A model generated the notes under the pieces. The model was given only the letters and a program-made list of their open reading frames with translations. It made no database searches and was not told where the DNA came from. A stretch of 40,685 nucleotides of DNA, taken from positions 1 through 40,685 of the forward strand of contig JAETRU010000031.1 in the NCBI GenBank assembly GCA_021769965.1. The letters run 5' to 3'. How positions within the stretch are numbered: position 1 is the stretch's first letter; each line of letters begins with the position of its first letter. A program made the translations under genes and the position numbers. This document shows, in pieces, positions 1-40,685 of the stretch. The stretch is from Eubacterium sp. (GTDB lineage: Bacteria; Bacillota; Clostridia; Peptostreptococcales; Anaerovoracaceae).

Positions 1-11
1 TATTATACCAC

Positions 12-48
12 AAAAACCCTTACAAGTGTTGAATTTGCAAGGGTTTTT
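12..48. terminator. Bidirectional intrinsic terminator
   Basis: AAAAACCCTT (12-21) pairs with AAGGGTTTTT (39-48). A T-run follows on the plus strand and another on the minus strand, so it can stop transcription from both sides. It probably ends a plus-strand gene lying before the window. Bases 49-130 after it hold only a weak imperfect hairpin (AGCTG near 72 with CAGCT near 111) and no gene. Confidence 0.7.
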
Positions 49-135
49 TCGTTTTTATGTTAAAAGAAAGAAGCTGCCGCTCCAGTCGATTTTTGGTCAA
101 ACTGTGCGACAGCTCCGTTTCTTTCCTGCACCCGA

Positions 136-403
136 TTGAGCAAATTCCCACATATCAGCCTATTTTGCTCAATCCTTCATCGTCAAATTAACATCCAATT
201 GAGCAAATCAGTGACATTTACTCAATTTTGCTCAATGAAACTGAGCATTTTTCATATTTCAAGCTGTTTTTGCTCAATGCAGCCGCAGGTGCTCACAGAA
301 AAATTGAGCAAATTCCCAAGAATCAAGTCATTTTGCTCAATTTCAGCCTATCCAAAGCCTATCACATTGAGCAAATCGACCCGAAATCGCGGATTATGCT
401 CAA
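136..403. repeat. Array of five 37-bp inverted-repeat elements (TTGAGC/GCTCAA arms)
   Basis: Five elements lie at 136-172, 199-235, 241-277, 304-340 and 367-403. Each opens with TTGAGC (CTGAGC in the third) and closes with GCTCAA. Each is exactly 37 bp tip to tip and the inner 25 bp differ. A-rich bases (AAAT) usually follow the left arm and T-rich bases (TTTT) precede the right arm. Gaps between elements are 26, 5, 26 and 26 bp, so starts are 63, 42, 63 and 63 bp apart, or 6, 4, 6 and 6 helical turns. No other gene is visible in 49-436. A plus-strand reading frame crosses the array only because 42 and 63 are multiples of three. The same geometry with other arms recurs at 23055 and 31855. Confidence 0.85.
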
Positions 404-436
404 TCCCCGGTAGATGCACTAACCCCCGGAATAACA

Positions 437-487
437 AAAAAAGGCCAGAAGCCGGCCGCAGCCCCTGCCAGGAGCGCTGCGGCCGGC
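437..487 (-). terminator. Intrinsic terminator of the 33-codon gene
   Basis: A GC-rich 12-bp stem (GCCGGCCGCAGC at 451-462 with GCTGCGGCCGGC at 476-487) is followed on the minus strand by a run of seven T (438-444 region). It lies about 40 bp downstream of the stop codon of the small minus-strand gene at 526-627. Confidence 0.8.
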
Positions 488-525
488 GGTCCGGCTCTCA
501 TCCATATTTCAGCAATACGTATTCG

Positions 526-627
526 TTAGCAGCAGTTGCAGAAGATGATGACCAGCAACAGGAAGAAGAACAGTAAGCTGCAATCAACACCATTCTCGCC
601 GCGGTTAAAGAATCCACAATTTGACAT
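526..627 (-). CDS. 33-residue Cys-rich, single-membrane-segment peptide (probable sporulation peptide)
   Basis: This short gene runs from ATG at 627 to TAA at 526-528. AGGTGA at 633-638 sits about 5 bases ahead of the ATG as a ribosome site. The product starts MSNCGFFNRGENG, followed by a hydrophobic stretch of about 13 residues (LLFFFLLLVII) and ends FCNCC. Cysteines are at 4, 16, 30, 32 and 33. Tiny peptides with a polar N-terminus and one hydrophobic helix are common among spore coat or sporulation membrane proteins of Firmicutes (YjcZ-like); I infer that role from shape, not from homology I can prove. It has its own promoter (660-687) matching the sigma-K consensus and its own strong terminator, so it is a monocistronic unit. 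The terminator, promoter and ribosome site make a chance reading frame unlikely. Confidence 0.72.
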   Translation of the reverse strand: MSNCGFFNRGENGVDCSLLFFFLLLVIIFCNCC

Positions 628-659
628 AATTTTCACCTGCTTCTTTCATAATTTTACTT

Positions 660-687
660 TAGAATATGAAAAAACAGGGTGAATGGT
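660..687 (-). promoter_or_regulatory. Sigma-K-like promoter of the 33-codon gene
   Basis: On the minus strand the sequence reads AC, 17 bases, CATATTCTA. The known Bacillus sigma-K consensus is AC-N16/17-CATANNNTA, so the match is complete. The -10 region lies at 660-668 and the AC at 686-687. Transcription would start about 25 bases ahead of the ATG at 627. The promoter overlaps the terminator hairpin of the upstream gene. Sigma-E promoters share the CATA start of the -10, so early mother-cell control is also possible. Confidence 0.55.
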
Positions 688-697
688 TCCACCCTGT
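669..697 (-). terminator. Terminator after the ywlG-like gene
   Basis: ACAGGGTG (674-681) pairs perfectly with CACCCTGT (690-697), and six T follow on the minus strand. It lies 26 bp past the stop of the gene at 723-1292 and closes the minus-strand gene string that begins at cdaA. Confidence 0.85.
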
Positions 698-722
698 CTG
701 CAGATTTTCCAAGTTTCCGCGC

Positions 723-1292
723 CTATCTCTGAATGTCGCCGCCGGAAAGCATATCATCATAAACAGCCCTGCTGCCTCCGATGAACTTCGGCCGTGTCCG
801 GGCGCATACCACATGGGCTTCCCCGATCTGCTTCACTGAGATCCGCACCGGAACAGCTACCTTCTTCAGATGCATGCCGATCAGAGTGTCTCCGATATCC
901 ATACCGGCGGCAGCCTGAATCGTTTCCACAGCTGCCGGATGCGCGGCATTCTGGTATACCGTCATCGCAAAAGAGCCTCCTGCGTGAAGCTGCGGTACCA
1001 CATTGACGATCTCCGTTCCCGGAAGAAGCGCTTCCTTCTCCACGATAACGGCCCGGTTCAAATGCTCACAGCACTGCGCGGCCAGATAGATGCCTCTTTC
1101 CGACAGGATCGGATAGACCCCGTCGTATACCGCTTTCGCAGCGTCCAGATCAGAACCCTTTCCGATGTTCGCGCCTTTGATCTCACTGGAAGAGCATCCG
1201 ATGATAAAGATATCACCTGCCGAAAGCTTTGCTTTTTCCAGAAGCTCCGTTACTGCCGCAGCTGCCTGCGATTTGATTTCTTCATATGTCAT
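723..1292 (-). CDS. ywlG: YwlG/DUF436 family protein (TIGR01440)
   Basis: The 189-residue protein matches the conserved DUF436 family, known as YwlG in Bacillus, whose function is not established. Recognisable parts are IIGCSSSEIKGANIGKGS near residues 31-48, a Cys-Cys-Glu-His stretch (AAQCCEHLNRA), and PQLHAGGSFA. Length is normal for the family (about 180). The ATG is preceded by AGAGGGTGATTAGAA, a fair ribosome site. It is the last gene of the minus-strand string and is followed by a clear terminator at 669-697. It lies 34 bp downstream of ahcY, so they are probably co-transcribed; that says little about its job. Confidence 0.85.
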   Translation of the reverse strand: MTYEEIKSQAAAAVTELLEKAKLSAGDIFIIGCSSSEIKGANIGKGSDLDAAKAVYDGVYPILSERGIYLAAQCCEHLNRAVIVEKEALLPGTEIVNVVPQLHAGGSFAMTVYQNAAHPAAVETIQAAAGMDIGDTLIGMHLKKVAVPVRISVKQIGEAHVVCARTRPKFIGGSRAVYDDMLSGGDIQR

Positions 1293-1326
1293 TTCTAATC
1301 ACCCTCTTAGATATAAAATATCAAAA

Positions 1327-2577
1327 TTATACGTTCCAGCTTGCCAGATAAGCCTCCTGCTCAGAAGTCAGACTGTCGATCTCAATACCCCACGCAGCCA
1401 GCTTCCGCCTTGCTACCAGATCGTCGATCTCGCCGCTTACGTCAATGACCGCTTTATCCAGCTGCCTGTAATGATCTTTGATGTACATGGCGGAAAGAGC
1501 CTGAACCGCAAAACTCATATCCATGATCTCCGCAGGATGCCCGTCGGCAGCGGCGATGTTCACCAGTCTTCCCTCTCCGATCACGTTGACCCATCTGCCG
1601 TTTGGCAGCTTGTAGCCCATGATGTTCTTTCTGGTTTCTTTCTTTTCCACGGCAGCCGCTTCCAGCCCCGCCATATCCACTTCACAGTCAAAGTGTCCCG
1701 CATTGGTCAGAATCGCCCGATCCTTCATGGTCAGCATGTGATCCACCGTAATGGTCTTGCAGCAGCCTGTAGCCGATACGAAGATATCGCCCAGCGGCGC
1801 CGCCTGCGCCATGGTCATAACATCAAAACCGTCCATGCGTGCCTCAATGGCTTTGACCGGGTTGATCTCCGTAACGATGACCTTCGCCCCCAGAGCGGAA
1901 GCGCGCATAGCGATACCGCGGGAGCACCAGCCGTAGCCTACGACGACGACTGTCTTTGCGGCCACGATCAGGTTAGTGTTGCGCATGATGCTGTCCCAGA
2001 CAGACTGACCCGTGCCGTACCGGTTGTCAAAGAGATGTTTGCAGTCCGCGTCGTTGACCGCTACCATCGGGAACTTCAGAATGCCTTCCTTCTCCATAGC
2101 TTTCAGGCGGATGACCCCCGTGGTGGTCTCCTCGCAGCCGCCCCATACATCTTCAGCCAGATCCGGCCGCTTGGTGTGCAGCATGCCCACCAGGTCGCCG
2201 CCGTCGTCGATGATGATATTCGGTTTATGAGAAAGGCACATTTCGATGTGTCTGTCGTATTCTTCCGCCGTAGCGCCGTGATACGCGTAGACCGACAGTC
2301 CGCTGTCCGCCAGAGCCGCCGCCACATCGTCCTGCGTAGACAGAACATTGCTGCCCGTCACAGACATCTGCGCGCCGCCGGCTGCAAGCACCAGACAAAG
2401 ATACGCGGTCTTGGCCTCCAGATGGACCGAGAGAGAGATCCTGACGCCCTCAAAAGGCCTGCTCGCCCGGAATTCCTCCTCCAGGCCTGCCAGAAGCGGC
2501 ATGTTGTTTCTGACCCATTCGATCTTCTGATGACCCGACGGGGCCAGAGAAATATCTCTGATTTCATATTTTTCCAT
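1327..2577 (-). CDS. ahcY: Adenosylhomocysteinase (S-adenosyl-L-homocysteine hydrolase)
   Basis: It splits S-adenosylhomocysteine into adenosine and homocysteine, relieving product inhibition of methyltransferases. The NAD-binding segment reads VVGYGWCSRGIAMRA, the form common in archaeal and clostridial enzymes. NAGHFDCEVD, the GNxxYG-like FDNRYGTGQS and the C-terminal ADGHPAEIMDMSFA are also family signatures. The length of about 416 residues is the short bacterial/archaeal form. I start at ATG 2577 (MEKYEIRD) because GAGG lies 9 bases ahead of it; an in-frame ATG at 2586 has its ribosome site almost touching it. An 85-bp gap with a large hairpin (2614-2666) separates it from the GerMN gene upstream. 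No SAH riboswitch is recognisable. Confidence 0.93.
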   Translation of the reverse strand: MEKYEIRDISLAPSGHQKIEWVRNNMPLLAGLEEEFRASRPFEGVRISLSVHLEAKTAYLCLVLAAGGAQMSVTGSNVLSTQDDVAAALADSGLSVYAYHGATAEEYDRHIEMCLSHKPNIIIDDGGDLVGMLHTKRPDLAEDVWGGCEETTTGVIRLKAMEKEGILKFPMVAVNDADCKHLFDNRYGTGQSVWDSIMRNTNLIVAAKTVVVVGYGWCSRGIAMRASALGAKVIVTEINPVKAIEARMDGFDVMTMAQAAPLGDIFVSATGCCKTITVDHMLTMKDRAILTNAGHFDCEVDMAGLEAAAVEKKETRKNIMGYKLPNGRWVNVIGEGRLVNIAAADGHPAEIMDMSFAVQALSAMYIKDHYRQLDKAVIDVSGEIDDLVARRKLAAWGIEIDSLTSEQEAYLASWNV

Positions 2578-2613
2578 GATGTTCATCCTCTTCTTTCATA
2601 TATTTCATCAAAG

Positions 2614-2666
2614 GGTGTCCGTCCCGGCGTTCCGGACAATCCGGACGCTTCGGCCGGAAAGACACC
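2614..2666 (-). other. GC-rich hairpin between the GerMN gene and ahcY
   Basis: GGTGTC (2614-2619) pairs with GACACC (2661-2666) and encloses a second stem built from GCGTTCCGGA and TCCGGACGC. No T-run follows on the minus strand, so it is a weak candidate as an intrinsic terminator. It could be a processing site or partial attenuator that sets ahcY levels apart from the upstream genes. Confidence 0.4.
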
Positions 2667-2672
2667 GACGCC

Positions 2673-3182
2673 TTACGATTCGAGTTCAGGCATCTGTGTA
2701 AAACGGTCCGTGATATCCACGTGGCCCATCAGGGTCTCCGCCGCTTCGCCGTCCACCGTAAAGGAGACGGAACGCACTTCATCAAAGGATCTGGTCAGGG
2801 TCCCGACGATCTGCGCGATGAGCATCCGCTCCTCAGCCTCTGTTCCCGTCAGTCTCCTGCTGGAAAAATCCACGACCACGTCTCCGTCCGCCTCTGTTAT
2901 ATTATTGATTCTGAATTCATTTCTAAAAGCTGTGACCGCTCCCTCTGCTTCCGGTTTCTTTCGCTCACGAAGCAGATTCAGAGCCGCCGTATACAGTTCC
3001 GTTCTGCCTGATCCGGACGCTTCCGTTTCCACCTCCATGACGACCTCGCCTTTGCCGGTGTTCAGAAACAGCTGGTTGATGAACACAGCAATGACCCGGT
3101 GCTTTGCCGTATATCCCGTCAGCGCCATAAACAGGCTGATGGCCACAAGCAGAAGAAAAACTTTGATAAAGCCATGTCTCAT
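2673..3182 (-). CDS. GerMN-domain membrane-anchored protein
   Basis: The 169-residue protein begins with a hydrophobic anchor (residues 5-25, FIKVFLLLVAISLFMALTGY) and then a domain resembling GerMN, found in sporulation and germination protein GerM. Supporting pieces are DVVVDFSSRRLTGTEAEERM and IVGTLTRSFDEVRSVSFTVD, the usual pattern of a strand, Gly, Glu-rich helix, then TL...V..V.F.VDG. GerM itself carries two copies of the domain; here there is one. GGAG lies about 7 bases ahead of the ATG, and only 9 bp separate it from the glmS stop, so it shares the transcript. A role in envelope or spore assembly is inferred. Confidence 0.72.
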   Translation of the reverse strand: MRHGFIKVFLLLVAISLFMALTGYTAKHRVIAVFINQLFLNTGKGEVVMEVETEASGSGRTELYTAALNLLRERKKPEAEGAVTAFRNEFRINNITEADGDVVVDFSSRRLTGTEAEERMLIAQIVGTLTRSFDEVRSVSFTVDGEAAETLMGHVDITDRFTQMPELES

Positions 3183-3191
3183 GGTTTTCTC

Positions 3192-5021
3192 CTATTCTAC
3201 CGTTACGCTTTTGGCCAGATTTCTCGGTTTGTCGATATCTTCGCCCCGCTCCCGCGCCACATAATACGCGAAGATCTGCAGCGGGATCACCGTCAGAAGC
3301 GGCGAGACCTCGTCCGCGCAAGGCGGGATGTAGATGACTTCCGTGCTCTCCTGCTGGATCCTGGTGTTGCCTTCCTTGGCGATAGAGACCACATGAGCCA
3401 TCCTGGCCTTGACTTCCACGATATTAGAAAACATCTTATCAAACAGGCTGTCCTGCGTCGCCAGAGCGATGACAATGGTTTCCGGTTCCATCAGGGCGAT
3501 GGTTCCGTGTTTCAGTTCTCCCGCCGCGATGGCGAAGGAATTGATATATGAGACCTCTTTCAGCTTCAGAGATCCCTCATAAGCCACTGCGGAATCCATT
3601 CCTCTGCCGATGAAGAAGACCTGATCCCGGTTATACAGATATCTGGCAAGGTTCTCGATCTCACCGGCTTTGTCGATGATAGCCTGGACTTTGTCTGGGA
3701 TGGCCATCAGCTCGTCTAAGATAAATTTATAGTAGGTTTCGCTGATCGTGCCCCTCAGATCGCCCATATACAATGCGATCAGATACATGCATACCAGCTG
3801 TGTGGTGTAGGCCTTGGTAGACGCCACCGCGATCTCCGGGCCTGCCCAGGTGTAGAACACATCATCAGACTCTCTGGCTACAGAGCTGCCTACCACATTG
3901 ACCACAGACAACACTCTGGCACCCTTCCGTTTGGCTTCCCGCAGCGCGGCCAGTGTATCCAGCGTCTCGCCGGACTGGCTGATGGCGATGAACAGAGTGT
4001 TTTCATCGACAAAAGGATCCCGATAACGGAACTCTGACGCCACGTCCACCTCCACCGGTATCCGTGCCATCTTCTCGATGGCGTATTTTCCAACCAGGCC
4101 CGCATGGTAAGCTGTTCCGCAGGCCACGATATAGATCTTATTAAATTTCTGAAGATCCTCCAGAGTCAGAGAGATCCCGTCCAGCTTTATCCTGCCTTCC
4201 TCAGACAGTCTTCTGGTCAGCGTCTCCCGAATAGCCTTCGGCTGCTCGTAGATCTCCTTCAACATGAAATGCTCAAAACCTTCCTTCTCAGCGTCTTCCA
4301 TGCTCCAGGTCACCTGCAGCACATCCCGTTTGACAGGATTCTTATCCTGATCCAGGATCTGGATCTGATCAGGCGTACAGATGACCATCTCACCGTTTTC
4401 GATGAGATAGATCTTATTCAGATATTTCAGCAGCGCCGGAATATCTGAAGCGATAAAGTTGCATCCCTTGCCAAGACCCGCGATCAGAGGCGCGTCTTTG
4501 CGGAAAGCCACGATCCTGCCCGGCTCGTCTTTGGAAATGGCAGCAAACGCATACGCACCCTTCATCCTTTCGACAGCCGCAAGGACTGCGTCTTCCAGGC
4601 TCCCTTTGTACAGAACACTGATGAGCTGGGCGATGACCTCAGAGTCCGTTTCGGTTTTAAATCTGATGCCGTGTTCCTCGGAAAGCCATGCTTTCAGCTC
4701 CATATAGTTTTCCACGATGCCGTTATGTACGATGGCAATGCTGTCGTTCATATCCGTATGCGGATGGGCGTTGACATTAGACGGCGCGCCGTGAGTAGCC
4801 CAGCGGGTATGGCCGATGCCTGTAGTACCCCGCAGATTTTCCCCCGCGATAGCAGCTTCCAGATTGGCGATCTTGCCCTGCTGCTTTCTGACAGTCAGCC
4901 TGCCGTCGTTTAAAAGCGCGATGCCAGCCGAATCATACCCTCTGTATTCCAGTTTCTTCAGTCCGTCGATGACAATGTCTCTGGCGTTGTCATGACCGAC
5001 ATATCCTACAATTCCACACAT
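3192..5021 (-). CDS. glmS: Glutamine--fructose-6-phosphate aminotransferase
   Basis: GlmS makes glucosamine-6-phosphate from fructose-6-phosphate and glutamine, the first step to UDP-GlcNAc and the cell wall. The protein has 609 residues, the usual length. Residues 1-10 are MCGIVGYVGH; Cys2 becomes the N-terminal nucleophile of the glutaminase domain (about 2-220). Two SIS sugar-isomerase domains follow (about 280-420 and 455-595), with SQSGETLDT and ASTKAYTTQ in the first. The C-terminus NLAKSVTVE is standard. It lies only 24 bp downstream of glmM. That gap is too short for a glmS ribozyme, which many Gram-positive glmS genes carry. Confidence 0.97.
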   Translation of the reverse strand: MCGIVGYVGHDNARDIVIDGLKKLEYRGYDSAGIALLNDGRLTVRKQQGKIANLEAAIAGENLRGTTGIGHTRWATHGAPSNVNAHPHTDMNDSIAIVHNGIVENYMELKAWLSEEHGIRFKTETDSEVIAQLISVLYKGSLEDAVLAAVERMKGAYAFAAISKDEPGRIVAFRKDAPLIAGLGKGCNFIASDIPALLKYLNKIYLIENGEMVICTPDQIQILDQDKNPVKRDVLQVTWSMEDAEKEGFEHFMLKEIYEQPKAIRETLTRRLSEEGRIKLDGISLTLEDLQKFNKIYIVACGTAYHAGLVGKYAIEKMARIPVEVDVASEFRYRDPFVDENTLFIAISQSGETLDTLAALREAKRKGARVLSVVNVVGSSVARESDDVFYTWAGPEIAVASTKAYTTQLVCMYLIALYMGDLRGTISETYYKFILDELMAIPDKVQAIIDKAGEIENLARYLYNRDQVFFIGRGMDSAVAYEGSLKLKEVSYINSFAIAAGELKHGTIALMEPETIVIALATQDSLFDKMFSNIVEVKARMAHVVSIAKEGNTRIQQESTEVIYIPPCADEVSPLLTVIPLQIFAYYVARERGEDIDKPRNLAKSVTVE

Positions 5022-5045
5022 AATATACCCTTTCTGTATCTCGAT

Positions 5046-6398
5046 TTAACGGAACTTTCTGCTGATCAGATCAGCCAGCTCCTGTGCCAGCTGATGTATG
5101 CGCTCTATATCAGTGCCTTCGATCATAACGCGGACCAACGGCTCCGTACCTGACGGACGGATCAGAACCCTTCCGCTTCCGGCAGTTTCCTCCTCGATCG
5201 CTTTGATGGCAGCCTGTACTTCCGCGTCACTGCTGTAGGCGTTCTTTTTATCAGCGGCAACCTGCGCATTGACCAGGACCTGCGGAAAGATCTCAATTTC
5301 CGCGGACAGTTCTGACGGCTTTTTGCCGGAGGCTTTGACCGCTTTGACAAACTGCAGCGATGAGAGCGTGCCGTCGCCTGTAGTAGTATAGTTCAGGAAA
5401 ATAATATGGCCTGACTGTTCTCCGCCGATGACGCAGCCTGTTTTTCTCATGGACTCCAGCACGTAACGGTCGCCGACAGCGGTGACATCTACCTGCGCGC
5501 CCAGAGTCTCCCTGATATACTTATGAAATCCGATATTACTCATTACCGTGGCAGTGACTTTGTTCTCCGCCAGCTGCCCCGCCTCTTTCAGCATCTTCGC
5601 ACAGATGCAGATGGTCTTGTCACCGTCAATGACCAGTCCTTTCTCGTCTACGACGATCAGCCGGTCCGCGTCGCCGTCATAAGCAAGACCCAGATCCGCT
5701 TTTTCTTCTACGACCTTCTGCTGCAGTTTCTCCGGATGCGTCGATCCGATGTGATCGTTGATGTTTACGCCGTCCGGCTGGCAGCCGATCGTGATGACCT
5801 CTGCGCCCAGCGCCCGGTAAACAGCCGGCGCAGTCTTGTAAGCCGCTCCGTTGGCGCAGTCCAGGACCACCTTCATGCCGTCCAGGCGGATATCGATGGT
5901 CGAAAGCAGGAACTTACAGTAAAGCTCTATCGCGTCATCCTCCGCCTCCAGGCAGCGTCCCAGACGTTCTCCTGTCATATGACTGTTTGTATCGATACCT
6001 CTGATGATGATATCTTCGATCTTTTCCTCCAGCTCGTCATCCAGCTTGTAGCCTTCGCTGCCAAAGAACTTGATCCCGTTGTATTCAAACGGATTATGCG
6101 ACGCGGAGATCACGATGCCCGCATCCGCGTTATAATACTTCACCAGATATGCCACAGCCGGCGTAGGGATCACGCCAACCTTGATCACATTGCCGCCCAC
6201 TGCCAGAATTCCGGCAGTCAGAGCGTTTTCCAGCATATCGCCGGAAATTCTGGTATCCTTACCGATAACGATGACAGGCCTTTGATTTTCCTTTCTCAGA
6301 ACAAAAGCCCCCGCTTTTCCCAGGTTAAAAGCCAGTTCCGGCGTCAGTTCCGCATTCGCTATGCCTCTCACGCCGTCTGTCCCAAATAGTCTTCCCAT
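5046..6398 (-). CDS. glmM: Phosphoglucosamine mutase
   Basis: GlmM converts glucosamine-6-phosphate to glucosamine-1-phosphate. The 450-residue protein has the catalytic loop SASHNP with phosphoserine Ser100, the metal loop DGDADR at 241-246, the sugar loop GGEQSGH, and the phosphate-binding RPSGTEPLVRVM near the end. It starts MGRLFGTDGVRG, typical of bacterial GlmM. AGAGG lies ahead of the ATG. It follows cdaR by 8 bp and precedes glmS, the conserved cdaA-cdaR-glmM order of Firmicutes. In Bacillus and related bacteria GlmM binds CdaA and lowers c-di-AMP synthesis; that interaction is known for the family and inferred here. Confidence 0.97.
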   Translation of the reverse strand: MGRLFGTDGVRGIANAELTPELAFNLGKAGAFVLRKENQRPVIVIGKDTRISGDMLENALTAGILAVGGNVIKVGVIPTPAVAYLVKYYNADAGIVISASHNPFEYNGIKFFGSEGYKLDDELEEKIEDIIIRGIDTNSHMTGERLGRCLEAEDDAIELYCKFLLSTIDIRLDGMKVVLDCANGAAYKTAPAVYRALGAEVITIGCQPDGVNINDHIGSTHPEKLQQKVVEEKADLGLAYDGDADRLIVVDEKGLVIDGDKTICICAKMLKEAGQLAENKVTATVMSNIGFHKYIRETLGAQVDVTAVGDRYVLESMRKTGCVIGGEQSGHIIFLNYTTTGDGTLSSLQFVKAVKASGKKPSELSAEIEIFPQVLVNAQVAADKKNAYSSDAEVQAAIKAIEEETAGSGRVLIRPSGTEPLVRVMIEGTDIERIHQLAQELADLISRKFR

Positions 6399-6406
6399 AT
6401 TTACCT

Positions 6407-7600
6407 CTATTCTATCATAACTTTCAAGTGATCCGGATTTACATCCAGTGAAACATAATCTCCGCTGCAGATGACCTCAAGGCTGACATTGTGGCTGCCT
6501 TCGTCCAGATCCTTCAGATCTGCCGTCAGGCGGAAATTCTCCTCGCTCAGCGCTTCCAGGTCTTCCTTGCGGCCTCTGACCACGATTTCGATCTTAGCCG
6601 TCTTTATATCAGCTTTCAGATCCCCGCCAAGCCCGGTCAGCTTTACATCTTCCCCGTTAAAGGTAAAGGTCCTGCTTTCAAGAGGCGTTACCTTGACCTT
6701 CAGTACCAGATGATCCGCGGACTTGGAAGATACCTGCACCCCGTCCGGAAGGATCGGCCGCAGCGGGATCTCTGTATCCTCTGTAACATCTGAAAGATTC
6801 ACTGTTTCTGTAGTCACAGAATCAATACCGGCCAGATCGCTGCTCTTGCCTTTGATGATAATGGTCTTCGGCGCGGAGGAAGTCTTTGGAAGCTGCTCCG
6901 CCCGATCGTCGTTTACAGCTACCGTCAGCGGCACAGTCTTTGTTGTTGCCAGCTGCGCGCTGACCTGTACGGATTTCGCAGACAGTTCCACGTTCTCCAC
7001 AGTCTCGCCGGAACCGTCTACCGGAACCAGCTGGCTGGTCATTGTGGTCAGCTGCTCTTTGACCTTGCCTTCCTCGACTACCGCGTTCACCTTTCTGACC
7101 TTTTCCACCAGTGATGACGCGCCGGTAACGACTACGGAGTTCCTGCTCACGTCCACAGTGATCGGTTCTTCCTCATCATCAAAGCTTCCCTGGTAAGCGA
7201 CCTGGATCTCCACCTCTTTGGATACCCGTTCCTCTGTCACTACGGTCAGCTTATTGATACTTTTATCTTCGATCTCCACATCCTCCGGTACACGGATCTG
7301 GATCTTCAGCTGGTTTTCTCCTTTTGCCGCGTCTGCCAGATTCACTGACGCGTAGATCTCTTTGGCTGAAATATGATTGATATCGGCCCGGGAACCCGTC
7401 AGTGTAATGTTCATGGTCTCAGCGCTTACGGAAAGAAGGGCCAGACCGTTATCCTCCAGAGTCTGTTCTCCCATAAGCACGATAGGAATGTCCCGAAACG
7501 TTTTGCTGTCGGCAGGGTTGGTCTCACCGATAACATATGCCCACAGGCAGATAGCTATGATCAGGGAAAGAACGATATTGAATCTTTTATTTGCCAGCAT
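6407..7600 (-). CDS. cdaR: CdaR, YbbR-domain regulator of the diadenylate cyclase
   Basis: The protein of about 397 residues has one N-terminal membrane segment (residues 7-25, NIVLSLIIAICLWAYVIGE) followed by four YbbR-type repeats of about 80 residues exposed outside the cell. CdaR binds and modulates CdaA. I start at ATG 7600 (MLANKRF), which has GGGAGGAAGAAAG just ahead of it; an upstream in-frame ATG at 7657 would add 19 residues lying inside cdaA and has no ribosome site. The start overlaps the cdaA stop by 14 bp, which suggests coupled translation. Confidence 0.92.
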   Translation of the reverse strand: MLANKRFNIVLSLIIAICLWAYVIGETNPADSKTFRDIPIVLMGEQTLEDNGLALLSVSAETMNITLTGSRADINHISAKEIYASVNLADAAKGENQLKIQIRVPEDVEIEDKSINKLTVVTEERVSKEVEIQVAYQGSFDDEEEPITVDVSRNSVVVTGASSLVEKVRKVNAVVEEGKVKEQLTTMTSQLVPVDGSGETVENVELSAKSVQVSAQLATTKTVPLTVAVNDDRAEQLPKTSSAPKTIIIKGKSSDLAGIDSVTTETVNLSDVTEDTEIPLRPILPDGVQVSSKSADHLVLKVKVTPLESRTFTFNGEDVKLTGLGGDLKADIKTAKIEIVVRGRKEDLEALSEENFRLTADLKDLDEGSHNVSLEVICSGDYVSLDVNPDHLKVMIE

Positions 7601-8441
7601 CTTTCTTCCTCCCCAAATCAAATATTTCCAGAATACGGCTGAATTTGAAAGAATCATCGTCTCTGTCGCTGAGATACAGATTCAGCAGTGTCTTTTCCAC
7701 AGTCTTCGTGTCCAGAAAACGGGTCAGCTTGCCGTCGATAGCCATGGAAATGATCCCGGTCTCTTCACTGACGATGATGGAAATGGCGTCGGAGTTTTCT
7801 GTGATACCGATGCCGGCGCGATGTCTGGTGCCCAGACTCTTGTTCAGATTCTTGTTTCCCGTCAGAGGCAGCACGCATCCGGCCGCAAAGACCTTGTCGC
7901 CTCTGATGATGACTGCGCCGTCATGGAGAGGCGCGCCTTCATAGAAGATGTTTCCCAGAAGCTGGGCAGAAATATCCGCGTTGATCTCGGTTCCTGTCTC
8001 CGCAATATCAGAAAGAGCCGTTTCACGCTCCAATATGATCAAAGCGCCTGTGCGGGTACTGGAGAAAGAATCCACCGCCTTGACGAACTCGTCGGTGATA
8101 TTCTTCGCCTTCTCCTTGTCAAGCTGTCCGAACGGCGCTTTTACGATTTTGCTTCTTCCCACATACTCCAATCCCCTTCTCAGTTCCGGCTGGAAAACAA
8201 CGACCAGCGCCACAACGCCAAGGGTCATGGTCTGCCTCAGGATCCAGTTCAGCGCGTACAGATTCATGATGTCAGACAGGAAAAAAGCCACCACTAAAAC
8301 CAGCAGGCCTTTTACAAGCTGCTGGGCGCGTGATTCCCTGATGAATCCGAGGATCTTGTACACGATAAAGGACACGATAAGAATGTCCAGCACATCGTTG
8401 ATTCCGACGCTCGAAATAATGTTGTTAAAGAATGTTTCCAT
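7587..8441 (-). CDS. cdaA: Diadenylate cyclase CdaA (c-di-AMP synthase)
   Basis: It joins two ATP into cyclic di-AMP, the second messenger for potassium, osmotic and cell-wall balance. The 284-residue membrane protein has three N-terminal hydrophobic segments (about 12-34, 42-57 and 66-84) and a DAC domain (about 100-250). The catalytic motifs are intact: DGA at 174-176 (LHDGAVIIRG) and RHR at 206-208 (GTRHRAGIG). It heads the string cdaA-cdaR-glmM-glmS, which couples c-di-AMP to amino-sugar supply. The promoter must lie in 8442-8557, just after the hpf terminator. Confidence 0.96.
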   Translation of the reverse strand: METFFNNIISSVGINDVLDILIVSFIVYKILGFIRESRAQQLVKGLLVLVVAFFLSDIMNLYALNWILRQTMTLGVVALVVVFQPELRRGLEYVGRSKIVKAPFGQLDKEKAKNITDEFVKAVDSFSSTRTGALIILERETALSDIAETGTEINADISAQLLGNIFYEGAPLHDGAVIIRGDKVFAAGCVLPLTGNKNLNKSLGTRHRAGIGITENSDAISIIVSEETGIISMAIDGKLTRFLDTKTVEKTLLNLYLSDRDDDSFKFSRILEIFDLGRKKDAGK

Positions 8442-8522
8442 ATTTTTTCCCCTTTTACCAGCTATGAAATATTCTACCGTAAAAGCGTCAAAAATTCAAG
8501 GGGCTAGCAGCAACTTGAACAC

Positions 8523-8547
8523 AAAAAGAGCTGCCCCGAAGGGCAGC
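8523..8547 (-). terminator. Terminator of hpf
   Basis: GCTGCCC (8530-8536) and GGGCAGC (8541-8547) form a perfect stem with a CGAA/TTCG tetraloop, and a run of T follows on the minus strand. It lies 11 bp past the hpf stop and separates hpf from cdaA. Confidence 0.88.
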
Positions 8548-8557
8548 CCGCCATAGA

Positions 8558-9085
8558 CTAATAACTTGTTTCCAGGACGCCGTAATTTCCGTCCTTTCTG
8601 ATATATACAACATTAACGCTGTCAGTCTCCATATCCAGGAAAACAAAGAAGTTATGCTGCAGCATCTCCATCTCTAAAATGGCCTCTTCCACAGTCATCG
8701 GCGTCAGTTCAAACTTCTTGGTCCTGACGACCTTGACCTCTTCGACCTCTTCCTCGAAATCCGGCAGGATCTCAAACTTCAGCGCTTTGTTATCGTTGTA
8801 GCGCTTCTGCAGCTTTCCCTTGAACCTCGCCATCTGGCTGGACAGTTTGTCCACCACCTTGTCGATGCCTTCATAGATGTCCTGTGCCACTTCTTCGGCT
8901 CTGAAAACTGCACCTTTGGCATTGATCGTCGCTTCGATCTTATCCTTGCCTCTCTCCTGCGATAATACTACATTTACAGTAATGTCATCTGAAAAGTATT
9001 TGCCCAGCTTGTCGAACTTTTTCTCCATAGTATCTTCTAAGTGCTGGTAGGTGTTAAAATTCTTGCCTGTAATGTTTACCTTCAT
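8558..9085 (-). CDS. hpf: Ribosome hibernation promoting factor, long form
   Basis: HPF binds the small ribosomal subunit and joins 70S particles into inactive 100S dimers in stationary phase. The 175-residue protein is the long form. The N-terminal RaiA domain covers about 1-95 (NITGKNFN, then VNVVLSQERGKDKIEATIN) and the C-terminal dimerisation domain covers about 118-175 (PMTVEEAILEMEMLQHNFFVF, split here by domain turns). AAGGAGG is well placed ahead of ATG 9085. The 130-bp leader holds a TATACT -10 box (AGTATA on the plus strand at 9145-9150) within an imperfect palindrome. A large structured RNA lies just upstream. Confidence 0.95.
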   Translation of the reverse strand: MKVNITGKNFNTYQHLEDTMEKKFDKLGKYFSDDITVNVVLSQERGKDKIEATINAKGAVFRAEEVAQDIYEGIDKVVDKLSSQMARFKGKLQKRYNDNKALKFEILPDFEEEVEEVKVVRTKKFELTPMTVEEAILEMEMLQHNFFVFLDMETDSVNVVYIRKDGNYGVLETSY

Positions 9086-9216
9086 TTGATGACCTCCTTA
9101 GCTAATCCCTCCGCCCGCAGGCTTCGGGGTATTTCTTTAAGTATAGTATACCATACTTTACAGGAAAAACATACTGAAATCTGTTCTGGATACAGAATAA
9201 TTTTCTCCAATTACTG

Positions 9217-9408
9217 CAGACGGCTTTGCAGCTGCCCGGCTGACCTGGTCTTTGCCCCCACACTCGCCTTGACCGGGATTTTCCCGAGGACTTACATCTA
9301 AGCTGCGCCATGATCACTGCCGCCCTGCGGATCAGCTTACGTGGATCCTTTTGCCCGCAACTGGCTTGGATTTTCAACCACAGACCCGGACAGCTGCAAA
9401 GCCGCCTG
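9217..9408 (-). ncRNA. Structured RNA upstream of hpf, probable raiA RNA
   Basis: A long inverted repeat closes this gene-free stretch. GGCTTTGCAGCTG (9222-9234) pairs with CAGCTGCAAAGCC (9391-9403), and the stem extends on both sides (CAG.CGGC with GCCG.CTG; CCGG with CCGG) to about 20 bp around some 145 bases. The minus-strand RNA also has smaller helices, such as GGGATTTTCCC-like and GATCCGC pairings. The raiA RNA class of Clostridia and Actinobacteria is about 200 nt, lies directly upstream of hpf/raiA on the same strand, and is thought to act as an RNA. Size, place and strand all fit. I identify it by position and shape, not by a covariance match. A possible -10 (TAGAAT) lies at the end of comF near 9414-9419. 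Confidence 0.68.
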
Positions 9409-9416
9409 TATTTATT

Positions 9417-10106
9417 CTATTTTGCCGCGAAGGCCAGAAAACATACCTCCGCCGGTCCTGCTTCTGCCAGCGCGCTTCTGCACGCGGCCGCGGTACTCCC
9501 TGTCGTATAGAAATCGTCAAAGAGCAGCACCCGTCTGCCTGTGATCTGATCTGCATACCGGCAGTCCAGCGCGAATTTTCCGCGGACGTTTTCTTTTCGC
9601 TCCTCCGGCGACAGTCCCCGCATAGGCCGGGTGTCAGAAGTCCGGATCAAAGCGTGTTCCAGGCAGGGCCTGTTCACTTTCTTTCCCAGATACCGTCCGA
9701 TCAGCGCCGCCTGGTTGAAGCCTCTCTGCCGCTCTTTATCCCTGTGCAGGGGCACCGGAACGATCACGTCAAAATCCACATCGTATTCTTCCTTTGCCAG
9801 CGACAGCCGGTCCGCGCAGATATCGGCTATATCACGGGCGATCCAGGTTTTGCCGTTGTATTTTAAAGAAAAGATCAGTGTCCGTTCGTAGATACCGTAC
9901 TGAACGCAGCGCAGAGTCCGCATGCCGTCAATATTCAGCGGCGCGGAGGCGTCCCAGCGTATATGAGCCATACAGTGGTCGCATAGATCATAGGTCCGCG
10001 TCTCATCGATGAGATTGCCGCAGCAGATACAGTACAGCGACGGCGGATAGATCAGATCCATAGCCTTTTCCGCGGCTGAAGATACTGCCTGTAACAAACC
10101 TGCCAT
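9417..10106 (-). CDS. comF: ComF family phosphoribosyltransferase-like protein
   Basis: The 229-residue protein has the ComF layout: an N-terminal zinc-finger-like Cys cluster (YCICCGNLIDETRTYDLCDHC, broken as Cys27-x2-Cys30 style pairs) and a phosphoribosyltransferase fold with the PRPP loop RRVLLFDDFYTTGSTAAAC near residue 190-208. ComF proteins act in DNA uptake or DNA handling in competent bacteria. In non-competent Clostridia the role is unclear. Its ATG overlaps the recD2 stop by one base, so the two are translated together, which supports a role in DNA processing. Confidence 0.88.
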   Translation of the reverse strand: MAGLLQAVSSAAEKAMDLIYPPSLYCICCGNLIDETRTYDLCDHCMAHIRWDASAPLNIDGMRTLRCVQYGIYERTLIFSLKYNGKTWIARDIADICADRLSLAKEEYDVDFDVIVPVPLHRDKERQRGFNQAALIGRYLGKKVNRPCLEHALIRTSDTRPMRGLSPEERKENVRGKFALDCRYADQITGRRVLLFDDFYTTGSTAAACRSALAEAGPAEVCFLAFAAK

Positions 10107-12391
10107 CAGAAATCCTCCTCTTCATCCTCCAGCAGACTCAGTTCCGCTCCCGCTGCCGCTGCAGGCTCTCCGCCCGCGATCCCGGCATCCATCAAAGCCT
10201 GCAGCCTGTATTTCAGACCGGAGTAGCGCATTTTGATCCGGTTATTGTCGATCATGGCGTGCATCCTCCTCTCGCTGCCGACCAGAACTACCACCTGCCT
10301 GCCGCGGGTCACCGCTGTGTAAAGCAGGTTTCTGGTGGCAAGCACCGGAGGGAACCATGAGACAGGCATGACCACGATAGGAAACTCGCTGCCCTGACTC
10401 TTATGTACTGTGACCGCATAAGCCAGCTCCAGCTCGTCCAGCTGTGAAAAATCATAAGTCACGTATTTATCCTCGTCAAAGATCACAGTCATCTGACCCG
10501 CGTCCTTGTCGATCCGTTCCACAAAACCGACGTCGCCGTTGAAAACGCCCTGTCCTTCAGAAAAGTCCCGCCGTTTCTTCCATCCGATCTGATAATTGTT
10601 GCGGATCTGCATGACTTTATCATTCTCGCGAAACAGCTTGTCACCATACTTCCGCTCGGCAAGGTCTTCCCGCGGCGGATTCAGCGCCTGCTGCAGCGCC
10701 TGATTCAGGGATATGCTGCCCAGGATCCCTTTGCGCACCGGGGTCAGGACCTGAATATCCCGAACCGGCACGATGCCCTGATAATAGGCTGCAAGACGCC
10801 TGGTGACCAGTTCCAGGATCAGATCCACCATCTGTTTATCACTGGCCCGCTCCATGAAAAAGAAATCCTTGTCTTTGCTGTTGACATAAGGGTAGTCGCC
10901 TTTGTTGATGCGGTGGGCGTTGACCACGATCATGCTTTCCTCCGCCTGACGAAAGATCTCTTTCAGGATCACCGTATGGACATACTCGCTTTCAATGATA
11001 TCCCGCAGCACGTTTCCCGCTCCTACAGACGGCAGCTGGTCGTAGTCGCCTACCATGATCAGACGCGTGCCGGGCCTGATCGCTTCTGTCAGCCCCTGCA
11101 TCAGCATCAAATCCACCATGGACGCCTCGTCCACGATGACTACGTCGTAATCGAGAGGATCTTCTTTTGTCTTACCGAAGCGCATGACGTCCTCGCCTTC
11201 GGAGTAGTAGTATTCCAGCAGCCGGTGGACCGTGGAAGCATAGTGGCCGCTGGTCTCGGTGATCCGCTTTGCCGCCCGTCCCGTAGGCGCGCAGATCGCC
11301 ACCTTCAGACCGCATTGCTCAAAGATATTGATGATCGTGTTGATGATGGTGGTCTTTCCTGTTCCCGGACCGCCGGTGATCACAGAGATCCCGCTGGTCA
11401 GAGAGCTTTTGACCCCGGCAGCCTGCTGCTCAGAGAGCACGATGCCTGACTGCCGCTGGGTCATGCGGATGGAACTGTCCACATCCACAGAAAGCGATCT
11501 CGGCGCCGCGCCCGCAATCGCCGCCAGATTGCGGCAGACCCTCTGCTCCGCCAGATAATACGGATAGAGATAAGCCACTGTCTGCCCGTTTACCTGATCC
11601 AGCTGCAGATCTCCTTCAAAAGCCATTTCCACCATATTCTCGTAGACCATCTCACGTGTCACATCCAAAAGCTGGGCGACCCGCTCGCAGAGCTCGTCCT
11701 TCGGAATATAGGTGCTGCCGTCAGCCGCGTAAAAGCTCAGACCGTATTTGATCCCGCTTTTTATGCGGAAAGGACTGTCTTTCTCAATGCCCATCTTCTC
11801 CGCGATCACGTCCGCTTTCTTAAAGCCGATGCCGTAGACCTCCTCCACCAGCCGGTACGGATTTTCCTGTATCAGTTCTACCGCGTCCTTTCCGTAGACT
11901 TTGTAAAGGCGCAGGGCGTACTCCGCTGAAACGCCAAACTGCTGAAAGAACATGGATACTCCGGCAAATTCCCGGTGCGCGGCATAGGATTCTGCGATCT
12001 GGGCAGCTTTCTTGGGGCCGATGCCGCTGACAGACTCCAGCCTCTCCGGCTCCTTTTCCAATACATCAAAGGTCTCCTCGCCGAACGCCGCCACGATGAC
12101 AGACGCCATCTTCGGTCCTATGCCTTTGATGATACCGGAAGCCAGAAACCCTTCGATGCCTGCCCTGCCGGTCGGCAGCACCTCCTCAAACTCTGAAAAA
12201 GCGAACTGCTCGCCATAGGTGGGGTGGATCTTAAAAGAGCCCCTCAGCCTGTAGCTGCTTCCTTTGACGCAGGAAGGCAGACAGCCGACCACGGTAAACA
12301 TCTCCTCCTCCGTCTCCATGACGGCGATGGTATATCCGTTCTCTTCATTGTGAAAGATGATCTCCGTAATGCTGCCTTGTTTTTCCTCCAT
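10106..12391 (-). CDS. recD2: ATP-dependent DNA helicase RecD2
   Basis: This is a superfamily 1B 5'-3' helicase of 761 residues, the RecD2 type that acts without RecBC. An N-terminal OB-like domain (1-70) is followed by helix-hairpin-helix repeats (about 85-135, with GIGPKMA and GIGPKKA). Walker A is GGPGTGKT at 340-347, and the Walker B-like VDEASMVD comes later. The C-terminal UvrD_C_2 region has YAVTVHKSQGSEF. The length is normal. Its ATG directly follows the TAA of the CCA-like gene (TAAATG), and GGTGAG gives a weak ribosome site, so it depends on coupled translation. Confidence 0.95.
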   Translation of the reverse strand: MEEKQGSITEIIFHNEENGYTIAVMETEEEMFTVVGCLPSCVKGSSYRLRGSFKIHPTYGEQFAFSEFEEVLPTGRAGIEGFLASGIIKGIGPKMASVIVAAFGEETFDVLEKEPERLESVSGIGPKKAAQIAESYAAHREFAGVSMFFQQFGVSAEYALRLYKVYGKDAVELIQENPYRLVEEVYGIGFKKADVIAEKMGIEKDSPFRIKSGIKYGLSFYAADGSTYIPKDELCERVAQLLDVTREMVYENMVEMAFEGDLQLDQVNGQTVAYLYPYYLAEQRVCRNLAAIAGAAPRSLSVDVDSSIRMTQRQSGIVLSEQQAAGVKSSLTSGISVITGGPGTGKTTIINTIINIFEQCGLKVAICAPTGRAAKRITETSGHYASTVHRLLEYYYSEGEDVMRFGKTKEDPLDYDVVIVDEASMVDLMLMQGLTEAIRPGTRLIMVGDYDQLPSVGAGNVLRDIIESEYVHTVILKEIFRQAEESMIVVNAHRINKGDYPYVNSKDKDFFFMERASDKQMVDLILELVTRRLAAYYQGIVPVRDIQVLTPVRKGILGSISLNQALQQALNPPREDLAERKYGDKLFRENDKVMQIRNNYQIGWKKRRDFSEGQGVFNGDVGFVERIDKDAGQMTVIFDEDKYVTYDFSQLDELELAYAVTVHKSQGSEFPIVVMPVSWFPPVLATRNLLYTAVTRGRQVVVLVGSERRMHAMIDNNRIKMRYSGLKYRLQALMDAGIAGGEPAAAAGAELSLLEDEEEDF

Positions 12392-13672
12392 TTATCTCAC
12401 CCATCTGACATATCTGGTCTTTGCTGCGAATTTGTTCCGTGAGAATTTCTTTGCCGCCTTCAGCAGCGTATTTCTCTCGTTGTTCTTCGGGTTTTTATGT
12501 ACCAGAGCCACCACCAGATTCAGCAGTTCCTCTGCCTTTTCCGGCGAATCAGTGATTCCGGCCTGAATGATATCGTTGGCGTCGATGACCAGATCCTCTA
12601 CGAATACCGGTTCTTTCTGCGCTGTGATAGTCTTCATCCGATAGTTTCTCGATTCGATCTTCACGGCAGGGTGATCGTATACGATGCGCTGCGCCTTCGC
12701 CAGATTGTGTACGTATTCGTACCGTTCCAGACCGTGCTCAAACAGATACCGCTTAAACTGCTCGTCGTCGTTCAGGAAATTGACCTTGATGACCTCTGTC
12801 ATGGCGTCGTCCAGATGCATCTTGCTTTTCGGGTCAAACTGCATCCGTTCGATGGCCGCAAGCCCCTTCTTCTTGGAAAGGGTCGCATACAGCAGTCCCA
12901 GACGTCTGAGGCGCACCGGTTTGGTCTTGTCGATACCTTCGCAGAGGATCTTAAAGGAGTTGGTGTCGCTCATGGACATCTTTGCCGCAATATCCTCGCC
13001 GAATACCACCGCCATCAGACCGGTCTCAGCCAGCATGGAAAGGCCTTTGCCCGCGTGGTCGCTGACCAGCAGCAGCTCAAGCTCGCCGCGGATAGCGGCA
13101 ATGTCATAGTCCAGCAGCCTGCGCCAGTTGGCCACAATAGCGTCGTAGATAGACTTCTGCAGGTCAAACCCCAGCTCTGCCGCCAGCCGTACAGCCTCCA
13201 TCATGCGGATCGGCTCTTCCTGAAACAGTTTTGCCGGTTCTCCGATGACCCGGATCATATGCTTCTTCAGATCCTCGCGGCCATCGTACGGATCGACAAA
13301 TCCTCTCTCCGGGTTGTCCGCCATGGCGTTGACGGTAAAAGCATTGGAAATCAGAAGATCCTCGATGCTGCCGTCCAGCGGATGGATGTCCAGAACCGAT
13401 CCTTCGATCACATCAGAATCAAACTCATCTTCTCCTTTAACCTCATAGGTAAAGTCCAGCCGGAGGAACGCCTCGTTATCTTCCTTTGTGGCTTCCCCCT
13501 TCGGAAACAGCTCCGCCAGTTTTTCCATAGGCGCGCTGGTATACAGATCCCAGTCGCAGACCTCTTCTCCCCGAAGCACCTCTCTGACACACTCTCCTGC
13601 AGCATAGGTTTTAAATCCGGCTTTTTCCAGTGTCCGCATCGCGGCGGATACATCCTTGTCAAGTTTTATCAC
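12392..13672 (-). CDS. Divergent CCA-adding / poly(A) polymerase family nucleotidyltransferase
   Basis: The 426-residue protein follows the class II CCA-adding fold: head domain with AGECVREVLRGEEVCDWDLY, then AFTVNAMA, FVDPYDGREDLKKHMIRVIG and EEPIRMMEAVRLAAELGF. The two catalytic Asp (D-W-D) are present. Several hallmark residues differ: the usual GGxVRD is GECVRE, the usual RRDFTINA is SNAFTVNA, and EDPLR is EEPIR. It may add CCA, add only C or A, or act as a polyadenylation-like enzyme. The start is GTG 13672, with GGAGG 9 bases ahead. It abuts recD2 and follows yhaM by 22 bp, consistent with an RNA-processing operon. Confidence 0.75.
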   Translation of the reverse strand: MIKLDKDVSAAMRTLEKAGFKTYAAGECVREVLRGEEVCDWDLYTSAPMEKLAELFPKGEATKEDNEAFLRLDFTYEVKGEDEFDSDVIEGSVLDIHPLDGSIEDLLISNAFTVNAMADNPERGFVDPYDGREDLKKHMIRVIGEPAKLFQEEPIRMMEAVRLAAELGFDLQKSIYDAIVANWRRLLDYDIAAIRGELELLLVSDHAGKGLSMLAETGLMAVVFGEDIAAKMSMSDTNSFKILCEGIDKTKPVRLRRLGLLYATLSKKKGLAAIERMQFDPKSKMHLDDAMTEVIKVNFLNDDEQFKRYLFEHGLERYEYVHNLAKAQRIVYDHPAVKIESRNYRMKTITAQKEPVFVEDLVIDANDIIQAGITDSPEKAEELLNLVVALVHKNPKNNERNTLLKAAKKFSRNKFAAKTRYVRWVR

Positions 13673-13694
13673 TTCCTAAATCCTCCATTTTCTA

Positions 13695-14657
13695 TTATTC
13701 ACCCTTAGGCTTATATACCTTTCGATTATCCAGTGTCCAGATACGGTCGGAAAATTCGCCGGCCGCCACGCCTCTCAGGGCATCCTCCATATCAAACATG
13801 CGGGCGTCCAGAATATCCAGATAATGCAGCACCTCTGCCTCCGGAAACATCGGTTTCTTCGGGCTGCCGAACTCCGGCTCATAGTGATGAGACAGTATCA
13901 TGTGCTCCAGCATCAGCGTCTTCTCTTCTGAAAATCCCAGCTCCCTGCAGGTCCGGTCCAGAAATTTGACGCCCTGCACCAGATGTCCCAGCATCTGTCC
14001 TTCAAAGGAATATCCAGGCGAAACGCCGTACTCATTGGACTGGATCTCATTGAGCTTTTCTATATCGTGGAGGATGACCCCCGCGGCGACCAGATCCCGG
14101 TTCAAATTCTGATAAACCTCGCAGACCCGCAGGCCCGTCATCAGCATCCGCTTTACGTGATACAAAAGGCCGCCGTACTCGGCATGATGATTTCTGGTGG
14201 CTGCCGGATAGTACATCAGTCTGTCTTTATTATCAGAAAGAACTTTGACGCACAGTCTCCGCAGATCCTGATCCTTCATGGCGTCAGCCGTTTTGTAGAT
14301 GAAATCGTACATATCCTCAGAACGCTCCGGCGCGGTTTTGATATAGTCGGAGATGTCCAGACCGTCTTCCGGATTGCTCACGCGGATCCGCCCGATCCGA
14401 AGCTGGGTCTGCCCCTGCCAGTCGGTGACCTGAGCGCGGACCTTGACGATATCGCCTTCTTTGATGGCTGCCAGCACCGGCGTTTCCCGATCCGATATAT
14501 CCCACTTCTTAGAGTTGACTTCTCCTGTCTTATCTCCCAGAAGCACGTCAAAATACTGTTTCTTATTAGAACCTACCTTGATCCCCGCGCTTTTTACCAT
14601 AAAAAAGTCTGTTATTTCTGTTTGCGTATGTAAATCCGCAGCATAAAATTGTTTCAT
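13695..14657 (-). CDS. yhaM: YhaM-like 3'-5' exoribonuclease (OB fold + HD domain)
   Basis: YhaM trims RNA and single-stranded DNA from the 3' end, using metal ions. The 320-residue protein has an N-terminal OB-type nucleic acid domain (about 12-95, ending TQLRIGRIRV) and an HD hydrolase domain (about 155-300). HHAEYGGLLYHVKRM and VILHDIEKLNEI give the metal-binding His and Asp, and LSHHYEPEFGSPKKP is also conserved. The length is close to the usual 314. GGAG precedes the ATG. The promoter region overlaps the terminator of the two-component genes upstream; a TATAAT lies in that terminator's loop. Confidence 0.92.
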   Translation of the reverse strand: MKQFYAADLHTQTEITDFFMVKSAGIKVGSNKKQYFDVLLGDKTGEVNSKKWDISDRETPVLAAIKEGDIVKVRAQVTDWQGQTQLRIGRIRVSNPEDGLDISDYIKTAPERSEDMYDFIYKTADAMKDQDLRRLCVKVLSDNKDRLMYYPAATRNHHAEYGGLLYHVKRMLMTGLRVCEVYQNLNRDLVAAGVILHDIEKLNEIQSNEYGVSPGYSFEGQMLGHLVQGVKFLDRTCRELGFSEEKTLMLEHMILSHHYEPEFGSPKKPMFPEAEVLHYLDILDARMFDMEDALRGVAAGEFSDRIWTLDNRKVYKPKGE

Positions 14658-14671
14658 ATTTACACTCCATT

Positions 14672-14726
14672 AAAAAAAATCACTATACTGATTATACACC
14701 AAAATGGCAAATCCGTATAGTGATTT
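14672..14726 (-). terminator. Terminator of the two-component operon
   Basis: AAATCACTATAC (14677-14688) and GTATAGTGATTT (14715-14726) form a perfect 12-bp stem followed by a long T-run on the minus strand. The 26-nt loop contains TATAAT in the minus orientation, so this site may both end the upstream operon and contribute a -10 box for yhaM. Confidence 0.85.
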
Positions 14727-14746
14727 CGTTGTGAAGTTATTTTCCC

Positions 14747-16342
14747 TTACTCGGCACGCCTGAGTGCCACAGAGGCTTTGAACAGATCTCCGTCGATGCT
14801 GATCGTAAAATCGCCGTTCATCAGATGGGTCAGATCCCTGGCGATAGACAGTCCCAGACCGCTGCCTTCTGTGTTTCTGGACTCGTCGCCCCGCTTGAAC
14901 CGTTCCATCAGCTCATCGGCGCTGATATTCAGCTGCTCTCTGGACATATTCTTGATCTCAAGGACGATCATACCGCCTCCTCCCGCCAGAATATCCATAT
15001 ACACCCTGCTTCCCGGCAACGCGTACTTGCTCACATTGACCAGCAGGTTCTCTATGACTCTCCACAAAAGCTGTCCGTCGGCCATAACATATACGTCGTC
15101 GGCTTTATTGGTGAAAATGATCTCCAGATCACTTGCCGCGAGACGTTCTTCCAGCTCTGCCAGAGACTGGTTGACGATGGAAGTCATCTCGATCTTTTCG
15201 ATCTCTACCGGAATGGCCCCGCTGGAAGCTTTTGCCGCCTCAAAGAGGTCTTCTGTCAGCTTCTGCAGCCTGCGGGTCTTTTCGTCGATGATAGCCAGGT
15301 ACTGCGGCGCGTTGACACTGTTGAAGCCTTCGGTCTTCAGCAGATCCACATAGGACAGCATGGAGGTCAGCGGCGTCTTCAGATCGTGAGATACGTTGGA
15401 TATCAGCTCTGTCTTCAGCCGCTGGTTCTTCAGCTCATTCTGAACAGCGATGGATGTCGCCTCGGATATCTCGTTGATGTCCATTGCCAGACGGTCCAGC
15501 TCGCCGTTATCGGTGACCGGTATCTTATAATCCAGATTCCCCGATTTTACCTGTCTGACCCCTTCTTTGATCTCTTTGTATTTCCGTGCGTATTTCGGCA
15601 CAAAGATGAAGATCAGCACCAGCACCGGTATCAGACCAAACCAGGTCGCCGACAGCAGGCTGACGCCCAGCATGATCAGCAGCAGCTTCCAGAACACATC
15701 CTCGCTGGCTTTTACAGATTCATAGATGTAGCAGCCGAAACGGCCGATAATGGTATACCGCCAGAAGCAGCGGGCCTTCAGCTTTTTGATCACCGACAAA
15801 AGCAGGCACAGCGTTGCCGCGATGCAGGCGGTCAGCGCCACAGCGACCAGAAAGACTTCCAGCCATCTCGGCGTAAAACTGGACTCGTAGACCATGTACC
15901 ACTCATTGTATTCTTTTCTCTGGGATTGACTGAGATAGTCCAGCAGCCCTTTAAACCATCCGCTGTTTGTCAGAACGTCCACCACAGCCATGGTAAGCAG
16001 CCCGGTGCATACGCCTGTCAAAACGCCGGCGCAGATCTGTACATCGGTGAAGATCCGGTCAAACCAGCTGAGGCTGATCTGTCCGTTCTCGTCTCTGCTT
16101 CCTGTCATCCACATAGCCAGTCCAAGGGTGACAAATGACAGTAAAATTACTGCTATCTCAACGATCCAAAGAGTTGATTCGATTTGATTCAGTTCTTTGA
16201 TCGGTTCATGCCAGCTTCCGTTAACATGATAGGTCAGGGCCAGCATGCATCCTACTACGATCGTGGCCGCGACAGCTGCCACACAGATCATCCCGCTGAC
16301 AAAGCAGGATGATTTTCTAAAGCTTTTCGATTTTATATCCAA
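14747..16342 (-). CDS. Sensor histidine kinase
   Basis: The 531-residue membrane kinase has about six hydrophobic segments in the first 250 residues (near 18-38, 58-78, 104-124, 162-184 and 218-248), a HAMP-like linker (about 250-305), the phospho-acceptor SHDLKTPL with His319, and an ATPase domain with NLLVNVSKY, ERFKRGDES and GSGLGLS. The G1 box, usually DxGxG, is replaced by KNMS, a variant seen in VanS-like kinases. There is no large outer sensor domain, so the signal may be sensed in or near the membrane. The TTG start at 16342 overlaps the response regulator by 26 bp. Confidence 0.92.
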   Translation of the reverse strand: MDIKSKSFRKSSCFVSGMICVAAVAATIVVGCMLALTYHVNGSWHEPIKELNQIESTLWIVEIAVILLSFVTLGLAMWMTGSRDENGQISLSWFDRIFTDVQICAGVLTGVCTGLLTMAVVDVLTNSGWFKGLLDYLSQSQRKEYNEWYMVYESSFTPRWLEVFLVAVALTACIAATLCLLLSVIKKLKARCFWRYTIIGRFGCYIYESVKASEDVFWKLLLIMLGVSLLSATWFGLIPVLVLIFIFVPKYARKYKEIKEGVRQVKSGNLDYKIPVTDNGELDRLAMDINEISEATSIAVQNELKNQRLKTELISNVSHDLKTPLTSMLSYVDLLKTEGFNSVNAPQYLAIIDEKTRRLQKLTEDLFEAAKASSGAIPVEIEKIEMTSIVNQSLAELEERLAASDLEIIFTNKADDVYVMADGQLLWRVIENLLVNVSKYALPGSRVYMDILAGGGGMIVLEIKNMSREQLNISADELMERFKRGDESRNTEGSGLGLSIARDLTHLMNGDFTISIDGDLFKASVALRRAE

Positions 16343-17003
16343 TTCCCCACACCACCTTTAAATATCTTGGATTCTTCGGGTTGATCTCTATCTTTTCCCT
16401 GATACGCCTGATATGGACCGCCACGGTATTCTCTGGATTATATGCCGGCTCGTTCCAGACGTTCTCATAGATCTGTTCCATGGAGAACACCTTGCCCGCA
16501 TGCTGGGTCAGCAGCTTCAGGATACCGAACTCGGTGGGCGTGACAGTGACATACTGTCCGTCCACCTTTACGGTCTTCTCTTCGTCATCGACCTCTAATC
16601 CCCCTGTCTTGTAAACGCCGCTCTTTTTCTCCATGCTGCCCAGATCCACATAACGTCTCAGCTGGGATTTTACCCGGGCGATGAGTTCCAGCGGATTGAA
16701 AGGCTTTGTGATATAATCGTCTGCGCCTACGTTGAGTCCTGTGATCTTGTCGTAATCCTCGGACTTTGCCGAAAGCATGATGATCGGGATATTCTTTTCT
16801 TCCCGTATCTTCATCGTCGCCTGCATGCCGTCCATCTTCGGCATCATCACATCCATGATGATCAGGTGGATCTGCTTATCTCTCGCCGTGTTCAGCGCCT
16901 CTACCCCGTCAAAGGCCTTGAATACGGTGTACCCCTCGTTTCTCAGATAGATCTCTATAGCTCCCGCGATCTCCTTGTCATCATCGCAAACTAATATATT
17001 CAT
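16317..17003 (-). CDS. OmpR/VanR-type response regulator
   Basis: The 228-residue regulator has a receiver domain (1-115) with Asp51 as phosphorylation site (IIMDVMMPKMDG), acidic Asp7-9, a conserved Ser in MLSAKS and Lys in TKPF. A winged-helix DNA-binding domain (about 130-226) ends HIRRIREKIEINP...VVWGIGYKIE. It is the partner of the kinase that overlaps its end. Targets are unknown; the nearest candidate outside itself is the divergent ATPase gene at 17273. The start ATG 17003 has AAGGAG ahead (gctcctt on the plus strand). Confidence 0.94.
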   Translation of the reverse strand: MNILVCDDDKEIAGAIEIYLRNEGYTVFKAFDGVEALNTARDKQIHLIIMDVMMPKMDGMQATMKIREEKNIPIIMLSAKSEDYDKITGLNVGADDYITKPFNPLELIARVKSQLRRYVDLGSMEKKSGVYKTGGLEVDDEEKTVKVDGQYVTVTPTEFGILKLLTQHAGKVFSMEQIYENVWNEPAYNPENTVAVHIRRIREKIEINPKNPRYLKVVWGIGYKIEKL

Positions 17004-17173
17004 TCTGCCTTGCTCCTTTCCGTTTACAGCTATATCATACCGCTTAAATATTACAAAGCGGCGGTGGTGTTTCTTACGAAATTCTTAATTGATCGGGTGA
17101 CCACAGACATTGTAACATGTTTCTCAGGATTTCACTACGGGGTCTTCGGGATTTTTTGAATTCATTTTATATT

Positions 17174-17254
17174 TATTGAAATGTCATGGATTTGGCACGA
17201 AAAATATATTGAAATATCATAAAAAACATGCTAAAATCTATTTGAAAAGTCATA
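17174..17254 (+). repeat. Three direct repeats with about 33-bp period, forming promoter elements
   Basis: TATTGAAATGTCAT (17174), TATTGAAATATCAT (17207) and TATTTGAAAAGTCAT (17239) stand 33 and 32 bp apart, about three helical turns. The middle TTGAAA serves as a plausible -35 box. The phased spacing on one DNA face would suit a cooperative regulator. The remaining 17004-17173 shows no gene. Confidence 0.65.
17209..17237 (+). promoter_or_regulatory. Promoter of the AAA/DUF4143 ATPase gene
   Basis: TTGAAA (17209-17214), 17 bases, then TAAAAT (17232-17237) make a near-consensus housekeeping promoter. The -35 box belongs to the second of the three 33-bp repeats. Transcription would start close to 17244, leaving a leader under 30 bases. 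Confidence 0.65.
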
Positions 17255-17272
17255 AAGGAGATGAAGATTCAT

Positions 17273-18622
17273 ATGCTGTATCGCAAAATAGAATCGCTGA
17301 TCGAATCCCACTTAAAGTCGGATTCACCAAAAGTTCTTCTGATCGACGGAGCCCGTCAGGTCGGCAAAACCTATATTATCCGTCACGTAGGGCAAAAGCT
17401 TTTTGAAAATTTTATAGAGATCAACATGGTGGAGGATGAGCTGGGCGACAGGCTCTTTGCTGACACAAAGACGGTAGAGGACTTCTATCTGCAAGTAAGC
17501 ATGATCGCCGGCAGCAAGATGAAGGAGAAGGAAAACACTTTGATCTTTCTTGACGAGATCCAGGCCTATCCTCACCTTCTCACACTGCTCAAGTTTCTGT
17601 CCCGCGACGGCCGTTTCACTTACATCGCCAGCGGTTCTCTCCTCGGCGTTACACTGTCGCAGACTACCTCCATTCCCATGGGCAGTATCCGCAAGGTAAG
17701 AATGTTTCCTCTGGACCTTGAAGAATTTCTCTATGCAAACGGAATGAATGAGATCGCCATTACATCGATGCGCAAAAAGTTTGAGAGGTCAGAATCCCTG
17801 GAAGAACCCATACACAGCAAGATGATGGACCTGTTCCGTAAATTCCTGCTGGTGGGAGGACTTCCCGATGCCGTCAATTCCTATCTTGAAGAAAAGAACA
17901 TCCAATCTGTCCGGGCGATCCAAAGCGAGATCCACGATTACTACGCCGCGGACGCATCCAAGTACGACAGGGAAAAGAAGCTGAAGATCCGCAGAGTCTT
18001 TGATCTTATCCCGTCCAATATGGAAAACAAAAAGAAGCGCATGGTGGCGCAGCGCATCGAGAACAAACGAGGCAAGACTTTCAACGATTACAGCGACGAG
18101 TTTGAATATCTGATCAGCGCGGGGATCGCTTTAAACGTTCAGGCCATTTCAAATCCTGTTTTCCCCCTCATTCAGTCCACTGGAAAGAACCTGCTTAAGC
18201 TCTACTTAAACGATGTGGGAATTCTTACGGGTATCCTGTACGGCAACAATATCCGCGCAGTGTTAAACGACGAAAAAAGCATCAACTTAGGCTCTGCCTA
18301 TGAAACTGCAGTCGCCAGTGAACTGATCGCACACGGTCACAAGCTCTTCTATTACGACAACCGCAGTAAAGGCGAAGTAGACTATCTCATTGACGATTAC
18401 GACAGTCTCTCTGTTGTTCCCATCGAGGTGAAATCAGGCAAGGATTACGCCGTACACAGCGCTCTCAATACTTTCGTTCACAACGAGGATTATCATATCA
18501 AAAAGGCCTTCGTCCTGTCCAATGAGCGGGAAGTCCATACGAAAGGCAGGATCACCTACATGCCGATCTACTACATCATGTTCTTTCAGGCAGATGCAAA
18601 TAACAAAGAGCTGCACCTCTAA
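17273..18622 (+). CDS. AAA-family ATPase with DUF4143 domain
   Basis: The protein of about 449 residues has an N-terminal AAA_14 ATPase with Walker A GARQVGKT (residues 26-33) and Walker B LIFLDEIQ, a sensor-like IASGSLLG, and a C-terminal DUF4143 region with the nuclease-like KGEVDYLI and PIEVKSGKDY (D-x-E-x-K pattern of PD-(D/E)XK folds). Such proteins are common as orphan genes and are suspected of defence or mobile-element roles; no reaction is established. ATG 17273 suits the AAAGGAG at 17254-17260 better than ATG 17261, which touches it. It is the only plus-strand gene in this part, set between a two-component system and a lipoprotein remnant. Confidence 0.87.
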   Translation: MLYRKIESLIESHLKSDSPKVLLIDGARQVGKTYIIRHVGQKLFENFIEINMVEDELGDRLFADTKTVEDFYLQVSMIAGSKMKEKENTLIFLDEIQAYPHLLTLLKFLSRDGRFTYIASGSLLGVTLSQTTSIPMGSIRKVRMFPLDLEEFLYANGMNEIAITSMRKKFERSESLEEPIHSKMMDLFRKFLLVGGLPDAVNSYLEEKNIQSVRAIQSEIHDYYAADASKYDREKKLKIRRVFDLIPSNMENKKKRMVAQRIENKRGKTFNDYSDEFEYLISAGIALNVQAISNPVFPLIQSTGKNLLKLYLNDVGILTGILYGNNIRAVLNDEKSINLGSAYETAVASELIAHGHKLFYYDNRSKGEVDYLIDDYDSLSVVPIEVKSGKDYAVHSALNTFVHNEDYHIKKAFVLSNEREVHTKGRITYMPIYYIMFFQADANNKELHL

Positions 18623-18668
18623 AACACTGGGGCAGTTCTTTGCTGTATCCGTTTTCTTTCCCTGCCGC

Positions 18669-18785
18669 TCACCAGGTCATCCGGCAAAACTTCGTTTCAT
18701 CGAGCTGGGCAAGAGTCGCCCTGTCGCCATAAGGATAATACCTGACATTCCGTCTGCCCACAAGGATCTCATCCGGCTCATCCGC
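18669..18785 (-). pseudogene. Duplicated C-terminal fragment of the lipoprotein gene at 19760-20818
   Basis: Bases 18667-18785 match 19758-19876 at 113 of 119 positions. In the minus strand the fragment encodes the last 38 or so residues of the lipoprotein, ending in the same FCRMTW and stop. Four of the six differences are silent; two codons change residues (Ala to Thr, Asn to Asp). No start, ribosome site or N-terminal part is present, so this is a remnant, probably of a second tandem copy that was lost. It lies between the DUF4143 gene and the lipoprotein gene at 18832. Confidence 0.88.
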
Positions 18786-18831
18786 GATGTGTTCTTATGG
18801 TCCGAAAAAGTGTATTCTTTTCTCCATCGAG

Positions 18832-19737
18832 TTATTTTTCAATGACACTTAAACAATGTTTTCTCGTTTCCAGAGTATAGCAGTCCTGCCATTCTGTCAA
18901 TATGAAGTTTTTCGAGGTGCTTCCTGGCGCAAAGTCCTCTACCCAAAACGGCGTAACGCCCACTCCTTTGCCGGACCAGCCTGTACCCAGAGATACATTG
19001 GAACTGTATCCCAGATACTGATACCGGCACTGACAGTTGTAGATCCAGCTTCCGAGGCAGTCCGGGTATCTCGGCCTCGGCCCGGTCTTTCCCTCTTTCT
19101 CTCCCCAGGAATCTGTATCTGTGGAAAGCCAGAAATCTGCCTGCGGCAAATCGTATTCGATCACGACAAAAGTCCTGTCGCTGGTGTTCCAATCTTTCAG
19201 AGTATCCATCCATTGGCAGAACAGCATCAAAGCGATCTCATCTCTATCCTTATTGTAAACGTCAGACTTAGGAATTTGCGCAACGTAAGGATGGTCGATG
19301 ATCCACGAGAAGTTATCAAATACGCCGTCGCTGAGCACTTCATATTTCCGCTTATCTTTAATCTCTGAATAGGTTCCGTCCTGCTCCCGGTTCAGGGTCA
19401 AAACGCATCTGACCGGCGTTGTAACTCCGCTTGCTCCGTTTCTGTTTCCAAAGGCCGCTGTATAGCCTGCCATTGCCTGGGGTGTTTCACCGTTTGCTGT
19501 CATCAGGGGAATCGTCCATAGTCCCTCATAGCTCAGCAATCTCCCCGCTTTCACTTCCTCATCCAGCTCTGCCTGCAAAATCGCCCGGGCTTTTGCTGAT
19601 GTGTCGGAGTCTGCAGTGACTGCACTGATCTCAGATACGATGTCAGTTCTATTCTCCGCCGTCTGTCCGCAGGAACAGAGAAGGAGGGTCATAAGCAGCG
19701 ACAGAATTATGCAGAAATACAATCGCGCTCTTCTCAT
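18832..19737 (-). CDS. Putative lipoprotein of unknown function
   Basis: The 301-residue protein opens with a lipoprotein signal (MRRARLYFCIILSLLMTLLL then CSCG); Cys22 or Cys24 would carry the lipid. After it comes an Ala/Glu-rich helix (about 45-62) and then a mixed region rich in Trp and Tyr (WIIDHPYV, QWMDTLKDWN, EYDLPQADFW, GTGWSGKG). I recognise no family. It starts 22 bp after the stop of the next lipoprotein gene and shares its transcript. It lies between that gene and the duplicated tail of the same gene, so it has been part of a tandem rearrangement. Confidence 0.72.
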   Translation of the reverse strand: MRRARLYFCIILSLLMTLLLCSCGQTAENRTDIVSEISAVTADSDTSAKARAILQAELDEEVKAGRLLSYEGLWTIPLMTANGETPQAMAGYTAAFGNRNGASGVTTPVRCVLTLNREQDGTYSEIKDKRKYEVLSDGVFDNFSWIIDHPYVAQIPKSDVYNKDRDEIALMLFCQWMDTLKDWNTSDRTFVVIEYDLPQADFWLSTDTDSWGEKEGKTGPRPRYPDCLGSWIYNCQCRYQYLGYSSNVSLGTGWSGKGVGVTPFWVEDFAPGSTSKNFILTEWQDCYTLETRKHCLSVIEK

Positions 19738-19759
19738 TATTGTTCACCTCTCCTTCTGC

Positions 19760-20818
19760 TCACCAGGTCATCCGGCAAAACTTTGTTTCATCGAGCTGGG
19801 CAAGGGCCGCCCTGTCGCCGTAAGGATAATATCTGACATTCCGTCTGCCCACAAGGATCTCATTCGGCTCATCCGCAGAAATGATTTCAAATTCTTTTCC
19901 CGGGCGCAGAATATACATATTCCAATTATCATCTATGCACGTAAGCTCGCCTCCATTCATGCTGGCGATCCGGTAAAGAGGCGTCTCAGTTTCTGCCGCA
20001 TATTCTTTTCCCGTCTTCAGCGAAATGCTTCGCGCCGTCCACTTGTTACCATCTGAGTTCGTGCAGCAGAACAGGTAATCTTTGCAGATTCCATAGTCTG
20101 ACATCGGGTTCGGCAAATCGTATTCCCTGTAAATTCCCTCTGCATTTCCGATCAGAATCTTTCCGTCAGACAAAAGGGCATAGTCGGTTCCATTGGAGCA
20201 GAATTCGGTGTCTGATAGTCTGCGGCCCTTTTCTTCCACTATGATTTCAGGGTTTTGCAGATCGGCCTTTTTGATTCCAAAGCCGTATCCTGATTCTTCG
20301 TCAAAGTCCTCATAGAGATAATACACGTCCCCATCTAATATCGTAAATCCCGGCAGCATAGAGAATTGGCTGCTGCAGAGGCCGGAGTCAAGAACCTTAC
20401 TTCCCTCATCAGAGATATATTTGATATCCCATTGGATGCTCTCATCTATCGACTCCGGCGGCGTATAGATCGCATAGAGAATCCCATCCTCAAAAGGTAT
20501 GGCGTGGTAGATGTACTTGCCGTCCTCTTTTGGCTCGTACTGTGATTCTGCCTTTTGAGATTGCAGATCATAAACAATAAATTTCTCTGTCTCTGCCCCA
20601 AAACTTGGCGCCGACATGCTCGGCGTTTTCTTGTTCACGGCGGCGTATATCTTTGTTTCCGAAGCATAAAACGGTTCCAGCTCTTCGTCCTCGGCCAATT
20701 CATATTTCAGATTCAGCACGTCCAGTTCCGGCTCACTGAGTTTTGGTTTACAGCCATAAGCAGTCAGAGTCAGCGCAAACAGCAGCGACAGGACCACCGC
20801 CTTTTGATAGCGTTTCAT
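19760..20818 (-). CDS. Putative lipoprotein, propeller-like repeats
   Basis: The protein of about 352 residues has a signal (MKRYQKAVVLSLLFALTLTA) and lipobox-like TAYGC, Cys23 or so. The rest is built of beta-rich stretches, each with short motifs such as KFIVYDLQSQK, DGILYAIYT, GDVYYLYED and DGKILIGNAEG. This resembles a surface beta-propeller of the DUF5050 or WD-like kind, but I cannot name a family. ATG 20818 is preceded by GGGGAGGAGAACC, an excellent ribosome site; an upstream in-frame ATG at 20872 lacks one. Its tail is duplicated at 18669. The 160 bp upstream show no clear promoter, so it may be read from the sigma-dependent promoter at 21639. Confidence 0.75.
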   Translation of the reverse strand: MKRYQKAVVLSLLFALTLTAYGCKPKLSEPELDVLNLKYELAEDEELEPFYASETKIYAAVNKKTPSMSAPSFGAETEKFIVYDLQSQKAESQYEPKEDGKYIYHAIPFEDGILYAIYTPPESIDESIQWDIKYISDEGSKVLDSGLCSSQFSMLPGFTILDGDVYYLYEDFDEESGYGFGIKKADLQNPEIIVEEKGRRLSDTEFCSNGTDYALLSDGKILIGNAEGIYREYDLPNPMSDYGICKDYLFCCTNSDGNKWTARSISLKTGKEYAAETETPLYRIASMNGGELTCIDDNWNMYILRPGKEFEIISADEPNEILVGRRNVRYYPYGDRAALAQLDETKFCRMTW

Positions 20819-20981
20819 GGTTCTCCTCCCCAATATTATCAAACATCGCAAAAACTGGTTTACCTTATACACCCCTTTTGCTTCTTAATATTTCGCAATA
20901 GTCTGCTTTTTTCGTGCACACAGGTAAGCTTACCAATTGAAAAACAAACTTTGTCCGTAAATGTTTTGATCCTCGCTCCCA

Positions 20982-21494
20982 TTATTCACATCTAAACGTG
21001 TACATGACAGCATCTTTTCCAAATTGTAATTCAACAGCATACGTTTTTCCTGGTAAGCATATAATATTGCTCTCATTTTCCGAAATGATTGTTCCTTTAG
21101 AATAATCGTCAAGTTCTTTGTTAGAAAACTCTTTCACGCAAATCGTATCCGGTTTAAGAGGATATCTGATTTTGATACTAACCTCCGTTTTCCCTGAAAT
21201 TTCTATTTTTCTGACGGATGCCCCAACGTCTCTATCAACGCGGTTTTCTATAAATTCCACGAATGCAGCTTCATCTGATTGTGATGGATATTTCCAATTA
21301 CATCCACCAATGCGAAGCCTTTCTTCCGCCAGAGTGTTTGCCGCGTTCATATAGCTGACACTGACCTCTGGTAATTCTCTCTTGGCATCTGCTTTGTCTG
21401 CTTTGTCGCAATATGCGCTATAAACACATATTGCGACAAAGATTGCTATTGCAATTACTGCCGCTACTTTGAATTTATAATTAATGTGATTCAT
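20982..21494 (-). CDS. Single-pass membrane protein, sigma module member
   Basis: The protein of about 170 residues has one N-terminal membrane segment (about 9-28, VAAVIAIAIFVAICVYSAYC) and an outside domain of mixed strands with Cys near 57 and a C-terminal Cys (MYTFRCE). No family is recognised. I start at ATG 21494 (MNHINYK), which overlaps the end of the 42-codon gene by 14 bp, so translation is probably coupled; the longer frame to 21518 would lie fully inside that gene. The segment after the membrane anchor (CDKADK...LPEVSVSYMN) resembles the mature part of the 42-residue peptide just upstream. Confidence 0.68.
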   Translation of the reverse strand: MNHINYKFKVAAVIAIAIFVAICVYSAYCDKADKADAKRELPEVSVSYMNAANTLAEERLRIGGCNWKYPSQSDEAAFVEFIENRVDRDVGASVRKIEISGKTEVSIKIRYPLKPDTICVKEFSNKELDDYSKGTIISENESNIICLPGKTYAVELQFGKDAVMYTFRCE

Positions 21495-21609
21495 ACTGCA
21501 ATTCCACTTCCGGCTCAACCCCTTCTGACAAATCCGTATCTGCCCAAACGCAGGCTGATGATAGGAGCAGACACAGAACCGTCAAAGCTACAACGAATCT
21601 TTTCTTCAT
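21481..21609 (-). CDS. 42-residue secreted peptide in the sigma regulon
   Basis: ATG 21609 to TAA 21481-21483 gives 42 residues. AAAGGAGG lies 8 bases ahead of the ATG, one of the best ribosome sites in the window. The peptide starts MKKRFVVALTVLCLLLSSAC, a signal peptide with cleavage likely after VWA, leaving an acidic tail of about 19 residues (DTDLSEGVEPEVELQYESH). A Cys at residue 20 follows SSA, so lipidation is a second option. The promoter-like motif at 21639-21680 is the same as that before the sigma factor gene. The peptide may be a stress signal, or a truncated relative of the next gene's N-terminus, which it resembles (EPEVELQYES against LPEVSVSYMN). Confidence 0.7.
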   Translation of the reverse strand: MKKRFVVALTVLCLLLSSACVWADTDLSEGVEPEVELQYESH

Positions 21610-21638
21610 ACACAAAAACCTCCTTTGATTTTGTCTTT

Positions 21639-21680
21639 CACTATATAAAACAAATCTCAGGAGGATTTTGGGGACAAGAA
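21639..21680 (-). promoter_or_regulatory. Shared 42-bp promoter-like motif, copy A (before the 42-codon gene)
   Basis: On the minus strand it reads TTCTTGTCCCCA, a variable middle with TGAG, then TTGTT.TATATAGTG. It aligns without gaps to copy B at 23000-23041 upstream of the sigma gene; about 31 of 42 positions agree. The block TGTCCCC and the block TTGTTnTA stand about 16 bp apart, a spacing normal for ECF-type -35 and -10 elements. The motif ends 29 bp before the start codon. This suggests that the neighbouring sigma factor reads both sites. Confidence 0.65.
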
Positions 21681-21710
21681 ATATAAAGTTTTTTCAAAAA
21701 TTTTTTTATT

Positions 21711-22373
21711 TTACTTTTTTACGACAGATTCCGCTATTTTCATAATTTCGTCCCGGCCTACTCCGCCATCTACTGTCAAAAGATATTCATCCATTTGCCA
21801 TATAATCAGACCGCCCATTTCGTCATAGAAATACCACGCCTGGTATTCTCCCACTCTGGTCTCTTCACGGACAAAAGTATCGTTATCTATGGAAAAGCTG
21901 GCATCCGCCGCATAATCGACACTGAAATGAATATACTGCCCTTTCCCATTATCGTAGTCCACCCACAGAGTGCTGTGATCCCGATCGTAATTGACCATCT
22001 CATATCCTTCCGGCACGTAGCCCAGCTGAAAGTCGGGCATATTCCGCACTTCGGGTTCTTCAATGTCAGAAGGGATCAGCTTGGTATGGCCGGGATGCTC
22101 CTGAAATACGTAGTTGAACACTTTCAGCCTGACCGCGTCTACGGAAACGGCCATCGTTCCTAAGATCAGGATCAGCACGGCCACCAGGATCAGCGCCCGT
22201 TTCATCATGCGCTTACGGCTGATTTTCTTTCTCACCGGCCTGGCATAGAACGGCGGATCCGGCATATGCTCATCCAGCAAGGCGTCAGCATAGGCAACTC
22301 TGCTCTCAAACAGCGCCTTGCCGTATGCCGCCAGGATCTCTTCCGCTTTTGTCATAGCATTCTGTTCATCCAT
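21711..22373 (-). CDS. DUF4367-type anti-sigma factor candidate
   Basis: The 220-residue protein has a cytoplasmic N-terminal part (1-52) with a basic stretch (RPVRKKISRKRMMKR), one membrane helix (about 57-75, ALILVAVLILILGTMAVSV) and an outside domain of the DUF4367 type (about 115-218), with LGYVPEGYEMVNYDRD and the C-terminal pattern W.M..Y.LTVDG. This is the usual form of anti-sigma or signal-sensing partners encoded after ECF-like sigma genes in Clostridia. Its start overlaps the sigma gene's end by 8 bp. It lacks a visible ZAS zinc motif, so binding to the sigma factor must use another contact. Confidence 0.82.
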   Translation of the reverse strand: MDEQNAMTKAEEILAAYGKALFESRVAYADALLDEHMPDPPFYARPVRKKISRKRMMKRALILVAVLILILGTMAVSVDAVRLKVFNYVFQEHPGHTKLIPSDIEEPEVRNMPDFQLGYVPEGYEMVNYDRDHSTLWVDYDNGKGQYIHFSVDYAADASFSIDNDTFVREETRVGEYQAWYFYDEMGGLIIWQMDEYLLTVDGGVGRDEIMKIAESVVKK

Positions 22374-22905
22374 TGCCGCGTTCTCCTTCCTTTTCTACAG
22401 CCGCCTTCATCTTGCTCTTGGCTCTCTGCAGCCGTTTCTTTACCGCCTCTTCACTGAGACCGACGATCTCCGCTGTTTCTCTCCGGCTGAAGCCCTGACC
22501 GTACATCAGCCCCAGAATATCCCGATCCGTATTATCCAGACCAGCCAGGATATCCTCCACTTCCGGGCCAAACCCATACCGATCCCGAAAGGCTTCCATA
22601 TCAACCGCATCCATAGTCAGCGGACGCTGATTCAGCCAGCCTTCCTCTCTTTCCTGTAGCCGCTCGTTTCGACGTGCCATATTGACAGCTGTATTTTTGA
22701 CGGCAGCGCAAAGATAGCCTTTCAGCTCATCCGGCGGCAGCTCCGCCCGATCCTGATGCTGTGAGATCAGCTTCCACAGTACCTCCTGCGTCACGTCCTC
22801 AGTAAACTGCCAGTCGCTTAAGATCTCATGGGCTATTTTCCGCATCAGAGTCCCGTATTTCTTTTCGATCAATTCTATAACGACATTTCTCGCGTCTTCG
22901 CTCAT
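22366..22905 (-). CDS. ECF-like sigma-70 family sigma factor
   Basis: The 179-residue protein has region 2 (about 15-85, with WQFTEDVTQEVLWKLISQ and the DNA-melting part LCAAVKNTAVNMARR) and region 4 (about 112-168, LDNTDRDILGLMYGQGFSRR then ETAEIVGLSEEAVKKRLQRA). No sigma 1 or 3 region is present, as expected for the ECF type. It is followed by its anti-sigma candidate. Two promoter regions stand in front: a housekeeping type (22956-22985) and the shared 42-bp motif (23000-23041), consistent with self-regulation. Confidence 0.9.
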   Translation of the reverse strand: MSEDARNVVIELIEKKYGTLMRKIAHEILSDWQFTEDVTQEVLWKLISQHQDRAELPPDELKGYLCAAVKNTAVNMARRNERLQEREEGWLNQRPLTMDAVDMEAFRDRYGFGPEVEDILAGLDNTDRDILGLMYGQGFSRRETAEIVGLSEEAVKKRLQRAKSKMKAAVEKEGERGNG

Positions 22906-22955
22906 CTAAAAAAACTCCGATTTAAAAAATAATAAGCAAATTTTATTATATGTCC

Positions 22956-22985
22956 ATTATATCATAATCTTTCAAAAAGAAACAA
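22956..22985 (-). promoter_or_regulatory. Housekeeping-type promoter before the sigma gene
   Basis: On the minus strand TTGTTT, 18 bases, TATAAT (ATTATA on plus at 22956-22961; AAACAA at 22980-22985). It would give basal expression of the sigma and anti-sigma genes. Confidence 0.55.
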
Positions 22986-22999
22986 AGTTTTTTCCTTTA

Positions 23000-23041
23000 C
23001 ACTATATATAACAATCCTCAGACCTGATATGGGGACAAGAA
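23000..23041 (-). promoter_or_regulatory. Shared 42-bp promoter-like motif, copy B (sigma gene autoregulation)
   Basis: This is the gapless match to copy A at 21639-21680, with conserved TTCTTGTCCCCA and TTGTT.TATATAGTG blocks. It lies about 95 bp upstream of the sigma gene start. The array of GTTTTC elements begins 14 bp further upstream. Confidence 0.65.
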
Positions 23042-23054
23042 TTCAGCAGAAAAT

Positions 23055-23287
23055 GTTTTCTTTTTTCGAATTTTTGTTTTCCACAGAAAACGTTTTAGCG
23101 ATTTTAGAAAACAAAACCATGTCTGAAGCCAGAAATTCCGGCAATTAAGCTGAAACAAACAGGCAGACAGCGGCAATGTCCCCACATTTGCCGCTGTCTG
23201 CCTGCCGAAATCCTGATTCAGTTCTAAATCGTTGCTTATTTTTCAATTATGTTTTCCTGAGAAAACATTTTAGCGTTTTTTGAAAAC
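23055..23287. repeat. Three 37-bp inverted-repeat elements with GTTTTC/GAAAAC arms
   Basis: The elements lie at 23055-23091, 23076-23112 (overlapping the first, shifted by 21 bp) and 23251-23287. Each runs exactly 37 bp from GTTTTC to GAAAAC. The second and third are clear copies of each other: both continue with a short GTTTTC-N4-GAAAAC palindrome and then a TTTTAGCG core. They flank the terminator at 23160-23204 in the 410-bp stretch between the sigma operon and the LysO gene, which holds no other gene that I can see. Because the arms are AT-rich the match in length is weaker evidence than in the other two arrays. Confidence 0.65.
23160..23204 (-). terminator. Strong terminator after the LysO gene
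   Basis: A perfect 17-bp stem (AGGCAGACAGCGGCAA at 23161-23176 with its complement at 23188-23203, plus one outer pair) closes an 11-nt loop. TTTGTTTC follows on the minus strand. It ends the FHA-FtsW, PBP, LysO transcript. Confidence 0.85.
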
Positions 23288-23316
23288 ATCCGCCATCAAA
23301 CATCTTCCATTCAACA

Positions 23317-24285
23317 TCATCCCAGCAGTCTGGCGCCGATGGGCAGCCAGACTGGCACCACAAAGGTCAGAATGGTCCCGCTGATCAGGGCTACCATGGA
23401 AAGCTCAGGTCCGACGAAGCGGCTGACAGGCACCAGCATGGAATCCATGCAGCCCGCAGCGCCAGAGGCGATGGGGCTGCCCTTGCTGATGCGTATCAAA
23501 ATAGGAAGGAACGCGACGGTCAGCACATCCCGCAGAATGTTGACGATGAAACCGTAGGTTCCGGCTTCGATACCATAATTCTCAGTAAGAAAAGCTCCGG
23601 TCAGGCTGTAGTAGCCCATGCCGCTGGCCGAAAGCACCGACCATTCAGACGGCACATGGAGCAGCAGACCCACCGCGAAGCCGCCGATCAGGCAGCCGGT
23701 AAAAATTGCCGCAGGCATGAAAAGCACCCGCAGACCTAATCTGCGGATGTAGCCGAAGACCTGTTTATTGGAGGCGAGGCTGACGCCGACGCCGACATAG
23801 AGAAAGATCAGACAGACTGTCAGGGCCGTATCCAGCCATTCCAGGCTGCCGCCCCGCAGCCAGAAGTATCCGGCCGCGATCCCCATGGCGATGCATACCG
23901 GCATGATGATCACAAGGGGTGACACACCGCCGCGCGCGCCGCCATCCTCTGACGTCTGATCAAAAGCCGCGGCGGACACCCTTTGCTCACGGGCCAGCTG
24001 CAGACGGATCTCCTCTAACGGCATGACGGTTTTTTCACAGCACCACACGACGCCCACGCTGCACCAGACGGCAGCCAGGGATATCAGAAAGCACCGCAGG
24101 CCGATACTGCCCAGATTTTCCATGACGGTATCGCTGACGCCGATATTGAGACCGATGACTGCCATCAGGGCGAAGAGAGCCAAATTGGTCAGGGCGTCAA
24201 AGGCTTTCAGGACGGGCTTTGGAAGCCCGCGCCAGCCTGCGGCGGTTCCCAGAGCCAGGCATATAAATGGTACATAGACGTTCAT
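23317..24285 (-). CDS. lysO: LysO-family (DUF340/YbjE) amino-acid exporter
   Basis: The 322-residue membrane protein has about eight hydrophobic segments in two halves. An N-terminal part (MNVYVPFICLALGTAAGW, then NLALFALMAVIGLNIGVS) and a C-terminal part (FGYIRRLGLRVLFMPAAIF, SASGMGYYSLTGAFLTENYG, NILRDVLTVAFLPIL) are typical of LysO, the lysine exporter. The central charged loop (residues 85-118) links the halves. GYYSLTGAFL and NILRD are the best family marks. GGAG is well placed before the ATG. It follows the PBP gene by 21 bp and shares that operon; why a lysine exporter stands with wall synthesis genes is not clear, though lysine can be a wall building block. Confidence 0.85.
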   Translation of the reverse strand: MNVYVPFICLALGTAAGWRGLPKPVLKAFDALTNLALFALMAVIGLNIGVSDTVMENLGSIGLRCFLISLAAVWCSVGVVWCCEKTVMPLEEIRLQLAREQRVSAAAFDQTSEDGGARGGVSPLVIIMPVCIAMGIAAGYFWLRGGSLEWLDTALTVCLIFLYVGVGVSLASNKQVFGYIRRLGLRVLFMPAAIFTGCLIGGFAVGLLLHVPSEWSVLSASGMGYYSLTGAFLTENYGIEAGTYGFIVNILRDVLTVAFLPILIRISKGSPIASGAAGCMDSMLVPVSRFVGPELSMVALISGTILTFVVPVWLPIGARLLG

Positions 24286-24306
24286 GATGGTCTCCTTCAG
24301 ATGAGA

Positions 24307-25635
24307 TCAGCGGTTGACGATGGCCTGCAGCACCTGGTTGGCTACAGGGGCTGCCACGGAACTTCCGTAGCCGCCGTTTTCTATGCAGACGATGAAGGCG
24401 TACGGGGCGTCTTCATTTTTGATAAAGCCGGCAAACCATGCGTTCGGCTCGCGGCCGTAAACCTCGGCGGTACCGGACTTGGCGTAGATATCAAGCCCCG
24501 GGAAATTTCCTTCGCCGTAGGATACCTGAACGTTGTTCTTCATCATGGCGCGGAGCTTTTTCGCGGTGGAGGCCTGGATCATCCTGTCGGTCTCCTGAGC
24601 CGCGGACAGGGCTGAATGGATCAGCCTCGGCTGAACGCTGACGCCGTCACGGGCGATGGCCCCCATGTAAACAAGCATGGAGCACGGATTCAGCTGGTCG
24701 TTGTACTGGCCGATACCGGCCCATGCCAGATTCAGCGGCACGTCGTCAGGGAACTCAAACTCGCCTCGGGAGTTGTGGACGCCGTCCATGTCGTAGGCCT
24801 TGGTCAGACCCAGTTTTTCCGCGTATTCTTCCATTACAGGGCCGCCGACTTTCTGGGTCAGCTCGCCGAAAGCGCAGTTGCAGGATACAGCCAGCGCCTG
24901 CTCAAAGTCTACAGTGCCGTGGGCCGCGGTGCAGGTGATCTTTTCACCGTTGATATAGCTGACGCCGGTACAGGTATAGGTCCAGCTGCTGAGATCATCC
25001 ACGTTCTCGATGGCCGCCGCGGAGGTGACCAGCTTGAAGATGGAGCCGGGTATCAGATTCGCTGACAGAAATTTGTTGATATACAGTCCGGAGGTATCAT
25101 CCTCGGATACATCCGGCGGATTTTCCGGATCAAAGTTCGGGGAACTGACCATGCAGACGACCTCGCCCGTTTCATAGTTATACACCCCTACCAGACCGTC
25201 TCTGCCGGCCAGTGCCTCGTTGGCGGCCTGACAGACGTCGGAATCGATGGTCAGCGTCAGATCGTTTCCCTTGCCGGTGACGCTGTAGGTGCCGGTCAGC
25301 AGATTATAGCCCACCAGACGGCTTTTGAAGGCGCTTTTGGCGGCAGTCGCGATATTGCCGTCCATGTCGCCTACGGCATGGACCGTAGCGCGGCGGATGG
25401 CTTCGCTTTCATTGTAGCTGACCTTGCGGTCATCGTTTTTCGCAAGGAGCTTGCCGTTGACGTCGTAGATCGTCCCGATGGCAAGGCGTCCCTCACTGTA
25501 TATGTGCTGGTTTGCATAGAAGGTGGCCCAATCGCTGCCACGGGTAACAAACCGGTAAGTAAATACGCCGACGCCCAGAAACAGCACTGCCGCCATGGTG
25601 AGGCAGATGATGGAACGCTTCTCTAATTTCTTCAT
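24307..25635 (-). CDS. Penicillin-binding protein, transpeptidase (PbpA-like)
   Basis: The 442-residue protein is a single-pass membrane transpeptidase that cross-links peptidoglycan. The membrane helix is at 9-27. The catalytic motifs are SIFK (Ser198, Lys201), SCN (251-253) and KSG (386-388). It is shorter than class B PBPs with a pedestal domain and has no PASTA repeats, like PbpA partners of RodA/FtsW in Actinobacteria and Clostridia. Its ATG overlaps the stop of the FHA-FtsW gene by 4 bp, so polymerase and transpeptidase are translated as a pair. Confidence 0.94.
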   Translation of the reverse strand: MKKLEKRSIICLTMAAVLFLGVGVFTYRFVTRGSDWATFYANQHIYSEGRLAIGTIYDVNGKLLAKNDDRKVSYNESEAIRRATVHAVGDMDGNIATAAKSAFKSRLVGYNLLTGTYSVTGKGNDLTLTIDSDVCQAANEALAGRDGLVGVYNYETGEVVCMVSSPNFDPENPPDVSEDDTSGLYINKFLSANLIPGSIFKLVTSAAAIENVDDLSSWTYTCTGVSYINGEKITCTAAHGTVDFEQALAVSCNCAFGELTQKVGGPVMEEYAEKLGLTKAYDMDGVHNSRGEFEFPDDVPLNLAWAGIGQYNDQLNPCSMLVYMGAIARDGVSVQPRLIHSALSAAQETDRMIQASTAKKLRAMMKNNVQVSYGEGNFPGLDIYAKSGTAEVYGREPNAWFAGFIKNEDAPYAFIVCIENGGYGSSVAAPVANQVLQAIVNR

Positions 25636-27455
25636 AACTCGTCATCCCCTTTCTCCACTTTCAGCCCTTTTTCTGACAGGCTGATGGCAATGCTGGCGTT
25701 CTGCCTCGTGTCGGCAGCCTTCAGGAAAGCCAGCAGGCCCCACGAGGCGATCATGCTGGTTCCTCCGTTGGATACAAACGGGAACGTGACGCCGGTCAGC
25801 GGGAACAGATCCACAGATCCGAACACGTTGAGGATCGTCTGAAACAGATAGATGGACATGGCGGAGCAGGCCCCTATGGTATAGAAGGTGGAACGTCCTG
25901 CCCAGATGGACCGGACCGCGAAGATGGACAGCGTAATGATAGACAGCACTGCCAGCAGGGCTACGATCAGACCCCACTCTTCGATAAGAAGACCGAAGAC
26001 CAGATCCGTGTCCGAAGCGCCTACCTGATTGAGCCAGCCGTTTCCCGCGCCCACGCCGACCATGCCGCCGCTGGCAGCCGCGGTCATGGTACGTGTCTGC
26101 TGATAGCCCAGGCCTTCCGCGTAGTCCCATACGTGTCCCCATACCTCAAAGCGCTCCGCGATGTAGGCTTTGAACTTGAGTATGATCAGCCCCCCGGCAA
26201 AGGCGGCTCCCACCAGCAGGATCAGTTTGGTGAAATCTCCGCTTCTGAGGAAGGAGATGACCAGATACGTAACAAAGAAAATGATGGCCGTTCCGAAGTC
26301 TCCCATGAGGGCCAGACAGCAGAAGCAGAAGCCGGAAAACAGGGTGAATATGAGGGAGTTTTTCTTTTCAAATAGCTCGTTTAATGTAGCCGCGCCGACC
26401 CAGATATAGGCCAGCTTGACGATCTCTGACGGCTGGATGGACAGTCCTCCGATGGACACCCAGTTGGCTGCGCCGTATTTTTCTGTACCGAAGACCAGAT
26501 TGAACAAAAGCAGCACGGCGGCGCCGATATACATGGCTGTCCGGATCGCCTTTGCCCGTTTCAGATTGCGCAGATAGGCGCACATGAAGATAAAGACCGC
26601 CACGCCGATGGCTACGGCAAGGAACTGCTTAAACACTGCCTTCGGATAGCAGGTGGCTGTCACAGCCAGACTCAGTGTCGACAGGAAAAAGGCAATGGTC
26701 TCCATCTCAAAGCCTTTCCGCCGCATGGAACGCAGCATGATCACGTAGGCCCACATCAGAACGCAGATTCCGAAGAAAGCCAGCGGAATGGAACTGTTGA
26801 ACTCTTTCCCCAGACCGATCTTCAGCTGCAGCAGCGTCATAAACTGAAAGACAGTCAGTGCGATCAGGGACGGCCACGGTGACAGAAGAATGGTATCCAT
26901 CTTCCGCATCTGGATATTGTTGCGCCTCTCCTCCAGACTGATGGGAAACAGGGTGCACTGGGTCATGCCGACAGACAGCTCATCTCCCGGCTTCAGTTCT
27001 GCCGTACGGCCTTTTTTGATCTTACGGCCGTTGATATAGGCGCCGTTTTTTGATCCCAGATCCGTATAGGACCATGTTCCCTGATCATCCCGGGTCAGAG
27101 TGCCGTGATTGCGGGACACCGCAGGGTCGTCAATACTCAGATCGCAGTTTGACGATCTTCCGATAACGTTCTCCCAGTGGGTGATCGGCAGATTGTCGAT
27201 AGTCTCCCCCTCGGATGTGCTCAGATGCAGATAGGCCCACACCTCCGACGGGTTTTTTGACCTGAGCAGAGACAGGATTGATTTCAGCAATATAAAAATG
27301 GCAAGGAAAATGAACACCCATCTGGCAACAGCCGTATACAAAAGACCGCTGTCATCGGTGATGCGTGCCAGATCTCCGGCTTCTCCGAAGAGACCGCCGA
27401 GAAAACTTCCTATGCCATGCAGGATATCCTGTAAGATATTGATTACGTTGTCCAT
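25632..27455 (-). CDS. FHA domain fused to FtsW/RodA-type SEDS glycosyltransferase
   Basis: The 607-residue protein starts with a membrane helix (about 42-64), then a forkhead-associated domain (about 93-172) with the phosphothreonine-binding residues intact: Gly99-Arg100 (VIGRSSNCDLSI), Ser114-Arg-Asn-His117 and Asn137-Gly138 (LGSKNGAYINGR). A SEDS polymerase domain with about ten helices follows (about 190-585), including WVSIGGLSIQPSEIVKLAYI, GYQQTRTMTAAASGGMVGVG and PLTGVTFPFVSNGGTSM. SEDS proteins polymerise glycan strands. The FHA part suggests control by a Ser/Thr kinase, which would be encoded elsewhere. AAAAGGGGG precedes the ATG. Confidence 0.95.
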   Translation of the reverse strand: MDNVINILQDILHGIGSFLGGLFGEAGDLARITDDSGLLYTAVARWVFIFLAIFILLKSILSLLRSKNPSEVWAYLHLSTSEGETIDNLPITHWENVIGRSSNCDLSIDDPAVSRNHGTLTRDDQGTWSYTDLGSKNGAYINGRKIKKGRTAELKPGDELSVGMTQCTLFPISLEERRNNIQMRKMDTILLSPWPSLIALTVFQFMTLLQLKIGLGKEFNSSIPLAFFGICVLMWAYVIMLRSMRRKGFEMETIAFFLSTLSLAVTATCYPKAVFKQFLAVAIGVAVFIFMCAYLRNLKRAKAIRTAMYIGAAVLLLFNLVFGTEKYGAANWVSIGGLSIQPSEIVKLAYIWVGAATLNELFEKKNSLIFTLFSGFCFCCLALMGDFGTAIIFFVTYLVISFLRSGDFTKLILLVGAAFAGGLIILKFKAYIAERFEVWGHVWDYAEGLGYQQTRTMTAAASGGMVGVGAGNGWLNQVGASDTDLVFGLLIEEWGLIVALLAVLSIITLSIFAVRSIWAGRSTFYTIGACSAMSIYLFQTILNVFGSVDLFPLTGVTFPFVSNGGTSMIASWGLLAFLKAADTRQNASIAISLSEKGLKVEKGDDEL

Positions 27456-27486
27456 AAATACCCCCTTTTTGACTACTTGCAGGTTC

Positions 27487-27514
27487 AGTATACCACACTC
27501 TCCCTAAATGTAAA
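27487..27514 (-). promoter_or_regulatory. Promoter of the FHA-FtsW operon
   Basis: On the minus strand TTTACA, 16 bases, TATACT (AGTATA on plus at 27487-27492; TGTAAA at 27509-27514). The -35 box overlaps the end of the SDR gene, so readthrough from that gene is also possible. Confidence 0.6.
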
Positions 27515-28229
27515 AGCCCCCATTGACAGCTAAGACCTGTCCTGTGATATAAGACGCGTCCTCCGACGCCAGAAAGCAGATCGCTTTGGCGGCTTCCCCC
27601 GCAGTTCCCAGCCGTCCCATGGGGATCTCCTCTGCCAGCGCTTTCAGTTCCTCTTCGCTGTAGCAGGCGTTCATATCGGTGTCGATGACGCCGGGAGCCG
27701 CGGCGTTGACGCGGATCCCTGACGGAGCCAGTTCCTTTGCCAGAGATTTCGCCAGGCCGATGACGGCGGCCTTAGACGCCGAATAGATGCTCTCGCAGGA
27801 AGCTCCGGTCTGCCCCCACACGGAGGATACCATCACGATACTTCCCGACCGCCTGCTTATCATCTGCGGCAAAGCTGCCTTTGCCACATGGATCATGCCG
27901 CCGAGATTGACATCAAAGACGTCTTTCCACTGATCTTCATCTCCATCCAGAAACAATCCGCTTCTGCTGACGCCGGCGTTGAGAACGAGACAGTCAAAGG
28001 CGGGCGCGCCCAGACAGATGCGGGCGTCCTTTACAGCTCTGTCCACAGCTTCTCTGTCGGAAACGTCACAGCGGACAGCGATAGCGCCGGTCTCCGCCGC
28101 GATCTCCGCCGCGGCCTTTTCATCCTGCCTGTAAAAAAAGGCTGTTTCCCAGCCTCTGGCTGTAAATTCTCTGACCGAAGCGGCTCCAATACCGCGGGAG
28201 CCGCCGGTGATCAAAACAGTTTTCTTCAT
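27504..28229 (-). CDS. Short-chain dehydrogenase/reductase, FabG-like
   Basis: The protein of about 241 residues has the NAD(P)-binding TGGSRGIG (8-15), the NAG motif (LNAGVSRSG), the Ser of VMVSSVWGQ and the catalytic YSASK. The C-terminal ITGQVLAVNGGFYI is that of FabG-type 3-oxoacyl reductases. It stands alone, not in a fatty-acid operon, so the substrate is open. I start at ATG 28229 (MKKTVLITGG) because GGAG lies 9 bases ahead; the frame extends upstream to 28292 but that part has no ribosome site. A perfect palindrome with terminator features lies 55 bp upstream. Confidence 0.88.
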   Translation of the reverse strand: MKKTVLITGGSRGIGAASVREFTARGWETAFFYRQDEKAAAEIAAETGAIAVRCDVSDREAVDRAVKDARICLGAPAFDCLVLNAGVSRSGLFLDGDEDQWKDVFDVNLGGMIHVAKAALPQMISRRSGSIVMVSSVWGQTGASCESIYSASKAAVIGLAKSLAKELAPSGIRVNAAAPGVIDTDMNACYSEEELKALAEEIPMGRLGTAGEAAKAICFLASEDASYITGQVLAVNGGFYI

Positions 28230-28283
28230 ATTTATATGTCTCCTGTATTTATCAGACCATGTTTTCTTCTGCTTATAGTTATA

Positions 28284-28314
28284 AAAATACATTGGGCGGA
28301 GCCCAATGTATTTT
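28284..28314. terminator. Perfect 14-bp-stem palindrome upstream of the SDR gene
   Basis: AAAATACATTGGGC (28284-28297) and GCCCAATGTATTTT (28301-28314) form a perfect stem with a 3-nt loop, flanked by A/T tails so it can act as a terminator on either strand. On the minus strand it stands in the leader of the SDR gene and could be an attenuator. Its inner arms TTGGGC/GCCCAA equal those of the array at 31855. The rest of 28230-28601 is AT-rich and holds a TTTGAC-N5-GTCAAA palindrome (28410-28426) and a 9-bp-stem hairpin (28521-28555) but no gene. Confidence 0.6.
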
Positions 28315-28409
28315 CTCTTTGCTTATATTTCTGGCGCATAGTATTAACTATAATCTTAGAAACTAATTCCGAGATTCTCAGATTATTTTCACCTATATTT
28401 TACTATATT

Positions 28410-28426
28410 TTTGACGATTTGTCAAA
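28410..28426. promoter_or_regulatory. Operator-like palindrome
   Basis: TTTGAC-GATTT-GTCAAA is a perfect 6-bp inverted repeat with a 5-bp centre, in the gap between the divergent SDR and antiporter genes. The size suits a dimeric repressor or CRP/FNR-like protein; which one cannot be told. Confidence 0.35.
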
Positions 28427-28601
28427 GAATTTCGTGAAATAACCAGAGAAAAATTTACCGAAATGGCACAAAAACTTATAAAATAACTAAGTCTTTTTCC
28501 TTATTTCTTATTTTTTTTCTAAAGTCGATCTTTATGTGTTTACAAAATCGACTTTTAGTGCTAAAATGTGACCTCAGTGAATGAAAGTTGAGGTATATAG
28601 T

Positions 28602-29759
28602 ATGACTAGTTATTATTTTCTGTTAACTGTGGCAGTAATCATTCTGTCTACGAAATTCCTGGGCAGCCTTTCCGAAAAAGTAAACATGCCTCAGGTCGTC
28701 GGCGCTTTACTGGCCGGCGTTATTTTAGGGCCTTCCGTCCTTGGTTTCGCGGAAGAGACCGATTTTCTGGCAAAGACAGCCGAGATCGGCGTTATCCTGC
28801 TCATGTTTATCGCCGGGCTGGATACCGACATCAATGAAATAAAGAAAAACAGTGTTTCCATGATCGTCATCGCGTCCATGGGCGTGCTGATGCCTCTCAT
28901 CGGCGGCGGTCTCTGCTACTTCTTCTATTTCCACGTGGATCCGTCCGATTTTGAAGAAGTGCTCCGCGCCGTATTCATGGGCGTCATTCTGACCGCTACA
29001 TCCGTCAGCATCACCGTGGAAGCTCTGCGGGAAATGGGCAAATTAAACGGACCTGTGGGAAGCGCGATCCTTGGCGCCGCGGTGCTGGACGATATCATCG
29101 GCATCATCATCCTGACCATCGTAACCAGCATGAAGGACCCTTCCATCAGTATCATTTCCATCCTGATCAAAATCGGTCTGTATGTCATCTTCATGGCGGT
29201 CATCGCTCTGGTCCTGCAGGCGACACGTCCTGCTATCGACGCGCTCAAGGACAAGCGCAGAATCTCTATTTACGTCATGGCGTTCGTTCTGATCATCTCC
29301 TTCGTTTCAGAACAGTATTTCGGTATTGCCGATATCACAGGCGCTTACCTGCTGGGACTGTTCCTGTCTACATACGACGTGAAATCTGACATCGCAAGGA
29401 AGATGACCGTGCCAAGCTACATGTTCTTCTCGCCGATCTTCTTTGCCAGCATCGGCATCAAAACAGAACTCAACGGCATGACGACCAGCATGTGGATCTT
29501 CTCTCTGCTGATCCTGATCATCGCGGTTCTGACCAAGATCATGGGCTGCGGTCTGGGCGCGAAGCTCTGCAAATATTCCAGCCACGAATCTCTGTGCATC
29601 GGCATCGGCATGATCTCCAGAGGCGAGGTCGCTCTGATCGTAGCGCAGAAGGGATACAACATGGGACTGCTCAACGGCCACCTTTTCTCACCGGTAGTCC
29701 TGGTGGTCATCGTCACGACCATCATAACGCCTGTGCTTTTGAAAAAGGTCATGAAATAA
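28602..29759 (+). CDS. Cation:proton antiporter (CPA2 / Na+/H+ exchanger family)
   Basis: The protein of about 385 residues has around 12 hydrophobic segments and the marks of the CPA2 family: MPQVVGALLAGVILGPSVLG near the start, LLMFIAGLDTDI, GAAVLDDIIGIIIL with the paired Asp of ion-binding transporters, and GMISRGEVALIVAQ near the end. It exchanges Na+ or K+ for protons. There is no C-terminal TrkA-N domain, so it is not a full KefB type. I start at ATG 28602 (MTSYYF), 9 bases after GAGGT; ATG 28581 has no ribosome site. It is a single gene followed by its own terminator. Confidence 0.92.
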   Translation: MTSYYFLLTVAVIILSTKFLGSLSEKVNMPQVVGALLAGVILGPSVLGFAEETDFLAKTAEIGVILLMFIAGLDTDINEIKKNSVSMIVIASMGVLMPLIGGGLCYFFYFHVDPSDFEEVLRAVFMGVILTATSVSITVEALREMGKLNGPVGSAILGAAVLDDIIGIIILTIVTSMKDPSISIISILIKIGLYVIFMAVIALVLQATRPAIDALKDKRRISIYVMAFVLIISFVSEQYFGIADITGAYLLGLFLSTYDVKSDIARKMTVPSYMFFSPIFFASIGIKTELNGMTTSMWIFSLLILIIAVLTKIMGCGLGAKLCKYSSHESLCIGIGMISRGEVALIVAQKGYNMGLLNGHLFSPVVLVVIVTTIITPVLLKKVMK

Positions 29760-29772
29760 GAGACAGCTGCTT

Positions 29773-29882
29773 CATTGCCGAACCAATTGCCGAACTTTAT
29801 GGACCTGGTTCGGCATTTTTGCTGTTTTCTGCCTCATTGCCGAACCAATTGCCGAACCAATTGTCGAACTTTGCGGACCAAT
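29773..29882 (+). repeat. 12-bp tandem repeats (GCCGAACCAATT) with embedded terminator
   Basis: GCCGAACCAATT units occur at 29777, 29789 (partial), 29839 and 29851. Each block ends GCCGAAC or GTCGAACTTT...GGACC, so two larger copies lie 62 bp apart, the second with one extra unit. TGCCGAACC (29776-29784) and GGTTCGGCA (29807-29815) followed by TTTTT serve as the terminator of the antiporter gene. No gene lies here. Confidence 0.75.
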
Positions 29883-29886
29883 TCCC

Positions 29887-30513
29887 CTATCTCACCGGAT
29901 GACGGATCACCGTCCGAAGCCGTTCCGGTTTTGTCCGTCTGGGATCGCTCAGGTATATCTCATGATGTCTGCGCTCCTTTGAAAAGTCCAGACTGAATCC
30001 CTGCTCTGCCGCGAAGCTGTCCATTCTCTCTATGGTCGCCGGTTCATCGTCGTAAGGTCCGATGTGCATGCACTGAACGCTGAGACCCTCTTCAAAGGCG
30101 AAGAACTCTGCCTTTGAGAAGTCGGTCTGCTTCCTGGCCTCGGCCTCCCCGACGGCCCACTGAAAGATTTCCTCTGTCACAAACTCCGGCAGACGGATCA
30201 TGGAGATCCACTGAAAATCCTCCTTACGGTTGTAATCCACGCCGCAGACCCCATCCTGCCGCCAGAGTCCTTCCAGCGGCGGCACCACATATGGAAAATA
30301 CCCTTCGATATTCCTGCTGCCTTTATAACTCATCTTAATGGTAAAAGACACGCCGTACAGGATCTGCATGGCCTGCTGATACGCTCCTCCTTCCGCATTG
30401 GGATCGCCCTTGCCCCGCACGGCGACAAAATTCATAGCGGGAATCGTGACGATCTCCGGCTTTTTCGGCGGCAGATAGAACTCCTTATATTCCTTCTTAT
30501 AATCAAACGCCAT
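29887..30513 (-). CDS. GyrI-like small-molecule-binding domain protein
   Basis: The protein of about 208 residues matches the GyrI-like family (SOUL/BacT-type fold that binds small molecules). Marks are IVTIPAMNFVAVRGKGDPNA at the start, then GSRNIEGYFPYVVPPLEGLW, and HIGPYDDEPATIERM, where HxGPY is the classic pattern. It may bind a drug or metabolite. It starts at ATG 30513 (MAFDYKKEY) with AGAGGAG ahead and overlaps the TfoX gene by 11 bp. With the WYL regulator it forms a three-gene unit. Confidence 0.85.
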   Translation of the reverse strand: MAFDYKKEYKEFYLPPKKPEIVTIPAMNFVAVRGKGDPNAEGGAYQQAMQILYGVSFTIKMSYKGSRNIEGYFPYVVPPLEGLWRQDGVCGVDYNRKEDFQWISMIRLPEFVTEEIFQWAVGEAEARKQTDFSKAEFFAFEEGLSVQCMHIGPYDDEPATIERMDSFAAEQGFSLDFSKERRHHEIYLSDPRRTKPERLRTVIRHPVR

Positions 30514-30838
30514 TTCTTTTTCTCCTCTTCTTTTCCTTTGGCGGCGGCAGGGCAGCTGCTGTCCTGCGGGCAAATTCCGTCAGAAACTCCCTGTCCTCCA
30601 GATCCTCCATCAAAAAATACGGCTTTGCGCCTTCATATGGCGGCGCCAGCGCTGTCTCCGGCGCAAACGCTCTGCCCGCCTCCGTCACTTTGATGAACAG
30701 CTGATCATCGCAGATCACAGCAAATATCTTGCCGTCGCAGTACACGCCGTATTCTCCGAACATCTTGCGGTATGTGATCTCTCCAGCGCCGGACAGCTGG
30801 TCGCAGGCAAACTGTACAAATTCCAAATCAGATGCCAT
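30503..30838 (-). CDS. TfoX/Sxy N-terminal-domain protein
   Basis: The protein of about 111 residues is one TfoX N-terminal domain: EFVQFACDQLSGAGEITYRK, MFGEYGVYCDGKIFAVIC and the later YFLMEDLEDREFLTEFAR. The C-terminal basic tail KEKKRRKRN is unusual. In Gram-negative bacteria TfoX drives competence genes; in Firmicutes single-domain forms have no proven role. ATG 30838 (MASDLEF) is preceded by GAGGAGGG. It lies between the WYL regulator and the GyrI-like gene, overlapping the latter. Confidence 0.85.
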   Translation of the reverse strand: MASDLEFVQFACDQLSGAGEITYRKMFGEYGVYCDGKIFAVICDDQLFIKVTEAGRAFAPETALAPPYEGAKPYFLMEDLEDREFLTEFARRTAAALPPPKEKKRRKRNGV

Positions 30839-30839
30839 A

Positions 30840-31751
30840 TCATCCCTCCTCATATTTTTCCGCCAGGGCCTGTCCGATCCCGGCAATCTGCCGCCGCAGG
30901 CCTTCCGGCTCCAGCAGTTCAGCCCGGTCCCCGAAGGTAAGCAGCCATGTGATCAGATGATCTTTATCTGCAAAACCGAAGGTGAACAAAAGGTTTCCGT
31001 CCGGCTCTTCCACAAAGCTGTCCCTGCCGAATTCCTCAATGATCCGCCACAGACAGTCCGGCGTAAACCGAATCTTCGCCTGCAGCCCGGCAGGGAATAT
31101 CTTTTCCGCCGACAGATCCGGCAGCGGGACCTCCCGCCTCTGAAAACGATCCTCATTTAGCACAAGCCCGCTGAGCCGGTTCAGCTTGAACATGCGGAAA
31201 TCTTTCCGTTCCCTGCACCAGCCCCAGACATACCAGTTCGCCCACTGGAAGATCAGATAATAGGGTTCGACGACCCTCCCGCTTTCGCCCTTTGGCGAGA
31301 TATAGTCAAAGGAGACGCTCTGCCTCCCTTCGATAGCGGCCCGCAGCATCTCTATCTTCGGAGCCAGGCTCTCCCTGTACCACGAAGACAGGTCGATGAG
31401 CAGATACTCTCCTGCAGCCATCACCTCTGAGGAGCCTGCGGCCAGTTTATCCATCAACTGGGCGTACCGGTTGGTACCGCTGACGCTGTCCAGACTTCGC
31501 AGACCTGACAGAATGGACTGCAGCTCTGAAGAGGTCAAAAGGGTTCTGTCGATGCGGTATCCTTCCATGATGGATATGCCCCCATCCCTGCCCTGTCTGG
31601 TCGCGACAGGGATCCCGGCTCTGCACAAAGCATCGATATCTCTGTTGATCGTTCTGCGGGATACCTCGAATCTCTCTGCCAGATACGGCGCAGTAACCTG
31701 TTCCTGCTGCAGCAGGATCGACAGAATACCGATGAGACGGTCTATCTTCAT
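30840..31751 (-). CDS. HTH and WYL domain transcription regulator (YafY-like)
   Basis: The protein of about 303 residues has an N-terminal helix-turn-helix (about 1-60, with APYLAERFEVSRRTINRDID) and a WYL domain (about 130-210, YLIFQWANWYVWGWCRERKD) followed by the WCX C-terminal part. WYL domains sense ligands such as nucleotides or nucleic acid ends. ATG 31751 (MKIDRLIG) follows AAAGGAG; the longer frame to 31805 has no such site. It heads the operon with tfoX-like and gyrI-like genes, and the usual reading is that it controls them. Confidence 0.9.
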   Translation of the reverse strand: MKIDRLIGILSILLQQEQVTAPYLAERFEVSRRTINRDIDALCRAGIPVATRQGRDGGISIMEGYRIDRTLLTSSELQSILSGLRSLDSVSGTNRYAQLMDKLAAGSSEVMAAGEYLLIDLSSWYRESLAPKIEMLRAAIEGRQSVSFDYISPKGESGRVVEPYYLIFQWANWYVWGWCRERKDFRMFKLNRLSGLVLNEDRFQRREVPLPDLSAEKIFPAGLQAKIRFTPDCLWRIIEEFGRDSFVEEPDGNLLFTFGFADKDHLITWLLTFGDRAELLEPEGLRRQIAGIGQALAEKYEEG

Positions 31752-31834
31752 AGGTTCTCCTTTCTCTTTAAAGCAACAGCTCCGCCAGTATACCATATAA
31801 AACACGACAGAAGCATGTCATGTTTGCTGCGGGC

Positions 31835-32080
31835 TTGGGCAGAATTGGTCGGACTTGGGCTAAATCCGCTATAAACGGTCAAAAAGCCCAACTTTCTGAC
31901 TGAGGACTTGGGCTAAACACGCTGAGATCCATCAAAAAGCCCAACTTATTGCCCGAAGTCTTGGGCTAAATATACCGTAATCTCTCAAAAAGCCCAAATT
32001 CAGGCCCTTAAACTGATGCGAAATCCCTCTAAAGCCTCGGAAATTGGGCTTTTTTCATCAAATATCACGATAAAGCCCAA
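31835..32080. repeat. Array of 37-bp inverted-repeat elements (TTGGGC/GCCCAA arms), part 1
   Basis: Clear elements lie at 31855-31891, 31908-31944, 31961-31997 and 32044-32080, each exactly 37 bp from TTGGGC to GCCCAA. The first three are in perfect 53-bp register (16-bp gaps) and share TTGGGCTAAA and AAAAAGCCCAA with different middles. A lone left arm at 31835 and a decayed element around 32003-32040 complete the array. The arms match those at 136-403 except for one pair (A:T to G:C). The array resumes at 33588 after the IS110 element. Bases 31752-31834 and 32081-32110 show nothing else. Confidence 0.85.
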
Positions 32081-32110
32081 GTCATAAAAGATAAAATTAG
32101 ACAATATGTA

Positions 32111-32206
32111 ATGACCTCCAATTTGTAAGTTCGCGGATTTACCTGTATACTATAGATTGGAAAAAAACAAAGGTAACAGGGATTACCGCATACAAATGGA
32201 GGTCAT
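32111..32206. other. Long inverted repeat around the transposase start
   Basis: ATGACCTCCAATTTGTA (32111-32127) is complementary to TACAAATGGAGGTCAT (32191-32206) with one bulged base. The interior also pairs in part (GCGGATTTACCTGT with ACAGGGATTACCGC). A transcript across it would hide the GGAGGT sequence. It marks the left side of the mobile element; whether it is its true end is not clear. Confidence 0.6.
32123..32151 (+). promoter_or_regulatory. Promoter of the IS110-family transposase
   Basis: TTGTAA (32123-32128), 17 bases, TATACT (32146-32151). Transcription would start near 32158, almost at the TTG codon that opens the reading frame. It lies within the left inverted repeat. Confidence 0.5.
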
Positions 32207-33179
32207 CAAATGCTACGGAGACGATGCCGTATTTATATGCGGTTATGAAGCTGGCTGCCTCGGCTTCACCCTATATCATCAGCTTACAAGCCATAACGTG
32301 AAATGTGTGATTCTTGCCCCGACTACAATGCCAAAACCAGTCGGCAAGAAAAAAGTGAAAACGGACAAACGTGACGCTGCACTGATCGCCCGGTGTCTTG
32401 CCCATCGTGATTACAGCCCGGTTCATATCCCTACGGAGCAGGATGAGCAGGTCAAAGAGTATATCCGAATGCGGCAGGATCACAAGCTCGCACTGAAAAA
32501 GGTAAAGCAGCAGATCCTCGCTTTCTGCCTGCGCCACAACTATCGGTATGATGCAGCCAAAAGCCATTGGACACAGGCACACCTGCAGTGGCTCCGGGCA
32601 TTAAAGCCGGAAGGTATCTATCAGGAAATCCTGACGGAATACCTCTCCACCTATGATCAACTGACGGATAAGCTGGAACGTTTGGATCACCGCATCGAAG
32701 AACTGGCAGCACAACCTGAATATCAGGAAAAGGTACAGCACATGTCCTGCTTCCTTGGTATTAAGACGCAGACCGCACTTTCTACTCTGGTAGAAGTCGG
32801 CGATTTTAAGCGCTTTGCCAGCGCCCGGCAGTTTGCTTCTTATCTAGGGCTGACCCCAGGGGAGGATTCCAGCGGAGGGGAGAAGAACAGACTTGGGATT
32901 ACCAAAGCGGGAAACAGCCATATACGAACCTTGCTGATAGAAGCGGCTCAGAGTTATACCCGCGGGCAAATCGGACATAAATCCAAAACATTAAAGTCAC
33001 GTCAATATGGCAATCCGGCTGATATCATCACCTATGCCGACAAAGCGAATGAACGGCTGAGGCGGAAGTATTACCGCATGGTGCTGAACCAGGGAAAGAA
33101 AGCCAATGTTGCTAAAACCGCAGTTGCCAGGGAGCTTGCCTGTTTCATCTGGGGAATGATGACAGGGAACACACAATAA
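32157..33179 (+). CDS. IS110-family DEDD transposase, N-terminally truncated
   Basis: The frame encodes up to 340 residues. GYEAG (Glu31) and TDKRDA (Asp70, Asp73) are the E, D and D of the RuvC-like DEDD centre, and the Transposase_20 domain follows (about 195-285: FLGIKTQTALSTLVEVGDF, YLGLTPGEDSSGG with the conserved Ser, KAGNSHIRTLLIEAA). Family members of about 390-400 residues begin about 45 residues earlier with a GID/SIDVHK-type segment carrying the first Asp. That part is absent here and no other frame upstream supplies it, so the enzyme is likely dead. The start could be TTG 32157 or ATG 32196. Confidence 0.85.
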   Translation: MEKNKGNRDYRIQMEVIKCYGDDAVFICGYEAGCLGFTLYHQLTSHNVKCVILAPTTMPKPVGKKKVKTDKRDAALIARCLAHRDYSPVHIPTEQDEQVKEYIRMRQDHKLALKKVKQQILAFCLRHNYRYDAAKSHWTQAHLQWLRALKPEGIYQEILTEYLSTYDQLTDKLERLDHRIEELAAQPEYQEKVQHMSCFLGIKTQTALSTLVEVGDFKRFASARQFASYLGLTPGEDSSGGEKNRLGITKAGNSHIRTLLIEAAQSYTRGQIGHKSKTLKSRQYGNPADIITYADKANERLRRKYYRMVLNQGKKANVAKTAVARELACFIWGMMTGNTQ

Positions 33180-33570
33180 CAGTATTAGGAATATCACATT
33201 GTCTTGGGAATATCAAGACCAAGCCGCCAAAGGGCGGTGCTGCGCAGTCCTGACATTCCCCTGCCACTGTGATTGTGCGCAATTAAGCGTTGTAAGCAGC
33301 ATTCTGCCATTTACAACACAGCAGTTATTAAACTGGAGAGTCTTTGAAAGGGCTTTAGTATCTTTCAAGGTTCGAGCTATCTACGAAAAGCCCATGTTGG
33401 CACGGGACTTCCTGTGATCCACGCAATTAGACGGTAGAGCTCACGGCGGACCATTGACCTGTAGGTAAGGAGAAATCCGAATCCACGTATATCAGAGTGG
33501 CCAATGCCGGGGACTGATATGTCTAAAGCTCTTTCACGGGCTCTCCAGCTAAAATTTAATACGCTTGTGG
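33180..33570 (+). ncRNA. Structured noncoding end of the IS110 element, candidate bridge RNA region
   Basis: No convincing gene lies here. Hairpins in order: GTCTTG/CAAGAC (33202-33220 region), CCGCC-AAAG-GGCGG, TTGAAAG/CTTTCAA (near 33346-33368), and a longer pairing of GAGCT..CTAC with GTAGAGCTC (33374-33442 region). IS110-type elements encode a bridge RNA in a noncoding end: upstream in the IS110 group and downstream in the IS1111 group. Place and size fit the latter. Loop targets cannot be assigned without an alignment of intact copies. Confidence 0.45.
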
Positions 33571-33587
33571 TAATTTTTTCGGAAAAA

Positions 33588-33624
33588 TTGGGTTTTTCTG
33601 CTTCAATTGATCTCAAAAACCCAA
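33588..33624. repeat. 37-bp inverted-repeat element beyond the IS insertion, part 2 of the TTGGG array
   Basis: TTGGGTTTTT (33588-33597) pairs perfectly with AAAAACCCAA (33615-33624). The span is again 37 bp, like the element at 32044-32080, which has the same TTGGGCTTT type arms. It places the IS110 insertion inside the array. The aroK leader follows. Confidence 0.75.
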
Positions 33625-33702
33625 CAGCACTCTTCGCGGCGGCCTGAATATGAAGAGCGTGTATAAATATATAGAAACTGAGAGAAAACAAAGGAGACCA
33701 GT

Positions 33703-34230
33703 ATGAAACAATACGATCAGAATATCGTGCTGACAGGATTCATGGGCACGGGAAAGACGACTGTTGCCAATGCCCTGAAACAGCATTTTCAAATGGAGAT
33801 CATGGATATGGATCAGATCATTGTAGATCGGGAAGGCATGCCTGTTTCAGAGATCTTTCGGGTTCATGGAGAGCCGTATTTCCGGGATGCAGAGACCAGT
33901 CTGCTCATTGAGCTGCAGCAAAAGAAGCATGTGGTCATCTCCTGCGGCGGAGGAACGCCTTTACGGGAAATCAACGTTAAGGAGATGAAGAAAAACGGCA
34001 AAGTGGTTTTGCTGACGGCAGAACCGGAAACGATCTTAGAAAGAGTGAAGGACAGCCATGACAGGCCTTTGCTGGAAAACAATAAAAATGTTTCGTACAT
34101 TACAGAGCTGCTCGCTCAGCGCCGTCCCAAGTATGAAGCCGCTGCGGACATCATCGTTCATACAGACAATAAAAGCGCATCACAGATCTGTGAAGAGATC
34201 ATGGCAAAAGTATATGAAGAAGAACAATAA
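33703..34230 (+). CDS. aroK: Shikimate kinase
   Basis: It phosphorylates shikimate with ATP in the path to chorismate and aromatic amino acids. The 175-residue protein has Walker A GFMGTGKT (12-19), the substrate residues DMDQ, YFRDAETS with the conserved Arg, the CGGGTP loop and the lid RPLL. The length is normal. AAAGGAG stands ahead of the ATG, and a TATAAA box near 33662 may be its -10. It is 15 bp upstream of aroE; the two form a short aromatic operon just right of the array. Confidence 0.95.
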   Translation: MKQYDQNIVLTGFMGTGKTTVANALKQHFQMEIMDMDQIIVDREGMPVSEIFRVHGEPYFRDAETSLLIELQQKKHVVISCGGGTPLREINVKEMKKNGKVVLLTAEPETILERVKDSHDRPLLENNKNVSYITELLAQRRPKYEAAADIIVHTDNKSASQICEEIMAKVYEEEQ

Positions 34231-34245
34231 AACGGAGGCAATCAT

Positions 34246-35181
34246 ATGGATACAAGAATTTCCGGCAAAACCAGACTGCTGGGCGTGATCGGCAAGCCTG
34301 TCGGCCATTCGGGATCACCGGTCATGTACAATTTCTGCTTTGATTATTATGGGCTGGATGGCGTGTATCTGGCCTTTGAGTGTGACGAATCCCAGGTGAA
34401 GGATACCATTGCGGCCATACGCAGGCTCAATATGCGGGGCGCCAATGTGACCATGCCCTGCAAGCGGGAAGCGGCCCGCAATATGGACAGGCTGTCTCCC
34501 GCGGCAAAGTTTATTGGAGCGGTGAACACCATTGTCAATGACAACGGAGTGCTGACCGGACATATCACTGACGGCATGGGCGTGGTGCTGGATCTGGCGG
34601 ACCACGGACATTCTATCAAGGACAAAGATATCGTGCTGCTGGGCGCGGGAGGCGCGGCCATGGCTATCATGGTGCAGTGCGCGCTGGATGGCGCGAAATC
34701 GGTGACCGTCTTTAACCGGGGCAGAGAAGCGCTGGAAAAAGCCCGGTCTGTCGGAGAAAACATGAAAGCTGACGGCGTGGCGTGCAGGATGGAATTTTTC
34801 CCTGTGGCTGAAAATGCTTTGATGCACGACCGCATTAGGACTGCGGATATTTTGATCAACGCGACTTCCGCAGGTATGCGTCCTATGGCGGAAGGGGTCT
34901 CTCTGATCACAGACATGACTGCCTTCCACGAGGATCTGGTGGTCTACGACGTGATCTATAATCCGCCGGTCACAAAACTGATGCAGGACGCTCTGGACAA
35001 CGGCTGCAGGCCGGAGAACGTCATCGGCGGCAAAGGTATGCTGCTGTGGCAGGGAGCGGGCGCTTTCAAGCTGTATTCCGGTCTGGATATGCCGGCCCAG
35101 GAACTGAAGGCGTTTCTGGCACGGCGGGAGAAAGAAGGAACGGAACCGCTTATGGATATTGCTGAAAACGTGCCGTATTGA
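34246..35181 (+). CDS. aroE: Shikimate dehydrogenase
   Basis: It reduces 3-dehydroshikimate to shikimate with NADPH. The 311-residue protein is longer than the usual 270-290. Marks are GKPVGHSGSP for shikimate binding, NVTMPCKREA with catalytic Lys73 (usually NVTIPHK), the ITDGMG with Asp109, the nucleotide-binding GAGGAA, and NATSAGM. The change of PH to PC before the Lys is found in quinate/shikimate-type members, so quinate could also be a substrate. GGAGG precedes the ATG. It ends in a terminator at 35218-35256. Confidence 0.93.
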   Translation: MDTRISGKTRLLGVIGKPVGHSGSPVMYNFCFDYYGLDGVYLAFECDESQVKDTIAAIRRLNMRGANVTMPCKREAARNMDRLSPAAKFIGAVNTIVNDNGVLTGHITDGMGVVLDLADHGHSIKDKDIVLLGAGGAAMAIMVQCALDGAKSVTVFNRGREALEKARSVGENMKADGVACRMEFFPVAENALMHDRIRTADILINATSAGMRPMAEGVSLITDMTAFHEDLVVYDVIYNPPVTKLMQDALDNGCRPENVIGGKGMLLWQGAGAFKLYSGLDMPAQELKAFLARREKEGTEPLMDIAENVPY

Positions 35182-35217
35182 TGTAATATGATGTGATACA
35201 TAGAAAGAAGTCGGCTT

Positions 35218-35256
35218 AAGCTGCTGCCCCGGGAAACTGGCGGCGGCTTTTCTTTT
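35218..35256 (+). terminator. Terminator of aroKE
   Basis: AAGCTGCTGCC (35218-35228) pairs with GGCGGCGGCTT (35239-35249) using G-U pairs, and TTTCTTTTT follows. It lies 37 bp past the aroE stop. A TAAAAT -10 box for the next gene follows at about 35269. Confidence 0.75.
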
Positions 35257-35311
35257 TCAGCGAAATGTGGTAAAATTCCTGTATGTTGTTCTAAAGATAG
35301 GAGTGAAATAG

Positions 35312-36502
35312 ATGACATACGATTTTTCAAAGATCATAGACAGGAGCGGTACATACGCTTTGAAGTGGGACGTGGCTGACGGAGAACTGCCCATGTGGGT
35401 GGCGGATATGGAATTTCAGGCCGCGCCGGAGATCCGGGCAGCGATCCAAAGGCGGGCAGAACATGGCATTTTCGGCTACACCGTGCCGCCGCAGGCCTGG
35501 TATGAAGCATATATAAACTGGTGGAAGGAGAGACATAACTTTGTCATGAAGAGAGAATGGCTGGCCTTCACCACCGGCGTGATCCCGGCGGTATCCACAG
35601 CTGTGCGTCAGCTGACACAGCCGGGAGAGGGCGTGGTGGTGCTGTCACCGGTCTACAACCACTTTTACATTTCCGTCGAGGATAACGGCCGCCGCGCGGT
35701 GGAGAGTCCTTTGATCTACGAGGACGGCGCGTACCGTATCGACTTTGATGATCTGAAGTCCCGTCTGGCAGACAGAAGCAACAGGCTGCTGGTATTCAGC
35801 AATCCTCACAATCCTACGGGAAACCTCTGGGACCGGGAGACGCTTGCCAGAGTGGGGGAACTGTGCGACAGATATGACGTGCCGGTCGTGGCTGACGAGA
35901 TCCACTGTGATCTGACCGACCCGGGTCTGGGCTACGTGCCGTTCGCGTCGGTGTCTGAGGCCTGCGCACGCCGGAGTATCACCTGCATCGCCCCAACAAA
36001 GGCGTTCAATATCGCGGGGCTGCAGACCGCGGCGATCTGCGTGCCCGATCAAAGACTTCGCCGTTTGATGAAAAAAGGTCTCAGTCAGGCTGACGCGGCA
36101 ATGCCGGGAGCTTTTGCCATTGACGCGGCCATCGCAGCCTTTACAGAGGGCGGACCGTGGCTGGATGCGCTGCGGGAATATCTGGCGGAGAACAAAAGGA
36201 CAGTCAGAGAATTTCTGCGGGAGCAGCTGCCGCAGGTAAGCGTTTCTGACGCGCCGGCCACTTATCTGATGTGGCTGGATCTCAGCAGAGCAGCCGCAGA
36301 CGGCAGTGATCTCTGCGGTTTTATCCGCCGGGAGACAGGCCTGTATCTCAGCACCGGCGAGATATTCCGCGGCAACGGCTCTTCCTTTGCGCGGATGAAT
36401 ATTGCCTGCCCGCGGGATATGCTTATGGACGGACTTGCAAGGCTGAAGCGGGGCGTTACGGCCTACGACGGCTGCGGAGGTGACGGCAGATGCGTTCGGT
36501 AA
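35312..36502 (+). CDS. MalY/PatB family PLP-dependent aminotransferase / C-S lyase
   Basis: The 396-residue enzyme of fold type I has the PLP Lys230 (APTKAFNIAGLQ), NPHNPTG at 164-170, Asp195 of VVADEIHCDL and an N-terminal LPMWVADMEFQAAPEI typical of MalY/PatB. Members cleave cystathionine or cysteine to release sulfide, or act as aminotransferases. AGGAGTG lies ahead of the ATG. Its end overlaps the HAD gene by 13 bp, so the two are translated together. Confidence 0.92.
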   Translation: MTYDFSKIIDRSGTYALKWDVADGELPMWVADMEFQAAPEIRAAIQRRAEHGIFGYTVPPQAWYEAYINWWKERHNFVMKREWLAFTTGVIPAVSTAVRQLTQPGEGVVVLSPVYNHFYISVEDNGRRAVESPLIYEDGAYRIDFDDLKSRLADRSNRLLVFSNPHNPTGNLWDRETLARVGELCDRYDVPVVADEIHCDLTDPGLGYVPFASVSEACARRSITCIAPTKAFNIAGLQTAAICVPDQRLRRLMKKGLSQADAAMPGAFAIDAAIAAFTEGGPWLDALREYLAENKRTVREFLREQLPQVSVSDAPATYLMWLDLSRAAADGSDLCGFIRRETGLYLSTGEIFRGNGSSFARMNIACPRDMLMDGLARLKRGVTAYDGCGGDGRCVR

Positions 36503-37185
36503 TGAAGCGGCAGACAGCGCCTTCGCTCAAAGCTGCTGTTTTTGACATGGATGGTCTGATCTTTAATTCAGAGCGGATCGTCCAGCGGACCTGGCAGGAC
36601 GCAGGAGAGGTCCTGGGGTATCCGGATCTGGGAGAACAGATCTACCATACCATAGGTTTTAACCGTGCCCGCAGAGCAGAGTATTTTAAAAAAGTCTATG
36701 GAGAGGATTTTCCTTACGCGCTGTTCGTCGAAAAGGCGGCGGCACGGTTTCAGGAGATCGTGGATACAGAGGGGCTTCCTGTGAAACCCGGTGTCAGAGA
36801 ACTGATGACCGCCTTGAAGGAAAACGGCATTTCCATCGGTCTGGCAACTTCCGCTTCCGGCGATTACGCAAAGGCGTCACTGGAGGAAGCCGGTCTCTGG
36901 CATTTCTTTGACGGATGGATCTTCGGGAACATGGTGACGCGCAGCAAGCCGGACCCTGAGGTGTATATCAAAGCGTGTCAGGCCATAGAGGTTTTACCGG
37001 AGTACGCCGTGGCGCTGGAAGACGCGCCTTCCGGCGTGATCTCTGCCAGCGCTGCGGGTCTTCGGGTCATTATGGTGCCGGATCTGGTCGAGCCTGAGCA
37101 GGAGATCCGGGCAAAGGCATGGATGGTGAAGCCTTCTCTGACAGATGTACTGGACGAGCTGCGGGAAGAGGGCGTTCTCAAATGA
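36490..37185 (+). CDS. HAD-superfamily phosphatase/phosphoglucomutase-like hydrolase
   Basis: The 231-residue protein has motif I FDMDGLIFNS (Asp19 and Asp21), motif II TSASGDY, motif III Lys in RSKPDPEVY and motif IV LEDAPSGV, with an alpha-helical cap after motif I. This is the beta-phosphoglucomutase-like subfamily, whose substrates are mostly phosphosugars. ATG 36490 follows GGAGGTGACGGCAG, a strong ribosome site inside the end of the MalY gene; an in-frame ATG at 36502 is possible. The true substrate cannot be told. Confidence 0.88.
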   Translation: MRSVMKRQTAPSLKAAVFDMDGLIFNSERIVQRTWQDAGEVLGYPDLGEQIYHTIGFNRARRAEYFKKVYGEDFPYALFVEKAAARFQEIVDTEGLPVKPGVRELMTALKENGISIGLATSASGDYAKASLEEAGLWHFFDGWIFGNMVTRSKPDPEVYIKACQAIEVLPEYAVALEDAPSGVISASAAGLRVIMVPDLVEPEQEIRAKAWMVKPSLTDVLDELREEGVLK

Positions 37186-37203
37186 CCAAAATCCGGCAGG
37201 TGA

Positions 37204-37232
37204 TTGACTCGCGGGACAACAATTGGTACAAT
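37204..37232 (+). promoter_or_regulatory. Promoter of feoAB
   Basis: TTGACT (37204-37209), 17 bases, TACAAT (37227-37232) form the best housekeeping promoter in the window. No clear Fur or DtxR box could be placed with confidence in the 50 bp that follow. Confidence 0.8.
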
Positions 37233-37283
37233 AATGAAAGCATAAAAATACGACTTAAAATACAGTAGGAGGAAGACATTAAC

Positions 37284-39683
37284 ATGCGTTTATCAGAATT
37301 GAAAAAGGGTGAAAGTGCCCGGGTTCTTTCTGTGGGCGGAAGCGGCTCCCTGCGGCAGCATTTTCTGGACATGGGACTGATCCCGGGCAAACCCATTACA
37401 TATATGAAAGCGGCGCCTATGGGCGATCCTATTGAGTATCGGATCTGGGGCTATGAACTGACACTGCGTCTTGCCGACGCTGAGGAGATCCAGGTAGAAA
37501 GGATCGATAACGCGCAGGAGCAGCCTGCCGGTGATGAAGGAATGGCAGTAAAGGATTCGCGCAGAGAGACTCAGAGCGGTCATGGAAAGCATGGCGCGGA
37601 ACATCCGGGACTGGGCGAAATGGGAAAATTCCATGTGAAGCAGAAAGGCGCCGAACTGGCTGACGACGTTCTGCTGACCTTCGGTCTGGCAGGCAATCAG
37701 AACTGCGGCAAGACCACTTTATTCAATCAGCTGACCGGATCCAACCAGCATGTAGGCAATTTTCCGGGCGTGACCGTGGATCGAAAGGACGGGCAGATCC
37801 GGAAAAACAAAAATACGCTGGTCACAGATCTGCCGGGCATCTATTCCATGTCTCCGTATACCAGTGAGGAGATCGTGACCAGAGAGTTTTTTCTGGAGGA
37901 CAGGCCCAAAGGCATTATCAATATCGTAGACGCTACGAATATAGAGCGGAATCTGTATCTGACCCTGCAGCTTATCGAACTGGATATTCCTATGGTGCTG
38001 GCTCTGAATATGATGGATGAGGTAAGAGATAATGGCGGAACTATCCATATCAACGAGCTGGAAGCAGCTCTCGGTATTCCGGTCATTCCTATCTCCGCGG
38101 CAAAGAATGAAGGTATCGAGGAACTGATAGATCATGCTATGCACGTGGCGAAGTATCAGGAATGTCCGGGAAGACTGGATTTCTGTGACGCGGAGGGAGA
38201 GGACGGAGGAGCTGTTCACAGAGCTCTCCATTCCATCATGCATCTCATCGAGGATCACGCCAAGGTAAGCGGCGTACCTGTCCGTTTTGCCGCGAGCAAG
38301 CTGATCGAAGGAGATCAGATCATACTGGATAAGCTGAAACTGGATCAGAACGAGCAGGAGCTTTTAGAGCATATCATTCTGCAGCTGGAAAAGGAGAGCG
38401 GCATGGACAGAAACGCCGCCCTTGCCAACATGCGGTTTACTTTTATCGATAAAGCCTGCAGCGCGTCGGTAGTGCGGCCCCATGAGAGCAGAGAGCATCG
38501 CCGCAGTCAGGAACTGGACCGGGTGCTGACCGGAAAATACACGGCGATCCCAAGCTTTGCCGTTATTATGGCTGTAATATTCTGGCTGACCTTCGGTGTC
38601 ATAGGCGCCTGGCTGTCAGATCTGATGGAAAGCGCCATCGGCTGGTTTACAGATGTCTGTGACAGCGCGCTTACGTCGGCCGCGGTCAACGACGTGATCC
38701 ACTCTCTCGTCATCGACGGCGTATTCGCGGGTGTAGGAAGCGTTCTCAGTTTTCTGCCGATCATTGTGACCCTGTTCTTCTTCCTGTCCTTCCTGGAGGA
38801 CAGCGGGTACATGGCCAGGGTAGCTTTTGTCATGGACAAGATATTGAGAAAGCTGGGGCTTTCCGGCCGGAGCTTCGTGCCGATGATCATAGGTTTCGGC
38901 TGCACGGTGCCTGCTATTATGGCCACGAGGACTCTGCCGTCAGAGCGTGACCGGAAGATGACGATTTTACTGACGCCGTTTATGAGCTGTTCGGCGAAGC
39001 TGCCGATATACGGGCTTCTTACGGCGGCGTTTTTCCCGAAAAACGGCGCGCTGGTCATGACAGCTATGTATTTTACGGGAATTCTGGTCGGTGTGCTCTT
39101 TGCAGTTATACTGGATCGGACTAAGTTCAAAGGAGAGCCGGTGCCTTTTGTTATGGAACTGCCTAACTACCGGTTCCCGGGCCTGAAAAGCGTGGGCCGG
39201 CTGATCTGGGACAAGGCCAAGGACTTTATTACCAGAGCGTTTACTGTCATCTTTATCGCGACTATCATCATCTGGTTCCTGCAGACCTTTGATCTGCATC
39301 TCAACGTGGTCAGCGATTCTCACAACAGTATGCTGGCTATGATCGGGGGCTGGATCGCGCCGATCTTTGCGCCGCTGGGCTTTGGCGACTGGCGTGTTTC
39401 AACGGCTCTGATCACCGGCTTTACCGCAAAGGAAAGCGTGGTCAGCACGATGACGGTTCTCATGGGCGGAAGCACGCAGCTTCTTACGACGCTGTTCACG
39501 CCGTTTACAGCTATCGTATTTCTGGTATTCACTCTGCTGTATACGCCGTGCGTGGCGGCTATCTCGGCAGTAAAGCGGGAGCTTGGCGGTAAATGGGCTG
39601 TCGCTGTAGTGTTCCTGCAGTGCTTTGTAGCCTGGGTCGTGGCCTTTGCTGTGTATCTGGCGGGAACCGCGATGGGCTTTTAA
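37284..39683 (+). CDS. feoB: Ferrous iron transporter, FeoA-FeoB fusion
   Basis: The 799-residue protein imports Fe2+. An SH3-like FeoA domain occupies about 1-76 (MRLSELKKGE...LRQHFLDMGLIPG). A linker with several His (HGKHGAEHPG, 100-109) follows. The FeoB G domain starts with GNQNCGKTT (137-145), then VGNFPGVTV, DLPGIYSMSP and NMMD. The membrane part (about 415-795) has two Gate domains and the Cys-containing FGCTVPAIMATRTL and YTPCVAAI. FeoA and FeoB are usually separate genes; fused forms occur in Clostridia and Bacteroidetes. AGGAGG stands ahead of the ATG. A DUF1847 gene follows and may be co-transcribed. Confidence 0.96.
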   Translation: MRLSELKKGESARVLSVGGSGSLRQHFLDMGLIPGKPITYMKAAPMGDPIEYRIWGYELTLRLADAEEIQVERIDNAQEQPAGDEGMAVKDSRRETQSGHGKHGAEHPGLGEMGKFHVKQKGAELADDVLLTFGLAGNQNCGKTTLFNQLTGSNQHVGNFPGVTVDRKDGQIRKNKNTLVTDLPGIYSMSPYTSEEIVTREFFLEDRPKGIINIVDATNIERNLYLTLQLIELDIPMVLALNMMDEVRDNGGTIHINELEAALGIPVIPISAAKNEGIEELIDHAMHVAKYQECPGRLDFCDAEGEDGGAVHRALHSIMHLIEDHAKVSGVPVRFAASKLIEGDQIILDKLKLDQNEQELLEHIILQLEKESGMDRNAALANMRFTFIDKACSASVVRPHESREHRRSQELDRVLTGKYTAIPSFAVIMAVIFWLTFGVIGAWLSDLMESAIGWFTDVCDSALTSAAVNDVIHSLVIDGVFAGVGSVLSFLPIIVTLFFFLSFLEDSGYMARVAFVMDKILRKLGLSGRSFVPMIIGFGCTVPAIMATRTLPSERDRKMTILLTPFMSCSAKLPIYGLLTAAFFPKNGALVMTAMYFTGILVGVLFAVILDRTKFKGEPVPFVMELPNYRFPGLKSVGRLIWDKAKDFITRAFTVIFIATIIIWFLQTFDLHLNVVSDSHNSMLAMIGGWIAPIFAPLGFGDWRVSTALITGFTAKESVVSTMTVLMGGSTQLLTTLFTPFTAIVFLVFTLLYTPCVAAISAVKRELGGKWAVAVVFLQCFVAWVVAFAVYLAGTAMGF

Positions 39684-39711
39684 GGATTTAATTCAGGAGG
39701 ATCTGACGTAT

Positions 39712-40347
39712 ATGAATAAGGAAAAGAAGTTGTCTTGCGTTGACTGCGGCGTTTGCAGCTGCGGCGGCGAAGACGGGAAATATCCTGATTTCTGTCTGAC
39801 GGCCAATATGGACGAAGAGACCAAGGCGGAGATCATGGCATTCTATGAGGATGAGACGAACCGGAAGATCATGCAGACCGCCGCTGGGATAGAGGTAGAC
39901 GGCTACTGCGTGTGGCCGCGGATTCAGGAAACGGTTGAGTTTGCCAGACGGATGGGATTTCATAAGATCGGTATAGCCACCTGTGTGGGACTGATCAGAG
40001 AGAGCCGGACCATAGCAAAGATCTTCAGAAGTCACGGTTTTGAGGTGTACGGCATCGGCTGTAAGGTCGGCGCGGTAGCAAAGACCGATGTCGGCATTGA
40101 CGAAGCCTGCTGCCGGGTGGGATGCAATATGTGCAATCCCATCATGCAGGCAGAGCTTCTGAACCGGGAAGGCACAGAGATGAATATCGTAGTGGGCCTG
40201 TGCGTGGGTCATGACAGCCTGTTTTATAAATATTCCAAAGCGGTGACCACTACTTTGATCGCAAAGGACAGGGTGACCGGCCACAATCCGGCAGCGGCCA
40301 TCTACAATCTGGATTCCTACTACGAGAGGCTGCTGGGAGATAAGTAA
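39712..40347 (+). CDS. DUF1847 Cys-rich protein
   Basis: The protein of about 211 residues starts with a cluster of Cys (SCVDCGVCSCGG...FCLT) suited to a metal or iron-sulfur site, then has ARRMGFHKIGIATCVGLI, IDEACCRVGCNMCNPIMQA and a C-terminal GLCVGHDSLFYKYSKA. These match DUF1847, whose function is unknown; the pattern GLCVGHDxLF is typical. ATG 39712 follows CAGGAGGATCTGACGTAT; the frame open to 39646 overlaps feoB and lacks a ribosome site. Coming 28 bp after feoB, it may be tied to iron supply. Confidence 0.88.
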   Translation: MNKEKKLSCVDCGVCSCGGEDGKYPDFCLTANMDEETKAEIMAFYEDETNRKIMQTAAGIEVDGYCVWPRIQETVEFARRMGFHKIGIATCVGLIRESRTIAKIFRSHGFEVYGIGCKVGAVAKTDVGIDEACCRVGCNMCNPIMQAELLNREGTEMNIVVGLCVGHDSLFYKYSKAVTTTLIAKDRVTGHNPAAAIYNLDSYYERLLGDK

Positions 40348-40373
40348 AAACCAAATCAGGATGAATACACACC

Positions 40374-40404
40374 AAAAGGCCCCGTCTTGCAGGCGGGGCC
40401 TTTT
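40374..40404 (+). terminator. Terminator after the feoAB-DUF1847 unit
   Basis: AAAAGGCCCCG (40374-40384) pairs with CGGGGCCTTTT (40394-40404), and the outer bases CC/GG extend it. It works in both directions. Bases 40405-40536 beyond it hold no gene that I can support. Confidence 0.88.
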
Positions 40405-40569
40405 GGCTGCGATATTGATTAAGAAAGAACGTTCAAAAGAAATTATTCGTGTAACCCTATCTCCTTTTGACAGACTCAGTATAGCAATTTCATGTGACAG
40501 TTTTGTAAAGAAATCTTATCACTACAGTGGACTTTTTCATCATGAAATCATCATTTCCCGGAGAAGTAT

Positions 40570-40685
40570 GTTATAATGTTTCCTACAATAAAACGGCGTT
40601 GCCGCAGGGAAGGAAACATTGAAGCATGCCGCCTGTATCATGATTTCAGCGGAAGCGGCACGTTATAATGTTTCCTGCAATAAAA
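40570..40685. repeat. Direct repeat pair spaced 92 bp, running off the window
   Basis: GTTATAATGTTTCCT followed by (A/G)CAATAAAA occurs at 40570-40593 and again at 40662-40685. The first copy's AATGTTTCCT (40575-40584) pairs with AGGAAACATT (40611-40620), giving a hairpin around a GC-rich core. Bases ahead of each copy are also alike (ATCATGAAATCATC against ATCATGATTTCAGC). TATAAT gives each copy a -10-like box. This may be the start of a longer array. Confidence 0.7.

What the first reader, a model, noticed from the sequence alone, without database searches (positions are those of the whole stretch)
31835..33624. Second 37-bp array with compensatory arm change, split by an IS110 element
Four clean elements plus one beyond the IS element all span exactly 37 bp from TTGGG to CCCAA; three are in exact 53-bp register (5 turns). 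The arms differ from the array at 136 by one paired change (TTGAGC/GCTCAA to TTGGGC/GCCCAA), so pairing or dyad symmetry is kept while sequence shifts. Each locus is uniform within but different from the other, as if each array is read by its own partner or is kept uniform by copying. The observed gaps of 5, 16 and 26 bp across both arrays step by about 10.5.
Basis: partly seen in the sequence, partly recalled or inferred. Interest (0 to 1): 0.8.

Follow-up and report, generated by a model that had tools for sequence, protein, structure and literature searches.

The report
Phased half-site arrays with species dialects
Between unrelated genes of this unnamed bacterium and some of its sister species lie arrays of short DNA sites with a fixed, helix-timed layout whose six-letter word differs from species to species, which looks like a DNA-binding system whose recognition code has been rewritten more than once.

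Summary
The genome holds 34 TTGGGC and 69 TTGAGC elements of exactly 37 bp (controls 0); of 109 matches at spans 22-52, 103 are 37. Half-sites lie 31 bp apart within an element, and elements are spaced so that half-sites share one DNA face (best period 10.5 bp). An AT-rich dyad lies in register. Tracts inside the arms do not pair: a DNA site, not an RNA stem. Four of twelve congeners carry the layout above background with other words: TTGTGC, ATTGAC, CGCCAT. Of eight loci shared between species, three carry different words. The 13 G arrays keep one internal direction and are diverged copies of a composite. The IS is IS1111-like; four of its five visible ends lie where an in-phase TTGGGC half-site is due. 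Flanking genes share no theme. Best reading: phased operator lattices of an unidentified DNA-binding protein family, dispersed like BIMEs but without REP palindromes or an array-flanked RAYT.

The parts
31835..31840 (+). lone TTGGGC half-site starting 20 bp before the first arm
31855..31891 (.). 37-bp element 1 (TTGGGCTAAA..AAAAAGCCCAA, type 'at')
31908..31944 (.). 37-bp element 2 (type 'at'), +53
31961..31997 (.). 37-bp element 3 (type 'at'), +53
32044..32080 (.). 37-bp element 4 (type 'tt'), +83
32097..33580 (+). IS1111-like IS110-family element: left end 32097, left subterminal repeat ATATGTAATGAC 32104-32115; right end truncated (no right repeat in the window); starts 22 bp after the start of the last arm, where the next in-phase half-site is due
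   Evidence: IS1111 hallmarks from passages of PMC11187229
32157..33179 (+). IS110-family RNA-guided transposase, 340 aa
   Evidence: Pfam PF02371, PF01548; NCBIfam NF033542
33180..33580 (+). non-coding region downstream of the transposase gene (position typical of the IS1111 group)
   Evidence: no ORF of 80 aa or more on + here; PMC11187229 passages
33588..33624 (.). 37-bp element 5, TTGGGT..ACCCAA
136..403 (.). TTGAGC array: elements 136, 199, (241 degenerate), 304, 367
30840..31805 (-). left neighbour, HTH_11-WYL-WCX regulator
33703..34230 (+). right neighbour, shikimate kinase

Best explanation
The arrays are phased lattices of operator sites for a family of sequence-specific, dimeric (or higher) DNA-binding proteins. 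One 37-bp element = two inverted 6-bp half-sites with centres 31 bp (3 turns) apart, each followed inward by a 3-4 bp A/T tract, with a third A/T tract at the dyad, so three tracts face one side (inferred bend or wrap). Adjacent elements sit an integral number of turns apart so that bound dimers line up on one face and can touch (inferred cooperativity). The half-site word is a dialect that changes between species while the layout stays; some genomes hold two dialects. Arrays spread between intergenic sites as composites and grow by tandem duplication; a locus can hold an array of one dialect in one species and of another in the next. Because neighbours share no function, the role is more likely architectural (chromosome folding, domain boundary, or a repeat maintained by its own binding protein) than a regulon. 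Shown: layout, phasing, dialects, copies of one composite, locus sharing, IS positions. Inferred: the protein, its oligomerisation, the mode of spread, the function.
For: Strict 31-bp half-site distance (37-bp span: A 48 of 50, G 34 of 38, T 53 of 67, D 64 of 108, M 47 of 51 F..R pairs at spans 16-70 in the fetched loci). Best helical periods 10.5, 10.45, 10.5, 10.3, 10.4, resultants 0.89, 0.85, 0.82, 0.74, 0.75. AT-rich dyad in all five dialects; 0 of 2000 shuffles reach it for A, G and T; similar AAA core, clear for A-G (0 of 3000 permutations), weak for T-M and absent for D-M. Half-sites vary mostly independently. Whole-genome dialect counts with controls 0-1. Array loci shared between species, 3 of 8 with different dialects. 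In six same-dialect comparisons (6 loci) arms are intact in both species 42 times and in one only 15; expected share 0.44 from control words of all 8 comparisons, P 7e-6. Arm mismatches 18 of 264, other array positions 178 of 975, flanks 339 of 2405 at 5 loci. IS ends at in-phase half-site positions, 4 of 5 visible, the fifth truncated.
Against: No cognate protein was identified. D fits 10.3 bp better than 10.5 (resultant 0.59 with a 60-degree offset at 10.5) and has many 28- and 46-bp spans; M is 25 degrees off at 10.5. A-array polarity follows transcription in 5 of 5 tandem contexts, which a purely architectural role does not predict. G008 and G010 showed no array in 180 and 200 kb sampled, so the system is dispensable in the genus. 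The arm-conservation tests use alignments anchored by the arms and count arms by exact match, which flatters them.
Confidence: 0.58

Rival explanations
1. BIME-like selfish repeats: the protein that reads the half-sites is the enzyme that copies and inserts the arrays (a double-strand analogue of REP/RAYT), and phasing is needed for its synaptic complex; the host gets nothing.
For: Between genes, many copies, alternating orientation, species-specific families; G arrays are copies of one composite; the array before pfkA here is absent from 10 of 10 readable sister loci; no functional theme. Y1 transposases are present in the array-rich G000, G004, G007, G011 (interrupted) and G012.
Against: None of the 9 Y1 loci holds an array; a Y1 gene also occurs in G001 without known arrays, and none was found in G005. 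Arms are kept between species beyond the rest of the array. Three loci hold arrays of different dialects, which needs insertion hot spots under this view.
Confidence: 0.25
2. Ordinary transcription-factor operators for a large regulon.
For: Dyad-symmetric phased half-sites resemble PurR (two 14-bp inverted PurBoxes 16-17 bp apart, DNA wrapping suggested; PMC8789054 passages).
Against: Neighbours unrelated (polymerase III alpha, phosphofructokinase, SmpB, formate-THF ligase, PGAM, leu and cit genes). Of 82 arrays 46 lie between co-directional genes, 11 between convergent, 11 between divergent ones and 14 were open on one side; several separate genes of one pathway (citF-citC, leuA-leuC).
Confidence: 0.08
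3. Structured RNA or terminator/attenuator hairpins.
For: 'tt' elements can form 10-bp stems; at position 6 of 24 of them 14 are C-G, 4 T-A, 4 T-G, 2 unpaired; A arrays are co-directional with genes in 5 of 5 tandem cases.
Against: Inner tracts do not pair, 'at' elements break pairing at positions 8-10 in 29 of 29, covariation term unfavourable, no Rfam match at gathering threshold, only four sub-threshold matches, G orientation independent of transcription (4 of 8, or 3 of 6 without two contexts assigned by hand), B-DNA phasing unexplained.
Confidence: 0.06

Closest known systems
BIME / REP repeats with RAYT
   Same: between genes, about 100 or more copies, clusters of alternating orientation with regular spacing, species-specific families, IS1111-group elements such as ISPa11 insert into them (PMC2817692, PMC11187229 passages)
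   Different: half-sites are not themselves palindromes with a GTAG-type foot; elements have variable centres; no array-flanked RAYT; strict 31-bp distance and 10.5-bp phasing; inner tracts not paired
PurR (Bacillus) PurBox pairs
   Same: inverted half-sites about 30-31 bp centre to centre, A/T-rich surroundings, wrapping suggested (PMC8789054 passages)
   Different: 15 ChIP sites, 12 with PurBoxes, in B. subtilis versus arrays at unrelated genes; word differs; presence of PurR in these genomes not tested
DNA uptake sequence dialects (recalled)
   Same: short genus-level word that differs between species
   Different: no fixed inverted geometry or helical phasing; far more copies (recalled, not tested)
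IS1111-group insertion sequences
   Same: the inserted element has subterminal inverted repeats, a 7-bp left extension, a downstream non-coding region and repeat-targeted insertion
   Different: target is the TTGGGC half-site of these arrays; the window copy lacks its right repeat; the 3-bp right extension is assumed

Membership tests
REP/BIME with RAYT | between genes, high copy, alternating orientation | tested here: met
   gene positions from my own ORF picking, not from an annotation
REP/BIME with RAYT | each REP is an imperfect palindrome (stem-loop), often with a GTAG foot | tested here: not met
   half-sites TTGGGC/TTGAGC are not palindromic and inner tracts do not pair
REP/BIME with RAYT | cognate RAYT (Y1 transposase) flanked by the repeats | tested here: not met
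   one Y1_Tnp in the genome, 156-aa frame; no array in its locus nor in the 8 other Y1 loci of the genus
IS1111 group of IS110 family | DEDD/Transposase_20 transposase | tested here: met
IS1111 group of IS110 family | 11-13 bp subterminal inverted repeats | tested here: met
   12-bp repeat at the left end in window and C59 and at the right end in C45 and C24; missing at the window's right end
IS1111 group of IS110 family | end extensions of 7 bp left and 3 bp right | tested here: inconclusive
   7 bp left fits the point where window and C59 flanks part; 3 bp right is assumed, since C45 and C24 share flanking target letters
PurR operators | CGAA-centred 14-bp boxes, 16-17 bp spacer, purine genes | tested here: not met
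   words TTGAGC/TTGGGC lack CGAA; flanking genes scanned are not purine genes; PurR gene itself not searched
integron attC sites | RYYYAAC/GTTRRRY core sites (motif recalled) | tested here: not met
   TTGGGC and TTGAGC fit TTRRRY but TTGTGC, ATTGAC and CGCCAT do not; integrase not searched
Rfam RNA families | match to a curated model at its gathering score | tested here: not met

The most novel reading that the evidence does not exclude
A bacterial chromatin-like system: a family of DNA-binding proteins with fixed quaternary geometry and rapidly rewritten half-site words builds one-faced lattices at tens of chromosomal sites, and lineages switch dialect while keeping sites in place, comparable to centromere or insulator turnover in eukaryotes.
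Probability: 0.25. Interest if true: 0.92.

Novelty: new variant of a known kind. Interest (0 to 1): 0.74.

Why it matters
It gives a natural series of genomes in which one DNA-site architecture is constant and its recognition word varies, so the cognate protein could be found by which DNA-binding protein changes its specificity residues in step. It also shows orthologous loci that carry an array of one word in one species and of another in the next, a testable case of coordinated site turnover in bacteria, and a natural target for an IS1111-like RNA-guided element.

Tried and rejected
Rejected: RNA hairpins; REP/RAYT; phage origin (viral contigs: 13 and 83 stretches, each with one exact element; none of the 96 has two; 13 of 96 have 3-4 loosely clustered arms and were not followed); wide spread in the family (349 genomes, TTGNGC pattern: 25 with a hit, only G000 99, G004 18, G011 11 and G238 4 above 2; G238's four are on four contigs and were not followed; this pattern cannot see ATTGAC or CGCCAT). 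A regulator-neighbour rule was looked for only by eye. None of the five words is above background in G001, G002, G003, G006, G008, G009, G010; G005 is marginal (TTGTGC 3, ATTGAC 1). The window locus could not be compared with sister species: the shikimate kinase matches are 28-38 % identical. At pfkA, 10 of 11 sister loci were readable upstream, none with an array; in G001, G007 and G012 the upstream gene was not identified. One shared-flank pair (58 % identity, G011 T versus G012 M) was dropped as a likely paralogue; trkA, lysC and one ATTGAC locus rest on one flank only. The third G000 repeat (GTTCGGCA/TGCCGAAC) and the G011 TGCATA repeat do not have the 37-bp span and were left out of the counts. 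G005 may have a further dialect, TTATGC, two elements 220 bp apart. Literature: nine searches of the PMC library (two returned nothing, 54 listed 10 of 1,367) showed no report of such arrays; only listings were seen, and passages of PMC11187229, PMC8789054 and PMC2817692.

Full report
Observation. The five TTGGG..CCCAA elements at 31855, 31908, 31961, 32044 and 33588 and the TTGAGC array at 136-403 are present as described, each exact element 37 bp. Against the whole 2.99-Mb genome (the window is its contig 7) TTGGGC-N25-GCCCAA occurs 34 times and TTGAGCA-N23-TGCTCAA 69 times, the reversed control patterns never. Opening the gap to 10-40 bases gives 109 matches (control 8); the 25-base gap alone gives 103. 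So the spans are peaked at 37.

Geometry. In the fetched part of the genome, half-sites of both words lie at multiples of about 10.5 bp: mean resultant 0.91 at 10.5 (TTGAGC, 224 pairs) and 0.87 at 10.45 (TTGGGC, 294 pairs), phase near zero. Within an element the arm starts are 31 bp apart; between neighbouring elements mostly 32 (TTGAGC) or 22, 42, 52 bp (TTGGGC), with a 42-bp step at the degenerate element of the first window array. Half-sites therefore face one side of the helix. Behind the invariant arm comes an A/T tract (positions 7-10 and mirror), and the dyad (18-20) is A/T-rich as well, 97-100 % in TTGAGC elements, in the same register.

DNA or RNA. The tracts next to the arms are mostly AAA or TTT but do not complement each other: G elements pair at positions 8, 9, 10 in 12, 11, 10 of 34 where independence predicts about 17; A elements pair at position 10 in 1 of 24 (9.5 expected). 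In 55 loosely defined G elements 19 depart from C-G at position 6 and its partner, 5 on both sides, 14 on one. RNAalifold on ten of the 13 G arrays gives an unfavourable covariation term (+1.53), with a two-sided change in 4 of 31 pairs, and Rfam has no match at its gathering scores. The sites are best read as double-stranded DNA.

Dialects. The words of this genome are at background in relatives: TTGRGC-N25-GCYCAA occurs 0 or 1 times in each of 40. But some congeners have the same layout with another word. TTGTGC: G011 29, G004 34, G007 4, G005 3, G009 and G000 1; ATTGAC: G007 29, G004 22, G011 17, G005 1; CGCCAT: G012 155, others 0-2; controls 0-1 in the 13 genomes. In the fetched loci the 37-bp span holds for A 48 of 50, G 34 of 38, T 53 of 67, D 64 of 108 and M 47 of 51 F..R pairs; best periods 10.5, 10.45, 10.5, 10.3 and 10.4; the dyad is A/T-rich in all five. 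The centres share an AAA core most clearly between A and G; T-M is weak and D-M is not above permutation (186 and 1307 of 3000). The ATTGAC family fits 10.3 better than 10.5 and has extra half-sites about one turn away. In 180 kb of G008 and 200 kb of G010 no array with 31-bp arms was found, against 14 clusters in 356 kb of this genome, whose stretches were however chosen for their arrays.

Loci. Among 82 arrays in fetched stretches of five species, eight loci are shared between species by flanking proteins; in three the word differs: citF-citC (TTGAGC here, TTGTGC in G011, G004, G007), leuA-leuC (TTGTGC in G011, ATTGAC in G007), both with both flanks, and upstream of trkA (ATTGAC in G011, TTGTGC in G004; one flank) (names). 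In six same-dialect comparisons arms are intact in both species 42 times and in one only 15, where other words of that length predict a 0.44 share. Upstream of pfkA the array is a gain of this genome: 10 of 10 readable sister loci lack it.

Anatomy of arrays. All 13 G arrays examined are compatible with one order, 'at at at tt tt' or its reverse complement; one also has two 'aa' elements and two show only two elements; none mixes 'at' with 'ta'. They match each other as copies of one composite, with spacings typically 53, 53, 73-94, 53 and about 66-77 % identity over hits of 100 bp or more; ten of them align at 54 % mean column identity. A arrays have one polarity each, co-directional with the genes in 5 of 5 tandem contexts; G composites are co-directional in 4 of 8, or 3 of 6 if two contexts that I assigned by hand are left out. 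Neighbouring genes have no common theme; several had no family match.

The insertion sequence. Its transposase is IS110-family. The left end has a 7-bp extension and a 12-bp repeat, ATATGTAATGAC, whose complement stands at the right end in contigs C45 and C24, as in the IS1111 group. Five ends of this IS are visible in the assembly. Four lie where an in-phase TTGGGC half-site is due: 22 bp after the start of the last arm here, 63 bp in C59, and, if the right extension is 3 bp, inside the arm of an exactly 37-bp element in C45 and C24. The fifth, the window's right end, has lost its repeat and cannot be placed. ISPa11 targets REP in a similar way (PMC11187229, passages seen).

Reading. I infer a family of sequence-specific DNA-binding proteins that form one-faced lattices on these arrays, with words that drift or are exchanged between species. 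Whether the host gains from it (architecture) or the arrays persist as repeats driven by their own reader cannot be settled from sequence. The reader protein is not identified; that is the main gap.

Noticed in passing
window 29776-29857; L067 14657-14925; L058 7372-7560: A third repeat family with GTTCGGCA/TGCCGAAC arms, direct copies 12 bp apart and, in L067, 62-bp tandem units; span 38, not 37.
   Followed up: partly
window 23055-23115 and 23249-23295: Two copies of a GTTTTC..GAAAAC repeat flanking a long hairpin at 23160-23204.
   Followed up: no
window 9231-9394 (-): raiA RNA, well over its Rfam gathering score.
   Followed up: no
L360 3289 and 3509 (G005): Possible further dialect TTATGC-N25-GCATAA in G005, two elements 220 bp (21 turns) apart.
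   Followed up: partly
G012 contigs C2, C4, C12, C33, C38, C44: Several G012 contigs end in or within about 100 bp of CGCCAT arrays, so the assembly seems to break at them and 155 may be a lower bound.
   Followed up: no
L147 5440-5830 (G009): 91-bp tandem repeat with TGTTTC/GAAACA pairs, a different layout.
   Followed up: no
G011 L075 7254-7475, L077 12682-12890: TGCATA/TATGCA inverted pairs with a 34-36 bp span, perhaps a related family.
   Followed up: partly
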